NCBI RefSeq assembly: GCF_002735305.1
Contig: NZ_PDYG01000003.1
Location: 1-64,000, forward strand
Direction: 5' to 3'
Source: Agathobacter ruminis
GTDB lineage: Bacteria > Bacillota > Clostridia > Lachnospirales > Lachnospiraceae
Length of the DNA stretch: 64,000 bases
Shown here: piece after piece, positions 1 to 64,000 of the stretch
Numbering within the stretch: the stretch's first letter is position 1
Layout: each line of letters begins with the position of its first letter
Notes under the pieces: model-generated
Database searches by the model: none
What the model was told of the DNA's origin: nothing
The model's input: the letters and a program-made list of their open reading frames with translations, nothing else
Program-made: the position numbers and the translations under genes

Positions 1-571
1 GGGTTCTCCAGGATCCTCCACCCCAGCTTGACTTCCAGTAATGGGTAATTTGGCCGTTTGCGTTTACCCAATAAGAAACACCGTTAACTTCATACTCACC
101 CTCACCCTGTAATGTTACATGGTGTGCATTTTTGATACAGCCAACATGAGAAACATCAGTTTCTTCCTCTTCATATTCATAATCAGTGACTGTATTGGCC
201 TTGATTGTGATGGTACGCTCTTCTGTCTTGGTTTCTTTCTTGGTTTCAGTCTTGGTCTCAGTCTTGGTTTCTGACTTAACTTCTGAAACAGAAGCAACCT
301 CAGCACGATCAGCAGCACTCACCTTTGTTTCATCAACAGATGCAACTTCGATTACTGATTCTGAAGCAGTTTCAACTTCGCTTTCGCTCAGTTCATCACT
401 AACACTGTCAGATGTGCTCGAAGCATATTCGTCTTCTTCTTCATCCTTGACTTCCTCTTCAAGGACTGCAGCCATTACAACATCAGCACCCTGAATTGCA
501 CTTGCCCCGCCAATGGCAATACCGGTAGCAGCAACTCCTTTTAATACGCTATCGATCTTTTTCTTGCTCAT
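1..571 (-). CDS. Surface/secreted Ser-Glu-Thr-rich protein (adhesin-like), N-terminal part only
   Basis: The reading frame starts with ATG at 571 behind a good AAGGAG site and runs off the window at base 1. The first 190 residues show a lysine-rich start, a hydrophobic glycine/alanine-rich segment at about residues 11-35 that could be a signal sequence, then a long acidic Ser/Glu/Thr/Val-rich stretch to about residue 120 with short KTET repeats. A more globular part with many Trp and His residues follows (VNGVSYWVNANGQ). This is the composition of a cell-wall-exposed, possibly O-glycosylated stalk. I do not recognise the family and the C-terminus is unseen. The upstream genes on the same strand encode two Gtf3-like glycosyltransferases, which suggests (inference) that this protein is their substrate. 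No SecA2/SecY2 or Asp genes of a streptococcal accessory Sec system are visible. Confidence 0.7.
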   Translation of the reverse strand, partial: MSKKKIDSVLKGVAATGIAIGGASAIQGADVVMAAVLEEEVKDEEEDEYASSTSDSVSDELSESEVETASESVIEVASVDETKVSAADRAEVASVSEVKSETKTETKTETKKETKTEERTITIKANTVTDYEYEEEETDVSHVGCIKNAHHVTLQGEGEYEVNGVSYWVNANGQITHYWKSSWGGGSWRT

Positions 572-629
572 AAACTTTTCTCCTTTTTTAATCTACACTG
601 ACTCATACTTCTTCATGTTGTTTGACTTT

Positions 630-662
630 ATTATAAGGGCCATAGGTCACATGTCGGTCACA
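630..662 (-). promoter_or_regulatory. Adhesin promoter with TGTGACC direct-repeat operator
   Basis: On the minus strand the heptamer TGTGACC occurs twice with a 4-bp gap (645-662). It is followed 9 bp later by a perfect -10 box, TATAAT (630-635), and the gene start lies 58 bp further on. No TTGACA-like -35 is present; the repeats occupy its place. That is the arrangement of activator-dependent promoters used by SARP and OmpR-type winged-helix regulators. The same element recurs at 62069-62086. Confidence 0.6.
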
Positions 663-703
663 CATCAAAAAGCATTTTCTTCATCCTTCGTAATCACTAT
701 ACC

Positions 704-756
704 AAAAAAAATGTATCCAAAATTGTTTCTTTTCAAACAAAATGGATACATTTTTT
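704..756 (-). terminator. Rho-independent terminator of the glycosyltransferase operon
   Basis: A long hairpin (ATGTATCCA pairing with TGGATACAT, extended by A/T pairs and an inner TTGTTT/AAACAA stem) ends in a T-run on the minus strand. It sits just after the stop codon at 762 and separates the glycosyltransferase operon from the adhesin promoter. Confidence 0.75.
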
Positions 757-761
757 AAAAT

Positions 762-1601
762 TTATTTGATTTTTTTGATTTTCAGCTCTTGAGCAGCTAC
801 CAGGGCATGCATCAAAAGCGTTTTGGAATATGCCCCTTCCTCCATCAAAGGCGCCATCGCAGCAGTCTTTTTCAGGATTCGTTCCAATTGTTCCCTCGGT
901 GTGGACATCACAAGTGATTGAATATCCAGTTGTTGCATTTGTTCATTGGTCACACAAAGTCCCACTTGAAACTTTTCGACAAATTCCGCTCCCGGCGTTC
1001 CCTGCAATGCGATTACCGGAAGATTGTTTCTGATATAATAGCCCATATATAATGGATTCAGATTGTTTGGTCCCGTCAGAATGCCAAACCCGTCTTTGAC
1101 TTTCACATCATTTTCGTTAGGTTCTTCATTTAATGGATAATCCCAAACTTTTTGTAAAATAACATGTACACCGTTTAAACCATGCTGTTTTAATTCCTCA
1201 AGCATTTCATTTCCCTGAAGAATCAACAAATCAGCCTGATTCAGCAAATTCACTTCATCATCCAAACTTGGATAATGTTCAGGATCGATTCGGCTACCAA
1301 AATCTTCCACAATCACAATTTTGGTTGCATTTTGATATCGTGCCACCTGATTCATAACCGCTGTATCATATCTGAGACTTACCATACTCGGATATTGAAA
1401 GAATAATACATCATCCTGATCAAATGCTGCAAAAATACCAAACATACGATACATTAATTCCTGGTCAGAATCCACCTGATCCGGAAATTTAAATAAGGAA
1501 ATGGTTTGATAGCCAAGATTTTGTGCAGCATGATTGATGATTTCCTGCTTTCTCTCATTTATTCCGGAATAATTGTTAATCTTTGTACAAAAAATTCTCA
1601 T
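762..1601 (-). CDS. Gtf3-like glycosyltransferase (divergent)
   Basis: A 279-residue protein. The start chosen is the ATG at 1601, which has an AGAAGGA site and lies 13 bp after the preceding gene; a longer frame would overlap that gene. The N-terminal half follows the pattern of streptococcal Gtf3/Nss: a Rossmann-like start, an ELMYRMFGI segment equivalent to the family's LS-R-DGI, DDVLFFQYP, and a stretch predicting a nucleotide-sugar site near VIVED. Gtf3-family enzymes add glucose as the second sugar on Ser/Thr-linked GlcNAc of serine-rich adhesins. This copy is shorter and more diverged than its neighbour and has lost part of the C-terminal donor-binding region, so it may be a partner subunit rather than an active enzyme. 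It is the last gene before a terminator. Confidence 0.65.
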   Translation of the reverse strand: MRIFCTKINNYSGINERKQEIINHAAQNLGYQTISLFKFPDQVDSDQELMYRMFGIFAAFDQDDVLFFQYPSMVSLRYDTAVMNQVARYQNATKIVIVEDFGSRIDPEHYPSLDDEVNLLNQADLLILQGNEMLEELKQHGLNGVHVILQKVWDYPLNEEPNENDVKVKDGFGILTGPNNLNPLYMGYYIRNNLPVIALQGTPGAEFVEKFQVGLCVTNEQMQQLDIQSLVMSTPREQLERILKKTAAMAPLMEEGAYSKTLLMHALVAAQELKIKKIK

Positions 1602-1614
1602 ACATTCCTTCTTC

Positions 1615-2616
1615 CTATTTTTCCAAGGCAGCAATCACCGCTTCCTGTAATGTCCGCGTCGTATATGCCCCCTGCAATAACAATTGTTGAATATTAGCAA
1701 CATTCTGATATAACTGACGAAACTCATCATCTGTTATGGACTGCACTTTCTCGTCAGCTTCTTCGAGTGAATCTACGACGAATCCCAATCCGTTCTCTCG
1801 CACAAAAGATTCATGCACAGAACCTTTTCTGATGATGACCGGAATGCCCGATGCCAGACAAAATCCTATTTTATGAGGCTGATTAAGCGAATAGTAACTC
1901 TCAAAATATTGTTCTTCCGCCCAAACCAGTCCAAATCCGCCTTCAGAGATTTCTCCCATTAAATCTTTGGGACTTCTTCCGCCAACCCAGACAAAGCTCT
2001 CATCATTCTCTCGCGCAGGCTGATCATTGGTAAATAATGTTATTCTTGTTTTCCCATGATAATCATGTAAAAACGGAAAACGATCAAATGCCCCGGTAAA
2101 TATCATATGTCTTCTTGGTTCATGATTCCTATAACATGTTTCTCCCGGCATTTCCCAAATCGTCTGATATACGATTTTGATTTCCGATTTCAAACCATGC
2201 TCAAGCAGAAACTGATACATTTTTTCCGAAGGCAGAATCAAAACATCCGCATGATTTAATATTCCAATCTCCCATTCTAATATGAAAGGTTCCGATTGAA
2301 ACAATAAATATTGTAGGTCTTCCAAAAAGATAATCAGTTTCGTATCATGATAAGCTTTGACTCGATCTACAAAAGCACCGTCATAATTCAGGCTGATCCA
2401 GTTTGGATATTGCAGGATTACAACATCACCAAAATGTAATGGCGCAATAATTCCATCCTGTCGATGTGACAATTCCGTCCAGTTATCAATATTGAAGGGA
2501 TACCACGAGAAAGCCATTTCATGGTATCCAAGACGTTTTGCTACATCCATTACCCCGTGTTGCGCTAAAGTTGCAGTTCCACCGATGTTATATAAATTTG
2601 TCACATGAACATTCAT
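1615..2616 (-). CDS. Gtf3-like adhesin glycosyltransferase
   Basis: A 333-residue protein starting MNVHVTNLYNIGGTATLAQ, close to the streptococcal Gtf3 start, followed by LSHRQDGIIAPLHFGDVVI and LQYPNW. C-terminal donor-site features are also present: WVGGRSPKDL, GGFGLVW, QPHKIGFCLASGIPVI. The family transfers a hexose from UDP-sugar to O-GlcNAc already placed on a serine-rich surface protein in the cytoplasm. The start codon overlaps the stop of the upstream gene by 4 bp (ATGA), so translation is probably coupled. Genes from the regulator at 4294 down to 762 form one operon. Donor and acceptor are inferred only from the family. Confidence 0.8.
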   Translation of the reverse strand: MNVHVTNLYNIGGTATLAQHGVMDVAKRLGYHEMAFSWYPFNIDNWTELSHRQDGIIAPLHFGDVVILQYPNWISLNYDGAFVDRVKAYHDTKLIIFLEDLQYLLFQSEPFILEWEIGILNHADVLILPSEKMYQFLLEHGLKSEIKIVYQTIWEMPGETCYRNHEPRRHMIFTGAFDRFPFLHDYHGKTRITLFTNDQPARENDESFVWVGGRSPKDLMGEISEGGFGLVWAEEQYFESYYSLNQPHKIGFCLASGIPVIIRKGSVHESFVRENGLGFVVDSLEEADEKVQSITDDEFRQLYQNVANIQQLLLQGAYTTRTLQEAVIAALEK

Positions 2617-3077
2617 TCTGTGTCCTCTTTCTCCTCAAACACCTTCTCGTTTAATGCTCCGTCAATCAATTTCATCAATTCCAATTCAGAGCGGAAATAT
2701 ACGGTTTTGTTTTCATCAACCCATGTCACTCTGCCCTGCCAGCTGGAATGTTGTCTATGTTGTACGCGAACAATGAAGGTTCCCTGTTCACCGTGTTCTT
2801 CCAAGATTTCCTCATCTTTTTTCATTTTTGTAAGGCCCTCCCTCATACTGGTTGAAATATTTTTATCATCAAAGTCATGATTGCTGAAACTTGCTCTTGG
2901 ACATGCAATCTCATCAAAAAATTGTTCTCCTTTCAAAAAGAAATCTTTGTAACTGTTGATGATAATCGGATCTTCATCATAAAGATGGTAAGCGCGCCCC
3001 TGCACCGAAATCGTATCATACGAATCGACACAAAAGACCATCCCATTCTGGCATCCTAAATAAATTTGATTTTCCAT
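2613..3077 (-). CDS. Small conserved protein of unknown function next to SARP regulator
   Basis: A 154-residue acidic protein. I chose the ATG at 3077, which has AGAGAGG upstream and lies 11 bp after the regulator stop, over one 24 bp further upstream. No signal peptide or membrane segment is seen. The C-terminal half carries RVQHRQHSSWQGRVTW and then YFRSELELMKLID. I recall similar HRQ-x-SWQG segments in short clostridial proteins but know no assigned function. Its place between a transcription regulator and glycosyltransferases suggests a regulatory or assembly role; this is inference only. Confidence 0.6.
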   Translation of the reverse strand: MENQIYLGCQNGMVFCVDSYDTISVQGRAYHLYDEDPIIINSYKDFFLKGEQFFDEIACPRASFSNHDFDDKNISTSMREGLTKMKKDEEILEEHGEQGTFIVRVQHRQHSSWQGRVTWVDENKTVYFRSELELMKLIDGALNEKVFEEKEDTE

Positions 3078-3088
3078 TTCATACCTCT

Positions 3089-4294
3089 CTAACTGTCGCA
3101 AATCACGCTATTGACATGATATTTAATAAATACCTTTTGTCTGCCAATGATAAAACGATTGTTGATTCGTTCCTGAATCACTTCACAATTTTCGCGTGTG
3201 GTATTGGTCAGCAATACAAGGCATTGCGCATTGCCGTATGCGGTATACACATCTCCGTGTCGAAGTGACACACGAATGCTCTCTACAAATCTTTCTACAT
3301 AATCATATAGTTTCGAATCAGGCATGAGTTTACCATTTCCATCGACCAGTGTGCATAACATCAAAAATGCATTTTGTCCGGTTCGTTCCATACCACGAAG
3401 CGTCATTTGGTAGATTCCGCGGAATACGGGAAAGCTGCACTGGTATCCACCCACAAAATTGCCGGAATGTTCCGTCAGATATTCCTGAATGTCATCCAGA
3501 ATTCCAATAGGATGATCCATCTGATTGCCAAGCGAATCCATAATATCAATCATCTTTGTTGATGGATAAATACCGCAATCGCGTAAATAGGAATCAATCG
3601 TATCCGCATAAAATGTTGTAGCACGATCATATTGATTCGAATAAACCAACGCCTCCATCGTAAGCACTTCCCAATCGCAAAACGGTTCCACGCGTGAGGC
3701 ATGATTTCCAAGGTGTTCGAGTTCTTTCCAATCCTGTTTTTCTCTTAAAAGTCCGGCAGCAGCTTCCACACACAATTTAAAGATTTTACGATATCTTTTT
3801 GCTTCATGTGCCACCCACTGTTCGCCTGCGTAATTGGCCAGAAATTCTCCTTTGTACAGGTAGCAGGCTTCCAGATACTGTTCCAGACAGGCGTCAATCG
3901 CCTCCTTATGATTAATTGGATCATACAATTCTGCGGATTCATATGCGATCAGAAACTCTTTGGCATCTTCCACAACCTGAATTTCGGGATTCAAACTATA
4001 AATTCCCTTTTCCAATTGAATCATATTATCTACATTCACGCCAAGCTTTTGCAGCTTTTGCTTTGCTTTATAGACAATAATGCGCAATGAAGTATGACTT
4101 TCATCCATGTCGCGGTCACCGATGATCATCTCCTCCAGCTTATCCTTTGGAACACCTGCTCCAGAATAATGAATCAAGACCTGCATCAGTCGGTTAAACT
4201 GACTGTCCCGATGCATCTTTTCGGCGACTAACGGTTCCCCGTTGTATAGCATACTAAAATTGCCGAACATCTGGGCTTTGATATAATTTGACAT
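3089..4294 (-). CDS. SARP/BTAD-family transcriptional regulator
   Basis: A 401-residue protein. Residues about 1-105 form an OmpR-like winged-helix DNA-binding domain (opening MSNYIKAQMFGNFSMLYNG, then LRIIVYKAKQKLQKLG). Residues about 110-255 match the bacterial transcriptional activation domain of SARP proteins, an all-helical TPR-like region (YKGEFLANYAGEQWV, EVLTMEALVYSNQYDRA). The C-terminal 140 residues look like a sensory or regulatory domain I cannot name (HGDVYTAYGNAQCLVLL). SARPs bind heptameric direct repeats with an 11-bp period that replace the -35 box. Such a repeat lies before the adhesin gene and the pilus operon. The start is the ATG at 4294; AAAGGAG lies 16 bp upstream, a long spacing. 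It heads the adhesin-glycosylation operon and is divergent from transaldolase. Confidence 0.8.
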   Translation of the reverse strand: MSNYIKAQMFGNFSMLYNGEPLVAEKMHRDSQFNRLMQVLIHYSGAGVPKDKLEEMIIGDRDMDESHTSLRIIVYKAKQKLQKLGVNVDNMIQLEKGIYSLNPEIQVVEDAKEFLIAYESAELYDPINHKEAIDACLEQYLEACYLYKGEFLANYAGEQWVAHEAKRYRKIFKLCVEAAAGLLREKQDWKELEHLGNHASRVEPFCDWEVLTMEALVYSNQYDRATTFYADTIDSYLRDCGIYPSTKMIDIMDSLGNQMDHPIGILDDIQEYLTEHSGNFVGGYQCSFPVFRGIYQMTLRGMERTGQNAFLMLCTLVDGNGKLMPDSKLYDYVERFVESIRVSLRHGDVYTAYGNAQCLVLLTNTTRENCEVIQERINNRFIIGRQKVFIKYHVNSVICDS

Positions 4295-4340
4295 AATATA
4301 AAATTCACCACTCCTTTTAGAAAAATACCAACCAATAATT

Positions 4341-4369
4341 ATTATATCATTCCGGTTATTATCAAACAA
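4341..4369 (-). promoter_or_regulatory. Probable promoter of the SARP operon
   Basis: On the minus strand TTGTTT (4364-4369) and TATAAT (4341-4346) are separated by 17 bp. Transcription would start about 40 bp upstream of the chosen SARP start codon. Confidence 0.55.
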
Positions 4370-4413
4370 TGAAAAAAGTCCATTTTCCTATCGTATATTT
4401 TCGCCTTTTGCGC

Positions 4414-4419
4414 TATAAT
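4414..4419 (+). promoter_or_regulatory. -10 element of the transaldolase/transketolase operon
   Basis: A perfect TATAAT lies 60 bp upstream of the transaldolase start. I see no convincing -35 hexamer at the expected distance, so this promoter may need an activator. Confidence 0.4.
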
Positions 4420-4480
4420 AATATGCGTCACAGAGCGATAAGCTCAAATAAATATTTTTTCATATAAGGGGGAAAACAAT

Positions 4481-5137
4481 ATGAAAATTTTTGTAGACAC
4501 AGGAAAAATTGAGGAAATCAAAAAGGCAAACGATATGGGTGTCATCTGTGGTGTTACCACAAATCCATCTCTGATTGCCAAAGAAGGCGGTCGTCCTCAG
4601 GAAGAAATCTTAAAAGAAATCGCATCCATTGTTGACGGTCCGATTTCCGGAGAGGTAAAAGCTACTACGGTTGATGCCGAAGGCATGATTAAAGAAGGCC
4701 GTGAAATTGCCGCTCTTCATCCAAACATGGTTGTCAAAATTCCAATGACCGCAGAAGGCTTAAAGGCTGTAAAAGTACTTTCATCAGAAGGAATCAAGAC
4801 AAATGTCACCTTGATTTTTACCGCAAATCAGGCTATCCTTGCCGCAAACGCCGGTGCAACTTATGTATCTCCGTTCCTCGGCAGACTTGATGACATTTCT
4901 CAGGCCGGAATCGAATTGATTCGTACCATCGCTGAAATCTTTGACATCTACGGATATAATTGCGAAATCATTGCAGCTTCTGTCCGTAATCCGATTCATG
5001 TAACTGACTGTGCATTGGCAGGTGCTCACATTGCAACCATTCCTTATAAGGTAATCGAGCAAATGACACATCATCCACTCACCGATCAGGGAATCGAAAA
5101 ATTCCAAAAGGATTATATTGCCGTATTTGGCAAATAA
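4481..5137 (+). CDS. tal: Transaldolase (small TalC/FSA-type)
   Basis: A 218-residue protein of the short decameric transaldolase/fructose-6-phosphate aldolase family, which moves a dihydroxyacetone unit between sugar phosphates in the non-oxidative pentose phosphate pathway. The Schiff-base lysine is K86 in VVKIPMT. Residues that separate the two activities read as transaldolase: Glu at position 58 (SGEV) and Phe at 132 (SPFLGRLDD), where fructose-6-phosphate aldolases have Gln and Tyr. GVTTNPSL near the N-terminus is the family signature. The ATG follows AAGGGGG. The two transketolase subunit genes follow directly, making a complete non-oxidative module. Confidence 0.93.
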
Positions 5138-5170
5138 TTAGCATAAAACATATATAAAAGGAGAAAGCAA

Positions 5171-6007
5171 ATGAACACTTTAGAACTTCAAAAAATGGCT
5201 GTTGAAGTTCGCAAAGGGATTATCGACGGAGTACATTCTGCCAAAGCAGGACATCCGGGTGGATCTCTTTCCGCAGCCGACATCTTTACTTATCTATATT
5301 TTGAAGAAATGAATATAGACCCAAAGAATCCAAAGGATCCTAATCGCGATCGCTTTGTTCTCTCCAAGGGACATACCGCTCCTGGTTTATATTCAGCACT
5401 TGCTCATAAGGGTTATTTCCCTGTTGAGGATTTGCTTACCCTTCGTCATATCGGATCTTATCTGCAGGGTCATCCGGATATGAAACATATCCCGGGTGTT
5501 GATATGAGTTCCGGATCATTGGGACAGGGATTATCTGCCGCTGTAGGTATGGCTTTGTCCGCAAAATTAAAGAATGCAGATTATCGTACCTACTGTTTAA
5601 CCGGTGACGGAGAAATTCAGGAAGGTCAGATTTGGGAAGCAGCTATGTTTGCCGGATCAAGAAATCTGGATAATCTTTGTGTCATTGTCGACAATAACAA
5701 CCTTCAGATTGACGGAACCATCGAAGATGTCTGCTCTCCTTATCCAATTGACAAAAAATTTGAAGCATTCAATTTCCATGTAATCAATGTAAACGGAAAT
5801 GATTTTGATGAATTGCGTGCAGCATTTGACGAGGCAAAAGCTACAAAGGATCAGCCTACTGCAATTATCGCGCATACTACAAAAGGAAAAGGCGTATCCT
5901 TCATGGAGAATCAGGTTGGCTGGCATGGAAAAGCTCCAAATGACGAGGAATATGCAATCGCAATCGAAGATTTAAGAAAGGCAGGTGAGGCACTGTGTCA
6001 GAAGTAA
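5171..6007 (+). CDS. tktA: Transketolase, N-terminal subunit
   Basis: A 278-residue subunit holding the thiamine-diphosphate binding half of a split transketolase. Visible signatures are GHPGGSLSAADI, SKGHTAPGLYSAL, GSLGQGLSAAVGMAL, the GDGEIQEGQIWEA diphosphate/Mg loop, and DNNNLQIDG. It transfers two-carbon ketol units between pentose, tetrose and triose phosphates together with the next gene product. Length is normal for the split form common in Clostridia and archaea. AAAGGAG precedes the ATG, and the gene overlaps the C-terminal subunit gene by 13 bp, so the two are probably translationally coupled. Confidence 0.95.
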   Translation: MNTLELQKMAVEVRKGIIDGVHSAKAGHPGGSLSAADIFTYLYFEEMNIDPKNPKDPNRDRFVLSKGHTAPGLYSALAHKGYFPVEDLLTLRHIGSYLQGHPDMKHIPGVDMSSGSLGQGLSAAVGMALSAKLKNADYRTYCLTGDGEIQEGQIWEAAMFAGSRNLDNLCVIVDNNNLQIDGTIEDVCSPYPIDKKFEAFNFHVINVNGNDFDELRAAFDEAKATKDQPTAIIAHTTKGKGVSFMENQVGWHGKAPNDEEYAIAIEDLRKAGEALCQK

Positions 6008-6933
6008 AGAAAATTGCAACCAGAGCCAGCTACGGCGCTGCCCTGGTAGAAATCGGCAAACAAAGTGATAAATTAATCGTTTTGGACGCAGACCTTGCTG
6101 CTGCTACCCAGACTGGTGTATTTAAGAAAGAATTCCCGGATCGTCATATCGATTGCGGTATTGCGGAAGCAAATATGACCGGTATCGCAGCCGGAATGTC
6201 AACCTGTGGATTTGTCCCATTCATGTCAACATTTGCGATGTTTGCAGCCGGTCGTTCCTTTGAACAGGTTCGCAACTCCATCGGATATCCTCATTTAAAT
6301 GTTAAGATTGGTGCCACACATGCCGGAATTTCAGTCGGTGAAGACGGTGCAACCCATCAATGCAATGAAGATATCGCTTTGATGCGAGCAATCCCGGGAA
6401 TGGTAGTCATCAATCCAGCCGACGATGTAGAAGCACGTGCAGCAGTTCATGCCGCATTCGAATATGAAGGACCATGCTATTTGCGTTTTGGCCGTCTGGC
6501 TGTTCCTGTATTCAACGATGAGAACACCTATAAATTTGAAATCGGTAAAGGTATCGAATTGAAAGACGGTAAGGATTGCACCATCATTGCAACCGGTTTA
6601 TGTGTATCCGAGTCATTAAAAGCTTATGATTTATTAAAAGCAAAAGGGATTGATGCACAGATTATCAATATCCATACCATCAAACCAATCGATGAAGATT
6701 TGATTGTAAAAGCAGCAACAAAGACCGGACGCGTATTTACGGTTGAAGAACATTCCGTAATCGGCGGTCTCGGTGATGCGGTTGCTTCCGTTCTCTCAGA
6801 GAAATGCCCAACCAAGCTTACCAAGATTGGTGTAAATGATGTATTTGGTGAATCCGGCCCGGCCGTTGATTTGCTTCATAAATACAAACTCGATGCAGAA
6901 GGCATCGCTGAGCAGGTACTTGCCAACTTATAA
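5995..6933 (+). CDS. tktB: Transketolase, C-terminal subunit
   Basis: A 312-residue subunit with the pyrimidine-binding domain and C-terminal regulatory domain. Signatures are DADLAAATQTG, FPDRHIDCGIAEANMTGIAAG (catalytic Glu), HAGISVGEDGATHQ, then a C-terminal domain with EEHSVIGGLGDAVA. It starts with GTG at 5995, inside the end of the N-terminal subunit gene, with AGGTGAGG as ribosome binding site. It works only as a heterotetramer with the preceding product. A terminator follows within 5 bp of the stop. Confidence 0.95.
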   Translation: MSEVKKIATRASYGAALVEIGKQSDKLIVLDADLAAATQTGVFKKEFPDRHIDCGIAEANMTGIAAGMSTCGFVPFMSTFAMFAAGRSFEQVRNSIGYPHLNVKIGATHAGISVGEDGATHQCNEDIALMRAIPGMVVINPADDVEARAAVHAAFEYEGPCYLRFGRLAVPVFNDENTYKFEIGKGIELKDGKDCTIIATGLCVSESLKAYDLLKAKGIDAQIINIHTIKPIDEDLIVKAATKTGRVFTVEEHSVIGGLGDAVASVLSEKCPTKLTKIGVNDVFGESGPAVDLLHKYKLDAEGIAEQVLANL

Positions 6934-6937
6934 GATC

Positions 6938-6967
6938 AACGCCGGAGCAAAAGCTCCGGCGTTTTTT
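6938..6967 (+). terminator. Terminator of the transaldolase-transketolase operon
   Basis: A perfect 11-bp stem (AACGCCGGAGC) with an AAAA loop is followed by TTTTTT on the plus strand. The opposite strand lacks a T-run, so it works in one direction. Confidence 0.9.
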
Positions 6968-6984
6968 GATTCGTTCAATATACT

Positions 6985-8331
6985 TTAAATAGTCATCTTT
7001 TTTGCTGCTTCCATCGCCAATGGACTTCTGACAGATTCTTCCTGATCGAATGTAATCTGCGCACATAACGGACTGTCTTTCATGCGGTCTGCCGTAAATA
7101 CCAAACCGTTATTGCGCTTGTCCAGATATCTCGCATCAATCTGGTCCGGATCTCCAAGCAATACCACCTTGGTTCCCATTCCTGCGCGGGAAACGATTTC
7201 AAGAGCCTGTTGTACGGTCATATTCTGTGCTTCGTCGACAATCAAATAACTGTTTGCAATGGATCTGCCTCTCATATATCCCACAGATGCAATCTGAACA
7301 ATTTCTTTTTGCAATACATAATCCATCTGCTGCTTTGCCACTTCGAGGTCTCGGTCTTTTCCCTGTCCGGCAAAGATTTGTTGCAAATTGTCCATAAATG
7401 GTGCAACAAGTGGATCCATCTTCTCTTCTAATGTTCCCGGCAAAAATCCCAGATCATTATCAGATAATACATTTGTTCTGGTGATCAGTACCTGATCATA
7501 ACGACGTTCATCATAACCACAATAGGTATCCGTCAGACCACAGGCAATCGCCAACATTGTCTTTCCTGTGCCTGCAGGTCCTTTTGCAATTACCAGCGGA
7601 ATTTCTTCGGCCGGAGCAAGCAGAGCATGCATCAACAGTTTTTGAGATAAATTTCTTCCTCGCACATTGTTGAATCCCCGCAAATCTTTATCTTTGATCA
7701 GATGCAGACAACCGTTTTGATAAATTGCCAATGCGGATTTTTGTGAATCATCTTCCGCTTTTAAAATCGTATATTCGTTCTCAACGATATCCTCAAACGG
7801 GGAATCCACTGTTCTTTTGCTGTATAACTCATCAATGATTTCAGATGAAACGAATCGCTCACTCTTGCCGGTATAAGTCTGCACCTTTTCCTCAATGGAT
7901 TCATTCATATAACTTTGCACTTCCACACCGCACAAAGTTGCATTCACACGCATTGACAAGTCATTTGTGATCAATGCCACAGGTACGTCTTTCTTTTCCC
8001 CAAGCTCGAGCACGGTACTGATGATGCGGTTATCCGGGATATTATTGGAATATTCTTTTGGCATTTTGTCACAGTCCAAATCACTGACAATCAGTAATCT
8101 TCCTTTGTTTGGTAATTCAACTCCTTCTCTCAAATTTCCTTTCGTACGCAAATCGTCAATCATGCGCACCGTTTCTCTCGTATTATATCCTCGTTCACCG
8201 GGATCGTTCTTATGCTTGTCAAGCTCCTGCAGTGTTGTTCCTGTAATTGCAACAATATTGTCGTCAAAACCGAACAATGCTTTTGGAGATTGCATTAAGA
8301 TGTTTGTGTCAAGTACATAGATTTTCTTCAT
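6985..8331 (-). CDS. PIN-PhoH family ATPase (PhoH2/YlaK type)
   Basis: A 448-residue cytosolic protein. Residues 1-135 are a PIN ribonuclease domain (MKKIYVLDTNIL with D8, LQELDKH, ALITNDLSM). Residues about 215-440 are the PhoH ATPase with Walker A GPAGTGKT at 251-258 and SYLIVDEAQNMT as Walker B. PIN-PhoH proteins are thought to unwind and cleave RNA. The start is the ATG at 8331 with GGAGGG; an in-frame upstream extension lacks support. The messenger leader contains an intrinsic terminator just before the ribosome binding site, so expression may be controlled by attenuation. The gene converges on transketolase. Confidence 0.88.
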   Translation of the reverse strand: MKKIYVLDTNILMQSPKALFGFDDNIVAITGTTLQELDKHKNDPGERGYNTRETVRMIDDLRTKGNLREGVELPNKGRLLIVSDLDCDKMPKEYSNNIPDNRIISTVLELGEKKDVPVALITNDLSMRVNATLCGVEVQSYMNESIEEKVQTYTGKSERFVSSEIIDELYSKRTVDSPFEDIVENEYTILKAEDDSQKSALAIYQNGCLHLIKDKDLRGFNNVRGRNLSQKLLMHALLAPAEEIPLVIAKGPAGTGKTMLAIACGLTDTYCGYDERRYDQVLITRTNVLSDNDLGFLPGTLEEKMDPLVAPFMDNLQQIFAGQGKDRDLEVAKQQMDYVLQKEIVQIASVGYMRGRSIANSYLIVDEAQNMTVQQALEIVSRAGMGTKVVLLGDPDQIDARYLDKRNNGLVFTADRMKDSPLCAQITFDQEESVRSPLAMEAAKKMTI

Positions 8332-8350
8332 AAGAACCCTCCTGCTTAAA

Positions 8351-8381
8351 TAAAAAAGCCTGATGCATAAACGCATCAGGT
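8351..8381 (-). terminator. Intrinsic terminator inside the phoH leader (attenuator candidate)
   Basis: On the minus strand CCTGATGCG-TTTA-TGCATCAGG is followed by CTTTTTT and, 13 bp later, by the GGAGGG of phoH. It lies downstream of the only good phoH promoter (8463-8491), so every phoH transcript must pass it. Confidence 0.7.
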
Positions 8382-8456
8382 TTACAAGGCAAAATTTACC
8401 CTTTTATTTAAGTCTTCGTTTATTTGATTACTTGTTTGAATGAAACTAGTTATCAT
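8382..8456 (-). CDS. Possible 24-codon leader peptide of phoH
   Basis: An open frame of 24 codons starts with ATG at 8456, exactly 7 nt after the -10 box, so the messenger would be leaderless. It ends with TAA touching the attenuator stem. No Shine-Dalgarno is possible. The coincidence of TSS with ATG and of stop with hairpin is suggestive, but the peptide (MITSFIQTSNQINEDL...) has no known relatives that I can name. Confidence 0.3.
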   Translation of the reverse strand: MITSFIQTSNQINEDLNKRVNFAL

Positions 8457-8462
8457 AGTTTT

Positions 8463-8491
8463 ATTATAGCGATTTTACATCTAAAACACAA
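8463..8491 (-). promoter_or_regulatory. phoH promoter
   Basis: On the minus strand TTGTGT (8486-8491), 17 bp, TATAAT (8463-8468). It lies just after the stop of the J-domain gene. Confidence 0.65.
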
Positions 8492-8498
8492 TATCTGA

Positions 8499-9248
8499 CT
8501 ATAACAAAAATAATTTAAACAATTCAACCTGTATTTCGATTCCTGTCAGAAATATCACAACCGTCCACAAAGGCATATTCACGAAGCGATTGACAAATGC
8601 GGCAAGTTTGCGGGAGGAAAGAACAGAAAAAATCCAAATCATTGACACGAATAATACGCGGACCATCCCCCGCATTCCAAATTGAGACGCAAACAATTCC
8701 GTCATCAAAAGCATTGCCACCGAACAAATCAGCATACAATCAAAAATTACATTTGTACCCAGAAACAATCGCCAGTAATTAGAGACATTCGTGGCCACCG
8801 AGTCAAATGATTGAAGCTGTGACGCAGTTGTTGCTGCCGGTTCTTTTTGTTTTGGATGCACAGTCTGTGCCGCTCTGCGATGCGCTTCAAAAGCCTCATG
8901 AAGATTTCGTTTAGATTCTTCATTGCGCATCTGGCGATATTTACGATCTGCATCATTATAATAATCCCAGCGGTCTTTCTTCCCTGTTGATTGTTTGTTT
9001 GTCTGTTGTTTGTTTGTCTGTTGTCTGTATTCTTCTTTTATAATTTTTCCGGCTTTGATCTCACCTTTTAAAATCAGATAAGCCTCCTGAATCATTGCGA
9101 ATTTTGATTGTGCATAATGATTCTGCGGATTGTTATCAGGATGTGAAAGATGCGCAGCCTGATAATAGATACGCCGAAGCTCATCCATACTAATATTTCG
9201 ATTTTCAATTCCAAGAATCAAATAAGCCTCATCAATCGTCATATCCAT
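8499..9248 (-). CDS. Membrane-anchored J-domain (DnaJ-like) protein
   Basis: A 249-residue protein. Residues about 3-62 are a J domain with the HPD tripeptide (AAHLSHPDNNPQNHY) that stimulates Hsp70 ATPase. A charged Gln/Lys-rich linker follows (KQQTNKQQTNKQ, an in-frame 15-bp repeat). Three hydrophobic segments fill the C-terminus (about 165-190, 195-215, 225-249). The zinc-finger and substrate domains of true DnaJ are absent, so it probably recruits DnaK to the membrane. ATG codons lie at 9248 and 9242 and a GTG at 9251, none with a strong ribosome binding site, so the start is uncertain. Confidence 0.75.
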   Translation of the reverse strand: MDMTIDEAYLILGIENRNISMDELRRIYYQAAHLSHPDNNPQNHYAQSKFAMIQEAYLILKGEIKAGKIIKEEYRQQTNKQQTNKQSTGKKDRWDYYNDADRKYRQMRNEESKRNLHEAFEAHRRAAQTVHPKQKEPAATTASQLQSFDSVATNVSNYWRLFLGTNVIFDCMLICSVAMLLMTELFASQFGMRGMVRVLFVSMIWIFSVLSSRKLAAFVNRFVNMPLWTVVIFLTGIEIQVELFKLFLL

Positions 9249-9263
9249 CACCCATTATTTTAC

Positions 9264-9296
9264 AAAAAAAGGAAGGCATGCACTGCATTACCTTCC
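9264..9296 (-). terminator. Terminator between promoter and start of the J-domain gene
   Basis: On the minus strand GGAAGG...CCTTCC (with TGCA-rich inner pairing) is followed by seven T. It serves the glycosyltransferase gene ending at 9327, but it also lies downstream of the strong promoter at 9312-9340, hence inside the J-domain leader. Confidence 0.75.
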
Positions 9297-9311
9297 GTGG
9301 TCTGTGAAAAT

Positions 9312-9340
9312 ATTATACTATCCGAATTACAATTTGACAA
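9312..9340 (-). promoter_or_regulatory. Promoter of the J-domain gene
   Basis: TTGTCA (9335-9340), 17 bp, TATAAT (9312-9317) on the minus strand, overlapping the last codons of the glycosyltransferase gene. Confidence 0.65.
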
Positions 9341-10985
9341 GAATCTGATTTTCATATTCCGGATCAGATACAAATTCTATATTTTCGTCCGTATTATGTT
9401 CTGCGGTATGCTTATTGGAAAGTTTCACTTTCTCATATGCGCCCATCTTAAACCATTCATACTCGGAATCAATATGTCCGAGATCAATCGCCCAATAACC
9501 TTTTTGGCTCAATTGATAAGCCAGCACTTTTGCAGCCGGTCCAAGCATCAAAAGAATCAGTTTTTCCTTACCATACTGAGTGATTGCTTCCATGATACGG
9601 TCTTTCATATCATACGCATTTCTTGATGGCCCGATGATGCGTGCAATGGATTTCGCATTGGCAAACAGATCATTGCCGCAGCCGGAACGAGATGTTGCCC
9701 CCTCCACAATCAGGATATCTCGTCCTTCCCAAATTTGTTTCAGTTTCGCGAAATAGCCTGCTGATTTGGATTTATCTTCCAAATCAATATACGGCCGTGA
9801 AATAAATGTTGAACCATACCACGGTGCTGTGCAGATTTCGCGATAAAAATTTAGATCTTTTTGCAGATTCAATTCCCAGAAATGGCGACAGTTGCTGTTA
9901 TATCGTTCTCGATTGTTAAATACATCCGACACACAAATCAGACAGTTTTCATTGCTCTTTTGCTGAAGAATATGCTTTAAATCATCTCCCAGCTGCACAG
10001 AATAATCCTGATAAGTGATCGAGCGTCCGCGAATCAAATCCATCTCACCGTCTCCAAAACGTGCAACAGAACAGTGATGTTTCAAAATATAATCCAGCGA
10101 ATCATCGATGTCTTTCACTTCAAAATCTACCGCAGACTGCTTTTGTCTGGAAATCGTCAGTGCCCGCAGCAAATCCTGTTTGGTAAAACATCCACCGGCG
10201 CAAACCGGTTGTAAATCCCGCACATTCTGGCAATATTTGCGATACTTCTCGTCATCGGTCTCCTGCACCTGTCTTTGTGCATCTTCCCAATCAGAAGCAA
10301 CAATTCCGATTCCGTTTTCCTTTACAAATTTGGCAATACACATATGTTCTTTTACAACAACAGGAATTCCTGCCGAAATGCATATACCAAGTTCAAGGGG
10401 CTGATTCATGGTATCATCCGACCAGACTTTCCCGAACCCACCCAATGATAAAGCGGTAATCAAATGGGATGGCTTTTTTGAACAGTCAATCGAATGAATC
10501 TCTTTTGTATTTACATGATCTGTGACAAGGCTGTCCGTCGGATAATCCTCAATTGTCCGTATGACAACACGATTTACAATCAAACCATATTCTACCAGAG
10601 AATGATGCATTTCTTTTGATGGCAATATGATAGCACTCGCGCGATTCAAAAAACGAACCGATTCCTCCAATTGATTCGGCTGCATTTGATTCACCATAAT
10701 AATCACACGAAGATTGCGATACGCCTGCATCTTATTCATCAACATTTCTTCAAAACGTTTTCCGTTGCTGGTCGGATATTGCAATACGATTGTGTCATCC
10801 GCAGAAAGCGATGCAATAATTCCATCAATGCGATGGCTCAATTCGTTATCATCATCTGCCGTTTCAGGCAGATAATAAATCCCCAGTTCTTTAAATCGCA
10901 AATCATTTGCGATCTGAGCCACAATCGACTGTCTTGTTGCATTTGCGGAAATCAAACCATTAATTTTGCTAATGTGAAAACCCAT
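9327..10985 (-). CDS. Two-domain glycosyltransferase: Gtf3-like plus GT-D (DUF1792)
   Basis: A 552-residue fusion. Residues 1-285 resemble Gtf3 (MGFHISKINGLISANATRQS, ELSHRIDGIIASL, DDTIVLQYP, GGFGKVW, ELGICISAGIPVVV). Residues about 290-525 match the GT-D fold first described for streptococcal DUF1792 enzymes, with the metal-binding DxE in RFGDGEMDLIRG (FGDGE at 310-314), then ICVSDVF, SRPYIDLEDK, ILIVEGATSRSGCGNDLF and IDLGHIDSEYEW. In streptococci separate GT-D and Gtf3 enzymes act one after another on serine-rich adhesins; here both activities appear on one chain. AGGGGAG precedes the ATG. It follows the sensor kinase gene by 15 bp, so both are co-transcribed. Confidence 0.85.
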   Translation of the reverse strand: MGFHISKINGLISANATRQSIVAQIANDLRFKELGIYYLPETADDDNELSHRIDGIIASLSADDTIVLQYPTSNGKRFEEMLMNKMQAYRNLRVIIMVNQMQPNQLEESVRFLNRASAIILPSKEMHHSLVEYGLIVNRVVIRTIEDYPTDSLVTDHVNTKEIHSIDCSKKPSHLITALSLGGFGKVWSDDTMNQPLELGICISAGIPVVVKEHMCIAKFVKENGIGIVASDWEDAQRQVQETDDEKYRKYCQNVRDLQPVCAGGCFTKQDLLRALTISRQKQSAVDFEVKDIDDSLDYILKHHCSVARFGDGEMDLIRGRSITYQDYSVQLGDDLKHILQQKSNENCLICVSDVFNNRERYNSNCRHFWELNLQKDLNFYREICTAPWYGSTFISRPYIDLEDKSKSAGYFAKLKQIWEGRDILIVEGATSRSGCGNDLFANAKSIARIIGPSRNAYDMKDRIMEAITQYGKEKLILLMLGPAAKVLAYQLSQKGYWAIDLGHIDSEYEWFKMGAYEKVKLSNKHTAEHNTDENIEFVSDPEYENQILVKL

Positions 10986-11000
10986 ATTTGTCTCCCCTTA

Positions 11001-12854
11001 TCATTCCTGATATTCAATCAAATCCTTTGGCAAATGTTTTAATATCATTTCATCAAGCTTATCCGGCAAAATCGGTTTTGACAAATAATCCGTAAAGCCC
11101 TCTTCCAGATATTTTTCTTTTGCACCATTGACCGCATTTGCGGAAAGCATAATCACCGGAGTGGACTCATTCGGCCCCGGTCCGTATCGTTTCATCTCAT
11201 GCAACATTTCAATTCCATTCATGTCCGGCATCATATGATCCAGGAAAATTAAATCAAACGATTCTTTTTTGAAATAGTCCAAACCTTCTTTTGCATTATC
11301 AACTGCAGTCACATTCATTTGTGCCTGCTTCAGCAATCCTGTAAACACTTTTAAATTCAGGTGATTGTCATCTACCACCAGAATTCTCGCTGAAACAGCT
11401 TTATACCATTTCTTGTAATCATACGTCTCCGGCTTTTCCTGCTGATATTGATCATTGACAATCTGCTGTTTCAAAGTAAACGAAAATGTGGAGCCGACAC
11501 CATAGGTGCTCTTCACTTTCAATTCACTATTCATCAGTTTCAAATATGAAGAGGCAATCGTCAAACCGAGACCGGTTCCGGGTTCATAACGTGTCTGTTC
11601 ATCTTCAATTCGTTCAAAGCTGTCAAATAATTTTGAGATATGCTCCGGTTTAATTCCAATACCGGTATCCGAAACTGCAAAATGTAATTCCACTTCATCT
11701 TTGCTTTTCTTTACACATTCAATCTTGAGCGAGACTTCTCCCTCTAAGGTATATTTCACAGCATTGTTCAACAGATTCAACAACACCTGCTTGATGCGCA
11801 AATCATCGCCGTATAATCTGCCCGGAATATCGGAATCCATCTGAAAAGAAATACGAAGTTCTTTTTTGCGCGCTTCTTCAACGATGATCGAATGCAGTTC
11901 ACGAATCATATGATTCATCTCATAAACCGCCGGAACGATTTGCAATTTGCCCGATTCAATCTTAGACGCATCCAGGATTTCATTGATAATATTCAAAAGC
12001 AGTTCTGCCGATTCTTTGATATCCTGACCATATTGACATACTTCATCCTGGCTGGATTCGCGCATAATCAGTTCGGAAAGTCCCATCACTCCATTGATTG
12101 GAGTACGAATCTCGTGACTCATCTTGGCAAGGAATTCCGATTTTGCCTTGTTTGCACTGATTGCAGACTGTTTTTCAATCTTCAACTGCTCGATCAAATG
12201 AATATCCGGGCTTTCCAAAGTCATGTAGATAGCAATCGAATTGATGGCAATGGCCATACTTGAGACCAGTGTCTCCGGATACAATGCCTGAATAATCAAA
12301 ATGATAAATTGTGTTCCATAAGCAATAAACAGCAATCGCTTTACCTGAACATTCACCTTTTTTCGGTTTCTCAATAATACAAATAAAGCGCAGAGGAAAT
12401 AAAATACCACGCAGACATATGCCACATAAGCCGCCGCGCCCATGGAATAGTCCGTATGCTCTCCATGCACATAATGAAGAGGCAGACACCAAATAGCGAT
12501 TGCCATCGCAATCCATGGAATTCCCCAAAGAAAGCGCACCCTGTGTGCCGAAGGTTTCATATCTATTACAACGCTATACGAGTATACAAAAATAAGCAGT
12601 AAGAAAAATGTCATACTGGTCAGATAAATATTATGCAAAATACGATTCAAAATCGGAGAAATCATTTCACGATGATTGACTGTATATACGGTAATCAAAT
12701 CAAACAAAAGATAGATCAATGCAGTGATGATTGTTGCCGAAAAAATGCGATGAACATATGATTTCACCCGCTTTGTCAGGAAATAATTTAAAATGATATA
12801 TAAGATAATTACAAGACAGGAAATCTGTAATTTTACATTCATAAAAAACATCAT
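11001..12854 (-). CDS. Hybrid sensor histidine kinase with seven-helix membrane region
   Basis: A 617-residue protein. Residues about 5-212 hold roughly seven hydrophobic segments (7TM-like sensor). A HisKA domain follows with phospho-acceptor H247 (FLAKMSHEIRTPINGVM), an HATPase domain (NLLNNAVKYT, SDTGIGI, GTGLGLTI), and a C-terminal receiver domain (ILVVDDNHLNLKVF, phospho-accepting D539 in IFLDHMMPDMNG). There is no output domain and no response regulator gene next to it, so the downstream partner is unknown. The short gap to the glycosyltransferase gene suggests that the pair is expressed together. The AAGGAG ribosome site favours the ATG at 12854. Confidence 0.9.
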   Translation of the reverse strand: MMFFMNVKLQISCLVIILYIILNYFLTKRVKSYVHRIFSATIITALIYLLFDLITVYTVNHREMISPILNRILHNIYLTSMTFFLLLIFVYSYSVVIDMKPSAHRVRFLWGIPWIAMAIAIWCLPLHYVHGEHTDYSMGAAAYVAYVCVVFYFLCALFVLLRNRKKVNVQVKRLLFIAYGTQFIILIIQALYPETLVSSMAIAINSIAIYMTLESPDIHLIEQLKIEKQSAISANKAKSEFLAKMSHEIRTPINGVMGLSELIMRESSQDEVCQYGQDIKESAELLLNIINEILDASKIESGKLQIVPAVYEMNHMIRELHSIIVEEARKKELRISFQMDSDIPGRLYGDDLRIKQVLLNLLNNAVKYTLEGEVSLKIECVKKSKDEVELHFAVSDTGIGIKPEHISKLFDSFERIEDEQTRYEPGTGLGLTIASSYLKLMNSELKVKSTYGVGSTFSFTLKQQIVNDQYQQEKPETYDYKKWYKAVSARILVVDDNHLNLKVFTGLLKQAQMNVTAVDNAKEGLDYFKKESFDLIFLDHMMPDMNGIEMLHEMKRYGPGPNESTPVIMLSANAVNGAKEKYLEEGFTDYLSKPILPDKLDEMILKHLPKDLIEYQE

Positions 12855-12927
12855 ATACCCTTTCTCCTTACCAAACTCTTTTATATGATATCATATTTTA
12901 TCTTTTGCATAAATAGAAAACCCACAC

Positions 12928-12958
12928 AAAAGAAAAGAGACGCCTCAAACGGCATCTC
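12928..12958 (-). terminator. Terminator of the FAD-reductase operon
   Basis: On the minus strand GAGATGCC-GTTTGA-GGCGTCTC is followed by TTTTCTTTT, 35 bp after the operon's last stop codon. Confidence 0.75.
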
Positions 12959-12992
12959 CTTTCTTTGTATATGGAAATTAGTCAGCTAGCAA

Positions 12993-14471
12993 TTATAAGC
13001 TATCAATATATTCCGATGCATTCTCTCCGGCCATTCTTCCTGAGTTCAGGCAGAATCCCATTGTATTACCTGCAAATGTAAATGGATAGCAATCTCCATA
13101 AATTGCACATGCATCAGTACCAACTGCATATAATCCCGGAATGGTCTCAGATTCCTGTGTAACAACTTCACACATATGATTGATCTTGATACCACCTAAA
13201 GTACCGTAAGCACCTGCATAGAATTCCAATGCATAGAACGGTCCTTTTGCAATCGGATACAGGAAGCGACGATCCTTTTCAAACAAATCATCCCAGCCGG
13301 CTTCACACATATCATTGTATTCTTCAACGGTGTCAAGGAATTTGTCTACCGGAACACCAATGCTCTCTGCAAGTTCTTCCAGGGTATCAGCCTTGTGCAG
13401 ATACTGATATCCTCTTGCAAGTGCTTCCTCAGTCACTTCATCCCAGTCTTCAAATACACGGTCTCCATGTACATGGTCCAAAAGATCAGGGCCGTTCTTC
13501 TTGTATTTCTTAATCATCTTGGTATCCATAATAGAAATACCAACATTCTGAGGCTGACTTACAATTGCATTACCGGTAAAGGTTGAGTTTGGTGCCATAT
13601 CTTCGTTCATGAAACGCTCACCGCTTTTATTGACCCAAAGACCAGGCTGACGGAATGCACCATCCAACGAGAATACGGACATATTATCAGGACACTGATA
13701 CATAAGTTCCATCATCATCTTTGAATGACCTGCACCTGCTTCCCATGCCATGCGGATACCATCACCCTTCATACCAGGGATACGGAATGAGAATAAATCC
13801 TTGCCCCATTCATATCCGAAGCGCTCCTTGATCAGTTCAGGGTTGTCTCCGAATCCACCTGTTGCAATGATGACAGCCTTTGCACGGATTTCATATTCAT
13901 CATCCTTGCCTTTTGCGCGTACACCGACAGCTTTTCCGTCTTCCATAATAATGGACTCGCCGGCTGTTTCAAACATGAATTTTACGCCCAATTCGTTCGC
14001 GCGTTCTGTCAATTTCTTGATCATTGCACCGGCACAGCGTGGTCCCGGAGCTCCGCCACCCTCAGGTTTTACACAATGTGCAGTCGGATATGCAGTTGCA
14101 TATGCACGCTCATTCTCATTTACCGCATATGCTGTAATCAGTCCGCAAAACTCTACGCCCATATCTTCCAGCCATTCAATGGTAGAAGCAGTCTTCTCAT
14201 AATACTTTTTGATCAGGCGTGCATCACCGTTCCAGTGGATGAAGTTCATATGCTTTCTCCATGCTTCTGCAGGAGTCATATTGAAGTTTGCTGCTCTCTG
14301 ATACTTGGTACCGATTGCAAGTGGTGACATACCCATATTGGCAGCTCCACCTGTAATATTGCTCTTCTCAACAGCAATTACTTCCTTTCCTTCTTCTGCT
14401 GCAGCAACGCATGCTGCCAAGCCGGAAAGGCCTGCAGCAACAACTACTACATCTGTTGTCAAATTCGTCAT
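12993..14471 (-). CDS. FAD-dependent reductase/dehydrogenase (fumarate reductase flavoprotein-like)
   Basis: A 492-residue soluble flavoprotein of the FAD_binding_2 family (fumarate/urocanate reductase, ketosteroid dehydrogenase-like). The N-terminal dinucleotide fold reads VVVVAAGLSGLAACVAAAEEGKEV; the usual first Gly of GxGxxG is Ala here. Other family marks are SNITGGAANMGMSP, KAVIIATGGFGDN, and a C-terminal GLYAVGTDACAIYGDCYPFTFAGNTMGF. No signal peptide or haem motif is seen, so it is probably cytoplasmic and paired with a flavin reductase such as the one at the head of the operon. The substrate is unknown; the neighbour suggests an unsaturated aromatic or polyphenol intermediate. AGGAGG precedes the ATG. 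Confidence 0.85.
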   Translation of the reverse strand: MTNLTTDVVVVAAGLSGLAACVAAAEEGKEVIAVEKSNITGGAANMGMSPLAIGTKYQRAANFNMTPAEAWRKHMNFIHWNGDARLIKKYYEKTASTIEWLEDMGVEFCGLITAYAVNENERAYATAYPTAHCVKPEGGGAPGPRCAGAMIKKLTERANELGVKFMFETAGESIIMEDGKAVGVRAKGKDDEYEIRAKAVIIATGGFGDNPELIKERFGYEWGKDLFSFRIPGMKGDGIRMAWEAGAGHSKMMMELMYQCPDNMSVFSLDGAFRQPGLWVNKSGERFMNEDMAPNSTFTGNAIVSQPQNVGISIMDTKMIKKYKKNGPDLLDHVHGDRVFEDWDEVTEEALARGYQYLHKADTLEELAESIGVPVDKFLDTVEEYNDMCEAGWDDLFEKDRRFLYPIAKGPFYALEFYAGAYGTLGGIKINHMCEVVTQESETIPGLYAVGTDACAIYGDCYPFTFAGNTMGFCLNSGRMAGENASEYIDSL

Positions 14472-14483
14472 AATCCTAACCTC

Positions 14484-15224
14484 CTAATGATTTTTTATAA
14501 TATTATCTGAGATATGTCGAAATGTTCCATCTTCTGTTTTGGTCACTCTTAAATCAAAGTGTACATTCTGATAAGGATCCGGATGGTCCTTCCACAATTC
14601 GTATAATTGTGGAAGGAAATACCGAAGCCTGCCGGACTCATATTGCAAATGCGACGTGGTATCCGGCATACAGATATTTTGTTCCTTCAGAGTACGTAAA
14701 TCTTTTTCCTCCATAATCTGAACCGTTCGCCATAAGATTCCGCCCTCTGTGTCCTCATACATGTGTACCAGTGTTGTTTGCGCCGGTCCTAGGTGCCCTT
14801 GTGCAATCCAACAATGTTCATAGCAAGTCGTATAAGGATATTTCTCCATGCCCACTCTGGTAATTACCATCGGATGAACCGGATCAAACTCATAGGATGC
14901 TTCAACTGATCCTTCGTACCCCACTTCACACGGAGGAACAATCCATTCAAACCCATAATGTTCACCCGGCGCCCACAGATGATAGCCTTTTTCAAGGTTT
15001 CCCCACCACCAGTCTATCATCTCGGCATTTACTCCCAAAACCAGTTCGGTCACATCAACCGTCGTAACCAAATCGGCCTCTTTAAATTTCTGATGAAACT
15101 CCAGCGGAGCAATATCTGTCAATACTTCACACCGGTCATATGGTAATCTCTCATATACCGGGGGGATTTCTCCCTCTTTATAAATCCGGCGCTGTCCGCC
15201 ATTGAAAATCATTTTTTCACTCAT
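14484..15224 (-). CDS. Phloretin/2,4-diacetylphloroglucinol hydrolase-like C-C hydrolase
   Basis: A 246-residue protein resembling PhlG/phloretin hydrolase, zinc enzymes that cut the aryl-acyl C-C bond of acylphloroglucinols. The family landmark WWW at 72-74 is followed by YHLWAPGEHYGFEW (candidate zinc ligand H89), and the C-terminal HxxxE pair is H192/E196 in TTSHLQYESG, followed by RYFLPQLYELW. It is some 50 residues shorter than PhlG. In Eubacterium ramulus, a related gut organism, phloretin hydrolase takes part in flavonoid breakdown. Flanking flavin enzymes and a divergent PucR-type regulator fit an inducible catabolic operon. The actual substrate is inference. Confidence 0.75.
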   Translation of the reverse strand: MSEKMIFNGGQRRIYKEGEIPPVYERLPYDRCEVLTDIAPLEFHQKFKEADLVTTVDVTELVLGVNAEMIDWWWGNLEKGYHLWAPGEHYGFEWIVPPCEVGYEGSVEASYEFDPVHPMVITRVGMEKYPYTTCYEHCWIAQGHLGPAQTTLVHMYEDTEGGILWRTVQIMEEKDLRTLKEQNICMPDTTSHLQYESGRLRYFLPQLYELWKDHPDPYQNVHFDLRVTKTEDGTFRHISDNIIKNH

Positions 15225-15226
15225 TG

Positions 15227-16171
15227 TTATACACCAGGGAAAGTAATTGCCTTATACTTTGGCAATTTCTGTGCCACTTCCTCGCGTTTCTTAGGATCCA
15301 TAAAGAATCCCCCCTGTGTTTCCGCAATCTCATCGCAATGGATTCCACGTCCTTCTTCTGTGGTACGATCGCGCTCAAGACCGTTTTCGGCAATAACAAA
15401 TTTCCATTTGCCATCGTCTGTCTTAACCAAATCTCCGCCGGCGCCGCATACAACACATTCGATTGGATACTGTAAACCTTTCCACTGTGGTTCTCCGAGA
15501 CATAATGCATTGCTGTGGCAGTTTGGACACCAGCCTGCTTCCGGATTTCCAAGCCATTTGCGTTCTGCAACAGGAGTATTTAATGCTTTCATAATATTCT
15601 GTCCGATTTCTCTCGCACGGGCAATCTTTTCATCATACAATAATACCTGTGCCGGAGCCGGAACCTGTGTTGCCATAAACATATCAACAATCTTAAAGCT
15701 ATTGGTAAATGTTGTTGCCTGCATGCACTCCAATGCCATTGACTGCCATGATCTGGTAGAACCGCCAACTGCAATCAAAGCACCAACACGATCACGCGGA
15801 GCGATTGCACCGATCTTGGTCAAAAATGCAGATTCATACGCCAAATTGCGATGCATGAATTTCAGGAATAATGAGGATGGCATCAAATCATAGGTCGGAG
15901 CCGAGAAAATAACAGCGTCCTGATCCAACATCACTTCCATAATCTTCTTTTTGTCATCCTTGTCATCCAAAGAACATCCGGTATGCTTACCCATTGACAT
16001 TCCAATTGTGCAGGAAGTACATCCGTTACAATCAATAATTTCATAGTCCTTCAAATTAATCATTGTTACTTCTGCACCCTGTTCCTGGCATGCAACAAGC
16101 GCCTCTTTCAGCAAAATTTCACAGTTGCTGTCCTTGCGTCCGGCTGTAACGCCCATAACTTTAAAACCCAT
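15227..16171 (-). CDS. NAD(P)H-dependent FMN reductase with C-terminal zinc ribbon
   Basis: A 314-residue protein. Residues 1-190 are a flavodoxin-like FMN reductase: VMGVTAGRKDSNCEILL, the C48-C51-C54 cluster in DCNGCTSC, and IFSAPTYDLMPSS. Residues about 210-255 contain two Cys pairs (WCPNCHSNALC, IECVVCGAG) that could bind zinc or iron. It probably supplies reduced flavin or electrons to the FAD reductase of the same operon. The start is the ATG at 16171 behind AAGGAGAG. It leads the operon and ends 2 bp before the hydrolase start. Confidence 0.82.
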   Translation of the reverse strand: MGFKVMGVTAGRKDSNCEILLKEALVACQEQGAEVTMINLKDYEIIDCNGCTSCTIGMSMGKHTGCSLDDKDDKKKIMEVMLDQDAVIFSAPTYDLMPSSLFLKFMHRNLAYESAFLTKIGAIAPRDRVGALIAVGGSTRSWQSMALECMQATTFTNSFKIVDMFMATQVPAPAQVLLYDEKIARAREIGQNIMKALNTPVAERKWLGNPEAGWCPNCHSNALCLGEPQWKGLQYPIECVVCGAGGDLVKTDDGKWKFVIAENGLERDRTTEEGRGIHCDEIAETQGGFFMDPKKREEVAQKLPKYKAITFPGV

Positions 16172-16253
16172 GTCTCTCTCCTTCTCGTTCAACATATTGT
16201 TAAGAAAATATCTATGTTTCATATTTTAGAGTAGAACTGTCTTGTATACAAGG

Positions 16254-16313
16254 TACACTTTGTGTTGTTTTGGCACAAATTTAAATGCAATCTGATACAC
16301 TTTGTGCTATTAT
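16254..16313. promoter_or_regulatory. Divergent control region with two TACACTTTGTG repeats
   Basis: The 11-mer TACACTTTGTG occurs at 16254-16264 and 16296-16306, 42 bp (four helical turns) apart, with an inverted GGCACAAA between them. A -10-like TATTAT lies at 16308-16313 just before the PucR-type gene. This is the likely operator pair for control of both divergent transcripts. Confidence 0.5.
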
Positions 16314-16338
16314 AGTAATAGTTTTTTAGGAGGTCGAT

Positions 16339-17793
16339 ATGGATTATCATATTTGGATGCTATACGAAGCATTATCGAATCATTACGAATGTGAAATGGT
16401 CTTAAAAGAACAGGCAACACAAGACCTTAAGAATGTGCGCCTCTATGATCAGTCATTTGCAGATGATGGAAATACATTATATGTAGAACAGGGATCTGTT
16501 ATGTTAAACAATGATGATCCCAGAGTTTACTGCAAGCATAAATCAAATTATTTTATTATCGAATCATCGAATGTAAATGAAGTATTTAACACGATTATCT
16601 GTCATATCAATGAAACGCAGAACTGGATCAACCGAATCAACATCATGATTGCCAACAACTGTCTGCTATCTGACGTTTTGTCCGAATTCAAGGACAAATT
16701 GCCCTTTCCGCTTATGGTACTGGATGTCAGCCAGACAGCGCTTGCCATATCCGAAAATTACGGCAAAGGAACTATCGATCAAAACTGGGATCAAATGATT
16801 GAAACCGGCAGTTTGGGATTCGAAAGCATCTCTTTGTATAACGAGCTTTACAAAGATTCCATCTATACCAAGGACTTTTATTATGTTCCTGCAAATCCGT
16901 TCCCCTATCCGAGCTATAACCGAAATATCTATGTCAATGGGGACTTCATGGGATTTTTGTCTTTGATTTTGCTAAATGATTCTCTTACGGAAGCACATCG
17001 CGGCTGGTATTATATCGCATGGGAATGTGTCAGCAACTGGATTCAGCTCCATATCGGCCAAAATGATTTGCTGATGCGAAGTTCCGTATTTGAAGAAGTC
17101 ATGTCCGGTAATTTTGACAATCTGAATTATTTCAAAGGAATTCTGTCAACTTTTGGCTGGAAAGAAAATTGTAACAAACAGATTATTGTGCTTGGCTGCG
17201 TATCTAACCATCTGAACATGAATGCCCATATTGCAAAATTGCTTAACAACAAATGGGATTATCTCTATGCAAACGAATATCAGGACAAACTGGTTTTGCT
17301 TTGCAATATTGACCGTCTCCCATTGGAACAGCAATTACATAATATTCGCCCAATCATCATCAACAGCGGATATTACGGAGGCAGCAGCAATATCTTTACC
17401 AATCTGTCCGAAGCGCCGCATTTCCTGCTTCAAGCGATGCTTCCTTTTTGGTCTGATTCCGTCAACATCGGTGTGGTTTCCCCGTGTCAGGAACATATCC
17501 TGCCATATACATTTCACCTGTTGAAGACGCACGCACGCATGAGTCTAACCCATCCTGCATTGCTACAGTTACAGGAATATGATGAAAAGCACAAAACAGA
17601 TTATATGCATATCCTGTATGTTTTCCTGCAAAATCAATGTAACCAGACCGAGACGGCAAACAGTCTGCATATGCATCGCAGCACATTGCTTCGCAAGCTG
17701 GCACAGATACAGCAATTAACCAATGTGGATTTGTCTGATTACCCAACCAGACTTCATCTGATGATTTCATACGAACTCGAATATGCATTTTAA
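16339..17793 (+). CDS. PucR/CdaR-type transcriptional regulator
   Basis: A 484-residue regulator. The N-terminal 250 residues are a sensory part with no recognised motif, the middle resembles the degenerate GGDEF-like region of CdaR/PucR proteins, and the C-terminal 60 residues are the PucR HTH (QCNQTETANSLHMHRSTLL, then RKLAQIQQLTNVDL). Such regulators respond to a catabolic substrate and usually control neighbouring genes. Divergence from the reductase-hydrolase operon and the shared repeat pair support that. AGGAGG precedes the ATG; a bidirectional terminator follows. Confidence 0.88.
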   Translation: MDYHIWMLYEALSNHYECEMVLKEQATQDLKNVRLYDQSFADDGNTLYVEQGSVMLNNDDPRVYCKHKSNYFIIESSNVNEVFNTIICHINETQNWINRINIMIANNCLLSDVLSEFKDKLPFPLMVLDVSQTALAISENYGKGTIDQNWDQMIETGSLGFESISLYNELYKDSIYTKDFYYVPANPFPYPSYNRNIYVNGDFMGFLSLILLNDSLTEAHRGWYYIAWECVSNWIQLHIGQNDLLMRSSVFEEVMSGNFDNLNYFKGILSTFGWKENCNKQIIVLGCVSNHLNMNAHIAKLLNNKWDYLYANEYQDKLVLLCNIDRLPLEQQLHNIRPIIINSGYYGGSSNIFTNLSEAPHFLLQAMLPFWSDSVNIGVVSPCQEHILPYTFHLLKTHARMSLTHPALLQLQEYDEKHKTDYMHILYVFLQNQCNQTETANSLHMHRSTLLRKLAQIQQLTNVDLSDYPTRLHLMISYELEYAF

Positions 17794-17835
17794 AAAAAAG
17801 CAGGTGTTGCACAACACCTGCTTATACTTTTAATT
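17792..17835. terminator. Bidirectional terminator
   Basis: AGCAGGTGTTG pairs with CAACACCTGCT around a two-base loop, with an A-run on the left and a T-rich tract on the right. It serves both the regulator gene (+) and the phosphatase gene (-). Confidence 0.85.
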
Positions 17836-17843
17836 TAGAAAAG

Positions 17844-18437
17844 TTACTTGATTGCCCGGCGAATCGCATTCCAGTCCGCACAGCGAAGATACCGGTCTGC
17901 CAGCTGACATTCCCGATTCCATGGTCTGTCAAAAACCATCACCTTCATATCCGGAAAATGATCCAGATATTGGAACGCCAGCGGCGAATCTTCCACCGCA
18001 TAATCGAAATGCATCCCGTAAAAATCTTCCAGTTCCAGATTATAGCTGCCCTTTTGATAAAATGTATCTCTTCCATATTTATCCAGGAAAAACAGTTCTA
18101 CACGATTCAGCCCGTGTTCGTCCAGCCATTTTCGGGATGGTTCATAGGTCATCACCGGACGTCCTGTGATAATGCAAACCTCATGTCCCTCATCCAACAA
18201 TGCATTTATTACTTCCGACGCGCCCGGCGTCTCCCGATAAGAAAGAAGGATTTCAGGCTTATGCCCCTCCTCCATCATTTGTTCATACTCTTCTTCATTC
18301 AAATCAAATGATTCTTTGAGATTAAAGAAGCGAACCTCTTCATATGGAACACGCTTTCCAAAGAGTCGAAAAGCTATCTTTGTAAACGCCTGTGCAGTCT
18401 CGCACAGACAATCATCAAAATCAACATATATTCTCAT
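17844..18437 (-). CDS. HAD-superfamily 5'(3')-deoxyribonucleotidase-like phosphatase
   Basis: A 197-residue HAD hydrolase. Motif I is YVDFDDCLCET with nucleophile D6; motif II is the Thr of CIITGRP; motif III/IV is DYAVEDSPLAF. The GASEVINALLDEGHEV segment and length are typical of 5' nucleotidase (NT5C)-like or YqfW-like phosphatases. Asp at motif I +2 is the general acid. The natural substrate cannot be assigned. GAGGTT precedes the ATG. Confidence 0.75.
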   Translation of the reverse strand: MRIYVDFDDCLCETAQAFTKIAFRLFGKRVPYEEVRFFNLKESFDLNEEEYEQMMEEGHKPEILLSYRETPGASEVINALLDEGHEVCIITGRPVMTYEPSRKWLDEHGLNRVELFFLDKYGRDTFYQKGSYNLELEDFYGMHFDYAVEDSPLAFQYLDHFPDMKVMVFDRPWNRECQLADRYLRCADWNAIRRAIK

Positions 18438-18498
18438 GCAATAACCTCTATTAATTCATCTTTTATATTTCCCAACATCTTGTACATAATGGTTTTTA

Positions 18499-19608
18499 TT
18501 ATGATATCACGATATAGAGTCCGCTCAATATCGCCAGATATATGATATTCAATGCAGTGAATACGAAAAAATATTTCGCTTTTAGCTCATTTCTGTGATG
18601 TGCAAGAAGCTTAAAGGAAATCAGACTGGCCATCGATGCAATCAGCGTTCCGAGGCCTCCTATATTGACACCTACCAACAGACCTTTCAGATCTGATGCA
18701 AAATCCGATAGCAAAAGCGCTGCCGGAACATTCGAAATAAACTGGGAAGCAAGAATACCGGTTGACAGTTCATGCCCACTGACAATGCCATATAATGCAT
18801 TTCGCACAGAATCAAGTGCGCCCAGATTTCCCGTGAATATAAAGAATCCTACAAAAGTAAACAACAATGCGTAATCAATCTGCACAATTGCAAACTTGTC
18901 CATCACAAAACAGGTAAGCAAAACGATTGCAAAAAGAATATAATACGGCAGGATTTTTGAGACGGTAAACAGCGAAAGAATAAAAAGGATTCCATAAACC
19001 GCGCATCGCTTCTTACTTCCTTTCAGACGATGTCGCTTCATCTCGACGTGATCCTTTTTGCCCGGCAAAAATAAAATGCAGATCAAAAGCAGCAGTCCGG
19101 TCATCGCTGTATAAGGCAACATCAAAAGCAAAAAGTCTGCGATTCCCATACCGGATAACGAATACAGATAGATATTCTGCGGATTACCGACTGGTGTCAG
19201 CATGCTCCCCATATTTGCTGCGATCGTTTGAAATGCAATAACAGGAATCAGCAATTCGTCCCGTCCGCATGCTTCAAGAATAAATATGGAAAATGGTACA
19301 AACGTAAGCAATGCAACATCATTTGTGATAAACATTGCCGAGAAAAAGCAAAGAAATACGAGCGCCAGTGACAGCTGCAGAACATTTCCCGTCTTTTCGA
19401 TCATACGACTTCCCAGTGCTTCAAACAGCCCTTCACGATTCAATCCCTCCATAATCACCATCAGTGACCACAAAATTCCAAGCGTACGCAGATCAATATA
19501 GTCGATATAGGACGCATTCGGATGCACAAAAAACATGGATATCAAAGCCAATACCCATGCGCTTGTCAAAATTGTTTCTTTTTTAATAAAATCTATTACA
19601 TATTTCAT
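18499..19608 (-). CDS. Anion permease of the ArsB/NhaD-SLC13 superfamily
   Basis: A 369-residue integral membrane protein with about ten hydrophobic segments. Characteristic sequences are LWSLMVIMEGL, FITNDVALLTFVPFSIF and TPVGNPQNIYLYSL in the first half, and LASQFISNVPAALLLSDF in the second, a two-fold repeat with N-x-P re-entrant loops found in arsenite, citrate and dicarboxylate permeases. The start is the ATG at 19608 with AAGGCAAC; an upstream frame extension has no initiation signal. The substrate is not predictable. Confidence 0.85.
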   Translation of the reverse strand: MKYVIDFIKKETILTSAWVLALISMFFVHPNASYIDYIDLRTLGILWSLMVIMEGLNREGLFEALGSRMIEKTGNVLQLSLALVFLCFFSAMFITNDVALLTFVPFSIFILEACGRDELLIPVIAFQTIAANMGSMLTPVGNPQNIYLYSLSGMGIADFLLLMLPYTAMTGLLLLICILFLPGKKDHVEMKRHRLKGSKKRCAVYGILFILSLFTVSKILPYYILFAIVLLTCFVMDKFAIVQIDYALLFTFVGFFIFTGNLGALDSVRNALYGIVSGHELSTGILASQFISNVPAALLLSDFASDLKGLLVGVNIGGLGTLIASMASLISFKLLAHHRNELKAKYFFVFTALNIIYLAILSGLYIVIS

Positions 19609-19652
19609 AAATGTGTTGCCTTGCTTTCTACAAACCATCAAGCTTCTTTGGC

Positions 19653-20177
19653 TCATGAATATTTTTTGTTCATTTTTTCCCACCAGACAAATGCCTTTTG
19701 CATTTGACTGTTTACATCAACGCAAACCTTTTCATAAATCGATTCATCAGCCATCTGTATTTGTTTATAAGACTCCGGTGGTTGAAAATTCTTTTTTTTC
19801 TCTTCGCTCACCGCCAAATAATCAACAAATTTACGCCCTTTAATTTTAAATGTACAGGTGTAAACATCTGTATAATAAAACCATCCGTCTATTGTACCAG
19901 GAAGTCTGTAACGCAAATTTGTGTCCCAGACATTTATATCATCAAGACATTTTCCATGATCATTATAGTTCTTTTTCCTGTCTTTTTGCTGCGGAAAAAT
20001 CGTTGATATCTCTATCGTAAATGAGTTCCCATATTTATTTTTTTGCACTGCAAGAAGCTCAATTCTGTTGTCATAAACTTTACGATAATGAGGATATTTT
20101 CCTGTGAATCCATTATCCAAAAGCGGCTGAAACACATACTTTTTTAATGCTGCATTCATTTTTGAACTTTGAGACAT
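19653..20177 (-). CDS. DUF4304-like hypothetical protein
   Basis: A 174-residue soluble protein whose first part (MNAALKKYVFQPLLDNGFTGKYPHYRKV, positions 7-34) matches my recollection of DUF4304 proteins. Function is unknown. GAGGAG lies 8 bp before the ATG. It lies between the permease and a broken peptidase gene, all on the same strand. Confidence 0.6.
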   Translation of the reverse strand: MSQSSKMNAALKKYVFQPLLDNGFTGKYPHYRKVYDNRIELLAVQKNKYGNSFTIEISTIFPQQKDRKKNYNDHGKCLDDINVWDTNLRYRLPGTIDGWFYYTDVYTCTFKIKGRKFVDYLAVSEEKKKNFQPPESYKQIQMADESIYEKVCVDVNSQMQKAFVWWEKMNKKYS

Positions 20178-20219
20178 GATGTAATCTCCTCAGATTGGCT
20201 TAACTAAATTTCCCGGCAA

Positions 20220-20755
20220 CTATTCCACCGAATAGAGTGTGTTTTTCTCAAACAGACCGATTGCGAATCCCATTCGCATGAATAATGGCATATGCTCATA
20301 CGCCCGAAAGCTGGTGCGCTCCAACAGTTCCTCCAACGTCACCACCTCGTAATATCCGTACGGATTGGCAACCGTAATCTGATCATTCGCAATGTCGGCG
20401 CCCACAATCATCGAATAATGCAGGGTCCATTCATCCTCATGTAATGCGGCCCACTCAAACGGAACCGGCTTGCCGGAAGCTAAGGTATCATACATGATAT
20501 CGATAAACTCAGTATTCTTCAGATATTTGTGCATCGTTGTGGTATATTCCGGGAATTGCTTATTCATTTCTTTACAAAAATCCCTGCCGGTGGAAGTCAC
20601 AACCTTTCCATATTCATCGAAGAGACTATCTTCAGTCACATTTTCGCCATTCCACGCAGAGAACATCTCGATGACCGCATATCCACAAGAAATGTGAGTG
20701 GTATTGCCACCAATATTGCCAAAATGATTCCTACGATTTTCGCTGCTTTTTTCAT
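20220..20755 (-). pseudogene. C39-like secreted cysteine peptidase, broken by internal deletion
   Basis: A strong GGGGAGG site precedes the ATG at 20755, which encodes a signal anchor (MKKAAKIVGIILAILVAIPL) but then runs to a stop. In the next frame the mature peptidase begins abruptly at THISCGYAVIEMFSAWNGE, with a candidate catalytic Cys, and continues through HEDEWTLHYSMIVGADI (catalytic His region) to a normal stop. The residues that normally join signal and catalytic core are missing. The sequence GGCAATA occurs twice at the junction, so a microhomology deletion is likely. A shorter translation from an internal Met would lack the catalytic Cys. Confidence 0.75.
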
Positions 20756-20800
20756 ATCGTATTCCTCCCCTGTCAGCTTTGTTTTGAATTATAAGACTAT

Positions 20801-21361
20801 CTATAAACTATAAACGACAATTCCTGCAAAAGCTGATAGACAAATCAGCAAAATTGGATGCATTCTTTTTTTCACGATGATTCGAGAGCCGAAATATACA
20901 AGTGAAAAAACACATGTCAGTCCCAATGAAATAATATCCGGTCTATCATTAAATGCCAGTCCGCAGTTTTTAATCATCATAGACAAACCAGTCACAAGAA
21001 TAATTCCAATGATACAGGCCTTTAGTCCACCTAGTGCTGCTTTGACGAATCGATTTTGTATAAACTTGTTCAAGACTACCATGATTAACAAGATAATTAT
21101 AAAAGCCGGTAACACGACTGCAGCAGTGGCGATAAGAGCCCCTAACATTCCTGCTTTTTCGCTTCCAACATAGGTGGGCATATTTACCATAATTGGTCCG
21201 GGTGTGCTTTCGCTGATTGCAATCATGTAGGCTAACATTTCATCATCCATCCAACCATAGGCCATGACCACTTCCTTAATCAAGGGAATGGCAGCATATG
21301 CTCCTCCAAATGACAATAAGCCCACTTCCATAAAACCTATAAAGAGATTCAAATAAATCAT
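20801..21361 (-). CDS. Chromate transporter-type protein (ChrA half), second subunit
   Basis: A 186-residue membrane protein of the short-chain CHR family. The family marks are SFGGAYAAIPLIKE near the N-terminus and SESTPGPIMVNMPTYVG. About six hydrophobic segments follow. Short CHR proteins occur as adjacent pairs and act together as an oxyanion exporter. The start codon overlaps the stop of the partner gene by 4 bp. Chromate as substrate is by family name only. Confidence 0.85.
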   Translation of the reverse strand: MIYLNLFIGFMEVGLLSFGGAYAAIPLIKEVVMAYGWMDDEMLAYMIAISESTPGPIMVNMPTYVGSEKAGMLGALIATAAVVLPAFIIILLIMVVLNKFIQNRFVKAALGGLKACIIGIILVTGLSMMIKNCGLAFNDRPDIISLGLTCVFSLVYFGSRIIVKKRMHPILLICLSAFAGIVVYSL

Positions 21362-21933
21362 TCCTTTGTATCCTCTCCATAAATTCTATTTTCGATTGCA
21401 AAGACCGATAATCCAATGATTGCAAACACCATCAATAATACCATAGATGAAATATTAAATGCAAAATATTTGATTAGAATCATAGAAATAACCGCAAGTG
21501 AAACCATGCCAATCTGCAATGCTGTCTTTTTCATTTTCTGAATCATTTTGATTGCAGCATCTACAATGAGGATTCCCACAGCAATCTTAATTCCCTTTAA
21601 TGCATTCACAACATAGATGTTTTCAAGAAAATGATCAAAAATCCTTGATATAAAAAAGATTATAAAAAATGAAGGAACCACCATTCCAATTGTCGCAGCA
21701 ATTGCTCCCAGAAGTTTCCCTCTCTTATACCCAACATATGTTGCACAATTGATTGCGATTGGTCCCGGCGTAGACTCAGCTATAACTGTAATTGTCATCA
21801 TTTCATCGTGAGTAATCCATTTTTTATTTTCTACGCATGTATTCTCGATAAGAGAAATCATTGCATATCCTCCGCCAAAGGTGAACATTCCTATCTTAGC
21901 AAAGGTGATAAATAACTCGAAAAGAATAAACAT
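21358..21933 (-). CDS. Chromate transporter-type protein (ChrA half), first subunit
   Basis: A 191-residue partner of the following gene, with TFGGGYAMISLIEN and AESTPGPIAINCATYVG in the same positions, and six hydrophobic stretches. The two genes are a typical tandem short-chain chr pair with opposite predicted topology. It follows a methyltransferase gene by 25 bp. Confidence 0.85.
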   Translation of the reverse strand: MFILFELFITFAKIGMFTFGGGYAMISLIENTCVENKKWITHDEMMTITVIAESTPGPIAINCATYVGYKRGKLLGAIAATIGMVVPSFFIIFFISRIFDHFLENIYVVNALKGIKIAVGILIVDAAIKMIQKMKKTALQIGMVSLAVISMILIKYFAFNISSMVLLMVFAIIGLSVFAIENRIYGEDTKE

Positions 21934-21958
21934 AAGTATTTCTCCAATATATTTGAAT

Positions 21959-22744
21959 TTATGCCTTAAGTTCGTACATACGATATATCTTTCGGTACAG
22001 CTTGCCTGTAAATAGCAGCTTGAAGAACATTCTTTCGATTGGTGTAAGCTCTTTGACCAGCGCAGCGGGAGTAAAGCTGTGCTCTTTTACAAATCTGATT
22101 CGAAGGCCATCGATGATGTTCCCGATCGCATCTATCCCATACAGCTTAGTTACGCCAACATCGTTGACAGGGTTTTTATATTTCGACGCTTTGACACCAA
22201 ATTCGGTATAAACATCCATCAGAATATGAATTTCCCGATACTTTTTATCAAGCGCTTGCAATACCCCCCGTACCTGGCTGTTGGTCAGATACATGCTCAG
22301 TCCCTCAAGGATAACGATGGCCGTATTACAATCCGGTAGCGTTCCAATCTGTTCAGGTCTGGACGCATCCAATACCGTCATATGGTACGTTTCATTTTCC
22401 TGAAAATACTTCTTACGAATCTCTATGACATCCGGAAGATCGCAGTCCACCCATTCAGTACAGGGAGTTTTTACCCTCATATGCCTACTGTCAAGTCCGC
22501 ACCCAATATGAAGTACCAACGCATCGCGGCATCGTTGCAGCATACTGTCTGTCCAGTCATCGAACACACGGGTTCTCATAGCCATATTGTAAGCAAGCCA
22601 TTTTGATCTGGACTTGCCTCGAATTGGGAAGGCTTCTTCTTTCCATATTTTTTCAGCCGATGGATCGTTCAGGATAATCCCCTGTTGGCTCACCTTTGAT
22701 TTACCATATAACGGAATATACAGTGTTTTATTCACTTCATTCAT
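21959..22744 (-). CDS. Class I methyltransferase of the LCM/TcmP family
   Basis: A 261-residue protein of the leucine carboxyl methyltransferase-like family, which includes polyketide O-methyltransferases such as TcmP. The SAM site reads ALVLHIGCGLDSRHMR, with WVDCDLPDVIEIRKKYF as the acidic ribose-binding loop and AIVILEGLSMYLT. The ATG at 22744 is preferred over a TTG 21 bp upstream that overlaps the previous gene; the ribosome site is weak. The substrate is unknown. Confidence 0.75.
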   Translation of the reverse strand: MNEVNKTLYIPLYGKSKVSQQGIILNDPSAEKIWKEEAFPIRGKSRSKWLAYNMAMRTRVFDDWTDSMLQRCRDALVLHIGCGLDSRHMRVKTPCTEWVDCDLPDVIEIRKKYFQENETYHMTVLDASRPEQIGTLPDCNTAIVILEGLSMYLTNSQVRGVLQALDKKYREIHILMDVYTEFGVKASKYKNPVNDVGVTKLYGIDAIGNIIDGLRIRFVKEHSFTPAALVKELTPIERMFFKLLFTGKLYRKIYRMYELKA

Positions 22745-22765
22745 GCGATTTATCTCATTAACCAA

Positions 22766-22978
22766 TTAGTTATTAGCAATAATTTCCCCCAAACTATCAA
22801 ATACTACCCAATCGCCTTCATCGATATTCTTCTCCCGCAACACCGCATCGGCAATTTCAAATATACTTTCCTCTCCCGCTTCATCGCAAAGCCGCAAGAG
22901 TACCTGCGGCTGATAGTCTTCGGGCCTTTCTTCACAACCGAAATCAGCTTCCTGGATTTGCTTAACCAAATATTTCAT
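22766..22978 (-). CDS. Small acidic protein, unknown
   Basis: A 70-residue acidic soluble protein with no motif I recognise (ending EGDWVVFDSLGEIIANN). GGAGAAATT precedes the ATG, and codon use is normal for the region. It lies immediately before the methyltransferase gene, so they are probably co-transcribed. Confidence 0.55.
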   Translation of the reverse strand: MKYLVKQIQEADFGCEERPEDYQPQVLLRLCDEAGEESIFEIADAVLREKNIDEGDWVVFDSLGEIIANN

Positions 22979-23006
22979 ATTAATTTCTCCGGTTTTTGTT
23001 TATGAT

Positions 23007-23546
23007 TTACGAATCAAAATTGTATTTTATAATTTCGCAGTTCTTTACTCCACAAGAAGAAAACGCTTCGTTATCCATCTCTCTGAAGTATGTTTCCACC
23101 ATTCTGGCGATTCCGTTATGCGCCACCAGAATCACTTCTTGGTCTCCTGCCTTTATATCATCCAAAAGATTATAGATTCTCTGCGCAAGGTGAAGCATCG
23201 ATTCGCCACTACCGTATCTGCTTGCCATTTCCTTTTTCGCTTCATGGAACTCATCCCCATTTCTTTTGGTAGACTCAAATCGTCCAAAGTTCTGCTCTTT
23301 CAGTCTCGGCTCCACTTTCATTGGAATCCCAGTAATTTCGGAGATGTGTCTCGCTGTTTCCTTCGCTCTGATAAGGGGCGATGTCAAAATAACATCCGCT
23401 GTAATCTTCTGCTGTATAATCTTTTCTCCGGCCTCTTTTGCCTGCTCATGTCCTCTTTGCGTAAGCTCAATATCGGTTGCTCCACAAATCTTATTCTCAA
23501 CATTCCACACGGTTTCTCCATGTCTAATAAAATAAAAATGATCCAT
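23007..23546 (-). CDS. Histidine phosphatase (phosphoglycerate mutase-like)
   Basis: A 179-residue protein with the RHG signature FIRHGETVWNVENKICG, the second catalytic His in EVILVAHNGIARM, and the acidic LKEQNFGRFEST segment. It is the size of small broad-specificity phosphatases such as PhoE/CobC rather than glycolytic mutase. GAGAGGAC lies before the ATG. Confidence 0.85.
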   Translation of the reverse strand: MDHFYFIRHGETVWNVENKICGATDIELTQRGHEQAKEAGEKIIQQKITADVILTSPLIRAKETARHISEITGIPMKVEPRLKEQNFGRFESTKRNGDEFHEAKKEMASRYGSGESMLHLAQRIYNLLDDIKAGDQEVILVAHNGIARMVETYFREMDNEAFSSCGVKNCEIIKYNFDS

Positions 23547-23572
23547 GCTATTTTGTCCTCTCTAAAATGCTG

Positions 23573-23947
23573 TTATCTTTCTTGAAAAAATTCTATTTCT
23601 TCTCCAAGCGGGCCATAGCAGAAAGCCATTCTCGCCGGATATTCAGGCGTAGATGGAATCACGATATTTTGTGGCTCTTTAAAAATCTCATAACCGGCAG
23701 ACTTAACAATAGAAACAATTTCGTCTACATTATCTGTTGCAAAAGCCATATGACGAATGGCTCCTACAGATTTCACTCCTTCACCATTATTGAATATTTC
23801 GATAAGAGCATTTCCGGCGTCTATCATGATGCCTTCTGCCCATTCTCTCGCAACCGAAAGCCCAAGTAATTCTGTATAGAAATGCTTTGTTTGCTCATAC
23901 TCTGCAGCAGTTTTGCATTTTAATGAAATGTGATGAATTCCTGTAAT
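23573..23947 (-). CDS. Glyoxalase/VOC-family protein
   Basis: A 124-residue single VOC domain: ITGIHHISLKCKT at the start, FYTELLGLSVAREW, IRHMAFATDNVD, and the final FCYGPLGEEIEFFQE. Metal ligand candidates are His6/His7 and the Glu of EEIEFF. VOC proteins include glyoxalases, dioxygenases and antibiotic-binding proteins; which applies here is not evident. The ATG at 23947 has a clear AAAGGAG; a longer frame would run into the upstream gene. Confidence 0.8.
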   Translation of the reverse strand: MTGIHHISLKCKTAAEYEQTKHFYTELLGLSVAREWAEGIMIDAGNALIEIFNNGEGVKSVGAIRHMAFATDNVDEIVSIVKSAGYEIFKEPQNIVIPSTPEYPARMAFCYGPLGEEIEFFQER

Positions 23948-24015
23948 CATTAATAATCTCCTTTTTCCGATATAACTCATTATCGACATATACCAACAAA
24001 TCCGAAATAATTTTA

Positions 24016-24768
24016 TTATCCCGAAATCCACTTTTTCGCCTTAATCAAAAGGAAATCTGGCTTATGAAAAAGATCTTCCTGGTCAGGAAATCTCTCTAAT
24101 ATCTCGTCAGTAGGGATAGGCTCTATCATTTTTTCTATAATGAACCCATTTTCAGTTAGGGTATTGATGATGGTTGAGAACATGCGATGATATTTCTTTA
24201 TTCCTTCAACAAACCACTCAGACTCACGTTCTCCCTCCCTAGCATAATTGGCTAGATTAACATTGATTTTCTTTCCATTCTCATCCCTGGTCCAACGTGG
24301 GATTTCACCGCTATAGGTAGTATTGATGGGATTTTCCTGTGAAAAGATAAAGCTCCCACCCATATTGAGCTTGTCATAAATTTTTTTAACCACTCCCTCA
24401 AAATCCTCAACATAATGAAATGCGAGCGAGCTTATTACCACATCAAACTTACCTTCCACCTCTTCAATGTCTTCAATTGGAAGAAGCATATAAGTAATCG
24501 CTGGATTGGAGTGCTCCTTCTTAGCAACCTCTAGCATCTTCTCAGATATATCTATACCAACAACCTTAGAGGCACCTTTGTTTACAAACTCCACGCAGTG
24601 CTCACCAAAGCCACATCCAAGGTCTAATACGCTCCTCCCCTTGAGATTAGGAAGTAATGAAAAAAGAGCAGGTATCTCAAAGAGATCATTTGCATTGCCT
24701 TCCCTGTCCCTTATAGACTTATACCCCTCAAAGAAGGTCTCATTATCAAAAATATTCTGTTTTGCCAT
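24016..24768 (-). CDS. SAM-dependent methyltransferase (class I)
   Basis: A 250-residue protein with motif I VLDLGCGFGEH, motif II VVGIDISEKMLEVAKK, and DVVISSLAFHYVEDFE. It has the general architecture of small-molecule methyltransferases with a C-terminal lid (FIIEKMIEPIPTDEIL). The substrate is unknown. GGAGGATATG precedes the ATG. Confidence 0.82.
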   Translation of the reverse strand: MAKQNIFDNETFFEGYKSIRDREGNANDLFEIPALFSLLPNLKGRSVLDLGCGFGEHCVEFVNKGASKVVGIDISEKMLEVAKKEHSNPAITYMLLPIEDIEEVEGKFDVVISSLAFHYVEDFEGVVKKIYDKLNMGGSFIFSQENPINTTYSGEIPRWTRDENGKKINVNLANYAREGERESEWFVEGIKKYHRMFSTIINTLTENGFIIEKMIEPIPTDEILERFPDQEDLFHKPDFLLIKAKKWISG

Positions 24769-24799
24769 TTTTCATATCCTCCATTAATATCCAATTTCA

Positions 24800-25039
24800 T
24801 CACATTTCCCCATCGCACGAATAGCCAGGACGTTTATATAAATATTTTTCATCCGGAGCAATGTTTTTATCCCAGACTTCTGTTTTCCAGTCTTTCTCCG
24901 GTATATCTTTAATAGCAACAGAAACGCTTGAGGTCTTACAGCCTAATGTCTCTGCTATTACCTGCGTAATCCTCTCAGCGCATTCTGTTTTTTGTTTGTC
25001 AGTTCTTCCTTCAAAACATTTGATTTCAACATGAGGCAT
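24800..25039 (-). CDS. 4-oxalocrotonate tautomerase-like protein
   Basis: A 79-residue protein starting MPHVEIKCFEGRTDKQK. Removal of Met exposes the catalytic Pro that defines the tautomerase superfamily, which decides the ATG at 25039 over a GTG 9 bp upstream. Length is slightly above the 62-residue classical enzyme. The reaction is probably keto-enol tautomerisation of an unknown substrate. Confidence 0.8.
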   Translation of the reverse strand: MPHVEIKCFEGRTDKQKTECAERITQVIAETLGCKTSSVSVAIKDIPEKDWKTEVWDKNIAPDEKYLYKRPGYSCDGEM

Positions 25040-25053
25040 AATTTCCACCTTTC

Positions 25054-25263
25054 TTATATTTCAATCATGGTCTCAATACTACACATCAAAACTCTATCCA
25101 TCATCTGACTACCATAGCCCTTACGCCAATTGTCAGATAAACTGTGAATACAAATAAGTTCTGCTTTCCCGACAAGTTCGGAGTCTCTTGCTGCATCCCA
25201 ATATGCAATGCAATGAGGTTTTCCGTCCACAGTGAGAAGATATCCATTTCCATATCTCCTCAT
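25054..25263 (-). pseudogene. GNAT acetyltransferase remnant
   Basis: A 69-codon frame corresponds to the central part of a GNAT fold (GNGYLLTVDGKPHCIAYWD, then ELICIHSLSDNWRKGYGSQM as the acetyl-CoA binding loop). The first strand-helix unit and the C-terminal strands are absent and no ribosome binding site precedes it. It is best read as a decaying fragment. Confidence 0.6.
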
Positions 25264-25294
25264 TTATCTTCACAAGAGTACGACAAATTGCGAT

Positions 25295-26443
25295 TTAACT
25301 ATACAGATAATCACATACAAAATCATCGATATTTGCATAGCGATTTATCTCTAAACCTATTTTTTTATATTCTTCAAGGTATTCCTTTAAAGTACTGTCA
25401 AAAGCCTGTGCTGTAGCGTATAAATCTGCCGGATTATAACCTGATAGTGGATTGTAATCTCCGATACGCCATTCACTGCTAATCTCGGATAACATAGCGT
25501 TAAAAGAAAGCAAACTCATAAACGCTAAATGTCTATTTTCTGTTTCAGCCGCAAAGTACATTTTGTTGCGCCAATTAGAAAACATTTCCTCATAAGTTTT
25601 TTCAAGTGCATGAGCAGTTACAGCCTTTCTATTACTGTCATTTTGAGATTCATTATCCTCAAAAATCGTTTCGTTCTTCTCTTCCAATATATCTTGTACA
25701 CAAATCGTTTTTCCAAGACTTAAGCCTTCTTTAACAAATATCTCTGTAGTCTCTTTTATAAGATACATCAGATTTTCTTTCGCTTCAGCAACAGTAGGTG
25801 CAGAAATCACTTTTTCTATCAATTCACAAAACATATCCGGCTTCTTTTCCATACCGTTCAATTCATCATATGCTCGTTTTACTCCCAATCGAAAATATCT
25901 CTTATTCAGCATTGCAACAGCATTCTCCAAATAGTATATGGCCGCACCTATACCTTCTAACATCTTAGTTTTGTTTGCGGAGTGCTTTGCAATGTTTATA
26001 TAACGATATGCCTCTTCCAAGTAATTTAACGACTTATCATAATCTTGTGTTGTAAGTGGAACAGCCAGCTTATCCTTAACTGTATTTCTTAATTTTTCCA
26101 ACTTTTCGAGATATTTTTTATCAGCACAATAAACGATTTTTGAATCCATTAACTTAGAGATATTCGGATGATTATATTGTGCATCATCCTTTAAATTATC
26201 CCAAGTGGTACAATAAAGATCGTGTCCCACCATTTCATCTTCTTGAATAAATGTACAACCTAATTGCCAACCACTATCATCATTAATCAAAATAAGCAAA
26301 TCCAGGTCAGACTTAGAATATATGTCTCCGGTCAAAAATGAACCATAAATGCCTATCAATGCCAATGATTCCGGGCATACCCTTTTCGCTTTTTTTACTA
26401 TTGCATCTATAATTTTCTGATTTCTCTCTTCTAATCGTGTCAT
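25295..26443 (-). CDS. Nucleotidyltransferase-domain protein
   Basis: A 382-residue protein. The N-terminal 110 residues are a pol-beta-type nucleotidyltransferase: GIYGSFLTGDIYSKSDLDLL with the GS motif and the DxD metal ligands. The middle is helical, like HEPN or aminoglycoside nucleotidyltransferase C-domains (YRYINIAKHSANKTKML). The C-terminal 100 residues are unassigned. It could modify an antibiotic or a macromolecule; nothing in the sequence decides. Codon and base use are AT-rich like the neighbouring accessory genes. Confidence 0.7.
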   Translation of the reverse strand: MTRLEERNQKIIDAIVKKAKRVCPESLALIGIYGSFLTGDIYSKSDLDLLILINDDSGWQLGCTFIQEDEMVGHDLYCTTWDNLKDDAQYNHPNISKLMDSKIVYCADKKYLEKLEKLRNTVKDKLAVPLTTQDYDKSLNYLEEAYRYINIAKHSANKTKMLEGIGAAIYYLENAVAMLNKRYFRLGVKRAYDELNGMEKKPDMFCELIEKVISAPTVAEAKENLMYLIKETTEIFVKEGLSLGKTICVQDILEEKNETIFEDNESQNDSNRKAVTAHALEKTYEEMFSNWRNKMYFAAETENRHLAFMSLLSFNAMLSEISSEWRIGDYNPLSGYNPADLYATAQAFDSTLKEYLEEYKKIGLEINRYANIDDFVCDYLYS

Positions 26444-26790
26444 GTTTATCCATCCTTACAACTCTTTTGTGAAATAGTATCGTTTATATCTTGTTCATTT
26501 CCATCATTTGTAATTCTAATATTAATGTTGTTCATTTAACTTTAAACTCCCCTACAAATCTGAATTTGCGCGTTTCTACGAGCGGTGCAAGGATGTACCG
26601 AATTGGCTGTCGGGAGCTTGCTCACGGACAGGCATATTCGTGTGCAGACTTATAGTGCGACAGCGCGACATGAGCATGAAGCGTAGCGGAATGCGAATGC
26701 AGTCACCGCTCAACAAACTGCGAATTGTTAATTTCACTGTCTTCAATTATACAGAATCCTCATCCAGTAAGGAATATACAATTCAAAATA
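26444..26790. other. Non-coding region with a GC-rich, repeat-like core
   Basis: No gene is supported here. From about 26560 to 26720 the base composition rises sharply and short motifs recur (GGAGCTTGCTCACGGACAGG, GAGCATGAAGCGTAGCGGAA). This resembles the decayed repeat-like spacers often seen between accessory genes in Lachnospiraceae. A short plus-strand frame at 26640 has no ribosome site and is not believable. Confidence 0.4.
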
Positions 26791-26794
26791 ATTA

Positions 26795-26832
26795 CCAAAA
26801 AGGACAGCTATCTCTTTCGAAATAACTGTCCT
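26795..26832 (-). terminator. Terminator of the XRE gene
   Basis: AGGACAG-TATCTC-like stem pairs across TTTC, with a T-run on the minus strand. It and its flanks resemble the terminator at 46890-46925. Confidence 0.65.
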
Positions 26833-26917
26833 CTGTAAGGTTAATCGGTTCGATATTTAATTAAGAGCTCAGCAAACTTGAATTTGAAGTCACTCGCCGT
26901 TTAGCTGTTTCAAAATT

Positions 26918-27403
26918 CTATCTCTTGGTTAGTTCGTTTAACTCTTTTCTTATTTTAACTCTAAGCACTATACCATATCCCCATACAAACCATCCGCATA
27001 TTAAAGTCACGATAAGTTGAGCAGTATTATCTGCAACAAATTTAGCAAGGGTAAATGAAATAATAATGCCTATAACAATTAATATCTCTGTAAAAATCCC
27101 ATCTTTTTGTAATTGTGATTTCTTTCTTTCTATTGAATACTCTGCAATCTTGTCAAATGTTTCTGTTAATTCTTTATTCATAATCTCACTTTTCCTTTCA
27201 CCTTCGACTAATTCCTTAATGTCTACTTCATAGTAATCCGCCAGTTCTATTATCAGACTAATATCCGGCAATGTACTTCCTGTTTCCCAGCGTGAAACAG
27301 AACGATTAGATACGTTCAGCTTTTCTGCAAGCTGTTCCTGTGTCAATCCTTTTTCGTTTCTTAACATTTTAAGAAACAAACCTATTTTTTTCTGGTCCAT
27401 GTC
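26918..27403 (-). CDS. XRE-family regulator with C-terminal membrane segments
   Basis: A 161-residue protein. Residues 1-60 are a helix-turn-helix (GLTQEQLAEKLNVSNRSVSR then WETGSTLPDI). Residues 100-150 contain two hydrophobic segments (ILIVIGIIISFTLAKFV, LIVTLICGWFVWGYGIVL), giving a membrane-tethered regulator. AAGGAG lies before the ATG at 27403. The target is unknown. Confidence 0.82.
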   Translation of the reverse strand, partial: DMDQKKIGLFLKMLRNEKGLTQEQLAEKLNVSNRSVSRWETGSTLPDISLIIELADYYEVDIKELVEGERKSEIMNKELTETFDKIAEYSIERKKSQLQKDGIFTEILIVIGIIISFTLAKFVADNTAQLIVTLICGWFVWGYGIVLRVKIRKELNELTKR

Positions 27404-27571
27404 GTTTTCTCCTTCCACTTGAAGAATATATCAATCTACCAACTAACAACAGGACATAAAGTGAGAAAATGCCGTATACATCTTGGTAGACACGTTTGTC
27501 TAGTTTTATTTCATCTTGAGATTATATAGAAAATCGGAATTTTGTTTTCCCTACAAACTGCGATTTGTTTA

Positions 27572-28024
27572 TCAAAAATAATGCTCCATTAAACGATCAA
27601 CCCATTCCGGAACCAATGCATCTTTCCTATCATATACAGGATAATATGGCTTTATATCTAAAACAGGAGTTCCATCTACTGCATCAAGTCCTTCAACAAC
27701 AATCTTGTCTTCAGAAACAGAAACCACTTTAACAGATGTCATTCCGATACGGTTAGGTCTATCTTTTCCACGTTGTGAAAAAATGCCAACCAGTGGCATG
27801 TCATCCCTATTCTGGGGCCTTCTTTGAAGATGCTTTTCCTTTTCATACTTTGCTTTATCAAGATGATAAATGATAATCACATGAGAAAAATCTTCAAGTC
27901 CTTTCAACCCAAAGTTATACTCTTCATCCAATATTATAGAAGAAGTGTCTTCTCCCCAAGAAACATCTTTTCTGTCCTTTACTTTATTTCTAACATAACC
28001 AATTGGTTCCATTTCGATTTTCAT
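27572..28024 (-). CDS. tRNA N6-threonylcarbamoyladenosine methyltransferase TrmO-like
   Basis: A 150-residue protein of the TsaA/TrmO (UPF0066) family, which methylates t6A37 of tRNA using SAM. Recognisable parts are PIGYVRNKVKDRKD, GLKGLEDFSHVIIIYHLDKA, GIFSQRGKDRPNRIGMT and VEGLDAVDGTPVLDIKPYYP. Its length matches short archaeal-type TrmO. There is no clear strong ribosome site. Confidence 0.85.
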   Translation of the reverse strand: MKIEMEPIGYVRNKVKDRKDVSWGEDTSSIILDEEYNFGLKGLEDFSHVIIIYHLDKAKYEKEKHLQRRPQNRDDMPLVGIFSQRGKDRPNRIGMTSVKVVSVSEDKIVVEGLDAVDGTPVLDIKPYYPVYDRKDALVPEWVDRLMEHYF

Positions 28025-28242
28025 AGTTGTATCCTCAAATCTCGATTGTTATAATTCACTATCTACAATTATACAGAATCCTGAATTATCATGGAATACC
28101 AAATCAGTATTCCTGATATTTAAGCAGCCCTGTTGCAATTTTTCTATCTTACAGTATATACTATCCAGGATTCAAAAACCTCCACACAGCATCTTTTCAA
28201 GCAGCGCTAGAAGCAGTTTTTCAGCTGTAATGCAGCCCTACA
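28025..28242. other. Non-coding spacer
   Basis: AT-rich DNA with a second copy of CAATTATACAGAATCC near 28066 and no supported gene. With the terminator and ppdK scar to its right, the gene-free stretch runs to 28415. Confidence 0.4.
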
Positions 28243-28286
28243 AAAAAATCCAGGTCTTCCTATACCGGAAAACCTGGATTAAAAAA
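28243..28286 (-). terminator. Strong terminator behind the ppdK 3'-end scar
   Basis: On the minus strand AATCCAGGTTTTCC pairs with GGAAGACCTGGATT and runs into TTTTTTT. Because it follows the short ppdK-like tail at 28319-28346, it is likely the original ppdK terminator, now 20 kb away from ppdK. Confidence 0.8.
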
Positions 28287-28328
28287 TAAAATTATGTTAG
28301 TTCTACAAATAATCACAAATTATTTGTT

Positions 28329-28346
28329 GGCGATAGCTGCCTGTGC
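28329..28346 (-). repeat. attR-like copy of the ppdK 3' end (18 bp)
   Basis: The 18-mer GGCGATAGCTGCCTGTGC is identical to 48032-48049 inside ppdK. On the minus strand it reads in the ppdK frame as AQAAIA followed by Asn-Lys-stop, a plausible native PPDK end, then the terminator at 28243. It is read here as one end of an integrated element. Confidence 0.6.
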
Positions 28347-28415
28347 TGGTGTGCTATCCTACGACACTTTTTGCAATTCCTTAAAAGGCTCTATCACCTA
28401 TTGGGTTTTTCGCAT

Positions 28416-29813
28416 TCAGCTATACAAATCATCTAATGTTAGCAATGATACCTTCTCTGCATCAGCATTCTCAACAACCCACTTAGAAAAGCCTGACAAC
28501 GAAAAATAAATATACTGAACTTCCTCGTATTTTCTATCAATGAGCCCCTTTCTGTTCATCAGGTTTTCATAAACTGGCTTATCTATCTGTTCATTTTTGA
28601 ACTTGCACTCTCCAAGAATTGCCTTCTTTCCAATTTCATCAATTCCAACAACATCAATATCCGTTGGAATACGATCATGTCCCATACCCCACCATTTTCC
28701 TACATTTGTAGTCATGCATTTCAGCTTTCCATCTAGCCCGTGTGAAAGAACGTAATATCTACACATATCTTCAAAAATCTCACCCATGAAATCATGCAAA
28801 TTGTTCTTCACGTACGTATTATAGTAAACTTCTCCGCGATTCATCTCGATGGCCGCACGCCCCTTAGGTATGAATTTATACCAAAACCGATACATGCCAT
28901 CAACGATTTTATAGTTAACCTTCTTTTTGTTCTTTTCATCTGTTATGGCGGAAACTTTTGCCAAAACTCCAACTGTAGTAAGATTCTTTATAGTATATGA
29001 AACCGCAGCGGTCGACTCATGTACTTTGTCAGCAATTTCATTTACTTTATTTGCTCCACCTGAGCATGCCTCAATCACTGTATTATATGTGTTAACCGTT
29101 CGAAACTCTTGCATAAGCAAATTGTATGGTTCTTCATAGAGGTAACCAGATGGTTTAAAAAAATTATTAATTAGATTATCATCTAACGAAACAGAGTCAT
29201 CAAAAAGTGATAAGTATTTTGCGACTCCTCCAGTTACACCAAATACAACAGCCTTTTCCTCATTATTGTATTTAGGCACGAATTTAGCAGAATCTAGATA
29301 ATCAAATGGTTTTAAAAAAATTTGATTATCACGTCTGCCAAACAGTGGGCTCTTTTCACTCAAGATCTTTTTTTCCATAAAACTAATTGCAGAACCACTA
29401 ATAATAAGATATATATTTTTCTTACTAAGAATTGAATCAATCGCACCTTGAAATCTTGATAGAAAAGACTCGTCCACTTCGGCAATATATGGTATTTCAT
29501 CCAAAGCAATTACAGTTTTTTCATCCTTACAACTATTACCTACAAACTTAAAGAAGCCTTCCAAATCCGAAAACTCTACACCTTCCATCTCCGGTACGAT
29601 ATCAGAAATGAATTGTGCACTCCACTTTTTAACATTATCTTCTAAGCTAGATTTTGCTGCTATATAATATGATGCTCTCTTATCCTTAATAAATTCTGTG
29701 ATAAGGGTAGATTTACCTATACGTCTGCGACCATAAATAACAGTCATTTGGAAACCTGGCTGATTATATGTTTCCTCCAGCACACTCATTTCATGTTCTC
29801 TACCTATAAACAT
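28416..29813 (-). CDS. AAA ATPase with C-terminal DUF234 nuclease-like domain
   Basis: A 465-residue protein of the archaeal-type ATPase family often found near mobile DNA. Walker A is YGRRRIGKSTLI, Walker B/sensor is VIALDEIPYIAEVDE, followed by a winged helix (NEIADKVHESTAAVSYTIKN) and a C-terminal DUF234 domain (DIDVVGIDEIGKKAILGECK) with the D-ExK pattern of PD-(D/E)xK nucleases. The biological role is unknown; selfish-element or defence functions have been suggested for the family. It is the gene closest to the left att repeat. Confidence 0.82.
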   Translation of the reverse strand: MFIGREHEMSVLEETYNQPGFQMTVIYGRRRIGKSTLITEFIKDKRASYYIAAKSSLEDNVKKWSAQFISDIVPEMEGVEFSDLEGFFKFVGNSCKDEKTVIALDEIPYIAEVDESFLSRFQGAIDSILSKKNIYLIISGSAISFMEKKILSEKSPLFGRRDNQIFLKPFDYLDSAKFVPKYNNEEKAVVFGVTGGVAKYLSLFDDSVSLDDNLINNFFKPSGYLYEEPYNLLMQEFRTVNTYNTVIEACSGGANKVNEIADKVHESTAAVSYTIKNLTTVGVLAKVSAITDEKNKKKVNYKIVDGMYRFWYKFIPKGRAAIEMNRGEVYYNTYVKNNLHDFMGEIFEDMCRYYVLSHGLDGKLKCMTTNVGKWWGMGHDRIPTDIDVVGIDEIGKKAILGECKFKNEQIDKPVYENLMNRKGLIDRKYEEVQYIYFSLSGFSKWVVENADAEKVSLLTLDDLYS

Positions 29814-29960
29814 AGTTATTTCTCCCGCTAATAATATTCTTTACTAAAACCGATTTTATTAAAATGTGTTTTATTAAAAATAATTTTAGCATAGTATTCG
29901 TAGATGTCAATGTATATTTCTTTACGAGTTACAGAGAATTCTTTGCTTAGAGCCCTATTT

Positions 29961-30374
29961 TTAATACTTACTCCAAAGTAAATACAATGATCCAACTAGA
30001 ACTATAAAATACACTATTATGACTACTACAATTTCAATAACTCCTAATAGCGCTCTATATTTTAAAAGTGTGTTTTCAAAAATAAATGTAATTATCGAAA
30101 ATATAGTCATCACATTTGCAAAATTTTGATGATTTTTATCGCTCACTAAAGTATCAAACTTTTTAGAACACATAATAGCAGCATATAAAAGCAGGCCAAT
30201 GATTACAATTATTGCCATCCAAATCTTAGACAAGTCATAGAATATTTCAATAATATCTTTAATCATTGAAATGCCCATCAACCATGCTGCAACATATGCA
30301 GCCTTATTATTAAATAGATTTAACTCTCCTTTAGCTTTATTTTCCTTATGCTTCTTATTTCTGTTATCTCCCAT
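29961..30374 (-). CDS. Small four-helix membrane protein, unknown
   Basis: A 137-residue protein with a charged N-terminus (GDNRNKKHKENKAKGE) and four hydrophobic segments. GGAGTAGAGGG precedes the ATG. No family is recognised. Base composition is very AT-rich compared with the conjugation genes next to it, so it may be a later arrival. Confidence 0.6.
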   Translation of the reverse strand: MGDNRNKKHKENKAKGELNLFNNKAAYVAAWLMGISMIKDIIEIFYDLSKIWMAIIVIIGLLLYAAIMCSKKFDTLVSDKNHQNFANVMTIFSIITFIFENTLLKYRALLGVIEIVVVIIVYFIVLVGSLYLLWSKY

Positions 30375-30659
30375 TTTACCCTCTACTCCTTATTCATTAT
30401 CTCCTATATCGAGAATCCAGTCATTATAATTGTTTTTTATGTATTCTCTACCACTAGGCTTATAAACTATTGCACACGATAATAGTTTCAAAATCATGTA
30501 GATACTTCTTTCACCAGAATTGAAATTTTAAATCATATTGCATTATACTTTTCGTGCTTCATCTTATATGCCCCCGTAAGTATAATCATATGTAATTGTC
30601 ACCTCACACGACGCATTTTATTATAACGTATTTGCGAATGCATGAGGTGACTAAATTAA
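30375..30659. other. AT-rich spacer downstream of virD4
   Basis: No gene, tRNA or clear hairpin terminator is seen. In intact elements of this type the gene for a small hydrophobic protein and VirB6 would begin here, so this spacer marks the point where the transfer region was lost. Confidence 0.4.
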
Positions 30660-32112
30660 TCAAGCCCTCACCACATCAAACATTTCCCCACTTTTCACTT
30701 TAATCCCTTGATGAAGAAACCGTTGTATATCCAACTTATTTCTCTCATCATACTCACCGGTCTCTTTATACAGTGGATGCTGAGTGACATCATATTTGTC
30801 CGACAAAAATGGACGTACACCTCGAAGCTGCAGGATGCACTTGTCACCATCCATGACTGCGATTTCATCCACAGTCATGAGGTCCTTGCCACTCTTCTGA
30901 TAGTTCATGGAGTAGGAAGGATTGTTTCCTCTGCTTTCACCGGTGTTATACATGTCGATGGTCTCTTTTCCAAGGAATTGGGATAAATCCTTCAGCGTGG
31001 TTGGCTCAGTGCCACCAAGGAATAACTGAGAATCCATATTTCCAATGATGGTATCTGTGTTGTCCTTATAGATGGCTTTCAGCTGTGACTTTGCCTGTAG
31101 GAACAGGCATGCACTAATCTCACGACTTCGGATGGTTGCTACCAGCTTCTCCAGGTTCGGAATCTGTCCGATATTGGCTGTCTCATCAATTAGGCATCTG
31201 ACGTGCACTGGAAGTCTGCCGCCATACACATCATCAGCCTTCTCACATAGCAGATTGAAAAGCTGACTGTAGACCATGGAAATCAAGAAATTAAAGGTAG
31301 CATCTGTATCACTCATAATGAGAAATAATGCTGTTTTTCTATCTCCCAAGGTGTCCAGTTCCAATTCATCATAGCTTGTGATTTCTCTAAGTTCTGCAAT
31401 ATCAAATGGAGCTAGTCTTGCACCGCAGCTCACAAGAATCGATTTTGCTGTCTTGCCCGCCGCCAGCTTGTACTTCTTATATTGCCTTACTGCAAAGTGA
31501 TTTGGACTCTTCTTTTCCAGATCATGAAACATCATATCTACTGGATTTTCATAATCCTCATCATCCTCGCGAACCTCTGAAGCATTCAGAAATTCTAGTA
31601 GCGTATTAAAGTTCTGCTCTTCCTCTGGCGCCTCATAATGGATATATCCAAACAGCGCACAATAAAGAAGAGTCTCGGCCTTCGTCCAAAACTCGTCTCC
31701 GGCTTTGCCATCCCCTTTCGTATTTGCGATAAGGGTATTCACCAGTTTTAGGATGTCCTTTTCTGAGTGAATGTAGGCAAATGGGTTGTAGTGCATACTC
31801 TTTTTGAAGTTGATGGTATTAAAGATTTTCAACTTGTAGCCATGCTTCAAAAGAGTCTTACCAGCTTTAATCACCACATCACCTTTTGGATCTGTGACAA
31901 CATAACTTGAATGCATCTGCAACAGATTCGGAAGCAGGAAAAACCTGGTCTTACCTGATCCAGAACCACCAGTTACAAGTACATTCTTATTTCTTGCATA
32001 TTTTGGTTTCTTCGGGCGGCTATTCATCATTAGTCGCTCGGTTTGGGTAAGGATGATATTATCCTTAAAGTTTGGAGCCATATACGGCTCGATATCCTGC
32101 GCTGTACCCCAT
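30660..32112 (-). pseudogene. VirD4/TraG coupling protein, C-terminal part (split)
   Basis: The C-terminal 470 residues of a type IV coupling ATPase: Walker A VTGGSGSGKTRFF, TDPKGDVV, Walker B CLIDETANIGQIPNLE, and ISACLFLQAKSQLK. The frame stays open upstream of the internal Met at 32081 (WGTAQDIEPYMAPNF) and breaks at 32112 at the end of the nested element. The missing N-terminus, with the membrane helices, lies at 42211-42516. Translation from the internal Met would give a membrane-less protein. Confidence 0.85.
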
Positions 32113-32125
32113 GAAGCGTTTTGTC

Positions 32126-32153
32126 AAGTGTTATTTGGAGTTATTGACGCACA
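32126..32153 (+). repeat. Terminal inverted repeat, virD4 C-side
   Basis: Reading inward, AAGTGT (32126-32131), 14 bp, GACGCACA (32146-32153). The same two blocks occur at the other end on the opposite strand (42177-42206). Confidence 0.6.
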
Positions 32154-32206
32154 ATCAAGGCGAAAGCGCGAAAGTGCAAAGCGCAAAGGGTCTGCACTTT
32201 GCGTTT

Positions 32207-34108
32207 TCAGCTTGCGGGTTCGGGCGGCTGCTTCTTCTTGATGAAGTTGTACCATTGACCGCCGACGCGCCTTGCGCCCAAAACACCGCCCATGTTGCGC
32301 TTGGCGTTCTGTACCGTCCTCTCGGATATTCCGGCTTCGGCTGCGGCCTTTACAAGGTCCTCGCTGGCAAGCTCTTTCCCGTCTGCAAGCAGGTCAAGTA
32401 TCAGCCGTTCCGCCTGTTCGGTCTTGGTGGCGGTGTTGCCGCCCGCGCCGGACAGCAGCTCGTCGGCGGTAATGTCATACTCGCCTATCCACGAAAAGCC
32501 CGTTTCCGGGTCAAGGCAAAAGGCTATGGGCTTACCCTCCGCCGCAAGAGAAGATTTGTCATGGACGATAACGCGCACATTCGGTTCCCGTTTCACGCGC
32601 CCGATCAGCAGGACGCTCCTTGCTGCGGCGCGGAAGTCGATGGAGCCTAAACCCCGGTAGGCGCTCTGTCCTCCGGCGGCTTTGTTGAGGTGTCCGATTA
32701 GGATAACGGCGCACCCGGTACGCTCGGCAATCTCGGCAAGGCGGCGGAACATGGGGCGTATCTCGTTGGCCTTGTTCATGTCGGTTTTCTCGCCCACATA
32801 CGCCTGTATGGGGTCAAGGATAATCAGCCGCGCCCCGGTCTGTCGGATAGCTCTCTCTATGCGCTCATCGGACAGGGAAAGCCCCTGCTTGCTCTCGTCA
32901 ATGACAAGAATGCGGTCAAGGTCTGCTTCGGCTTCCATAAGGCGGGGCTTGATGGTGTCGCCCAAACCGTCCTCGGCAGTCTGGTAAATCACATTGAACG
33001 GCTCATGCACTGCCATGTGGGGGAACGGCTTGCGGTTGGTACAAGCGGCGGCAAGGCGTAGGGCAAAGGTGGTCTTGCCCTCGCCGGGGTTGCCCTGCAC
33101 AATGGTTACTTTCCCAAAGGGGATATACGGCTCCCATAACCATTCGACGGTCTGCGTGTCCACCTCGCTCATGCGGATAATCTCAACGGTTTCTTCCTGC
33201 GGCGGCCCTTTCAAGCCGTAGACCGCTTCTCGCAAATACTTCCCGTCTGTGATTTCTGCCCGGTGCTGCAATACCTCGTTCCAATCCTTGAAAAGAGGGA
33301 TAAGCCGGTGGACGGTGTAGCCCTCCGGCATGAGCTTCACAAGGCGGCTGCAAGCGTCGTTTCCGGCTTCGTCGCTGTCAAGGCAGAGATAAACGGTCTT
33401 GATGTTCGGACGGTCAGAGAGAAAGCGGAGCAGGGCTTTTTCTCCCACGCCGCCCAATGACAGGTAGCTTTGCTTCTGCCAATCCTTTTTGAACAGGCAG
33501 AGGAAAGAAAGCAGGTCAACGGGGGCTTCAAAGACAAACACTCTTTCGCCCTCGCCCCGGTAGCAGAAGTTAAAGGCTTTGTCGCTGCCTTTCACATCAA
33601 GGCGGAAGTTTCCCGCCGTTCCCTTGCTGTGGGCGTAGCGCGGTATTCCGTCCTCGTCCCGCCCCACAAATACGGCGTTGTGGTGGGCTGCGTCCTCGTA
33701 AATATCGCCGCTGGCAAAGAAAAAGCCCGTCACATCTTCATCAATGCGGCGGGCGGCTGTGAGGTAGTTCCTCGCTGTTCGGTTGTCGGGGCTGCGGGGC
33801 GGTAGCCGGAAGTCGGAGAGGGGCGCGGAGCTTGGTCTATCCGGCGGCGGTGCGGCTCCCTTTTCTCCTGTGAGAAGTTCAACGGCTTCGGTAAAACTCT
33901 TGCCAAAAAACTCCATGACAAAATCAATGGGGCCGCCGCCCTTGCTCTGGCTGTGGCGATACCACTTGTTGCCCCGGACGGTCAAGCTGTCGTGCCGTTT
34001 CCATCGGTATTCCTGTCCGGCGCGTTCCAGCGGTTCCCCCTGCGATTGCAGGAACAAAACAAGGTCGGCTTGGTTCGCCCGGTCTATCTGTTCTTGGGTG
34101 TAGTACAA
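32207..34108 (-). CDS. Primase-helicase replication protein of the mobilizable element
   Basis: A 633-residue protein. The first 60 residues resemble the zinc-free primase N-domain of element-encoded DNA primases (YYTQEQIDRANQADLVLFLQ). A TOPRIM fold follows with E194 (FEAP) and D244/D246 (LCLDSDEAG). The C-terminal half is a RepA/AAA_25 helicase with Walker A GNPGEGKTT near 339-347 and LIILDPIQAYVG as Walker B. The start is taken as TTG at 34108 because AAAGGAG sits 7 bp upstream of it; an ATG 18 bp earlier contains that site and has none of its own. It probably replicates the excised circle. Confidence 0.8.
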   Translation of the reverse strand: MYYTQEQIDRANQADLVLFLQSQGEPLERAGQEYRWKRHDSLTVRGNKWYRHSQSKGGGPIDFVMEFFGKSFTEAVELLTGEKGAAPPPDRPSSAPLSDFRLPPRSPDNRTARNYLTAARRIDEDVTGFFFASGDIYEDAAHHNAVFVGRDEDGIPRYAHSKGTAGNFRLDVKGSDKAFNFCYRGEGERVFVFEAPVDLLSFLCLFKKDWQKQSYLSLGGVGEKALLRFLSDRPNIKTVYLCLDSDEAGNDACSRLVKLMPEGYTVHRLIPLFKDWNEVLQHRAEITDGKYLREAVYGLKGPPQEETVEIIRMSEVDTQTVEWLWEPYIPFGKVTIVQGNPGEGKTTFALRLAAACTNRKPFPHMAVHEPFNVIYQTAEDGLGDTIKPRLMEAEADLDRILVIDESKQGLSLSDERIERAIRQTGARLIILDPIQAYVGEKTDMNKANEIRPMFRRLAEIAERTGCAVILIGHLNKAAGGQSAYRGLGSIDFRAAARSVLLIGRVKREPNVRVIVHDKSSLAAEGKPIAFCLDPETGFSWIGEYDITADELLSGAGGNTATKTEQAERLILDLLADGKELASEDLVKAAAEAGISERTVQNAKRNMGGVLGARRVGGQWYNFIKKKQPPEPAS

Positions 34109-34122
34109 AAAACTCACTCCTT

Positions 34123-35637
34123 TCATCGGTCTATGTCGTGCCGCTTTGTGCGGGTCTGTGTCTGCTCCGGCTGGTCGGCGCGGAGTGCAATATCCACGCA
34201 TTTGCGGATTTTTTGAAGTTCGGAAACATCGGCGCGGGTATCTTTCAGTTTGGCATAATCGCTGTCCCTCTGTGTTTTGAGGTCGGCATATTCCTGTTCC
34301 CATTCCGCAATAGGCAAGGTCTTTGTTCCTTTCGGCAGATTTGCATGGAGATAGCGGCTTGCTGCGTTCCATAGGGTCAACTCGGCGCGGTGGGCTTCCT
34401 CGTACTTGTCGCGCTTGTTTGTCCAGCCGTTTTGCAGCTTTTTCAGCTCATCGTGAACGGGCTTGTACTCGGTGTAGTTCTTCCCGTATTCAATCAGCTT
34501 TTGCAGCTTCTTCATGCGTTCCTCGGCGGTTTTCATTCCTGCCCGGATAGTGTCGGCCTGTTCGCTGACAGAGGAAAGGGCTGCGTCCAGCTCATCAAGG
34601 GTAGAGATACCATGCTCGGTCAGATAGTTGACCGCTGCCGCTATGGTTTTCAGTTCATCGGCTGTGTGCTGTTGTTGCCAACGCTGCGAATACTTCCGGC
34701 TCTTTTCTCTCTGAACGCTCAAATACTTCATCAGCAGATTTGCAAGGCCGGGGGATTGTTGCGGCTGTTCCGGGGCGGTTTCCCACGCTTTGAACAGGTC
34801 GGCAATCCATTCTTTGAGCTTTCCAATCTGCGCTCGGATTTCCCGTATAAGGCGGTTTGCCTTTTGGATATTCCGGTTCAGTTCGCCTTTCTCGGTGGCA
34901 ATACCTTTCTTCTCCATCTGGCAAGCCGCCACGCCCATGTGGACGGTGGGTATCTCGCCAATGCCGCGCTCGGCGTTGCTGCGGTGGTCGATACGCTCCG
35001 GGCTTCCGGCTCGTTCAAGGTAGGCGTTTGAAATATCCGCCCATGCCTTACGCCACAAGAGGGCGTTGCCCTTGTCGTTCCAGCCGGTCAGGTCAACTTT
35101 GTGCGTCTTGTATCTGCCGCTTGGCAAGCGGATACGCTCGCCGTTTTCATCAAGGTCATATTCCTTTTGGGACTTTGCCGCCCATGCGCCGCGCTCGTCA
35201 AGGGGGCGCATGGTAAGCATGATGTGACAATGGGGATTGCCCTTGCCGGTGTCGTGAATGGCATAATCAACGCACATTCCTCTGGAAACAAATTGAGAGG
35301 AACAGTATTCCCGGACAAGCCGGATTTGTTCCTCTCTGGATAACTCTATGGGGAGCGCCGCGTCAATCTCTCTGGCAAGCTGGGCGTTCCCGGCTTTCTC
35401 GTAAAGCTCCACGCTGTTCCACAAGGTTGAACGGTCAGAGAAAGAGGGCGGGGCGTGGGGTGGCAGCATAATTTCCGTATGGACAACACCGCCTTTGCGG
35501 GTGTAGTCGTGTGTCATTCCGTCCCACTCATTTGTCAGCTTTTCGCCGCTTCGGTAGGCGGCTGCGGCAACGGCTGATTTGCCCTTGCCCCGGCTGACAA
35601 TGCTGATATTACAATGATAGATGGCTATGGGTATCAC
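34123..35637 (-). CDS. MobA/MobL-family relaxase
   Basis: About 504 residues. The HUH motif is NPHCHIMLTMRP (His at about 136 and 138), with the nicking Tyr probably in AAAYRSGEKL near residue 28. The remainder is a coiled-coil-rich C-domain. MobQ-type relaxases nick oriT and lead transfer through a helper element's channel. The start is unclear: GTG at 35637 overlaps the GGGAGGTG ribosome site, and a better-spaced codon, at 35628 where relatives have ATG, reads ATA. The oriT lies directly upstream, which fits the family. Confidence 0.85.
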   Translation of the reverse strand: MIPIAIYHCNISIVSRGKGKSAVAAAAYRSGEKLTNEWDGMTHDYTRKGGVVHTEIMLPPHAPPSFSDRSTLWNSVELYEKAGNAQLAREIDAALPIELSREEQIRLVREYCSSQFVSRGMCVDYAIHDTGKGNPHCHIMLTMRPLDERGAWAAKSQKEYDLDENGERIRLPSGRYKTHKVDLTGWNDKGNALLWRKAWADISNAYLERAGSPERIDHRSNAERGIGEIPTVHMGVAACQMEKKGIATEKGELNRNIQKANRLIREIRAQIGKLKEWIADLFKAWETAPEQPQQSPGLANLLMKYLSVQREKSRKYSQRWQQQHTADELKTIAAAVNYLTEHGISTLDELDAALSSVSEQADTIRAGMKTAEERMKKLQKLIEYGKNYTEYKPVHDELKKLQNGWTNKRDKYEEAHRAELTLWNAASRYLHANLPKGTKTLPIAEWEQEYADLKTQRDSDYAKLKDTRADVSELQKIRKCVDIALRADQPEQTQTRTKRHDIDR

Positions 35638-35834
35638 CTCCCGGATAAAATGAAAACCCGCAAAAATGGTACAGACGCCAAAGGCTGGTATACTGTTTTT
35701 GTGGGTGTGCAGGGATAGCCGCGTAAGCGGCGCAAGGGGTGCAGCCCCTTGTTGCGGCAAAGCCGCCAATGTCGGTCAGAGAGGGAAGCAAGCGGCTTTC
35801 TCTCTGTGCCGACAAGCCCTCGGCAGAGCGCACG

Positions 35835-35875
35835 CACCCGTAAGGGTGTATAAGTGCGCCCTTTGTACCAAAGGG
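35835..35875 (+). other. oriT: Origin of transfer (oriT), MobQ/R1162-like
   Basis: The inverted repeat CACCC-GTAA-GGGTG (35835-35848) is followed after 2 bp by TAAGTGCGCCCT (35851-35862), the conserved nick core of R1162/RSF1010/pSC101-type origins, and then by a second repeat CCCTTTG-TAC-CAAAGGG (35859-35875). It lies between the relaxase gene and the DUF3847 gene. Further GC-rich hairpins occupy 35700-35830. Confidence 0.8.
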
Positions 35876-35876
35876 A

Positions 35877-36173
35877 TTATTCGCTTTTCCCGCCCTCGGT
35901 GCGTTTTTTCAGATAGCCCCGCGCTTCCTCGCTCGTCAGGGCAAGCCGGAGAAAGGCGGCGGCTTCTTCGTCGGTCATGGTCTTTGCTTCTGGCACAATG
36001 CTCTCAAAGACCGCACCCCGGACGATCAGCCGATGGCTGCGCGTCCTGCGTTCCTCTTGGGATAACTTTTGCCGCAACACCTTTTCCCGATTTTCAAGCT
36101 GCCGGATTTTCTTCTTCCCGTCCTCAATCTCGGCTTGCAATTCCTCGCGTTTTTTTTCTCTCGGTTTCGTCAT
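35877..36173 (-). CDS. DUF3847 accessory mobilization protein
   Basis: A 98-residue protein with a coiled coil in the first 50 residues (EELQAEIEDGKKKIRQLENR) and a C-terminal helical part (TMTDEEAAAFLRLALTSEE). This short family is regularly found between oriT and cargo in Tn4451-like elements and probably helps the relaxase (inference). AAGGAG lies 9 bp before the ATG. Confidence 0.75.
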   Translation of the reverse strand: MTKPREKKREELQAEIEDGKKKIRQLENREKVLRQKLSQEERRTRSHRLIVRGAVFESIVPEAKTMTDEEAAAFLRLALTSEEARGYLKKRTEGGKSE

Positions 36174-36208
36174 GGGTGGTCACTCCTTTCTACCTGTCGG
36201 CATAGAAA

Positions 36209-36240
36209 AAGGACAGTCGATTTCCTCGGCTGTCCTTTTG
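36209..36240 (-). terminator. Terminator of the methyltransferase gene
   Basis: AAAAGGACAG and CTGTCCTTTTT pair across a GC/AT-mixed loop on the minus strand, 65 bp past the stop codon. Confidence 0.75.
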
Positions 36241-36304
36241 ATTAGGGTGTTTGGTTTACTCCGTTCTGCTCAATAAATGGGAATATTAAATATCAATACG
36301 CCCT

Positions 36305-37138
36305 TTAATACATTCCTATTAAAACATCAGCTTCGATTGTCAAATGTGTGAGAGTACGCCAATCAACGCAATCTTTTTCAACGCAAAAGAGAAGCGGCGT
36401 CATTTCAATAAACGACATTCTTTGTTCTGATGACAACTGTACGGTGGCTGAAACCGTTTCTCTTGAAATGGTTTTAAGATATTTCTCAAAATATTCAACG
36501 ACAGACTCATTTGAATAATCTGGATTTTTCAAGTGTGCTTGCACTTTAGTCCTGATTTCCCTCAAATGATTTTTCGTAGGAATTACTTTCACAACATATC
36601 CGTTAGGAGATAGCAATCGCTGAAATTCTTTGTAGTGTGCAGGCGAAAATATGTCTAAAATACAATCCATACTTCCGTCTTTCAAAGGGATTTTTGATAA
36701 GTCAGTAACAAACCACTTCACTGCTTTGCGCTTGTCTTTTTTTGATGCAATCTGTATTGCCTCCCTTGACAAGTCAAAGGCAAAGATGTTTCGTTCTGTT
36801 CTTTGCTGTATCTGCCTTGCATAGAAACCCTCGCCGCAACCAACATCTAAAATGTTTCTTATAGATGGCGTATCAGAAATAAACTGTATGATTTTCTCCA
36901 ACACAACATCATACATGCCATACTCCAAAATTTGGTGCCGGTTGTCAAAAGACCGCTTGCTGTAGTTGGTTTTGGGCGATGATTTTAACAACAAATTTAC
37001 ATACCCATATCTTGAAATATCAAAGCAATGTCCATGTCTACAAATTAGGCTATTGCCTTGTATATCCATTGATTTTGTGCAAATTGGGCATTGAAAATAA
37101 ACCTTGCTGTCTGCAAAGCGTGATAAATTATTATTCAT
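36305..37138 (-). CDS. RlmA-family 23S rRNA (guanine-N1) methyltransferase, probable macrolide resistance
   Basis: A 277-residue protein. The N-terminal zinc finger (FQCPICTKSMDIQGNSLICR, then HGHCFDISRYGYVNLL) is the RlmA signature. The SAM domain has ILDVGCGEGFYARQ and CILDIFSPAHYKEFQRLL. RlmA enzymes methylate G745 or G748 in the 23S rRNA exit tunnel; the G748 type (TlrB) gives resistance to mycinosylated macrolides such as tylosin. The leader carries an MRLR-type arrest peptide and mutually exclusive hairpins, so expression is probably macrolide-induced. Next to it is a Mef-like pump. GGAGG lies 8 bp before the ATG. Which G is the target cannot be read off. Confidence 0.85.
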   Translation of the reverse strand: MNNNLSRFADSKVYFQCPICTKSMDIQGNSLICRHGHCFDISRYGYVNLLLKSSPKTNYSKRSFDNRHQILEYGMYDVVLEKIIQFISDTPSIRNILDVGCGEGFYARQIQQRTERNIFAFDLSREAIQIASKKDKRKAVKWFVTDLSKIPLKDGSMDCILDIFSPAHYKEFQRLLSPNGYVVKVIPTKNHLREIRTKVQAHLKNPDYSNESVVEYFEKYLKTISRETVSATVQLSSEQRMSFIEMTPLLFCVEKDCVDWRTLTHLTIEADVLIGMY

Positions 37139-37175
37139 TTGTTTTTCCTCCGTAATTACATCTCTGCTTCAATAA

Positions 37176-37217
37176 GCGAGTTATGCAATACGGATAACCG
37201 CAACATAACTCGCGGTT
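37176..37217 (-). promoter_or_regulatory. Mutually exclusive leader hairpins of the methyltransferase gene
   Basis: Stem A pairs AACCGC (37212-37217 side) with GCGGTT (37196-37201 side). Stem B pairs GCGAGTTATG with CATAACTCGC (37204-37213 and 37176-37185). The two share bases 37212-37213, so only one can form. They begin right after the stop codon of the MVTFMRLR leader, the layout of drug-sensing attenuators. A -10 box TATACT lies at 37293-37298. Confidence 0.65.
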
Positions 37218-37244
37218 TTATCTTAATCTCATAAATGTAACCAT
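37218..37244 (-). CDS. Macrolide-sensing leader peptide MVTFMRLR
   Basis: A GGAGG site is followed 8 bp later by ATG at 37244 and eight codons, MVTFMRLR, then TAA. The last four residues and their codons match the leader of mef(A) (MTASMRLR), and they recall ErmDL (MTHSMRLR). In those peptides Arg-Leu-Arg arrests ribosomes holding a macrolide. Stalling here would cover stem A and allow stem B or readthrough into the methyltransferase gene. Arrest itself is inferred from the motif. Confidence 0.75.
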   Translation of the reverse strand: MVTFMRLR

Positions 37245-37320
37245 TGTGTTGTCCTCCAATCAATTCCGCAGTATTACTCTGCTTTTAGAAAAAGTATAGC
37301 ACAAAACAAGGTGCAGTTGA

Positions 37321-38541
37321 TTATTGCGTATTGTCAATCTCTCTCAAACCGGGTAGTAAAAATACGGCAAGCGCAACGATGATAATGCCAATTCCGCAAA
37401 TGACAAACCATTTCTCAACTCCCAGCCGCTCCGCCAGAGGCCCGGAAATGACAAGGCCAAACGGCATGGCGAGGGAAGCGGCGCTTGTCAGTAGAGAAAA
37501 AACTCTCCCCAGATATTCTGGTTTGACCGTTTCTTGAAAAATCGCATTTTGCACACCGTAAAATGGAGCGGAAATTCCCATAACAGTACAGCACACAACA
37601 AAGACAAGAAATGCGTCTGGCGGCAAAAGCCCGGAGAGCATATTGCTAACGCCCATCAGGAGAACGGAAAGACCGATGGTGTACCGCCGTTTCTTAAAAC
37701 CGCCCCAAATGCTCAGAATGACTCCGCCAAGCAGCATACCAACCGCAAAAGCAATTTCAGCGGCAGAGGCATGGGCCGGTGTTCCTTTGAAGTATGACAT
37801 ACAGATGAGAGGAAAAAGCGTACTGATTGGCATATAAAAGAACATATAAATTACACCAATCCAGAGCAGAGCAAAGAGGCCCCTGTTTTGCTTTAATACC
37901 ACATACCCCTCTTTCATATCCTGTAAAAACTGTTGTCTTTTCGTTTCTGGACATAGTTCAGGCGTTGGTATGGACGAAATCGCAACAGTCACACAGGCAA
38001 GGATTGCACCCACAATATCTAACAATATAATTGCATTAAGAGGCCAAACAGCATATAAAAACGCTGCGGCAGCTGGACTGATAATCGCACTTACTGCTTG
38101 CATGGTCTGCGTGTAACCAGCGCATTTTGTAAGTTCCTCTTTTGGCACAATCATAGGTGTTGCTGCGCTGAATGCTGGAGAATGAAAAGCAGTTCCCGCA
38201 CTTCGGATTAACAGGACAACCATAATAGACCATACGGGCAATTCCATGTAAAACGCCACCAGCGCCAGAATACCGCCAGCGGCGGCAATTATCAAATCCG
38301 CACCAATCATTACGCTTTTACGGCTGTGCCGGTCAACAAAAGCACCTGCAAACGGGCCTAAACAGGCTTGCGGCAAAAATCCAATCAGTGTTGCCGCCGT
38401 CAATATGATTGCAGAATTAGTTTTCGCAACCAAATAAAAGATAATGGCCATTTGCAAAATACCGCTGCTAATAAAGGATATTGCTTGTCCGGCAAGAAGT
38501 GTAAAATAAGTTTTTCTCCATGAATTGTTGTTTTGGGTCAT
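37321..38541 (-). CDS. Mef-like macrolide efflux MFS transporter
   Basis: A 406-residue protein with twelve hydrophobic segments. Sequence landmarks are very close to Mef(A): LAGQAISFISSGILQMAIIF, LIGFLPQACLGPFAG, DRHSRKSVMIGADLIIAAAG, VAFYMELPVWSIMVV, KPEYLGRVFSL. Mef proteins pump 14- and 15-membered macrolides out of the cell, usually with an MsrD partner that is absent here. The start is the ATG at 38541 with AAGGAGG. A long leader with two terminator-like hairpins precedes it. Together with the RlmA-like gene it forms the cargo. Confidence 0.85.
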   Translation of the reverse strand: MTQNNNSWRKTYFTLLAGQAISFISSGILQMAIIFYLVAKTNSAIILTAATLIGFLPQACLGPFAGAFVDRHSRKSVMIGADLIIAAAGGILALVAFYMELPVWSIMVVLLIRSAGTAFHSPAFSAATPMIVPKEELTKCAGYTQTMQAVSAIISPAAAAFLYAVWPLNAIILLDIVGAILACVTVAISSIPTPELCPETKRQQFLQDMKEGYVVLKQNRGLFALLWIGVIYMFFYMPISTLFPLICMSYFKGTPAHASAAEIAFAVGMLLGGVILSIWGGFKKRRYTIGLSVLLMGVSNMLSGLLPPDAFLVFVVCCTVMGISAPFYGVQNAIFQETVKPEYLGRVFSLLTSAASLAMPFGLVISGPLAERLGVEKWFVICGIGIIIVALAVFLLPGLREIDNTQ

Positions 38542-38850
38542 AATGCGAACCTCCTTTTTTATTGCATTGTTCCTTTGTTTCTGCAATAAAAAGCAGGCGT
38601 TGTCCCACAGAGAGGGCAGACGCCTGCATAACAACAAAGCACGAAAAAACACCACGATACAGTTCAAAGACTGCTCGTGTCAAACCTACGTGTTCCTTTG
38701 CATACGCACGCAAAAAAAGCCCACCATCATGTGGAAAGGTACTTCTACTTTTTATTGCTTATTAGCGTACACAAATTAACACACGTAAGCCTCCTTCCAA
38801 TCTCAAACTGTCGCACAGTATAACACACATCCGATAGACTTGTCAACCAT
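38542..38850 (-). promoter_or_regulatory. Mef-like gene promoter and 270-nt attenuator leader
   Basis: TTGACA (38841-38846), 17 bp, TTATAC (38818-38823) on the minus strand. The leader then contains a GGAAGGAGG site with a two-codon frame (GTG TGT TAA), a CCAC-loop-GTGG hairpin with T7 (38712-38734), and a strong hairpin GCAGGCGT/ACGCCTGC followed by TTTTTATT (38588-38627), all before the gene's own AAGGAGG. This is the layout of transcription attenuation. Confidence 0.6.
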
Positions 38851-39609
38851 TTTTAACCTTGTTTTCCATCTTGTTTTTCCATCTCTTACGGGCAGTAGCA
38901 AAGCCAGGCGAGCCAGTCAACGGTCAAGATGAACGGCGCTTTCAGCGCCGCCGTTGACAGTCTCGCCCGTCTTTGCTAATGGGTAATCAAGGCGGGAAAG
39001 CCATTTTAGGGCTTTCCCGCCCATTTCAATTTTGGGAGAAGAAAGGCCCCAAAATGAACGAGTGCGGCCAAACACTTTTAGGGATTGGCCACCTTGTCCA
39101 CCCATCCAGCGGGGCGGCGGGGAACGGTCAAGGCCGGGCGTCAGCCCATTCATTTCAGCCTTGACGGTTTCCTGCCGTCCTGCTACTTTTCCCGGAGTGT
39201 GGCCACACATCTGGTCACGGTGTCCAGAGCTTTGGGACTTTTTGTCCCATAGGCCGGGGGCGGAGGACGAGGGACGGGGGCTTTCATAATACGCCCTGTC
39301 TGCTGCTGAAATCAGCCCTTTGTTTCCGGCTTACCAGCCCCAAACAAAGCCCTGCTTTCCTGCCGCGTCAAATGCCCTTGCCCTCCCCGGCGGCAACGGT
39401 ATTTTCAGGGCAACGCCGACAGAGCGTATAACACACTACACTTTGCTCCGCAAAGTCGTGTGCCAAATGGGGCGCTGCCCCCTTTGGAAACCCCCGCAAC
39501 AAACAGGTGCTATGCACCCAGCCGGGAGCATAGCGCCGTTTGTTGTCAGCAGCCCGTTTCACGGTCTGCGTGTAGTTCCTTGTAAACTGACCTTATGAAC
39601 ATTTCAACT
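38851..39609. other. GC-rich region of the mobilizable element without a believable gene
   Basis: About 760 bp with no frame that has both a ribosome site and protein-like composition. It holds several strong hairpins: AACGGCG-type at 38930-38955, and a perfect GGCGGGAAAGCC/GGGCTTTCCCGCC at about 38992-39021 without a T-run. It may contain a structured RNA or the remains of a gene displaced by the cargo. Confidence 0.4.
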
Positions 39610-39906
39610 CTATTTCAGCCTGTCGGCGACGTTGCTCTCTCTGGCATACCGCCGCGCCGCTTCCCGCCGTTCCTCGCTGTATGGGGCGGTCAGACGGAAA
39701 GAGAAGCGGCCTTTCTCAATGTCAAACTCCATGCAGCCCGTTTCCGGGTCTGCGTCGGTCTGGCGGCACACATCGGGGTGCTGCTCGGCATAGGCGGCAA
39801 GCCGCTTCTTCAAGTCGGTGTTGTGGGTACGGATATGGATCAACGGGTCTTTCTCATCAAACCAGATGTCTGTGATCTTTTTTTGCTTGGGAAGCCCTGT
39901 TCGCAT
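39610..39906 (-). CDS. Conserved element protein, unknown
   Basis: A 98-residue charged soluble protein (KKITDIWFDEKDPLIHIRTH, ending EERREAARRYARESNVADR). I have seen similar small proteins in clostridial conjugative and mobilizable elements but know no function. AAGGAGAG precedes the ATG. It lies next to tnpW and the recombinase, as in related elements. Confidence 0.6.
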   Translation of the reverse strand: MRTGLPKQKKITDIWFDEKDPLIHIRTHNTDLKKRLAAYAEQHPDVCRQTDADPETGCMEFDIEKGRFSFRLTAPYSEERREAARRYARESNVADRLK

Positions 39907-40039
39907 AAACTCTCCTTTCTGCGCCCTCGTTTGGAGAGAGGGGCATTTTTGAGGGAATTTTCCCGGCTCTTGACTTGGGGAAAATGGGGATTTTCAAATA
40001 GAAACCGCCCCGGCGAACCATTCTTCGTCCGGGCGGTTC

Positions 40040-40234
40040 CTATCGCGTGATTTTCGTTTTTTCCGGCTCTTGACCGTCCTGCAAGCTGTCGGCAAGTATC
40101 ACTTTGAGCAGCTTGTCGCGGAATGTTTCTGTGCCGCTGTGGTTGAAAAACAACTCCGCAACGATGGTCTGTCCGTCCCTCTGTGTCGTGATAACACTGT
40201 CGGGGGATTGAGGTGTCCCGTTCTGTTCTGCCAT
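40040..40234 (-). CDS. tnpW: TnpW-like transposon protein
   Basis: A 64-residue protein with the TnpW pattern: QTIVAELFFNHSGTETFRDK followed by LLKVILAD. TnpW is a small accessory protein of Tn4451-type elements without known activity. AAAGGAG lies 8 bp before the ATG. It lies just downstream of the recombinase gene. Confidence 0.75.
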   Translation of the reverse strand: MAEQNGTPQSPDSVITTQRDGQTIVAELFFNHSGTETFRDKLLKVILADSLQDGQEPEKTKITR

Positions 40235-40312
40235 AGGCGGCTCCTTTCTCTGGGTGCAAAAGAGGGATTTCCCGTAGCCCGGAAAATCCCTCTTGGTTGT
40301 CAGTATTCGGTT

Positions 40313-42163
40313 TTACTGTGCGGGTGCTGCGGCGGCTTCCTGTGCCTTTTTCTTTGCCCGGTATTCCCGTGCTTTCATGCGGTCATACTCCCGTCGCTTT
40401 TCAAGGTTACGCGCCCGGTACTCCCTTGAATACTGCCGGTGGTAGGCGCGGCTCTTTTCCTTTTGGGCTTCCTCGATTTTCTCCCGCATTTGCCGGATTT
40501 CCTGCTCCGTTGGCTCTGTAAGCTGTGTCACTTCGTTCTCAAATTTGCCGATATAGTTGAAATATATCCCGATGTGCTGAATGGCTTGTTTTGCCCTTTT
40601 CTTGTCGCGCTCATGCACTTCAATCCGGCTGATAAACTCGTTGAGAATGGCGGGGGTCAGGTCGGTAAAGGCAGCGTAGCGTTCCGTCAGCTTCAAAAAC
40701 TTCTGCGCCCGTCCGCCCGCGTTCTCAAAAGCGGATAGCTGCTCTTGCAGCTCGGCAAGCTCCGCTTTCAGCGCATAGTATTCTTCTGAATACTTCTGCG
40801 ACATTTGCTCATAGCGGTCTTGCGGGATCGTGCCGAGGGCGTTGTCCTCATAGAGCTTGTTCAGCACCTTGTCAATCTGTTCAAGGCGCGTCGTGATTTG
40901 CGGGATACGCTTCTGCTGTTTCTTGGTCTTGTCGGTCTGCTGCATGGCAAGGTTCTTTTTCACTAAGGCTTCAAATTCCGCCCAGTTGCTGATAGAATAG
41001 TCCTCGATTTTCTTCAGCACTTCCGCGATGGTCTGCATGAGCAAATCCGCGTCAATGATGTGCGGGGAATTGCATTTGGGGTTTTTGGCTTTTCCCTTGT
41101 GGTACTCGCTGCAATAGGCAACATGACGCTTGCCGCCATTCCGATAATCTATGCGAATGTGCATTTTCGCACCGCAATCCTTACAGAAAAGCAAGCCCGA
41201 CAAAGGGTGGATTTCCCCGTCCCCGTTGGGGCGTTTGACGGGCGCATTTTCCAAAATCCGCTGTACGGTTTCAAAGTCGGTGCGGTCAATAATCGGCTCA
41301 TGCACATTTTCGGTTATCTGCCATTGGCTCCGGTCTACATAGTGGTTCCGCTTGTCGCGGAAGTGCTTTGTGGTCTTGAAGTTGACAACATCACCGCAAT
41401 ACTCCTGCCGTGTGAGGATATGGGTCAGGGTGGCTTTGTTCCACTTATAGCGGTTGGCCTCATTGAGCGCCCTGTTTTTACAGGTTCCCCGCCCGCGCTC
41501 TTTCATGTAGAATGTGGGCGTTGGGATTTGCGCCTGCGTGAGATATACGGCAATTTGGTTTCGGTTTTTTCCGTCCAGAAACAGGCGAAAAATCAAACGA
41601 ACAACTCCGGCGGCTTCCTCGTCGATAATCCAAAAATCCTTGTTGTCCGGGGATTTGACATAGCCATAGGGGGCTTCGGTGGCAATCGGCTTTCCACTCA
41701 TGCCCTTCGTCTTAATGCCGGTCTTTACTTTCTTGCTGATGTCCTTTGCGTACCACTCCGACATGATGTTGATAAAGGGCGCAAACTCCAATGTATCGGG
41801 CTTTTCGCTGTCTATCCCGTTGTTGACTGCGATAAAGCGCACATTGTTCCGTCTGAATATCTCCATCGCATTGCCGACTTGGAGATAGTCACGCCCCCAG
41901 CGTGTCAGGTCTTTCATAATGCAGACACCGATTTTCCCGTTCTCTACATCGTCCATCATGCGGGAGTAGGCAGAACGGTCAAAAAATCTGCCGCTTTCGT
42001 CATCGTCAATGTAGTGCCGGATATTGGTTAAGTGCTGCCCTCTGGCGTAGTTCTCCAAAAAGATTTTTTGGTTCTGTATCGAGTTACTCTCACCGCCGTC
42101 CCTGTCCTCGTCGCCCACGGAAAGGCGGGAGTAAAGGGCTGTAATTTTACTATAATCAGTCAT
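40313..42163 (-). CDS. tnpX: Large serine recombinase (TnpX/TndX family)
   Basis: A 616-residue site-specific recombinase. The resolvase domain has the catalytic Ser in ALYSRLSVGDE (S12), and CIMKDLTRWGRDYLQVG. The recombinase domain (YGYVKSPDNKDFWIIDEEAA) is followed by a zinc ribbon (LFCKDCGAKMHIR, YCSEYHKGKAKNPKC) and a long coiled coil, then a basic tail (YRARNLEKRREYDRMKAREY). It excises and inserts the element. The ATG at 42163 has AGGAGG; the gene begins 60 bp from the element end, as in Tn4451. Confidence 0.9.
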   Translation of the reverse strand: MTDYSKITALYSRLSVGDEDRDGGESNSIQNQKIFLENYARGQHLTNIRHYIDDDESGRFFDRSAYSRMMDDVENGKIGVCIMKDLTRWGRDYLQVGNAMEIFRRNNVRFIAVNNGIDSEKPDTLEFAPFINIMSEWYAKDISKKVKTGIKTKGMSGKPIATEAPYGYVKSPDNKDFWIIDEEAAGVVRLIFRLFLDGKNRNQIAVYLTQAQIPTPTFYMKERGRGTCKNRALNEANRYKWNKATLTHILTRQEYCGDVVNFKTTKHFRDKRNHYVDRSQWQITENVHEPIIDRTDFETVQRILENAPVKRPNGDGEIHPLSGLLFCKDCGAKMHIRIDYRNGGKRHVAYCSEYHKGKAKNPKCNSPHIIDADLLMQTIAEVLKKIEDYSISNWAEFEALVKKNLAMQQTDKTKKQQKRIPQITTRLEQIDKVLNKLYEDNALGTIPQDRYEQMSQKYSEEYYALKAELAELQEQLSAFENAGGRAQKFLKLTERYAAFTDLTPAILNEFISRIEVHERDKKRAKQAIQHIGIYFNYIGKFENEVTQLTEPTEQEIRQMREKIEEAQKEKSRAYHRQYSREYRARNLEKRREYDRMKAREYRAKKKAQEAAAAPAQ

Positions 42164-42176
42164 GTGCATAACCTCC

Positions 42177-42206
42177 TGTGCGTCCATATAGGCTTCCTTT
42201 ACACTT
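42177..42206 (-). repeat. Terminal inverted repeat, recombinase side
   Basis: Reading inward on the minus strand, AAGTGT (42201-42206) then GACGCACA (42177-42184), matching the other end at 32126-32153 with 2 bp difference in spacing. Confidence 0.6.
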
Positions 42207-42210
42207 AAAA

Positions 42211-42516
42211 TTATGCACTCCATCGTGCCGTTCCATATTCTGCACCATGACGGTATTTCTTAGCATTTTTACCTCTTACATAAACAACAACCTTCATTCC
42301 AATACCAAAAGCAATACCGACCATCAAATCAAAGGTATGCAGGCTTGGAAGGAAATTCTGAAGCGCTATTGGAAATGCCTGCGCTAGAGCTCCCACTTCA
42401 TTTACCGCATCTATCGTCTGCGATATTCTCCAAGCCTCTCCCAGATTTGTCGCAAATAATCCAATAAGCACATAAGGAATATTTAACAGGATCAGTCGTT
42501 TCTGCTTTTTGGTCAT
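42211..42516 (-). pseudogene. VirD4/TraG coupling protein, N-terminal part (split)
   Basis: The N-terminal 98 residues of the coupling protein: two membrane helices (LILLNIPYVLIGLFATNLGE, FDLMVGIAFGIGMKVVVYV) and RHGAEYGTARWS. The natural frame should continue WGTA..DIEPYMAPN, found at 32112; here it meets a stop 13 bp into the inserted element. Its start overlaps the pcfB stop by 4 bp. Confidence 0.85.
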
Positions 42517-42992
42517 CGCGTCATCTCCTGTGTTCTGTTCTTTGCCTTGTTTGGTTGTTTCTTTGCAATCTCAATAAACTTATGAAGCTTCGCAAGCACA
42601 CTTGGTCGCTCCTGCTTCTTTACCATCTTCTTGCTGTATTCGTTCACCACAGCTTCCATGGCATCGGTATCTCTGGCTTTGAAAAAAGCCGTAAACACCG
42701 GTGGCTTCTCAGAAGTGTCCTTCATAACAGCGAAGTCTACACCGTACTTCTTTGCAATACGCTCAAAAGTACGAAGCCCTTCATCGCCGACTACCATGCT
42801 GGTTACTCCTTGATTCTGCTTAATCAGTTCATCGATGGATTGCTTGCCCTGGATATGCTCATCAATAGCTGCCAGCTGCTTTTTCTGCCGATGTCTCAAG
42901 TAAGCTTTCACTCCAGCAATGAATGAACTAACAGAAAGCTTTGTGGTAGTAATCACAAGTCGGACAGTTTTCTCTTCAATCTCTTCCTGCAT
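42513..42992 (-). CDS. PcfB-family conjugation protein (DUF3801)
   Basis: A 159-residue protein: TTTKLSVSSFIAGVKAYLRH at the start and FERIAKKYGVDFAVMKDTSE with FFKARDTDAMEAVVNEYS are typical of PcfB from pCF10-like systems, thought to help link relaxosome and coupling protein. It lies between parB and virD4, the conserved order in clostridial elements. Confidence 0.82.
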   Translation of the reverse strand: MQEEIEEKTVRLVITTTKLSVSSFIAGVKAYLRHRQKKQLAAIDEHIQGKQSIDELIKQNQGVTSMVVGDEGLRTFERIAKKYGVDFAVMKDTSEKPPVFTAFFKARDTDAMEAVVNEYSKKMVKKQERPSVLAKLHKFIEIAKKQPNKAKNRTQEMTR

Positions 42993-43003
42993 AGAATCAC
43001 CTC

Positions 43004-43951
43004 CTAACGTTCCATATCTCTATTACGTTTCTTCTGCCACTGGTCAAGTAGCTTGATAATAGTATCTTCCATCTGCTTTGGCGTATAAGACTTTGGGAAG
43101 TACTTCTTTAAAGTGTCATGCTTCAAAGTGACTCGATCCAAGTCCTGTTTCTTCTCTTCAGAAAGAATGATGTTCATTCCTTCCTGGGTAATCTCACCAT
43201 TCAACGCCAGCTTCTTAATTCGCTGTGCCTGAGATAAAGAAGGAATCGCCTGGGCATAATCAATAGCTGAAAGAAGGTCTTTCTGCTGTTCTGGATTTAA
43301 GAATGAAAGCTCGTAGGCTGGATTAAAGCCCATTTGCTTATCATCTACTAATTGAAGAAGCTCTGGATCTAGGTTGGTGAGGCGGATATAGCGCTGAATT
43401 TGCTTGGCACTATCTCCTACTTGCTCAGCTAAAATATCCCTTGATCTCACACCATTTAAATTGTGGTCAACTTGACCACAATTTTCTTTTGAAGGTCTTC
43501 CTGCCTGCCTTTTCATCGCATCCAACTTCATCTTAAAAGCCCATGCTCTCTCACTTGGCAGTATCTCTTCCCTTTGCAGATTCGAATCCACCATCAAAAT
43601 CGTAGCTGCATCATCATCCAAATCTCTTACAATACAAGGAAGTGCCTCAATCCCTGCTATTTGGCAGGCATGATGTCTTCGATGTCCTGACAGGATTTCA
43701 TAGCCTCCATCGCGGTCTGGTCGAACAATAGCTGGTTGCAATACACCAAACTCTTGAATGGACTCCACTGTTTTTTCCATATCAGCATCATCACGAACCT
43801 TAAAGGGATGGTTCCGAAAGGGATGCAATTCATCCAGTGGAATGTCTACCACCGTATCACCATTCACGGCACCTGCCTTATCAGCCGATGCATCATTTCC
43901 AAAAATATCATCGTAACTGCTCAGCTGAATGTTTGAGCGCTCTTTCTTCAT
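43004..43951 (-). CDS. parB: ParB/Spo0J-family partition protein
   Basis: A 315-residue protein. The N-terminal ParB/sulfiredoxin fold has VDIPLDELHPFRNHPFKVRD and the CTP-binding ILSGHRRHHACQIAG. A KorB-like helix-turn-helix follows (SRDILAEQVGDSAKQIQRYI), then a basic C-terminus. It partitions the element's circular form with ParA. The start lies 44 bp inside the parA gene. Confidence 0.88.
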   Translation of the reverse strand: MKKERSNIQLSSYDDIFGNDASADKAGAVNGDTVVDIPLDELHPFRNHPFKVRDDADMEKTVESIQEFGVLQPAIVRPDRDGGYEILSGHRRHHACQIAGIEALPCIVRDLDDDAATILMVDSNLQREEILPSERAWAFKMKLDAMKRQAGRPSKENCGQVDHNLNGVRSRDILAEQVGDSAKQIQRYIRLTNLDPELLQLVDDKQMGFNPAYELSFLNPEQQKDLLSAIDYAQAIPSLSQAQRIKKLALNGEITQEGMNIILSEEKKQDLDRVTLKHDTLKKYFPKSYTPKQMEDTIIKLLDQWQKKRNRDMER

Positions 43952-44732
43952 TCTTCAGCACCTCCTTTGTTAAATTCTGATAGGCTTCTGCCACCTTCCC
44001 TTTTGGATCATGCGCAAAGATACTTTTCCCTTCTGCACTGATTTCTGCAGCTCTAACAGAATGTGGAATCTCTGTCTTATAAACCTTCAGCTTGCTACCG
44101 TAGGTATCACGAATCAGGTTGCTGATATCCTTCGCATAATTTGTTCTGCCATCCACCATGGTTAACAGGATGCCATCAATCTTTAGCTTCGGATTTATCT
44201 GTCGCCTAACCTTGTTTACTGTCTGAAGCAACTGCTCCAAACCTTTGGCTGAAAGGTACTGAGCCTGAACCGGAATCACTAATCTGTCCGCAGCAGCTAA
44301 CGCATTTACGGTAAGCATCCCAAGAGATGGCATGCAGTCAATCAGCACATAATCGTAATTGCCTTTTACGGAATCAATATATTCCTTTAGCACTTGTTCG
44401 CGGCTCATGACATTTACCAGGGATACCTCCATTCCTGATAAAGAAATGTTGGCTGGCATCAAATCCACACCTTCCGGATGATGAAGAATCCCTTCCCCCG
44501 GTGCGATTGGCTCTTCCCGAAGAACCTTCGCCATAATGTCCGCCACGGTAACAGGAAGCTCATCTGCTTTTGGATGTCCAAGGCTGATGGTAAGTGAACC
44601 CTGCGGATCCATATCCACAAGCAAAACCTTTTTCCCTTTAGAAGCTAGCCCAACACCTAAGTTTTCTGTGCTCTGGGTCTTCCCGGTACCTCCTTTTTGA
44701 TTAACAAGTGCAATCACCTGTGACTTACTCAT
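43908..44732 (-). CDS. parA: ParA/Soj-family partition ATPase
   Basis: A 274-residue ATPase with the deviant Walker A KGGTGKTQSTENL (signature Lys present), DMDPQGSLTISLGHP, and DYVLIDCMPSLGMLTVNALA. It is typical of element-borne ParA. It follows repA by 9 bp. Confidence 0.92.
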   Translation of the reverse strand: MSKSQVIALVNQKGGTGKTQSTENLGVGLASKGKKVLLVDMDPQGSLTISLGHPKADELPVTVADIMAKVLREEPIAPGEGILHHPEGVDLMPANISLSGMEVSLVNVMSREQVLKEYIDSVKGNYDYVLIDCMPSLGMLTVNALAAADRLVIPVQAQYLSAKGLEQLLQTVNKVRRQINPKLKIDGILLTMVDGRTNYAKDISNLIRDTYGSKLKVYKTEIPHSVRAAEISAEGKSIFAHDPKGKVAEAYQNLTKEVLKNEERALKHSAEQLR

Positions 44733-44741
44733 TTTCTCCTC

Positions 44742-45671
44742 CTAAATCAATCCATTTGCTCTGTCATGGTTAAAAAGCGTGTCGTAATGGGCATCTATCG
44801 TCAGCGGCGCATTATAAAGCGTCGTGATCAGATACTGCCTTGTATTACGAACCAGAGTCGTGTTCTTCTGAAGCCCTTCTAACACGTACTCAATATGCAT
44901 GGAATTAATCTTCATAAACTGTGCCTTCACAATCGGTGCCGGTTTGTCCTCTTTTCCAACACAGATGTGATCCTTGGTCGAACAAAGGACATCCACCATC
45001 AGCTCTGCTAATTGATATATCAGCTCTCGTTGATATGGATATCGCTCTTTTAAAATCTCAAGGCTGATGTTCTCAGCCACATAATCCTGATATTTTTTAC
45101 GAATCTGTAATGCATCATTTCCATTCCCTTCCATTCCATTTTCCTGTGGCGACTCACGATAGAGCCGTATTCTGTCAGAATGGAATGGAATAGAATCAGT
45201 ATTACTAAAATCAGTATTGTTATTATCAGTATTATTTGTTCGTCCTTTTGACACTTCTTGACCTGTCAATTCCACATTTCCTGAAGTGTCATTTTGACAT
45301 TTCTGGAAATGTTCCTTTAACACTTCAGATGAAAAGTTCTTTACATAGATGAGATTTGGCTTGGTTAAGCCCTGACGTTTCTTTTCGATAAGCCCGATAT
45401 CTTCAAGCTCTGCAAGGATATTTACAGCCTTCTTATTGGCACATCCTAGTTCATCCTGCACTTCATCGATGGTGTAGATGATATACACTCTGCCATCATC
45501 ATCCTGCCAACCGTTTTTTGCGGATAAGCTCATACGGTCCAGGAGAAGACCATAGAGAATCTTGGAGTCCGACGACAGACGCTTTAGACGTTCTTCCTTG
45601 AACAGAAGCTTTGGAATTCGTACAAATGAAAAAAGGTCGCTTTCGCGGCCATAGAAATAATCAAACGTCAT
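44742..45671 (-). CDS. repA: RepA N-terminal-type replication initiator (with DUF6017-like tail)
   Basis: A 309-residue protein. The N-terminal RepA_N domain (FVRIPKLLFKEERLKRLSSD, SKILYGLLLDRMSLSAKNGW, DEVQDELGCANKKAVNILAE) is a winged-helix replication initiator fold. The C-terminal part (REDL-like, YPYQRELIYQLAELMVDVL) resembles DUF6017. Its start overlaps the stop of the small CxxC gene by 3 bp. Confidence 0.85.
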   Translation of the reverse strand: MTFDYFYGRESDLFSFVRIPKLLFKEERLKRLSSDSKILYGLLLDRMSLSAKNGWQDDDGRVYIIYTIDEVQDELGCANKKAVNILAELEDIGLIEKKRQGLTKPNLIYVKNFSSEVLKEHFQKCQNDTSGNVELTGQEVSKGRTNNTDNNNTDFSNTDSIPFHSDRIRLYRESPQENGMEGNGNDALQIRKKYQDYVAENISLEILKERYPYQRELIYQLAELMVDVLCSTKDHICVGKEDKPAPIVKAQFMKINSMHIEYVLEGLQKNTTLVRNTRQYLITTLYNAPLTIDAHYDTLFNHDRANGLI

Positions 45672-45799
45672 TTTTTCTTCTCCTTTAACAATCTCATCTC
45701 TTCTAGGATTTTACGGGTGCACCAGCCGATGCATGGCTGATGCTTCCCGTAAGGACATCCTCTACAGGCAGAGGGCTTCTTGCCTGTCTTTTTATTCAT
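45668..45799 (-). CDS. 43-residue cysteine-rich (CxxC) protein
   Basis: A short gene from ATG at 45799 (overlapping the stop of the preceding gene as TAATG) to TGA at 45670, overlapping the repA start as ATGA. The product is basic and has four Cys in the pattern CxxC-x7-CxxxC (SACRGCPYGKHQPCIGWC), likely a zinc knuckle. The tight coupling on both sides argues that it is real and may control or assist RepA. Confidence 0.7.
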   Translation of the reverse strand: MNKKTGKKPSACRGCPYGKHQPCIGWCTRKILEEMRLLKEKKK

Positions 45800-46842
45800 T
45801 ACAACGCCTCGCCACCACGGTCATGAGGACGAGTGACACTTTCATGAATTGGAGCTTCACGCTTCTTATCAGCAAGCTTATCAAGAGCTGATTCACGCTG
45901 CTTTGCGGCGGTACGCTCCTCGAACTTCTCAGCCAGCTCGAAGACTTTATCCTTAGAATCATAGTGATAAACACTATCTGTAAGGATATCTTCCGGCTGA
46001 ACCTCGGTAGCATTTACCGTACGAACCATGTCTTCCAAATCAGCACGATTCATACTTCCATCATCTCTTACCAAGAGAATTTCATGGATCGATGAAGGCA
46101 ATACATAGAAATCACCGCCAACTCTCTCAGCCGCCTGCTCCATGAAATCCTGGTAAGCAAGTACGCTGGCGCCCTGCACCTTATCTGGAACTGTGGCTAC
46201 AAAAAGTGGCTCATTCTCTGGTGGTGCAATCGGCATGCCCATCATCATAAAGGCCTCATCGCCCATCATTTCCTGCAATGTCTCAGACATAGTCTTAATC
46301 ACTGCCGGGCGAAGTTCCGGAGCAATCGTCATAGCATCTTCATGAAGCTGATCTGCTGTGATGCCATAGGAATCAAGAAGCTGATTTGTCACCAGAATGC
46401 TGGCTCTGCCCTCATCTGAAGCATCCAAAACAAAGCGATATACCACTGCCATGTCTTCGATGTTCTTGTGTGGTACCTTCTCAAGCATGTCAGCATTTCT
46501 CTCTGCTGAAACCACTTCCATGGAAAGCGTCTGTTTCATCTGGTCATAATCATTGACCTTATCGATATCAAAGCTCTTCGATTCTGTGATTCCCTTGGCA
46601 GCCTGATCAGAAGCTCTCTCCACGATATCGATATAATCTCTTCCATCCTCGTACGCTTCAAAAGCACTGCTGAGATTGATATTTACACCAATCACACTTC
46701 CCGGTGCTTTCACAGTCAAAGCATCGTACCCATCGTTCAACTTATCAATGTGCTGAACAGCTGTCTCTGCTTCGATTCCCCTGTTTGCAAGATTCTTTCG
46801 TACATCCTGCTCCATGTCCTGTTTGAATTTCTCGTAGTCCAT
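45799..46842 (-). CDS. DUF5688-like protein of conjugative elements
   Basis: A 347-residue soluble acidic protein (KFKQDMEQDVRKNLANRGIE, NVNGYDALTV-like NDGYDALTVK, VTNQLLDSYGITADQLHEDA). This family is common in clostridial conjugative elements upstream of repA and has no known function. AGGAGG precedes the ATG. Confidence 0.75.
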   Translation of the reverse strand: MDYEKFKQDMEQDVRKNLANRGIEAETAVQHIDKLNDGYDALTVKAPGSVIGVNINLSSAFEAYEDGRDYIDIVERASDQAAKGITESKSFDIDKVNDYDQMKQTLSMEVVSAERNADMLEKVPHKNIEDMAVVYRFVLDASDEGRASILVTNQLLDSYGITADQLHEDAMTIAPELRPAVIKTMSETLQEMMGDEAFMMMGMPIAPPENEPLFVATVPDKVQGASVLAYQDFMEQAAERVGGDFYVLPSSIHEILLVRDDGSMNRADLEDMVRTVNATEVQPEDILTDSVYHYDSKDKVFELAEKFEERTAAKQRESALDKLADKKREAPIHESVTRPHDRGGEAL

Positions 46843-46889
46843 TGTCTACCTCCTTTGAATAGTGAATAGTTACTGCGCAAAATGAGCGC

Positions 46890-46925
46890 AAAAAAAGCAG
46901 CTATCTCGATTTGAGATAACTGCTA
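46890..46925 (-). terminator. Terminator of the 116-residue gene
   Basis: AGCAG-TTATCTC pairs with GAGATA-GCTGCT and is followed by seven T on the minus strand. Stem and flanks resemble the terminator at 26795-26832. Confidence 0.75.
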
Positions 46926-46948
46926 TGTAACGTTCAATATTCAATTAT

Positions 46949-47299
46949 TTATTCGGGCCACTCGTCTCCTGCACATCTAGCAATAAAATCATAATACATA
47001 CTATCAAAATGGTCGTATGGATATGGCTCTCCTTTTTGACTTAATACCAAATCCCTACAATCCATCATTTCATTCATATATTGCAAAGTATCATGGATTC
47101 CGCTTTCTCTAGCTTCTATTACCATCTGAACTATAATTCTCTTTTGTTCATTTGATAACATTGATAAAAATTCATTTATATCTCTATTTTCATCTGTATT
47201 GGGATATCCATTGCCAAGAATCCATTTTCCTCGTACACTATCTTTTCTCTCTACTAAACCATCAATAAATGCTTTATACATTTCAAGTCCATTTTCCAA
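46949..47299 (-). CDS. Small acidic protein, unknown
   Basis: A 116-residue soluble protein (MENGLEMYKAFIDGLVERKD, then IIVQMVIEARESGIHDTLQY). I do not recognise the family with certainty; size and acidity resemble immunity-type proteins. AGGAGGC lies upstream. It is flanked by an XRE regulator and has its own terminator, so it may be a small accessory unit of the element. Confidence 0.6.
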   Translation of the reverse strand: MENGLEMYKAFIDGLVERKDSVRGKWILGNGYPNTDENRDINEFLSMLSNEQKRIIVQMVIEARESGIHDTLQYMNEMMDCRDLVLSQKGEPYPYDHFDSMYYDFIARCAGDEWPE

Positions 47300-47358
47300 A
47301 ATTAAGCCTCCTTCGTTTTAAATTATATCAAATCAAAACCTAACTTGAGACACAGAAT

Positions 47359-47694
47359 CTAGATTAATCCTGCAATTCTTTGCTTGATTACCCAGAAAAT
47401 ATCTTCTTTATCCTTAATAGAAAGCTGGTCGTATAACCTACATAAAGAAATGTATCGATTACAAAGAATCTGCTCTTCACTTTCCTCGGCGTAAGATTCT
47501 AATAATAATTCTCGAACATCTACCTTATAGAGTTTTGCAAACTCAAGTAAATCATCTGTAGTAAGTGGATGCTCATTTGCCTCTAAAGAAATAATTTTTC
47601 TTTTACTTATTCCTAATGCTTTTGCCACTTGTTCCTGAGATAAATTTGCTGCATTCCTTGCTTCTTTTAGCTTTTTTGCTGTAAAATCGCTCAT
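47359..47694 (-). CDS. XRE-family regulator of the conjugative element
   Basis: A 111-residue protein with a lambda-repressor-like HTH (KLKEARNAANLSQEQVAKAL, GISKRKIISLEANEHPLTTD) and a short helical C-domain. The ATG at 47694 follows GAGGAGGG. An 18-bp perfect palindrome sits 18 bp before the start, probably its autoregulatory site. Confidence 0.85.
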   Translation of the reverse strand: MSDFTAKKLKEARNAANLSQEQVAKALGISKRKIISLEANEHPLTTDDLLEFAKLYKVDVRELLLESYAEESEEQILCNRYISLCRLYDQLSIKDKEDIFWVIKQRIAGLI

Positions 47695-47711
47695 TTTCAA
47701 ACCCTCCTCAA

Positions 47712-47729
47712 AGTGCAACATGTTGCACT
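47712..47729. promoter_or_regulatory. Perfect 18-bp palindrome, operator of the XRE gene
   Basis: AGTGCAACATGTTGCACT is a perfect dyad directly upstream of the XRE ribosome site, where a bound repressor would block its own promoter. Confidence 0.65.
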
Positions 47730-47743
47730 ATTCATTTTCAAAT

Positions 47744-47790
47744 ACAAAAATGCGTCCTTGGAATTACCTTATACTAATTCCCAGAACGCA
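47744..47790 (-). terminator. Terminator upstream of the XRE gene
   Basis: TGCGTTCTGGGAATTA pairs with TAATTCC(AA)GGACGCA across GTATAAGG and is followed by TTTTTG on the minus strand. It insulates the element from ppdK transcription. Confidence 0.65.
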
Positions 47791-47856
47791 TCAAATATAT
47801 CTTGTATAAAATTTTTTTGCCTATAAGCTTATACCCAAAACTTTTTTCATTTTTAG

Positions 47857-47890
47857 GTAAAAATATAGGGAGTCAAAATGACTCCCTATA
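47857..47890 (-). terminator. Terminator used by the present ppdK transcript
   Basis: TATAGGGAGTCA pairs perfectly with TGACTCCCTATA around AAA and is followed by a T-run on the minus strand, 130 bp past the ppdK stop. The spacer 47891-48019 holds a gene-tail-like frame (GTFEIPKSYIQKAAKLYYGE) but no start. Confidence 0.75.
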
Positions 47891-48019
47891 CAAGAAACAG
47901 CTTAAATTCAAGCTTTTCCGGGAACCGAAATCTGCGGTGCTCTCCATAGTAGAGCTTTGCAGCTTTCTGTATGTAAGATTTTGGAATCTCAAATGTTCCC
48001 AAAAATAACGCATTTTCAA

Positions 48020-50659
48020 TTAGTGTTTCTCGGCGATAGCTGCCTGTGCCGCTGCAAGACGTGCAATCGGAACACGGAATGGTGAACATGATACATAATC
48101 AAGACCAATCTTGTGGCAGAATTCAACAGATGAAGGATCTCCACCGTGCTCTCCACAGATTCCGATGTGAAGGTTAGGATTAACCGGCTTACCAAGCTTG
48201 ATAGCGGTCTCCATTAATTTACCAACACCGTTCTGATCCAACTTAGCGAATGGATCGTTCTCGAAGATCTTTGTATCATAGTAAGCATTTAAGAACTTAC
48301 CAGCGTCATCACGAGAGAATCCGAATGTCATCTGAGTTAAGTCGTTGGTACCGAAGCAGAAGAAGTCAGCTTCCTTAGCGATTTCGTCAGCTGTAAGAGC
48401 TGCACGAGGAATCTCGATCATGGTACCTACTTCGTACTCAAGGTTTACGCCAGCAGCCTTGATTTCTGCATCAGCAGTCTCAACTACTACATTCTTAACG
48501 TACTTAAGTTCCTTAACCTCACATACAAGTGGGATCATGATTTCAGGCTTAACATTCCAATCCGGATGAGCCTTCTGTACTTCGATAGCTGCACGGATAA
48601 CAGCCTTTGTCTGCATCTTAGCAATTGAAGGATAAGTTACAGCAAGACGGCATCCTCTGTGTCCCATCATTGGGTTGAACTCGTGAAGTGAATCAATGAT
48701 GTTCTTGATTTCTTCTACAGACTTATTCTTAGCCTTTGCAAGCTTCTCGATATCAGCAGCTTCTGTAGGAACGAACTCATGAAGAGGTGGATCCAAGAAA
48801 CGGATGGTAACTGGGCATCCTTCAAGAGCTTCATAAAGAGCCTTGAAGTCTCCCTGCTGATAAGGAAGAATCTTCTCAAGAGCTTCTTCTCTTTCTTCTT
48901 CTGTATCAGAGCAGATCATCTCACGGAAAGCAGCAATTCTTTCCGGCTCGAAGAACATATGCTCTGTACGGCAAAGTCCGATACCTTCTGCTCCAAGCTC
49001 GCGAGCCTTCTTAGCATCTGCAGGAGTATCTGCATTGGTACGAACCTTTAATTTTCTGAACTCGTCAGCCCAAGCCATTACACGGCCGAACTCACCAGCG
49101 ATCTTAGCGTCAACGGTAGGAATCAATCCAGCGTAGATGTTACCTGTTGTTCCGTCGATAGAAATCTCAGAACCTTCAGTAAATGTAGTTCCGGCAAGAG
49201 TGAACTTCTTGTTCTCCTCGTCCATAGCGATGTCGCCACATCCGGATACGCAGCAAGTTCCCATACCACGAGCAACTACAGCAGCATGTGAAGTCATACC
49301 ACCACGAACAGTCAGGATACCCTGAGCAGCCTTCATACCGGTGATATCTTCCGGAGAAGTCTCAAGACGTACAAGTACGACCTTCTCTCCTCTTGCAGCC
49401 CATGCTTCTGCATCATCAGCTGTAAATACAACCTTACCACAAGCAGCTCCCGGAGATGCTCCAAGACCCTTTCCAAGTGGAGTTGCAGCCTTAAGTGAAG
49501 CAGCATCGAACTGTGGATGAAGAAGTGTATCAAGGTTACGAGGATCGATCATTGCTACTGCTTCTTCAGGTGTCTTATGTCCTTCATCAACAAGGTCACA
49601 TGCAATCTTAAGAGCTGCAGGAGCAGTTCTCTTACCGTTACGGCACTGAAGCATGTATAACTTCTTGTTTTCTACTGTGAATTCCATATCCTGCATATCA
49701 TGGTAGTGGTTCTCAAGAGTCTCACAAACCTTGATAAATTCAGCATATGCTTCTGGGAATTCCTTCTCCATCTCAGCGATTGGCATTGGAGTACGAACAC
49801 CAGCTACTACGTCTTCACCCTGTGCATTGATGAGGAACTCACCCATAAGCTTGTTCTCACCTGTTGCAGGATCACGAGTAAATGCAACACCTGTACCGGA
49901 CTCGTTGTTTAAGTTACCGAATACCATTGGCATTACGTTTACAGCGGTTCCCCATGAATAAGGGATGTCGTTGTCACGACGATATACGTTAGCACGTGGG
50001 TTATCCCATGACTTAAATACAGCTTCAATAGCGAGCTTCAACTGTACTACAGGATCAGAAGGGAAGTCTTCTCCCAACTGCTTCTTGTATTCAGCCTTAA
50101 ACTGAGAAGCAAGTTCCTTTAAATCAGCAGCGGTAAGATCTACGTCAAACTTAACGCCCTTCTTCTCTTTCATCTCATCGATGAGCTGCTCGAAGTACTT
50201 CTTACCAACTTCCATTACGACGTCAGAGAACATCTGGATGAAACGACGATATGAGTCATATACGAAACGCTCGAAAGCCGGATCTGGGTTACCAGCGATC
50301 ATAGCTGCTACTACTTCATCATTTAATCCAAGGTTAAGGATGGTATCCATCATACCTGGCATTGAAGCACGAGCTCCTGAACGAACAGATACAAGAAGAG
50401 GATTCTTAAGATCTCCAAACTTCTTTCCGTTAACTTTCTCCATCCAAGCTACACCTTCCATAGCCTGGCCCATGATTTCATCGTTAATCTTGCGTCCGTC
50501 CTCATAGTACTGAGTACATGCTTCAGTAGTAATGGTAAATCCCTGCGGTACAGGAAGACCGATTTCAGTCATCTCTGCAAGGTTAGCACCCTTACCACCA
50601 AGTAAGTTGCGCATGGTCATGTTACCTTCTTGGAAGGTATAAACCCACTTGTTTGCCAT
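48020..50659 (-). CDS. ppdK: Pyruvate, phosphate dikinase
   Basis: A full-length 879-residue enzyme that interconverts pyruvate, ATP and Pi with PEP, AMP and PPi in glycolysis/gluconeogenesis of anaerobes. The ATP-grasp N-domain starts MANKWVYTFQEGNMTMRNLL with LGGKGANLAEMTEIGLPVPQ. The phosphohistidine is in GGMTSHAAVVARGMGTCCVS (near residue 455), and the PEP-site Cys is near GICGEHGGDPSS. The last codons (IAEKH) come from DNA of the inserted element: the crossover lies in the codons for AQAAIA. AGGAGG precedes the ATG. The gene is transcribed towards the element. Confidence 0.97.
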   Translation of the reverse strand: MANKWVYTFQEGNMTMRNLLGGKGANLAEMTEIGLPVPQGFTITTEACTQYYEDGRKINDEIMGQAMEGVAWMEKVNGKKFGDLKNPLLVSVRSGARASMPGMMDTILNLGLNDEVVAAMIAGNPDPAFERFVYDSYRRFIQMFSDVVMEVGKKYFEQLIDEMKEKKGVKFDVDLTAADLKELASQFKAEYKKQLGEDFPSDPVVQLKLAIEAVFKSWDNPRANVYRRDNDIPYSWGTAVNVMPMVFGNLNNESGTGVAFTRDPATGENKLMGEFLINAQGEDVVAGVRTPMPIAEMEKEFPEAYAEFIKVCETLENHYHDMQDMEFTVENKKLYMLQCRNGKRTAPAALKIACDLVDEGHKTPEEAVAMIDPRNLDTLLHPQFDAASLKAATPLGKGLGASPGAACGKVVFTADDAEAWAARGEKVVLVRLETSPEDITGMKAAQGILTVRGGMTSHAAVVARGMGTCCVSGCGDIAMDEENKKFTLAGTTFTEGSEISIDGTTGNIYAGLIPTVDAKIAGEFGRVMAWADEFRKLKVRTNADTPADAKKARELGAEGIGLCRTEHMFFEPERIAAFREMICSDTEEEREEALEKILPYQQGDFKALYEALEGCPVTIRFLDPPLHEFVPTEAADIEKLAKAKNKSVEEIKNIIDSLHEFNPMMGHRGCRLAVTYPSIAKMQTKAVIRAAIEVQKAHPDWNVKPEIMIPLVCEVKELKYVKNVVVETADAEIKAAGVNLEYEVGTMIEIPRAALTADEIAKEADFFCFGTNDLTQMTFGFSRDDAGKFLNAYYDTKIFENDPFAKLDQNGVGKLMETAIKLGKPVNPNLHIGICGEHGGDPSSVEFCHKIGLDYVSCSPFRVPIARLAAAQAAIAEKH
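48032..48049 (-). repeat. attL-like 18-bp repeat inside ppdK
   Basis: GGCGATAGCTGCCTGTGC, identical to 28329-28346. On the minus strand it encodes AQAAIA of the PPDK C-terminus in both copies. Confidence 0.6.
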
Positions 50660-50736
50660 TTTGCAATTCCTCCTAAAAATAATATTGATATTTAGATTTC
50701 AGGTACAACTTCAATAAAAAAAGTCGCACATAGAAT

Positions 50737-50764
50737 ATAATAGCATAGTTCGCAATTTTTTCAA
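50737..50764 (-). promoter_or_regulatory. ppdK promoter
   Basis: TTGAAA (50759-50764), 16 bp, TATTAT (50737-50742) on the minus strand, wedged between the end of the pilus operon and ppdK. No convincing terminator separates them. Confidence 0.5.
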
Positions 50765-50770
50765 CTAAAA

Positions 50771-52489
50771 TCACTCTTGTTTTTCTTGATTTTCAATCTT
50801 TTGCTGCTTTTTTTGATTTCTGACTACCACGATGGTCACCGTAATCAATGCTACCAGCACTACCAAACCAAACATAAACGGAAAAAGCAGGCCCCTTTCG
50901 CTCAAATATGTAACCACATTATCATTGGCGGATTTCGGAGCATCTTCATCTTCAATATTTGTTTTTTCATTCGGTCCCGGATCTTCCGGTCCGTCATCTC
51001 TCGGTACATCATCATTAGGGATGACCACAACATCATCTCCGTTATCCGGATTTTCCGGATTCTGTGGGTTCTCCGGATTGTTTGGGTTCTCCGGATTGTT
51101 TGGATTCTCCGGATTGTTTGGATTCTCCGGATTTTCCGGATTCTCTGGATTCTCCCCTGTAACGGCACGGTATACAAAATCAAAATGATTCTCTGCCGGA
51201 TCAGCGGAAAGAACAAATGAGAGATTGTAATCGCGAGGAACATATCCTTCAATATAACGATATGCGATTACAGGCTCATCTCCGATGTTACCGTAAAATG
51301 TCTGGCTTTCTGCAATTTCGACATTATTTTCATCTACATATCGAACCGTATATTCTGTCAAATCCGCCGGGATTCCATATGCAACAACATAATCCTGATC
51401 CTCTTCCACGGTAAAAGATGATTTGGATACGGTATTGTTGTCTCTTCCCGCCAGACGGATTCCGCGCACATAATATTTCTTGGTATCAACGGTCACCACA
51501 GTCTGCGCGGTACAGCTTAACACATCGCCATACTCCAGTCCCGTGATGACAAGTCTGTTACCGGCTTTCACGCGTTTGGAATGAACCGAAGCATGATTGC
51601 CGGCTGCTTTGTTGACATATACGCAGGTTCCATCTGCAAAAGTTCCATGATTACCTGCCGAAATAGAAACGGTATAGGTATAATTGGAATTCTTTGCAAA
51701 TAATATCATCGGACGAAGCAGACCGGAAATGCCAATCATTGCAATCAACAGAATGGCCGTCACTGCAGTCTGATTTTTCTTTTGTTTACGTTGCTTGATA
51801 AAACCAAGCAAAATCAGAATCATACCGGCTGCCATCAATGCAATCGCACCAAGGAAGAAAATATCTCCTGTCTTCACCGGATGCGGATGCTTTGGCAAAA
51901 CCGTCTTGGTCGGTGTCTCAACAGCAAAATTCATCATCAATTTTGCGAGGGTATCCTGATAGATATTGCCCTGGCTCTCTCCGTCGAGACCAACCTGAAG
52001 CTTTACAACTCCGCTCTCGTTTTCTTTTAATGATGTAATGAAAAAGAAATGGTCCAATGAGTTTGTCGCTTCGTACAGGCCACCGTTTGTCTTTGAGAAC
52101 CATGAGTTGGAATCTCCGCCAACAGTATCACTACTGTACAAGGTTTCAACTTTTCCGTTTTTCGGCTCGAAAGTAAGGATGTAAGTATATCCACCATTTT
52201 CAGCCACTGCCTGTGCATCTTCGAGTGACTGAAGTACGGAATTGGACATGTACCAGTCTGTTGCAACATCACTGTTATTATGAATATTGATTGCAAATGC
52301 CACCGTATCACCCGGCTCCATCTCAGCCACTGATGCAGCTACGGTAGTCGAGTCAAACGTACTTTTCATTTCTTTGCCTGTGAACTCACAATCACCGGCC
52401 TCTGTGGTCGTATCATTTGCATATATTGCCACGCTTCCCATATGAAGCAGGAGCAACATCGTCAAAAAATAGTATTTGATTTTTTTCAT
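50771..52489 (-). CDS. Surface protein with two membrane anchors and an NPEN repeat stalk
   Basis: A 572-residue protein. A signal peptide (residues 1-25) is followed by an extracellular domain to about 205, a hydrophobic pair near 212-275 (IFFLGAIALMAAGMILILLG; VTAILLIAMIGISGLL), a second extracellular domain with a MucBP-like fold (YTVRYVDENNVEIAESQTFY), a Pro-Asn-Glu repeat stalk (NPEN units), an acidic stretch and a C-terminal membrane helix with a basic tail. No LPXTG is present. As the last gene of the pilus/TasA-like operon it may anchor or cap the fibres (inference). Confidence 0.7.
   Translation of the reverse strand: MKKIKYYFLTMLLLLHMGSVAIYANDTTTEAGDCEFTGKEMKSTFDSTTVAASVAEMEPGDTVAFAINIHNNSDVATDWYMSNSVLQSLEDAQAVAENGGYTYILTFEPKNGKVETLYSSDTVGGDSNSWFSKTNGGLYEATNSLDHFFFITSLKENESGVVKLQVGLDGESQGNIYQDTLAKLMMNFAVETPTKTVLPKHPHPVKTGDIFFLGAIALMAAGMILILLGFIKQRKQKKNQTAVTAILLIAMIGISGLLRPMILFAKNSNYTYTVSISAGNHGTFADGTCVYVNKAAGNHASVHSKRVKAGNRLVITGLEYGDVLSCTAQTVVTVDTKKYYVRGIRLAGRDNNTVSKSSFTVEEDQDYVVAYGIPADLTEYTVRYVDENNVEIAESQTFYGNIGDEPVIAYRYIEGYVPRDYNLSFVLSADPAENHFDFVYRAVTGENPENPENPENPNNPENPNNPENPNNPENPQNPENPDNGDDVVVIPNDDVPRDDGPEDPGPNEKTNIEDEDAPKSANDNVVTYLSERGLLFPFMFGLVVLVALITVTIVVVRNQKKQQKIENQEKQE
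51048..51156 (-). repeat. 18-bp tandem repeats encoding NPENPN units
   Basis: About six near-identical 18-bp units (TTCTCCGGATTGTTTGGA on the plus strand) encode the Pro-Asn-Glu stalk. Copy number is likely to vary by slippage without breaking the frame. Confidence 0.75.
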
Positions 52490-52503
52490 CACTTCACTGC
52501 TCC

Positions 52504-53298
52504 TTACTTATTCAACAGATAAAGAGTGCCATCTGCTTTGACATCCATATTCACACCCCATGCAGAAAGAATCGCATCTTTCGCATTATGAGTCTGCACT
52601 GCATCGACATCCGCTCTGAGAACAAAAGATGTTCCATCATAATCATAGGTGGAAATGATATTGGTATATTTATGTGTCACACCGTTTTCATCTGTCGACT
52701 CTTCCGTTGTCGAGGTTTCATGTACTTTATATGCAATCTTACCGTTGATTGCAATATAGTCACACAATAATGAGGTTGTCTTCCCCGGTGTGAGTATCTT
52801 TGTATAATACCAATCGCTCTTTTCCGAAGTACGGGAATCGGTATCCTCAACCCACTCTTCGTTGCCGGTATAGCCAATCAGAATATCCTGCGGATCCAGG
52901 TCTGTGCGCTTTTGCAGCTCCCCGTCTTCGGTCGGGGTAACCCAGTAATGATACAGCTGAACTCGAACATATTCATCGATTGTGCCGCTGTTTGTCACGG
53001 ACAATTCTTCTTTGTAATGCTTGTTCAAAATCAATTGATCATCGCCCGCATCGGAAAGCATACTGGTCAAAAGATCTCCGTTATGCTCTTTCCATGTATC
53101 ATTGCTGTGTGTATAATCACGCCAGCTGATTGCTTTATCATTTTCATTTAATGTCACACCAATCGATTTGACATCCATCTGGGCGATATAATTCTGGCTG
53201 TAATAATTCAATGCTGCGGCTGCTGTACCGGACAATGAAGCGCCCAGCATAATCATACCGCTGATTACTAGCCATTTTGGAAGCTTCTTCTTATTCAT
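52504..53298 (-). CDS. TasA/camelysin-like fibre protein 2 (SipW-type signal)
   Basis: A 264-residue secreted protein. The N-terminal signal MNKKKLPKWLVISGMIMLGA is followed by AAALNYYSQNYIAQMDV, the pattern of SipW-dependent signals of TasA/CalY proteins, and a beta-rich domain with SVTNSGTIDEYVRVQLYHYW, which is the characteristic TasA strand. TasA forms biofilm fibres in Bacillus. GAGGAGG precedes the ATG at 53298, which overlaps the previous gene by 8 bp. Confidence 0.75.
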   Translation of the reverse strand: MNKKKLPKWLVISGMIMLGASLSGTAAAALNYYSQNYIAQMDVKSIGVTLNENDKAISWRDYTHSNDTWKEHNGDLLTSMLSDAGDDQLILNKHYKEELSVTNSGTIDEYVRVQLYHYWVTPTEDGELQKRTDLDPQDILIGYTGNEEWVEDTDSRTSEKSDWYYTKILTPGKTTSLLCDYIAINGKIAYKVHETSTTEESTDENGVTHKYTNIISTYDYDGTSFVLRADVDAVQTHNAKDAILSAWGVNMDVKADGTLYLLNK

Positions 53299-53803
53299 GG
53301 TCTGCCTCCTCATCTACTGTATATTCGGCCTGCATCGACCAGTCAGCATATTCCGGCACATACATATTGCCGTCTTCATCGCACATCGCAGGAACACATT
53401 CCTGGATGACGATAATATTAAAATCGCTGATTACATCCTTGGATTTTTCGATTGCAGCGACAATGGAATCCGTTGTCTCGCCAACCGCAACGACATCCTT
53501 GTAGTAATAATAGCCGTCTTTTTCCGTCCACTTATCACCTGTGACTTTTACTTGGAACTGGCTGCCGCAGATCACCTTGACACGCACAAATACCGGAACT
53601 TCTCCCACGTTTTCAACAGAGATGGTCTTTTTCCAGTCACGATATTCCTCATGCAATTCAGTCTCATGACCCAATCGAATCGGAACGGTACCTTTTGCTG
53701 TGACATAAGTTGTAAAATATGCATATATCCTTTCTGCAGCAAATCCTGTCGCCAATAATAAAAGCAGACAAGGCAGAATCATTTTTGCTCTAAATTTTCT
53801 CAT
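53291..53803 (-). CDS. TasA/camelysin-like fibre protein 1 (SipW-type signal)
   Basis: A 170-residue secreted protein: MRKFRAKMILPCLLLLLATG, then AERIYAYFTTYVTAKGTVPI, a SipW-type signal with AYFT, followed by TISVENVGEVPVFVRVKVIC, the strand pair seen in TasA/CalY. It ends acidic. It is smaller than Bacillus TasA and may be a minor or accessory fibre subunit like TapA. The ATG at 53803 overlaps the preceding stop (ATGA). Confidence 0.72.
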   Translation of the reverse strand: MRKFRAKMILPCLLLLLATGFAAERIYAYFTTYVTAKGTVPIRLGHETELHEEYRDWKKTISVENVGEVPVFVRVKVICGSQFQVKVTGDKWTEKDGYYYYKDVVAVGETTDSIVAAIEKSKDVISDFNIIVIQECVPAMCDEDGNMYVPEYADWSMQAEYTVDEEADHE

Positions 53804-54744
53804 TCTTGCGTCCACTCCCAACTGTAAATTGTATCACCGTTTGCCTGTTGATCTTCATGTATCGTATAATGATTTACCACTCCGGTACCATATACCAGTC
53901 TGTGGTTGTAATCATTTACAAACTCTGCAATATTACTCTCTTTTTCCGTAATCTTGTTTAATACAATTTCAGCCGATGACGAAATACTGTAGGAAGCGGC
54001 TGCATCCAGTTCTTTGACGGTCACTGTACTTCCTGCAGGAATATCTTTGATGGTAATGCTCTGTGTGCCGGCTTTTTCGAAGCGCATGCCTACCACATCC
54101 GAATAAACCACCTTGTTTTGGTCATCCACCGCTGTGATATCAAATACAAACATCGGGGCACCCGTCAGATTGTCATAAGCACTCAAAGTCTTTGTAATTG
54201 TAAGTTCAGCCGTCAAAGGCTTTTGTTCCACTTTGACGCTTACCGAATCCTGGTTCGGGACAAATGCCATAGAAGGAAGGAATTGATAGGTATGATATCC
54301 CGTCCTGACTTCATCAAGATGGATGAAATACAGTCCCGGAACGATGTAGACACTTTCACCGACCGTTCCGGTTTCATCCGGTTGTTCATCGGCAATCAAA
54401 GCCTCTATCTCGTCCGATACCGCAAGTAGTTCATCGGCTGTCACATCAGCAGACTGATTGGCTTTGTCGACAATGTCCTGTACGCCGGTGTCTTTGTAGG
54501 CATCCTTTACCTGATAGTCCCCCTCTTCATCCATCTGCGCAATCAGATAAACTTCGTAATCGGCACCGGCCATATACAAATCTGTATAATTACTCTCCTC
54601 CGACTCCGCAAATTTTACAGTAAATTTCTTTGGCGACAAATCATATGTTGCCAGGGCAGATGATGAGCCAAACAACATGATAAGCATTGTCACCAGGCAG
54701 ATAGATGCTATTTTCCCCTTTCGGCAATTCCATGAGTGTTTCAT
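53800..54744 (-). CDS. Pilin-like secreted protein without sorting signal
   Basis: A 314-residue protein with a signal peptide (CLVTMLIMLFGSSSALA) and two domains: residues 35-165 with YMAGADYEVYLIAQ like pilin N-domains, and residues about 180-290 with LTITKTLSAYDNLTGAPMFV and TVKELDAAASYSISS, the DUF5979/DUF7601-like collagen-binding B-type fold. There is no LPXTG or C-terminal helix, so it cannot be attached by sortase as such; it may be a secreted partner of the fibre proteins. Confidence 0.7.
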   Translation of the reverse strand: MKHSWNCRKGKIASICLVTMLIMLFGSSSALATYDLSPKKFTVKFAESEESNYTDLYMAGADYEVYLIAQMDEEGDYQVKDAYKDTGVQDIVDKANQSADVTADELLAVSDEIEALIADEQPDETGTVGESVYIVPGLYFIHLDEVRTGYHTYQFLPSMAFVPNQDSVSVKVEQKPLTAELTITKTLSAYDNLTGAPMFVFDITAVDDQNKVVYSDVVGMRFEKAGTQSITIKDIPAGSTVTVKELDAAASYSISSSAEIVLNKITEKESNIAEFVNDYNHRLVYGTGVVNHYTIHEDQQANGDTIYSWEWTQE

Positions 54745-54770
54745 GTAAACGCTCCCTTCTCACTAAACAT

Positions 54771-55595
54771 TCATCGAAAACGATTTATAATCTTGCGCTT
54801 TACAATGACTGCAATCACGCTATAAATAATCAATAATATGACTCCTACAAAAACCGATACAAGAAGCGGATTGATTTGATTTGCTTCCGAAACGATTACG
54901 GCATTTGCCTTCGAAGTCGGGATTCTGTGTCCCCGTACAAGCAAACGATGCGAGTTGATTCCATATGGTGTACAGGTAACCAATGTACAGTAGTCTTTAT
55001 CCGATTCGATTTTTAATTCATTCAATTCTTCCGGAAGCACAATTCTGATCTGATCCACCTGATAGGTCAGTGTGTTCCCGAGTGTATGGAGGAAAAAGAT
55101 ATCTCCTTCCACCATCTGATCAATATCGGTAAACAATTTTGCGGATGGCAATCCTCTATGGCTCGAAAGCACACAATGTGTGCTGCGACCGCCAATCGGA
55201 AAGGAGGAGCCTTCGATATGACCGACTCCAATCTGCAAGACCTCTTCCGACAGTCCATGATAAATCGGCAATGAGATGTCGACACTTGGTATTTCAACAT
55301 ATCCCATGATTCCGGTTCCGGTCACATCCAGAATGGATTCATATTTTTGATATTCTTCGTCTGTCATTTCCCAACGGTCTGTCTTGGAAAGCAAAGCTTC
55401 ATTATATGCTTTTGCCTCTTCATACATCCGGGTGGCTTCTTCATTTGACAATTCGTCGACCGCATCCGTATATGCTGCAATTGCTTTGGATTGATGAAAG
55501 GAATTCCACCAATCAGAGAAAGTCGGATACAGCAATAAGGACAATCCTAGAACGCCCAATACAATTAATACTATTATGGACCAGTTTTTTTTCAT
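54771..55595 (-). CDS. Class C (pilus-type) sortase
   Basis: A 274-residue membrane enzyme. An N-terminal signal anchor (WSIIVLIVLGVLGLSLLLYP) and a C-terminal membrane helix (LLVSVFVGVILLIIYSVIAV) flank a sortase core with catalytic H146 (LSSHRG), C208 (TLVTCTPYGINSHRLLVRGH) and R217. A lid segment with Asp-x-Trp (TDRWEM) is present before the core. It polymerises the LPSTG pilin of this operon. The ATG at 55595 has AAGGAG. A long hairpin separates it from the pilin gene. Confidence 0.92.
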   Translation of the reverse strand: MKKNWSIIVLIVLGVLGLSLLLYPTFSDWWNSFHQSKAIAAYTDAVDELSNEEATRMYEEAKAYNEALLSKTDRWEMTDEEYQKYESILDVTGTGIMGYVEIPSVDISLPIYHGLSEEVLQIGVGHIEGSSFPIGGRSTHCVLSSHRGLPSAKLFTDIDQMVEGDIFFLHTLGNTLTYQVDQIRIVLPEELNELKIESDKDYCTLVTCTPYGINSHRLLVRGHRIPTSKANAVIVSEANQINPLLVSVFVGVILLIIYSVIAVIVKRKIINRFR

Positions 55596-55619
55596 AGAAT
55601 TCTCCTTACGGCTGTATTT

Positions 55620-55659
55620 ATTATTGTGTTCTGCGGAATGAACCGCAGAACACAATAAT
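55620..55659 (-). other. Perfect 17-bp hairpin between pilin and sortase genes
   Basis: ATTATTGTGTTCTGCGG pairs perfectly with its complement around a 6-nt loop. No T-run follows, so it is more likely a messenger-stabilising or processing structure than a terminator. It would favour pilin over sortase production. Confidence 0.7.
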
Positions 55660-55679
55660 CATTTTAAAACTTTTAAAAA

Positions 55680-57185
55680 TTACTGTCTAGCACGAAGCTT
55701 TGATACAGCAACTACTCCAACACCCAGTACAAGGATTGCACCAATCAGATAGATTGCAACGCGTCCTGCACCACCGGTTGAAGGAAGGATAGAACCCTTC
55801 TGGTTTACGATATCTGTTACAAGACCACCGTCGATCATACCGTCAGTCTTGGTAACGGTGAATTCTACAACTCCACCGTCTGCAACTGCAGCAAGATCTG
55901 TGAGCTGTGGATCATCTGATAAAATTTCATGATCTGCGGTAACGGTAAATGTAATATCATCGATGGTATTGAATCCGTCCGGAGTCACGGTCTCGCTCAA
56001 TACATACTGACCATCATCAAGGCCGTTAAATGTAAATACGGTACCTTCTTCTGTTGTGATTACATCAATCACTTTTTCAGTGCCGTCTGCAAGAATTTTC
56101 TTTAATGTGAATTCTGCACCTGCAAGTGGCTCATTGTCCTGGTCAACCTTGTTTACAACTACCTTGTAGGTAAATGCGATAACTACATCTTTGTTGGTCT
56201 TTCCATGTCCATCGTTATTTGGATTGTTTGAGTACTCAAGATATACTTCGTTTGGATTTCCAAGTGCGCCGATTACAGCATTTTCATTCAGTGTAGAAGT
56301 GTAACGAACAACAATCTTGGTATTCTTGTTAACTGAAGTAATCTTCTTTAAATCTGCAAATACAATATCAAATCCGTCATTTCTGGTTGTTACTGTATAA
56401 GAGCTTGCATCAATTACGGTTTCGGTTTTGCCTTCTACTGCATATACCACTGCATCATTGTTGAAGGTAAGTCCGTTTGATTCGGTATCGTGGAATGCAT
56501 AGTAGTAAGTATCAAAGTTGGCATAATTTGATGGCAAGGTTCCTGTTAACTGGAATGGGATACTGTCGCCGATGTCATAGTCAGCGGAATCCTGCCAGTC
56601 AGAGGTTTCTCCGGTAGTATCATTGACATCTTTAATCTTCTTTTCAACGGTAACAGTGTCAGACTTTGCATTCACAGTTACATTTCCGACAACTTCCATG
56701 ATGTATAAAGTATATGCATCACCATCTTTCTGATCGAGACTTCCGTCCATATCTTTTACAAGATAGTATCCTGATGGAAGACCTGAAATGGTATAAGTGC
56801 CTTTGTTGTAATCTCCTGACTTATATGCATTGGATGCATTGAGAATCTTTCCGATTTTAGCTGCAGCTGCATCAGCTTCTGCTGACTTTGATGTAATTTC
56901 GCCAAGTGCTTTTGCAAAATCATCTGCTGATCCGGAATTGATTAATGTTTTTACTTTTGTCTGGTCTACGCCATTTCCCCATTTTACATTTGAAAGTGTG
57001 GTTCCGTCCTGCGAAAGATCACCGGCAAGGATTTGATATGCCTCATAGGTGTGTCCTTCTGCATCATTCTTGATGGTAATTGAATAATTACCGTTTGTTG
57101 TGGTGTCAGCAAAGACCATAGATGTCATTGCCAACGTAAGTACCATTGCAAGTGCAAAGGCAAGAACTTTGGTAAACTTTTTCAT
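55680..57185 (-). CDS. Major pilin with LPSTG sorting signal
   Basis: A 501-residue backbone pilin. The signal peptide ends near MVFADTTTN. An N-terminal domain (YEAYQILAGDLSQDG) is followed by the D2/isopeptide domain (TVTVEKKIKDVND with the candidate polymerising Lys), then a CnaB domain with an E-box (GQYVLSETVTPDGF). The sorting signal LPSTG starts at residue 467, followed by a hydrophobic helix and KLRARQ. It is assembled by the class C sortase encoded next. Its cytosolic expression is likely the highest of the operon, given the hairpin behind it. Confidence 0.92.
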   Translation of the reverse strand: MKKFTKVLAFALAMVLTLAMTSMVFADTTTNGNYSITIKNDAEGHTYEAYQILAGDLSQDGTTLSNVKWGNGVDQTKVKTLINSGSADDFAKALGEITSKSAEADAAAAKIGKILNASNAYKSGDYNKGTYTISGLPSGYYLVKDMDGSLDQKDGDAYTLYIMEVVGNVTVNAKSDTVTVEKKIKDVNDTTGETSDWQDSADYDIGDSIPFQLTGTLPSNYANFDTYYYAFHDTESNGLTFNNDAVVYAVEGKTETVIDASSYTVTTRNDGFDIVFADLKKITSVNKNTKIVVRYTSTLNENAVIGALGNPNEVYLEYSNNPNNDGHGKTNKDVVIAFTYKVVVNKVDQDNEPLAGAEFTLKKILADGTEKVIDVITTEEGTVFTFNGLDDGQYVLSETVTPDGFNTIDDITFTVTADHEILSDDPQLTDLAAVADGGVVEFTVTKTDGMIDGGLVTDIVNQKGSILPSTGGAGRVAIYLIGAILVLGVGVVAVSKLRARQ

Positions 57186-57203
57186 GTCTGATTCTCCTTT
57201 TCT

Positions 57204-60200
57204 TTATCCTTTTTTGTTACCAACTTTGTACCCAATTCCGATCGATGCGATCAGAACAAAAACAATACCAAGCGGGATTGGCCATTTTGCCGCTCCCATT
57301 CCTCCGGTCTCCGGAAGTTCGTACTGGATTGCTTTGTTGACCAGCGTAATCTTACCGGTCACAATCGCAGTCTCAGGACTGATTCCGTCGAATCCGTAGG
57401 TTACCCATTCATACCCCTGTACCGATCGCTCTTCCACATAATACTTGCACGGGAATGCTTTCTGCACCCCATCCACTTCGTGGTAACAGTAACGATTCAG
57501 GTTGTCGAATACATAATGCCAATAGCCATTTGCATCCGGCTGTATTTTGATATTCTGAGCAATGATCAGATCGCGATTTGCATTTGGATCATTGTCGGAA
57601 TAATAGGTATCAATGCGATGCAGGTCCAAAACAATTTCGGACACATCCGTTTTTTGGGTTGCTTTACCGTCTCCATCTCTCCAGATTTTTTCCACTTCGA
57701 TAGAAATCGGTTTGATATCATTGACTACATACTCACTTCCGCCATGTTTCAGGAGATTAATTGCGCGAATACCGCTCGGCAAATCAATCTTATCTCTGTC
57801 ACTGAAGAAGAAATAATAGCGGGCCGGTTCTGCCGGCAGTTCATATCCGTCCGGAGCCTTTGTTTCCATCACATAATACAAAGTGTCCTTCTTGAATGCA
57901 TATTGCTGTTCATCCTCTGTCTGGTAATGAATGCTGAATGTTCCGAATTCATTTGTCTTGTATACTTTGCGCGTATCGATATCATTCGATCCGTCAGTGT
58001 ATTCAAACAATGTGAATCTCGCATTCTTCAAAGCATTTCCGAAGTTTGCTTTCTCAACCTTGTAGAAGGTATATTGGAAGTTTCCGGATACAACCGCATT
58101 ATGTGTTGACTTGGACCATTCATATTCTTCCTTGTCATCAATCGAGATATATGATGTTCCGGAAATGGTTGCCGTATTCTTCACACCCAGTGTCGGATGT
58201 TCTACACTCTCAAAGTTTCCTGCCAGAATATAATCATATTCCAGAATCAGGAAGGTGCTGTCAGGAATCGTCGCTGTAATCTTGTTGACATGGCGATCGA
58301 CATCACCGGTCACATCAGCGGAATACTCAGTGGACTCATATTCCCAGTTCCAATTCGTCATCTCATTCTTTGTAATCGTGCCGTCGGAACCGATCTTGCA
58401 GACATAGAGCCTAACCGTATCCTGTACCAGTGAGACCGTACGGTCTTCATCATCTTTGTCAATCGCATAAGACAAAATGTCTTCCAGCTGCAATGTGTCG
58501 CTTCCCGCAACCAGATCATCTGCATATTCATTGATCTTGATGGAATAATGAATTCGCTGTGCCGATGAATCCCATGTTCCGGTCTTTTTCACGACTTCAT
58601 ATTCTTCTTTCCACCACTGTGTCTGTGATCCTTCCAAAACCAGATCGCCCATTTGAATGGTTGCATAGTTAGTGAATGAATATTTATTTCCCTTTTTGTA
58701 ATTCTCAATGCGATCCGTTTTTACCTTGCAATGATATGTGATGCGAATCTTGGAATTAAAATCCATCGGTTGATCATTGGTGCGTGAAAGCTTGATGACC
58801 ACCTGTCCGCTATCTTTGTCAAATCCAAACTGATAATGCACATTCTCATCGCTCGAGTACTTGAATATATTGCCTTCCACGATGTTGCCATCCTGCGGAA
58901 TCGAATCAATCGAACATTTCATCCATCCGACTTCCATGTCCACAGATTCAAGAGAGATTCCCGTCGGCAGATAATCTGTAATCGTTGCGGTGTCATATCC
59001 CTGAAGGGAATCAAGCTTTGCTTCGACAACCCAGGTCAGCTTGCCGCTGTCATCCACCACTTCGCTGTCAGTTTCATTGCCGTCGGCATCCGTCTTTTTG
59101 AATGATGCCTTCTGGTAAGTATAGGTCGCTGATGCAGATGCGCCATCCACATCAAATGTATTATTGAATTCCTGTCTGTTTGCGGCAGTTGACAAATCTA
59201 CGCTTGAGAAATAATGCAGTTCCAATCCACTCGGGGAATATGCAATTGCATCCGTCAACTCAAAGCTGAAACCGTAAACATAATATTCTTCACAGAATTT
59301 CTCGGTCAAATCAGACCAGTTGACCTGTCTACTCCATTCTGAGAAGTCACGCTTGTTTGCATAGACACGGAACCTGTCGGTTTTGCCTGCCCAAGGCGCT
59401 GAATTTTGCAGCATCTGATAAATGTTTAAGAGCTGATCGTAGCTGAAATACTGACGACATTCATTCCAAATGCTCAGATTATCACGAATCAATGCGCCCT
59501 TTGGCAATCCGTTTGACGAAGATGTAATCTTTGTCGACCACTCCAGCGTCAGCGTATTCATATCTGCCGAAATTGAAGCCCCGTCATTTTGCTTTTCGAC
59601 CGTTGTCTTGTCGCCAGGTTCCGGATCATCATGATGTTCTTCTTCATGATACGGATAAACCGTTGCGGTTGCTTCTTTGCCCTCAATCGTTACCTTGTTG
59701 ACAGTCGGTTCTGTGTCGCTTGCCAGCTCAGTGTTGTAATTGATGGTATACGCCTGTGTGTTTTGTCCGTTCTTAACTGCCTTGAATCGAATTCCTGTGA
59801 TATTGCGGCTGCGATCATAAATGTATTCGTATCCATTATTCGGCGAAACCGTAAAATCTTTGATGTCATATCCATGGAACATATCATCTTTTAATTCCAT
59901 GCCGGCGATATTCACGCGATTGGAGTTTACATAAATGCTCCATACGCCTCTGCCGTTTGAATTCCATCCGCTTTTCTTAATATCCAGTCTCTTGTCGATG
60001 CGGAAGGAATAGAAATCGCTATCTTCCACATATTTACCCTTCTTTTTGTCGAAGGAAGAAATCTTAACATCGTTTCGACCGGTCAGTGTGGTATCCGTCG
60101 GTACATTCAACGTATACTTGTATGTAATCTCATATCCGTTGCAGACTAGCGTCTTTCCATCCGATGATTTAGAGGCCGCTTCAAGCTTTGGCAGTGTTAA

Positions 60201-61085
60201 CGAAATCGTTTTCGTAGCATCCGAATTTTTAGAAGTCTCAGCCTTTACCTTAACCTGTTCTCCGATATTTGTGACTGTGTAGCCACCACCCTCTTTTTGA
60301 GTAATGGATGCTTTCTTTACCGTGATGCTGTCGAATTTGGCAGACATATTATCGCTTCCGCTCAATTTCAAGACATCCTGGAATGCAATGACATCAGGTG
60401 TTCCGTTAACCGAATAAGCAATTACTTTGTAAGTAATGCTGTTTTTGTCATCTGCCACTGTTCCGCTCTTATCAACCTGCAGATCGTATTCTGTGGTCAC
60501 CTGTTTCAACGGAATATCGATGCTCAGGTTGTCCGTGAATTGCACATGAATCTTGTCATTGTTCTCCACGGTCTGCTTGGAATAAATTCCCGCAAAATAG
60601 ACAGATCCCTGAACCGCTCCACCGTTTAGATTCGCGACATATTTGTCATTGAATGACAGCAATACCGAATAAGAGCCGTTGTTGTTTTTTATGAATTTGT
60701 AACTTCCTGCTGTGATATTGTTTGAATCATAAAGAATATAATTCGTGTCCAGCAATGATTGATCCATACTGATCCCGTTCGGATAGGTGTATGAATAATC
60801 CTTGCTGTCCGCTGAGAGTGTACCCTTCGGCAACTTAAACTCAATATCCATGGAATCACCGATATAATAATCGTTGATTGGATCATAAGTAATGTCGCCT
60901 CTCTCATATACCGCAGTCAGATAAGGTTTTAAATCCCTTGTCGATGCTGATGCGGGTTTGATTAAAGAGTACAATGAGATTGCAAGTACTATGCAAGAAA
61001 GTGCCGCAACTGCACTTATCCAAATATTTCGTTTCTTGTGACGCTGTAATCTTACACTTCCAAGACGCTCGATATCCTGATTCAC
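57204..61085 (-). CDS. Large LPETG-anchored pilus tip/ancillary adhesin
   Basis: A 1293-residue surface protein. After a cytoplasmic start and a hydrophobic segment (ISAVAALSCIVLAISLYSLI) come several adhesin-type domains with isopeptide-like folds, SpaA-type (KNARFTLFEYTDGS ... YYVMETKAPDGYELP, an E-box) and CnaB-type (EVEKIWRDGDGKATQKTDVS) repeats. LPETG is at 1257-1261 with a membrane helix and KKG tail. It probably forms the pilus tip or a side subunit. It starts with GTG at 61085 behind GGGGAGGGGAG, 19 bp before the pilin gene start region ends upstream of it in the same operon. Confidence 0.88.
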   Translation of the reverse strand: MNQDIERLGSVRLQRHKKRNIWISAVAALSCIVLAISLYSLIKPASASTRDLKPYLTAVYERGDITYDPINDYYIGDSMDIEFKLPKGTLSADSKDYSYTYPNGISMDQSLLDTNYILYDSNNITAGSYKFIKNNNGSYSVLLSFNDKYVANLNGGAVQGSVYFAGIYSKQTVENNDKIHVQFTDNLSIDIPLKQVTTEYDLQVDKSGTVADDKNSITYKVIAYSVNGTPDVIAFQDVLKLSGSDNMSAKFDSITVKKASITQKEGGGYTVTNIGEQVKVKAETSKNSDATKTISLTLPKLEAASKSSDGKTLVCNGYEITYKYTLNVPTDTTLTGRNDVKISSFDKKKGKYVEDSDFYSFRIDKRLDIKKSGWNSNGRGVWSIYVNSNRVNIAGMELKDDMFHGYDIKDFTVSPNNGYEYIYDRSRNITGIRFKAVKNGQNTQAYTINYNTELASDTEPTVNKVTIEGKEATATVYPYHEEEHHDDPEPGDKTTVEKQNDGASISADMNTLTLEWSTKITSSSNGLPKGALIRDNLSIWNECRQYFSYDQLLNIYQMLQNSAPWAGKTDRFRVYANKRDFSEWSRQVNWSDLTEKFCEEYYVYGFSFELTDAIAYSPSGLELHYFSSVDLSTAANRQEFNNTFDVDGASASATYTYQKASFKKTDADGNETDSEVVDDSGKLTWVVEAKLDSLQGYDTATITDYLPTGISLESVDMEVGWMKCSIDSIPQDGNIVEGNIFKYSSDENVHYQFGFDKDSGQVVIKLSRTNDQPMDFNSKIRITYHCKVKTDRIENYKKGNKYSFTNYATIQMGDLVLEGSQTQWWKEEYEVVKKTGTWDSSAQRIHYSIKINEYADDLVAGSDTLQLEDILSYAIDKDDEDRTVSLVQDTVRLYVCKIGSDGTITKNEMTNWNWEYESTEYSADVTGDVDRHVNKITATIPDSTFLILEYDYILAGNFESVEHPTLGVKNTATISGTSYISIDDKEEYEWSKSTHNAVVSGNFQYTFYKVEKANFGNALKNARFTLFEYTDGSNDIDTRKVYKTNEFGTFSIHYQTEDEQQYAFKKDTLYYVMETKAPDGYELPAEPARYYFFFSDRDKIDLPSGIRAINLLKHGGSEYVVNDIKPISIEVEKIWRDGDGKATQKTDVSEIVLDLHRIDTYYSDNDPNANRDLIIAQNIKIQPDANGYWHYVFDNLNRYCYHEVDGVQKAFPCKYYVEERSVQGYEWVTYGFDGISPETAIVTGKITLVNKAIQYELPETGGMGAAKWPIPLGIVFVLIASIGIGYKVGNKKG

Positions 61086-61123
61086 GAGAAACTCCCCTCC
61101 CCTTTTACATTATATGCCTTCTC

Positions 61124-61810
61124 CTAATTGACTTTACGCACTCCCGATAATGGCCAGATGCATAAGTCAACCCTGCCAACAATTTGCTCTTCCGAAATAC
61201 AACCAATGTTTGAATTTCGAGAATCGAGTGATACGCTTCTATGATCCCCCATCACAAAAATCTTTGACTCCGGAATTTGATACGGAAAATCAAGATTGCA
61301 ATCACCCAATGCTTTGTCAATCAAATACGGCTCATCGATTTCAATATCATTTACATAGACGGTTCCGTCCGCTGATATATTAATCCAATCCCCTGCCGTA
61401 GCAATTACCCTTTTTACTAAAATTTTGTTGTTATAATAAAAAGCAATGATGTCGCCGGTATTAAACTTGGCATTTTTGTTTGCCAAAAGTATTTCCCCCT
61501 CTTCGAGTGTCGGTGCCATAGAGTTGCCCGTCACCTGAAGCACCGGCATAAATACGTTGGATATGATAATTGCAAGTGCTGCCGCAACAATCAGTGTTCC
61601 AATCGTATTAAACAACGATCCGATAAATTTTTGATTATATTTGACCCTTCGCAATTCCTGCCGCAAGTCTTTGACTCGTAAATCATCAAAGTCCTCTTCA
61701 TCGGTCAGGATTTGAACGATGGTATCTTCCGTTGTTTCCTGCTTCTTATGTTTTTGATTATTCTTTTTCGTTTTTCGCAACCATTGTTTCAAGTTTCGTA
61801 ATGACATCAT
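61124..61810 (-). CDS. Type I signal peptidase dedicated to the pilus operon
   Basis: A 228-residue protein. It has an unusual 60-residue basic/acidic cytosolic N-terminus, one membrane helix (GTLIVAAALAIIISNVFMPV) and the peptidase core with Ser97 (GNSMAPTL), Lys133 (KILVKRVIATAGD) and GDHRSVSLDSRNSNIG. The Ser/Lys dyad makes it bacterial P-type, not SipW (Ser/His) type. It probably matures pilins of this operon. The start overlaps the small coiled-coil gene by 53 bp and has a weak ribosome site, so coupled translation is likely. Confidence 0.88.
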   Translation of the reverse strand: MMSLRNLKQWLRKTKKNNQKHKKQETTEDTIVQILTDEEDFDDLRVKDLRQELRRVKYNQKFIGSLFNTIGTLIVAAALAIIISNVFMPVLQVTGNSMAPTLEEGEILLANKNAKFNTGDIIAFYYNNKILVKRVIATAGDWINISADGTVYVNDIEIDEPYLIDKALGDCNLDFPYQIPESKIFVMGDHRSVSLDSRNSNIGCISEEQIVGRVDLCIWPLSGVRKVN

Positions 61811-61967
61811 TTATCCTGCCTGAATTGTTTAACTCCTCCTCCAACGAAGCAACATTTTGTTTTAATTCGCTAAGTTCCTTTCGCAAATGTTCCACCTCTT
61901 TGCTCCGGTCAAGAAGCATTTCCAACAATTCGCTTCTGGATAATTTTTTTAAATCTTTTTGTTTCAT
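61758..61967 (-). CDS. Small coiled-coil protein heading the pilus operon
   Basis: A 69-residue highly charged helical protein (KKLSRSELLEMLLDRSKEVE, HLRKELSELKQNVASLEEEL). Heptad pattern spans most of its length. Similar short proteins precede signal peptidase genes in Lachnospiraceae pilus operons, as I recall, but no function is known. GAAGGGG lies upstream. It overlaps the signal peptidase gene by 53 bp. Confidence 0.65.
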   Translation of the reverse strand: MKQKDLKKLSRSELLEMLLDRSKEVEHLRKELSELKQNVASLEEELNNSGRINDVITKLETMVAKNEKE

Positions 61968-62055
61968 CTTGGTGTTTGCCCCTTCATTTCGAAACCGAGC
62001 ATATAATATCGCATTTTTTCTGAAAAAGTAAATAGGTCTGAGACAATTTTTTTAG

Positions 62056-62086
62056 GTAATATGTTTTGTGTGACCTACATGTGACC
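62056..62086 (-). promoter_or_regulatory. Pilus-operon control region with the TGTGACC direct repeat
   Basis: TGTGACC-TACA-TGTGACC on the plus strand (62069-62086), the same heptamer pair as before the adhesin gene but inverted relative to transcription. A -10-like TATTAC follows after 7 bp (62056-62061 on the minus strand). A second possible -10, TATTAT, lies nearer the gene. Confidence 0.55.
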
Positions 62087-62117
62087 GTATCGAAAAAATA
62101 GAAACAGAAAAAATACG

Positions 62118-62142
62118 AAAAAAAGGCGGACATTTGTCCGCC
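62118..62142 (-). terminator. glyS terminator
   Basis: GGCGGACA-AA-TGTCCGCC followed by seven T on the minus strand, 28 bp after the stop codon. Confidence 0.9.
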
Positions 62143-62169
62143 TTCCAAAATTCCCAACTTCGAAATGCA

Positions 62170-63567
62170 TTAAAAAGCAAGTTTCTCATCGAAATATGCT
62201 TTTAAGTCTTCAATTTTAATTCTCTCCTGCTCCATAGTATCACGATTACGTACTGTTACGCAAGCATCATTTTCAGAATCGAAATCATAAGTTACACAAT
62301 AAGGGGTTCCGATTTCGTCCTGACGACGGTATCTTTTACCAATATTTCCGCGATCATCAAATTCACAGTTGTAATATTTGCTTAATTCTGCAAAGATTTT
62401 TTCTGCTCCTTCGTTCAATTTTTTGGACAGCGGAAGTACACCGACCTTAACCGGTGCAAGTGCCGGATGGAAATGCATTACGGTACGCACATCAGGCTTT
62501 TCTTCCGTGCCGATGTTCTCTTCGTCATATGCAGCACAAAGGAATGCAAGAACCACACGGTCAGCACCAAGTGACGGCTCGATTACATATGGGAGATATT
62601 TCTGGTTCAGCTCGTCATCAAAATAAGTCATATCCTGTCCGGATACATTCTGATGCTGGGTCAAATCATAGTCTGTACGGCTTGCGATTCCCCATAATTC
62701 ACCCCATCCAAATGGGAACAGGAATTCAATATCAGTGGTTCCTGTAGAGTAGAATGACAATTCTTCCGGATCATGATCACGAAGTCTCATCTCATCTTCT
62801 TTGATTCCAAGAGAAAGTAACCAGTCACGGCAGAACCCTCTCCAGTAAGAGAACCATTCATCCTGTGTGCCCGGCTTGCAAAAGAATTCCAGCTCCATCT
62901 GCTCAAATTCACGGGTGCGGAAGGTAAAGTTACCCGGCGTAATTTCATTACGGAATGACTTTCCGATCTGTCCGATTCCAAACGGAACCTTCTTGCGGGA
63001 AGTTCTCTGTACATTCTTGAAGTTTACAAAAATACCCTGTGCAGTCTCAGGGCGAAGATATACCGTATTCTTTGCATCTTCTGTAACACCCTGGAATGTC
63101 TTAAACATCAGGTTAAACTGTCTGATATCGGTAAAATTATGCTTGCCGCAGGAAGGACATGGAATGTTGTTGGATTCAATAAATTCAACCATCTCCTCAT
63201 TGCTCCATCCGTCTACGGAAGACTTTAATTCGATTCCTTTTTCTGCAGCATAATCTTCAATGATCTTGTCTGCGCGGAAACGCTCATGGCATTCCTTACA
63301 ATCCATAAGCGGATCGGAGAATCCACCAAGATGTCCGGAAGCAACCCAGGTCTGTGGATTCATCAGAATCGCGCAGTCCACACCGACATTGTATGGATTT
63401 TCCTGGATAAATTTTTTCCACCATGCTTTTTTCACATTGTTTTTCAGTTCCACACCAAGATTTCCGTAATCCCATGTGTTTGCAAGACCGCCGTAAATCT
63501 CGGATCCCGGATATACAAAACCTCTTGCTTTTGCCACCTGAACAATCTTGTCCATTGTCTTTTCCAT
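62170..63567 (-). CDS. glyS: Glycyl-tRNA synthetase (class II, homodimer type)
   Basis: A 465-residue enzyme that charges tRNA-Gly. Class II motifs are visible: [20 protein letters not shown] near motif 1, [20 protein letters not shown] as motif 2, and [10 protein letters not shown] as motif 3. The anticodon-binding domain starts near [17 protein letters not shown]. This is the archaeal/eukaryal-like alpha2 form found in Firmicutes such as Clostridia, not the alpha2beta2 form. No T-box is visible because the preceding gene lies only 22 bp upstream. Confidence 0.97.
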
Positions 63568-63589
63568 AATTTTAATATCTCCTACTCAT

Positions 63590-64000
63590 TTATTTAAAAA
63601 TAATATATACATATCCAAGTGATTCTGCGATGTCCTCGTCCTTCGGCTGCTCGTCAAACGGGAATACGATTTCTTCGGTTGAAGTCTCGCCCTCTCCTTC
63701 AAGCTCCTCATCGGTTACAGAACCATCGCTTGCAGAATTTCCTTCTGTGCTTTCCGTTGTTTCGGTTGCCTGCTCCGTAGATTCGGTGGAAGGCGCCTTG
63801 GTTCCCTGCAAATGATTTCCCAGAGCAAATGAAATGGTATTTTCATCTACAATCTTGGTATGTTCGATTGAAACAAACTGCACATCGCCATAGGTATGAA
63901 CACTGTATGGCTCATTCTTAAAAATCACAACTTTGTAATCTTCATCAGAATCCATGAAGGAAGATTTGTCGCACTCTGTGGCAGTCTCATCCTTAACGCT
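63590..64000 (-). CDS. C-terminal part of an unknown, probably secreted protein
   Basis: An open frame that runs off the window and ends at 63590. The last 136 residues show a beta-rich stretch (VVIFKNEPYSVHTYGDVQFV), a Thr/Ser/Glu-rich linker (STESTEQATETTESTEGN) and a short C-terminus (SLGYVYIIFK). The linker suggests an extracytoplasmic lipoprotein or surface protein. No family is recognised. Confidence 0.6.
   Translation of the reverse strand, partial: SVKDETATECDKSSFMDSDEDYKVVIFKNEPYSVHTYGDVQFVSIEHTKIVDENTISFALGNHLQGTKAPSTESTEQATETTESTEGNSASDGSVTDEELEGEGETSTEEIVFPFDEQPKDEDIAESLGYVYIIFK

Follow-up and report, generated by a model that had tools for sequence, protein, structure and literature searches.

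Sortase pili and TasA-type filaments have been studied as unrelated solutions, and no description of an operon joining a sortase pilus with a Tas module was found in the open-access literature searched. What, then, is built where both sets of genes share one operon, as on the minus strand at 50771-61967 of the window, the 64,000-nucleotide stretch of Agathobacter ruminis DNA analysed here? The original prediction was a composite surface fibre of covalent pili and TasA-like fibres. Conserved linkage argues that the two halves belong together, but the Tas half may be a base or anchor and not a second fibre. The preferred reading, held at about even chances, is that the operon encodes a covalent sortase pilus tethered by a BsaA/TasA-type module and not by a conventional LPXTG base pilin.

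All genes of the predicted inventory were found in the predicted order, and two further genes lie 5' of the tip gene, a 69-aa coiled-coil ORF and a signal peptidase I. The operon thus runs from the coiled-coil protein (cc) through signal peptidase I (Sip), LPETG tip, LPSTG shaft pilin, SrtC, noLP, Tas1 and Tas2 to the stalk, as follows.

61758..61967, minus strand: cc, a 69-aa coiled-coil protein (ORF), function unassigned, the first gene
61124..61810, minus strand: Sip, signal peptidase I of the Ser-Lys (prokaryotic) type, not SipW (TIGR02227, E 7e-37; PF10502, 8e-35)
57204..61085, minus strand: tip, a large LPETG adhesin with SpaA and Cna_B domains (PF17802, PF05738) and a C-terminal LPETG, TM and basic tail
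55680..57185, minus strand: shaft, an LPSTG major pilin, SpaH/EbpB-like (PF16569, 4e-25; PF17802, 2e-16; NF033902, 3e-24)
54771..55595, minus strand: SrtC, a class C (pilus-polymerising) sortase (NF033745, 3e-84, 282 bits)
53800..54744, minus strand: noLP, a pilin-like protein without LPXTG (PF19407, 3e-9; profile match to the SpaD-like fimbrial subunit 4hss)
53291..53803, minus strand: Tas1, a BsaA/TasA-superfamily protein with a SipW-type AYFT site (TIGR04090 in 51/56 relatives, TIGR04088 in 6/56)
52504..53298, minus strand: Tas2, a BsaA/TasA-superfamily protein (TIGR04090 in 56/57 relatives; homology to Tas1)
51721..52492, minus strand: StA half of the stalk, with a possibly TasA-like domain, a VKTGD sorting-like motif and a TM
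50771..51760, minus strand: StB half of the stalk, with a MucBP-like domain (weak PF06458 match), Pro/Asn repeats, an I.DE..P motif and a TM

The predicted multi-anchored stalk protein is present, and can be refined as a fusion of two membrane proteins, StA and StB, which are encoded by separate adjacent genes in most relatives. Homologues of Sip stand at the head of the operon in several relatives, and those of cc occupy the same place in loci L011, L012 and L013; cc itself matched no NCBIfam family and no significant Pfam family. The signals and the flanking gene that bear on the limits of the operon are the following.

62121..62146, minus strand: strong intrinsic terminator of glyS (11-bp stem, then a T-run), upstream of the operon and separating glyS from it
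62003..62032, minus strand: candidate sigma-A-like promoter of the operon, TTTACT-18-TATTAT (9/12), proposed by position only, such sites being no more frequent in the region than by chance
55620..55659, minus strand: perfect 17-bp hairpin without a U-tract in the 84-nt pilin-srtC gap (z -5.4)
48020..50659, minus strand: ppdK (pyruvate phosphate dikinase), a flanking gene outside the system with its own promoter-like site at 50764-50737, also adjoining the operon in L011 and L012

The description of the genes as following each other without a break holds for the tight coding gaps and the noLP/Tas1 and Tas1/Tas2 overlaps, but not for the 84 nt between pilin and srtC. The hairpin in this gap is positionally conserved in 57 loci with a median z of -4.0, the other junctions lying at about 0. 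It was rejected as a terminator, a T-tract standing behind it in only 5/62, and an internal promoter was rejected as well, since, beside the single 10/12 site in the window gap, promoter-like sites occur in 9/68 gaps against 9.5 expected from shuffles. No minus-strand intrinsic terminator was called within the operon, and no internal promoter or terminator splitting it was found above chance.

The shaft scores over the cut-offs of PF16569, PF17802 and TIGR04226 and ends in LPSTG, TM and basic tail, and the 282 bits of SrtC compare with a curated NF033745 cut-off of 160 bits. The SpaA/SpaD- and EbpB-type class C sortase pili of C. diphtheriae and Enterococcus are alike in their LPXTG tip and shaft, class C sortase, isopeptide domains and pilin-motif lysine in a shaft-like N-domain. 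Unlike them, the operon lacks an LPXTG base pilin, with noLP and the Tas/StA module following instead, and the window genome (G000) has no third sortase. The LPXTG proteins of the operon are the tip and shaft only, leaving no base pilin for a housekeeping sortase. The genome encodes just two sortases, the operon SrtC and one SrtB (TIGR03064, 170 bits) whose gene lies outside the window, so none is left to anchor a canonical pilus.

In a profile alignment, noLP K171 coincides with the pilin-motif lysine (YPKN) of SpaD 4hss. The isopeptide triad is K185/E245/N277, all four residues are invariant (50/50), and no sorting signal was found. K171 is kept in 86/86 short noLP proteins adjoining SrtC; it is kept too in six short noLP proteins without a nearby SrtC, which counts against the tethered reading. 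Among eight adhesins of more than 700 aa without nearby SrtC, the triad is present in 8/8 and K171 could be aligned in only 3/8, suggesting that the C-terminal part is a shared dock and that the lysine travels with SrtC. The FCT pili of Streptococcus pyogenes (SipA-Cpa-FctA-SrtC-FctB) likewise have a signal-peptidase gene within the pilus operon, and there pilus biogenesis can involve a class B sortase and a minor pilin stops polymerisation (PMC7900414). FctB, however, bears a sorting signal and is SrtA-anchored, in contrast to noLP, and the window Sip differs in keeping the Ser-Lys dyad.

Tas1 and Tas2 had been described as TasA/camelysin-type proteins of amyloid-like fibres. Neither window protein has a Pfam family match; TIGR04090 (BsaA) was the sole model matched, at 25 bits for Tas1 and 26 bits for Tas2, below its curated cut-off of 60. 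The TIGR04090 matches of their relatives, counted at E up to 0.1, place both in the BsaA/TasA superfamily, an assignment from sequence that is firm at superfamily level, and the two are mutually homologous (hhalign 98%). Superfamily membership therefore stands, but camelysin does not: BsaA gave the best model match, and the camelysin/peptidase M73 Pfam family matched neither Tas1, Tas2 nor their relatives. The amyloid-like character is unsupported, as the TasA fibres of B. subtilis are not amyloid assemblies but form by donor-strand exchange (PMC9674648). Tas1 Y29, F30 and T31 are invariant and A28 nearly so, giving a conserved SipW-type A-YFT signal site. The AF2 monomer model of Tas2 (pLDDT 88.7) has a beta-rich fold. 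Its residues 25-40, which follow the signal, are disordered there despite their conservation, as expected for a donor strand.

The B. subtilis tapA-sipW-tasA and B. cereus sipW-tasA-calY systems share the SipW-type site (aromatic P2') and secreted TasA-superfamily proteins, but lack both a sortase pilus and a wall-anchored StA. With solved TasA structures no significant sequence or fold match was found: Foldseek of the Tas2 model against the PDB gave no match at E<=0.001, that of the StA model gave no significant TasA match, and a PDB sequence search with the Tas1, Tas2 and StA profiles returned nothing. Foldseek matches of the Tas2 and StA models to beta-sandwich proteins, and further StA matches to a C. 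perfringens enterotoxin domain and the cannula protein CanA, were dropped for marginal E and very low TM-scores.

StA may be a third TasA-like protein, its hhalign values of 95% to Tas1 and 81% to Tas2 being suggestive only. T207 and D209 are invariant and G208 nearly so, and the family carries a sortase-B-like [KQR]TGD signal. TIGR03063 (srtB_target) matches 19/57 StA relatives, two-thirds falling below the model; the VKTGD of the window StA, neither NPxTG nor LPxTG, gave no match. With one copy each and a membrane-anchored StA, Tas1 and Tas2 may form a mere short adaptor rather than a polymer. It is quite unlikely that they are pilus assembly factors outside the final structure, acting in chaperoning or polymerisation control like streptococcal SipA or, for TasA, TapA/CapP. 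The single copies adjoining SrtC, the signal-peptidase-like chaperone of streptococcal pilus operons (PMC7900414) and the chaperone-like B. cereus CapP, partner of TasA/CalY (PMC13082335), speak for such a role, but the nearest family, BsaA, is structural, and StA, which is membrane-anchored, follows Tas2 in 94/94 downstream-complete loci, a better fit to a structural stack.

The processing and anchoring enzymes around the cluster vary. Most peptidase genes downstream are stand-alone SipW-type genes, while SipW and a class B sortase form a single protein in L013, L014, L016 and L021, and a SrtB gene adjoins the cluster in some relatives. Naming the downstream gene 'srtB' was rejected, SipW-SrtB fusions occurring only among the seed proteins. 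No SipW was found in G000 or in G031. The original prediction did not include the signal peptidases, the fusion of SipW with SrtB, the noLP pilin-motif lysine or the sortase-B-like signal; taken together, these point to a base or anchor more than to another fibre.

Genome scans with a single window protein as query gave no match, and alignment queries recovered the loci. The order tip-pilin-srtC(-srtC)-noLP-tas1-tas2-StA-StB(-SipW) recurs in about 80 named loci, which is far beyond chance. Those with upstream sequence (n=69) contain noLP in 69, tas1 in 69 and srtC in 64; those with downstream sequence (n=65) contain StA in 65, StB in 65 and SipW in 56. Among 396 genomes sampled from this family, 46 strong Tas2 loci were found and at least 34 of them lie behind SrtC, although SrtC of any kind occurs in only 135 of the genomes. 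The neighbourhood survey of TasA-like genes behind sortase C that had been proposed thus revealed a linkage recurrent over many genera, and the objection that it has no counterpart in other genomes fails. On the Tas2 tree this linkage is concentrated in a single supported clade: the 12 rows with neither noLP nor SrtC separate (support 100/99) from the 85 rows with noLP, 70 of which have SrtC. Mere co-transcription, the Tas module hitch-hiking beside a pilus locus by chance or in a mobile surface-protein island, is very improbable: the modules do come apart in evolution, and the sorting-like motif is a weak one, yet order and tight junctions persist in about 80 loci, and SrtC linkage changes 8 times on the tree against 23.8 in shuffles.

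The divergent loci bear on another explanation, in which one operon makes two unjoined fibres, an ordinary SrtC pilus beside a matrix filament of BsaA/TasA type that has noLP at its tip, co-expressed for biofilm. Twelve such loci have tas2-StA-StB without SrtC, noLP or pilin, so the module works alone there, and SrtC-less versions are headed by giant adhesins with a noLP-like C-terminus. The sipW-bsaABCRSD operon of C. perfringens, a BsaA biofilm filament system, resembles the present one in the BsaA model matched by Tas1/Tas2 and in the SipW-type peptidase and class B sortase that lie nearby in relatives; it has no SrtC pilus, and its srtB is dispensable, BsaA filaments forming without sortase (PMC7395162). 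The window operon, by contrast, joins SrtC pilus genes, and its genome lacks SipW. Two separate fibres are nevertheless unlikely, as they would leave unexplained a separate noLP with a pilin-motif lysine yet no sorting signal, the absence of an LPXTG base pilin and other sortase, and a linkage lasting through most of one clade.

A pilus tethered by the Tas module can be set out stepwise from what is observed: the genes and their conserved order, the lineage, the invariant residues, the motifs matched and the set of sortases and peptidases encoded. SrtC would attach the LPETG tip and polymerise the LPSTG shaft, with noLP K171 as the putative last acceptor. As noLP has no sorting signal, the chain could not be passed on, so that growth would stop and noLP would become the base. 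The isopeptide domain at the C-terminal end of noLP, with the conserved tail, would bind Tas1, followed by Tas2, the probable mode being strand complementation via the conserved Tas N-termini, and the Tas proteins would rest on the membrane protein StA. A class B sortase would join the StA [KQR]TGD signal to the wall, and StB would be a second membrane-tethered partner. The Tas proteins would normally be matured by a SipW-type signal peptidase; with SipW missing in the window species, the operon's Sip, or another signal peptidase, would have to do so. We give slightly less than an even chance to the complete hybrid organelle, that is, a covalent pilus that ends on noLP and is passed on non-covalently, through strand complementation, to a stack of TasA/BsaA type with a SrtB-fixed base, and in some species a SipW-SrtB fusion that both processes and anchors. 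Counted against the tethered pilus as such were the lack of a Foldseek TasA match, the TIGR04090 scores below cut-off, the VKTGD motif, the SrtB gene outside the window and the C. perfringens BsaA polymers formed without the neighbouring srtB (PMC7395162).

If true, common gut Lachnospiraceae would have a new mode of terminating and anchoring covalent pili. A tethered pilus of this kind would also explain wall-held pili in genomes without other sortases, and would give BsaA/TasA-like proteins a role beyond the biofilm matrix. Carriers of the cluster include the culturable commensals Blautia and Eubacterium ramulus.

The operon at 50771-61967 lies on the minus strand, and it carries the gene set and order of the original prediction, namely a tip adhesin, an LPXTG pilin, a class C sortase (SrtC), a pilin-like protein lacking LPXTG (noLP), two TasA-like proteins (Tas1 and Tas2) and a stalk protein.

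Genes of the operon in transcription order
50771-61967, minus strand: whole operon, bounded by glyS and ppdK
Gene 1, minus strand: 69-aa coiled-coil protein
Gene 2, minus strand: signal peptidase I (Sip)
Gene 3, minus strand: tip, 1293 aa, LPETG
Gene 4, minus strand: shaft pilin, 501 aa, LPSTG
Gene 5, minus strand: class C sortase
Gene 6, minus strand: noLP, 314 aa, pilin-like, no LPXTG
Genes 7 and 8, minus strand: Tas1, then Tas2
Gene 9 (last), minus strand: membrane protein, 573 aa (StA-StB fusion)

On one flank, a well-defined intrinsic terminator (62146-62121) closes glyS; on the other, ppdK has a promoter-like site of its own. The coding regions of noLP and Tas1 overlap by 4 nt and those of Tas1 and Tas2 by 8 nt. 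Only pilin and srtC are separated by a real gap within the operon, and this gap holds a perfect 17-bp hairpin (55620-55659), whose position is kept in 57 loci with differing sequences (median z -4.0), while four other junctions gave z of -0.7 to 0 in the same comparison. Since a T-tract follows the hairpin in just 5/62, mRNA processing or stabilisation, raising pilin over sortase, is more likely than termination.

The operon sortase was assigned to class C with a score far above the curated cut-off. Tas1 and Tas2 are homologous to each other, and the only model matched by either was TIGR04090 (BsaA family, SipW-dependent biofilm proteins), with scores under its cut-off. The TIGR04090 match was consistent over relatives (Tas2 in 56/57, Tas1 in 51/56). 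Of their earlier description as TasA/camelysin-type proteins, the camelysin part fell away, as camelysin/M73 models gave zero matches. The Tas2 monomer model is confident save for residues 25-40; this stretch begins where the signal peptide ends and is strongly conserved despite the low model confidence. In B. subtilis, TasA fibres form by donor-strand exchange (PMC9674648), and such a pairing of conservation with low confidence is what would be expected of a TasA-type donor strand.

noLP carries a DUF5979 domain, and its profile retrieves 4hss, a C. diphtheriae-type fimbrial subunit. Four residues are invariant in 50/50 relatives. Three of them, K185, E245 and N277, are placed as for an isopeptide bond within the molecule; the fourth, K171, lies where the N-terminal domain ends and is profile-aligned with the lysine of the SpaD pilin motif WxYxVxxYPK; in the window's noLP the W.YD motif around K171 is gone and the lysine is kept. 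With this lysine and no sorting signal, noLP could accept from SrtC and never donate, which would make it a natural chain stop. Of eight giant adhesins (>700 aa) that have no SrtC in their vicinity, all retain the isopeptide triad and just three an aligned K171, pointing to the C-terminal part of noLP and its conserved tail as a common dock, with the lysine tracking SrtC. Four loci (L059, L072, L079 and L015) encode adhesins of ~1550-1610 aa with a noLP-like isopeptide domain as C-terminus, directly followed by tas1-tas2-StA-StB, with no SrtC.

The last protein, predicted as a multi-anchored stalk, is indeed a membrane protein, yet not a single protein in general, since StA and StB are two genes in most relatives; they form one gene only at window 50771-52492 and in the closest relative (L011:1362-3119), and both of these genomes wholly lack SipW. 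In StA, a secreted domain is followed by [VPIA][KQR]TGD, then by a transmembrane segment and finally by a basic tail. In 57 relatives T207 and D209 do not vary and G208 hardly does, and the sortase B target model was matched by StA in 19 of them.

The window's genome (99.5% complete) encodes two sortases in all, the operon SrtC and one class B sortase (SrtB) on another contig, and therefore no conventional housekeeping anchor. The latter (contig C27, near 9540-9965) has a BTAD/GGDEF-like regulator on one side and a conserved protein of 155 aa on the other, and in L014 and L016 look-alikes of this regulator adjoin the pilus cluster. SipW was found neither in this genome, where TIGR02228 returned only three Ser-Lys type peptidases above noise, Sip among them, nor in the close relative G031. 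Tas1 retains an AYFT site with aromatic P2' although its genome lacks SipW; in TasA, an aromatic P2' residue hinders LepB-type cleavage (PMC10269814). In other relatives, SipW and class B sortase are encoded side by side (L041, L054, L067) or as one polypeptide, with TIGR02228 and TIGR03064 matching within the same ORF.

SipW-SrtB fusions (423-460 aa; SipW N-terminal, SrtB C-terminal)
L013: 701-1972
L014: 2359-3651
L016: 3638-5020
L021: 12501-13838

By its domain content, the fusion is a Rosetta-stone link, suggestive of coupling between Tas maturation and wall anchoring.

From the gene content, order, residues and lineage observed here, we propose that SrtC would complete the pilus on noLP, by a putative transfer to K171, that noLP may dock onto Tas1/Tas2, and that StA, presumably fixed by sortase B, would hold the Tas stack. 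The main rival explanation is that one operon produces two separate fibres, in line with C. perfringens BsaA, which polymerises by itself and does not need the neighbouring srtB (PMC7395162). Each operon part is a member of an already known kind. No description of an SrtC pilus joined with a BsaA/TasA-type module was found in the open-access literature; as the search was confined to it, with subscription papers and preprints outside, the join is provisionally new.

A scan that used the Tas2 alignment as query yielded 80 named loci, picked by likeness to cluster-bearing seeds; almost every one bears a label of Lachnospiraceae or of other Clostridia. The window's own genome is of Lachnospiraceae type, its nearest named relative being a MAG of that family. 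One labelled Muribaculaceae (L022) is probably a binning error, because a nearly identical cluster is carried by a Blautia MAG of that same study. Gene order across the loci is remarkably uniform. Among the 69 loci with enough upstream sequence, noLP and tas1 were each present in 69 and srtC in 64; with enough downstream sequence (n=65), StA and StB were each found in 65/65 and a SipW-type peptidase in 56/65. As the named loci were seed-selected, TasA-like genes behind SrtC were also surveyed in 396 evenly drawn genomes of the same family, and at least 34 of 46 strong Tas2 places lay directly behind SrtC (read from two lists of places and 20 fetched regions), which bears out the predicted linkage.

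More distant relatives have a tas2-StA-StB locus that lacks noLP, pilin and SrtC, and in many of these tas1 and SipW lie close by. In a tree of 97 Tas2 proteins, the 12 lacking noLP, pilin and SrtC separate from the remainder with support of 100/99, and noLP accompanies 85/85 and SrtC 70/85 of the others. The simplest reading is a single joining of a BsaA-type locus to an SrtC pilus locus with some later losses, and more than one joining is compatible with the tree. Three BsaA-type loci (L157, L163 and L156) have several tas1-like paralogues around SipW and no SrtC, and possibly encode multi-subunit matrix filaments.
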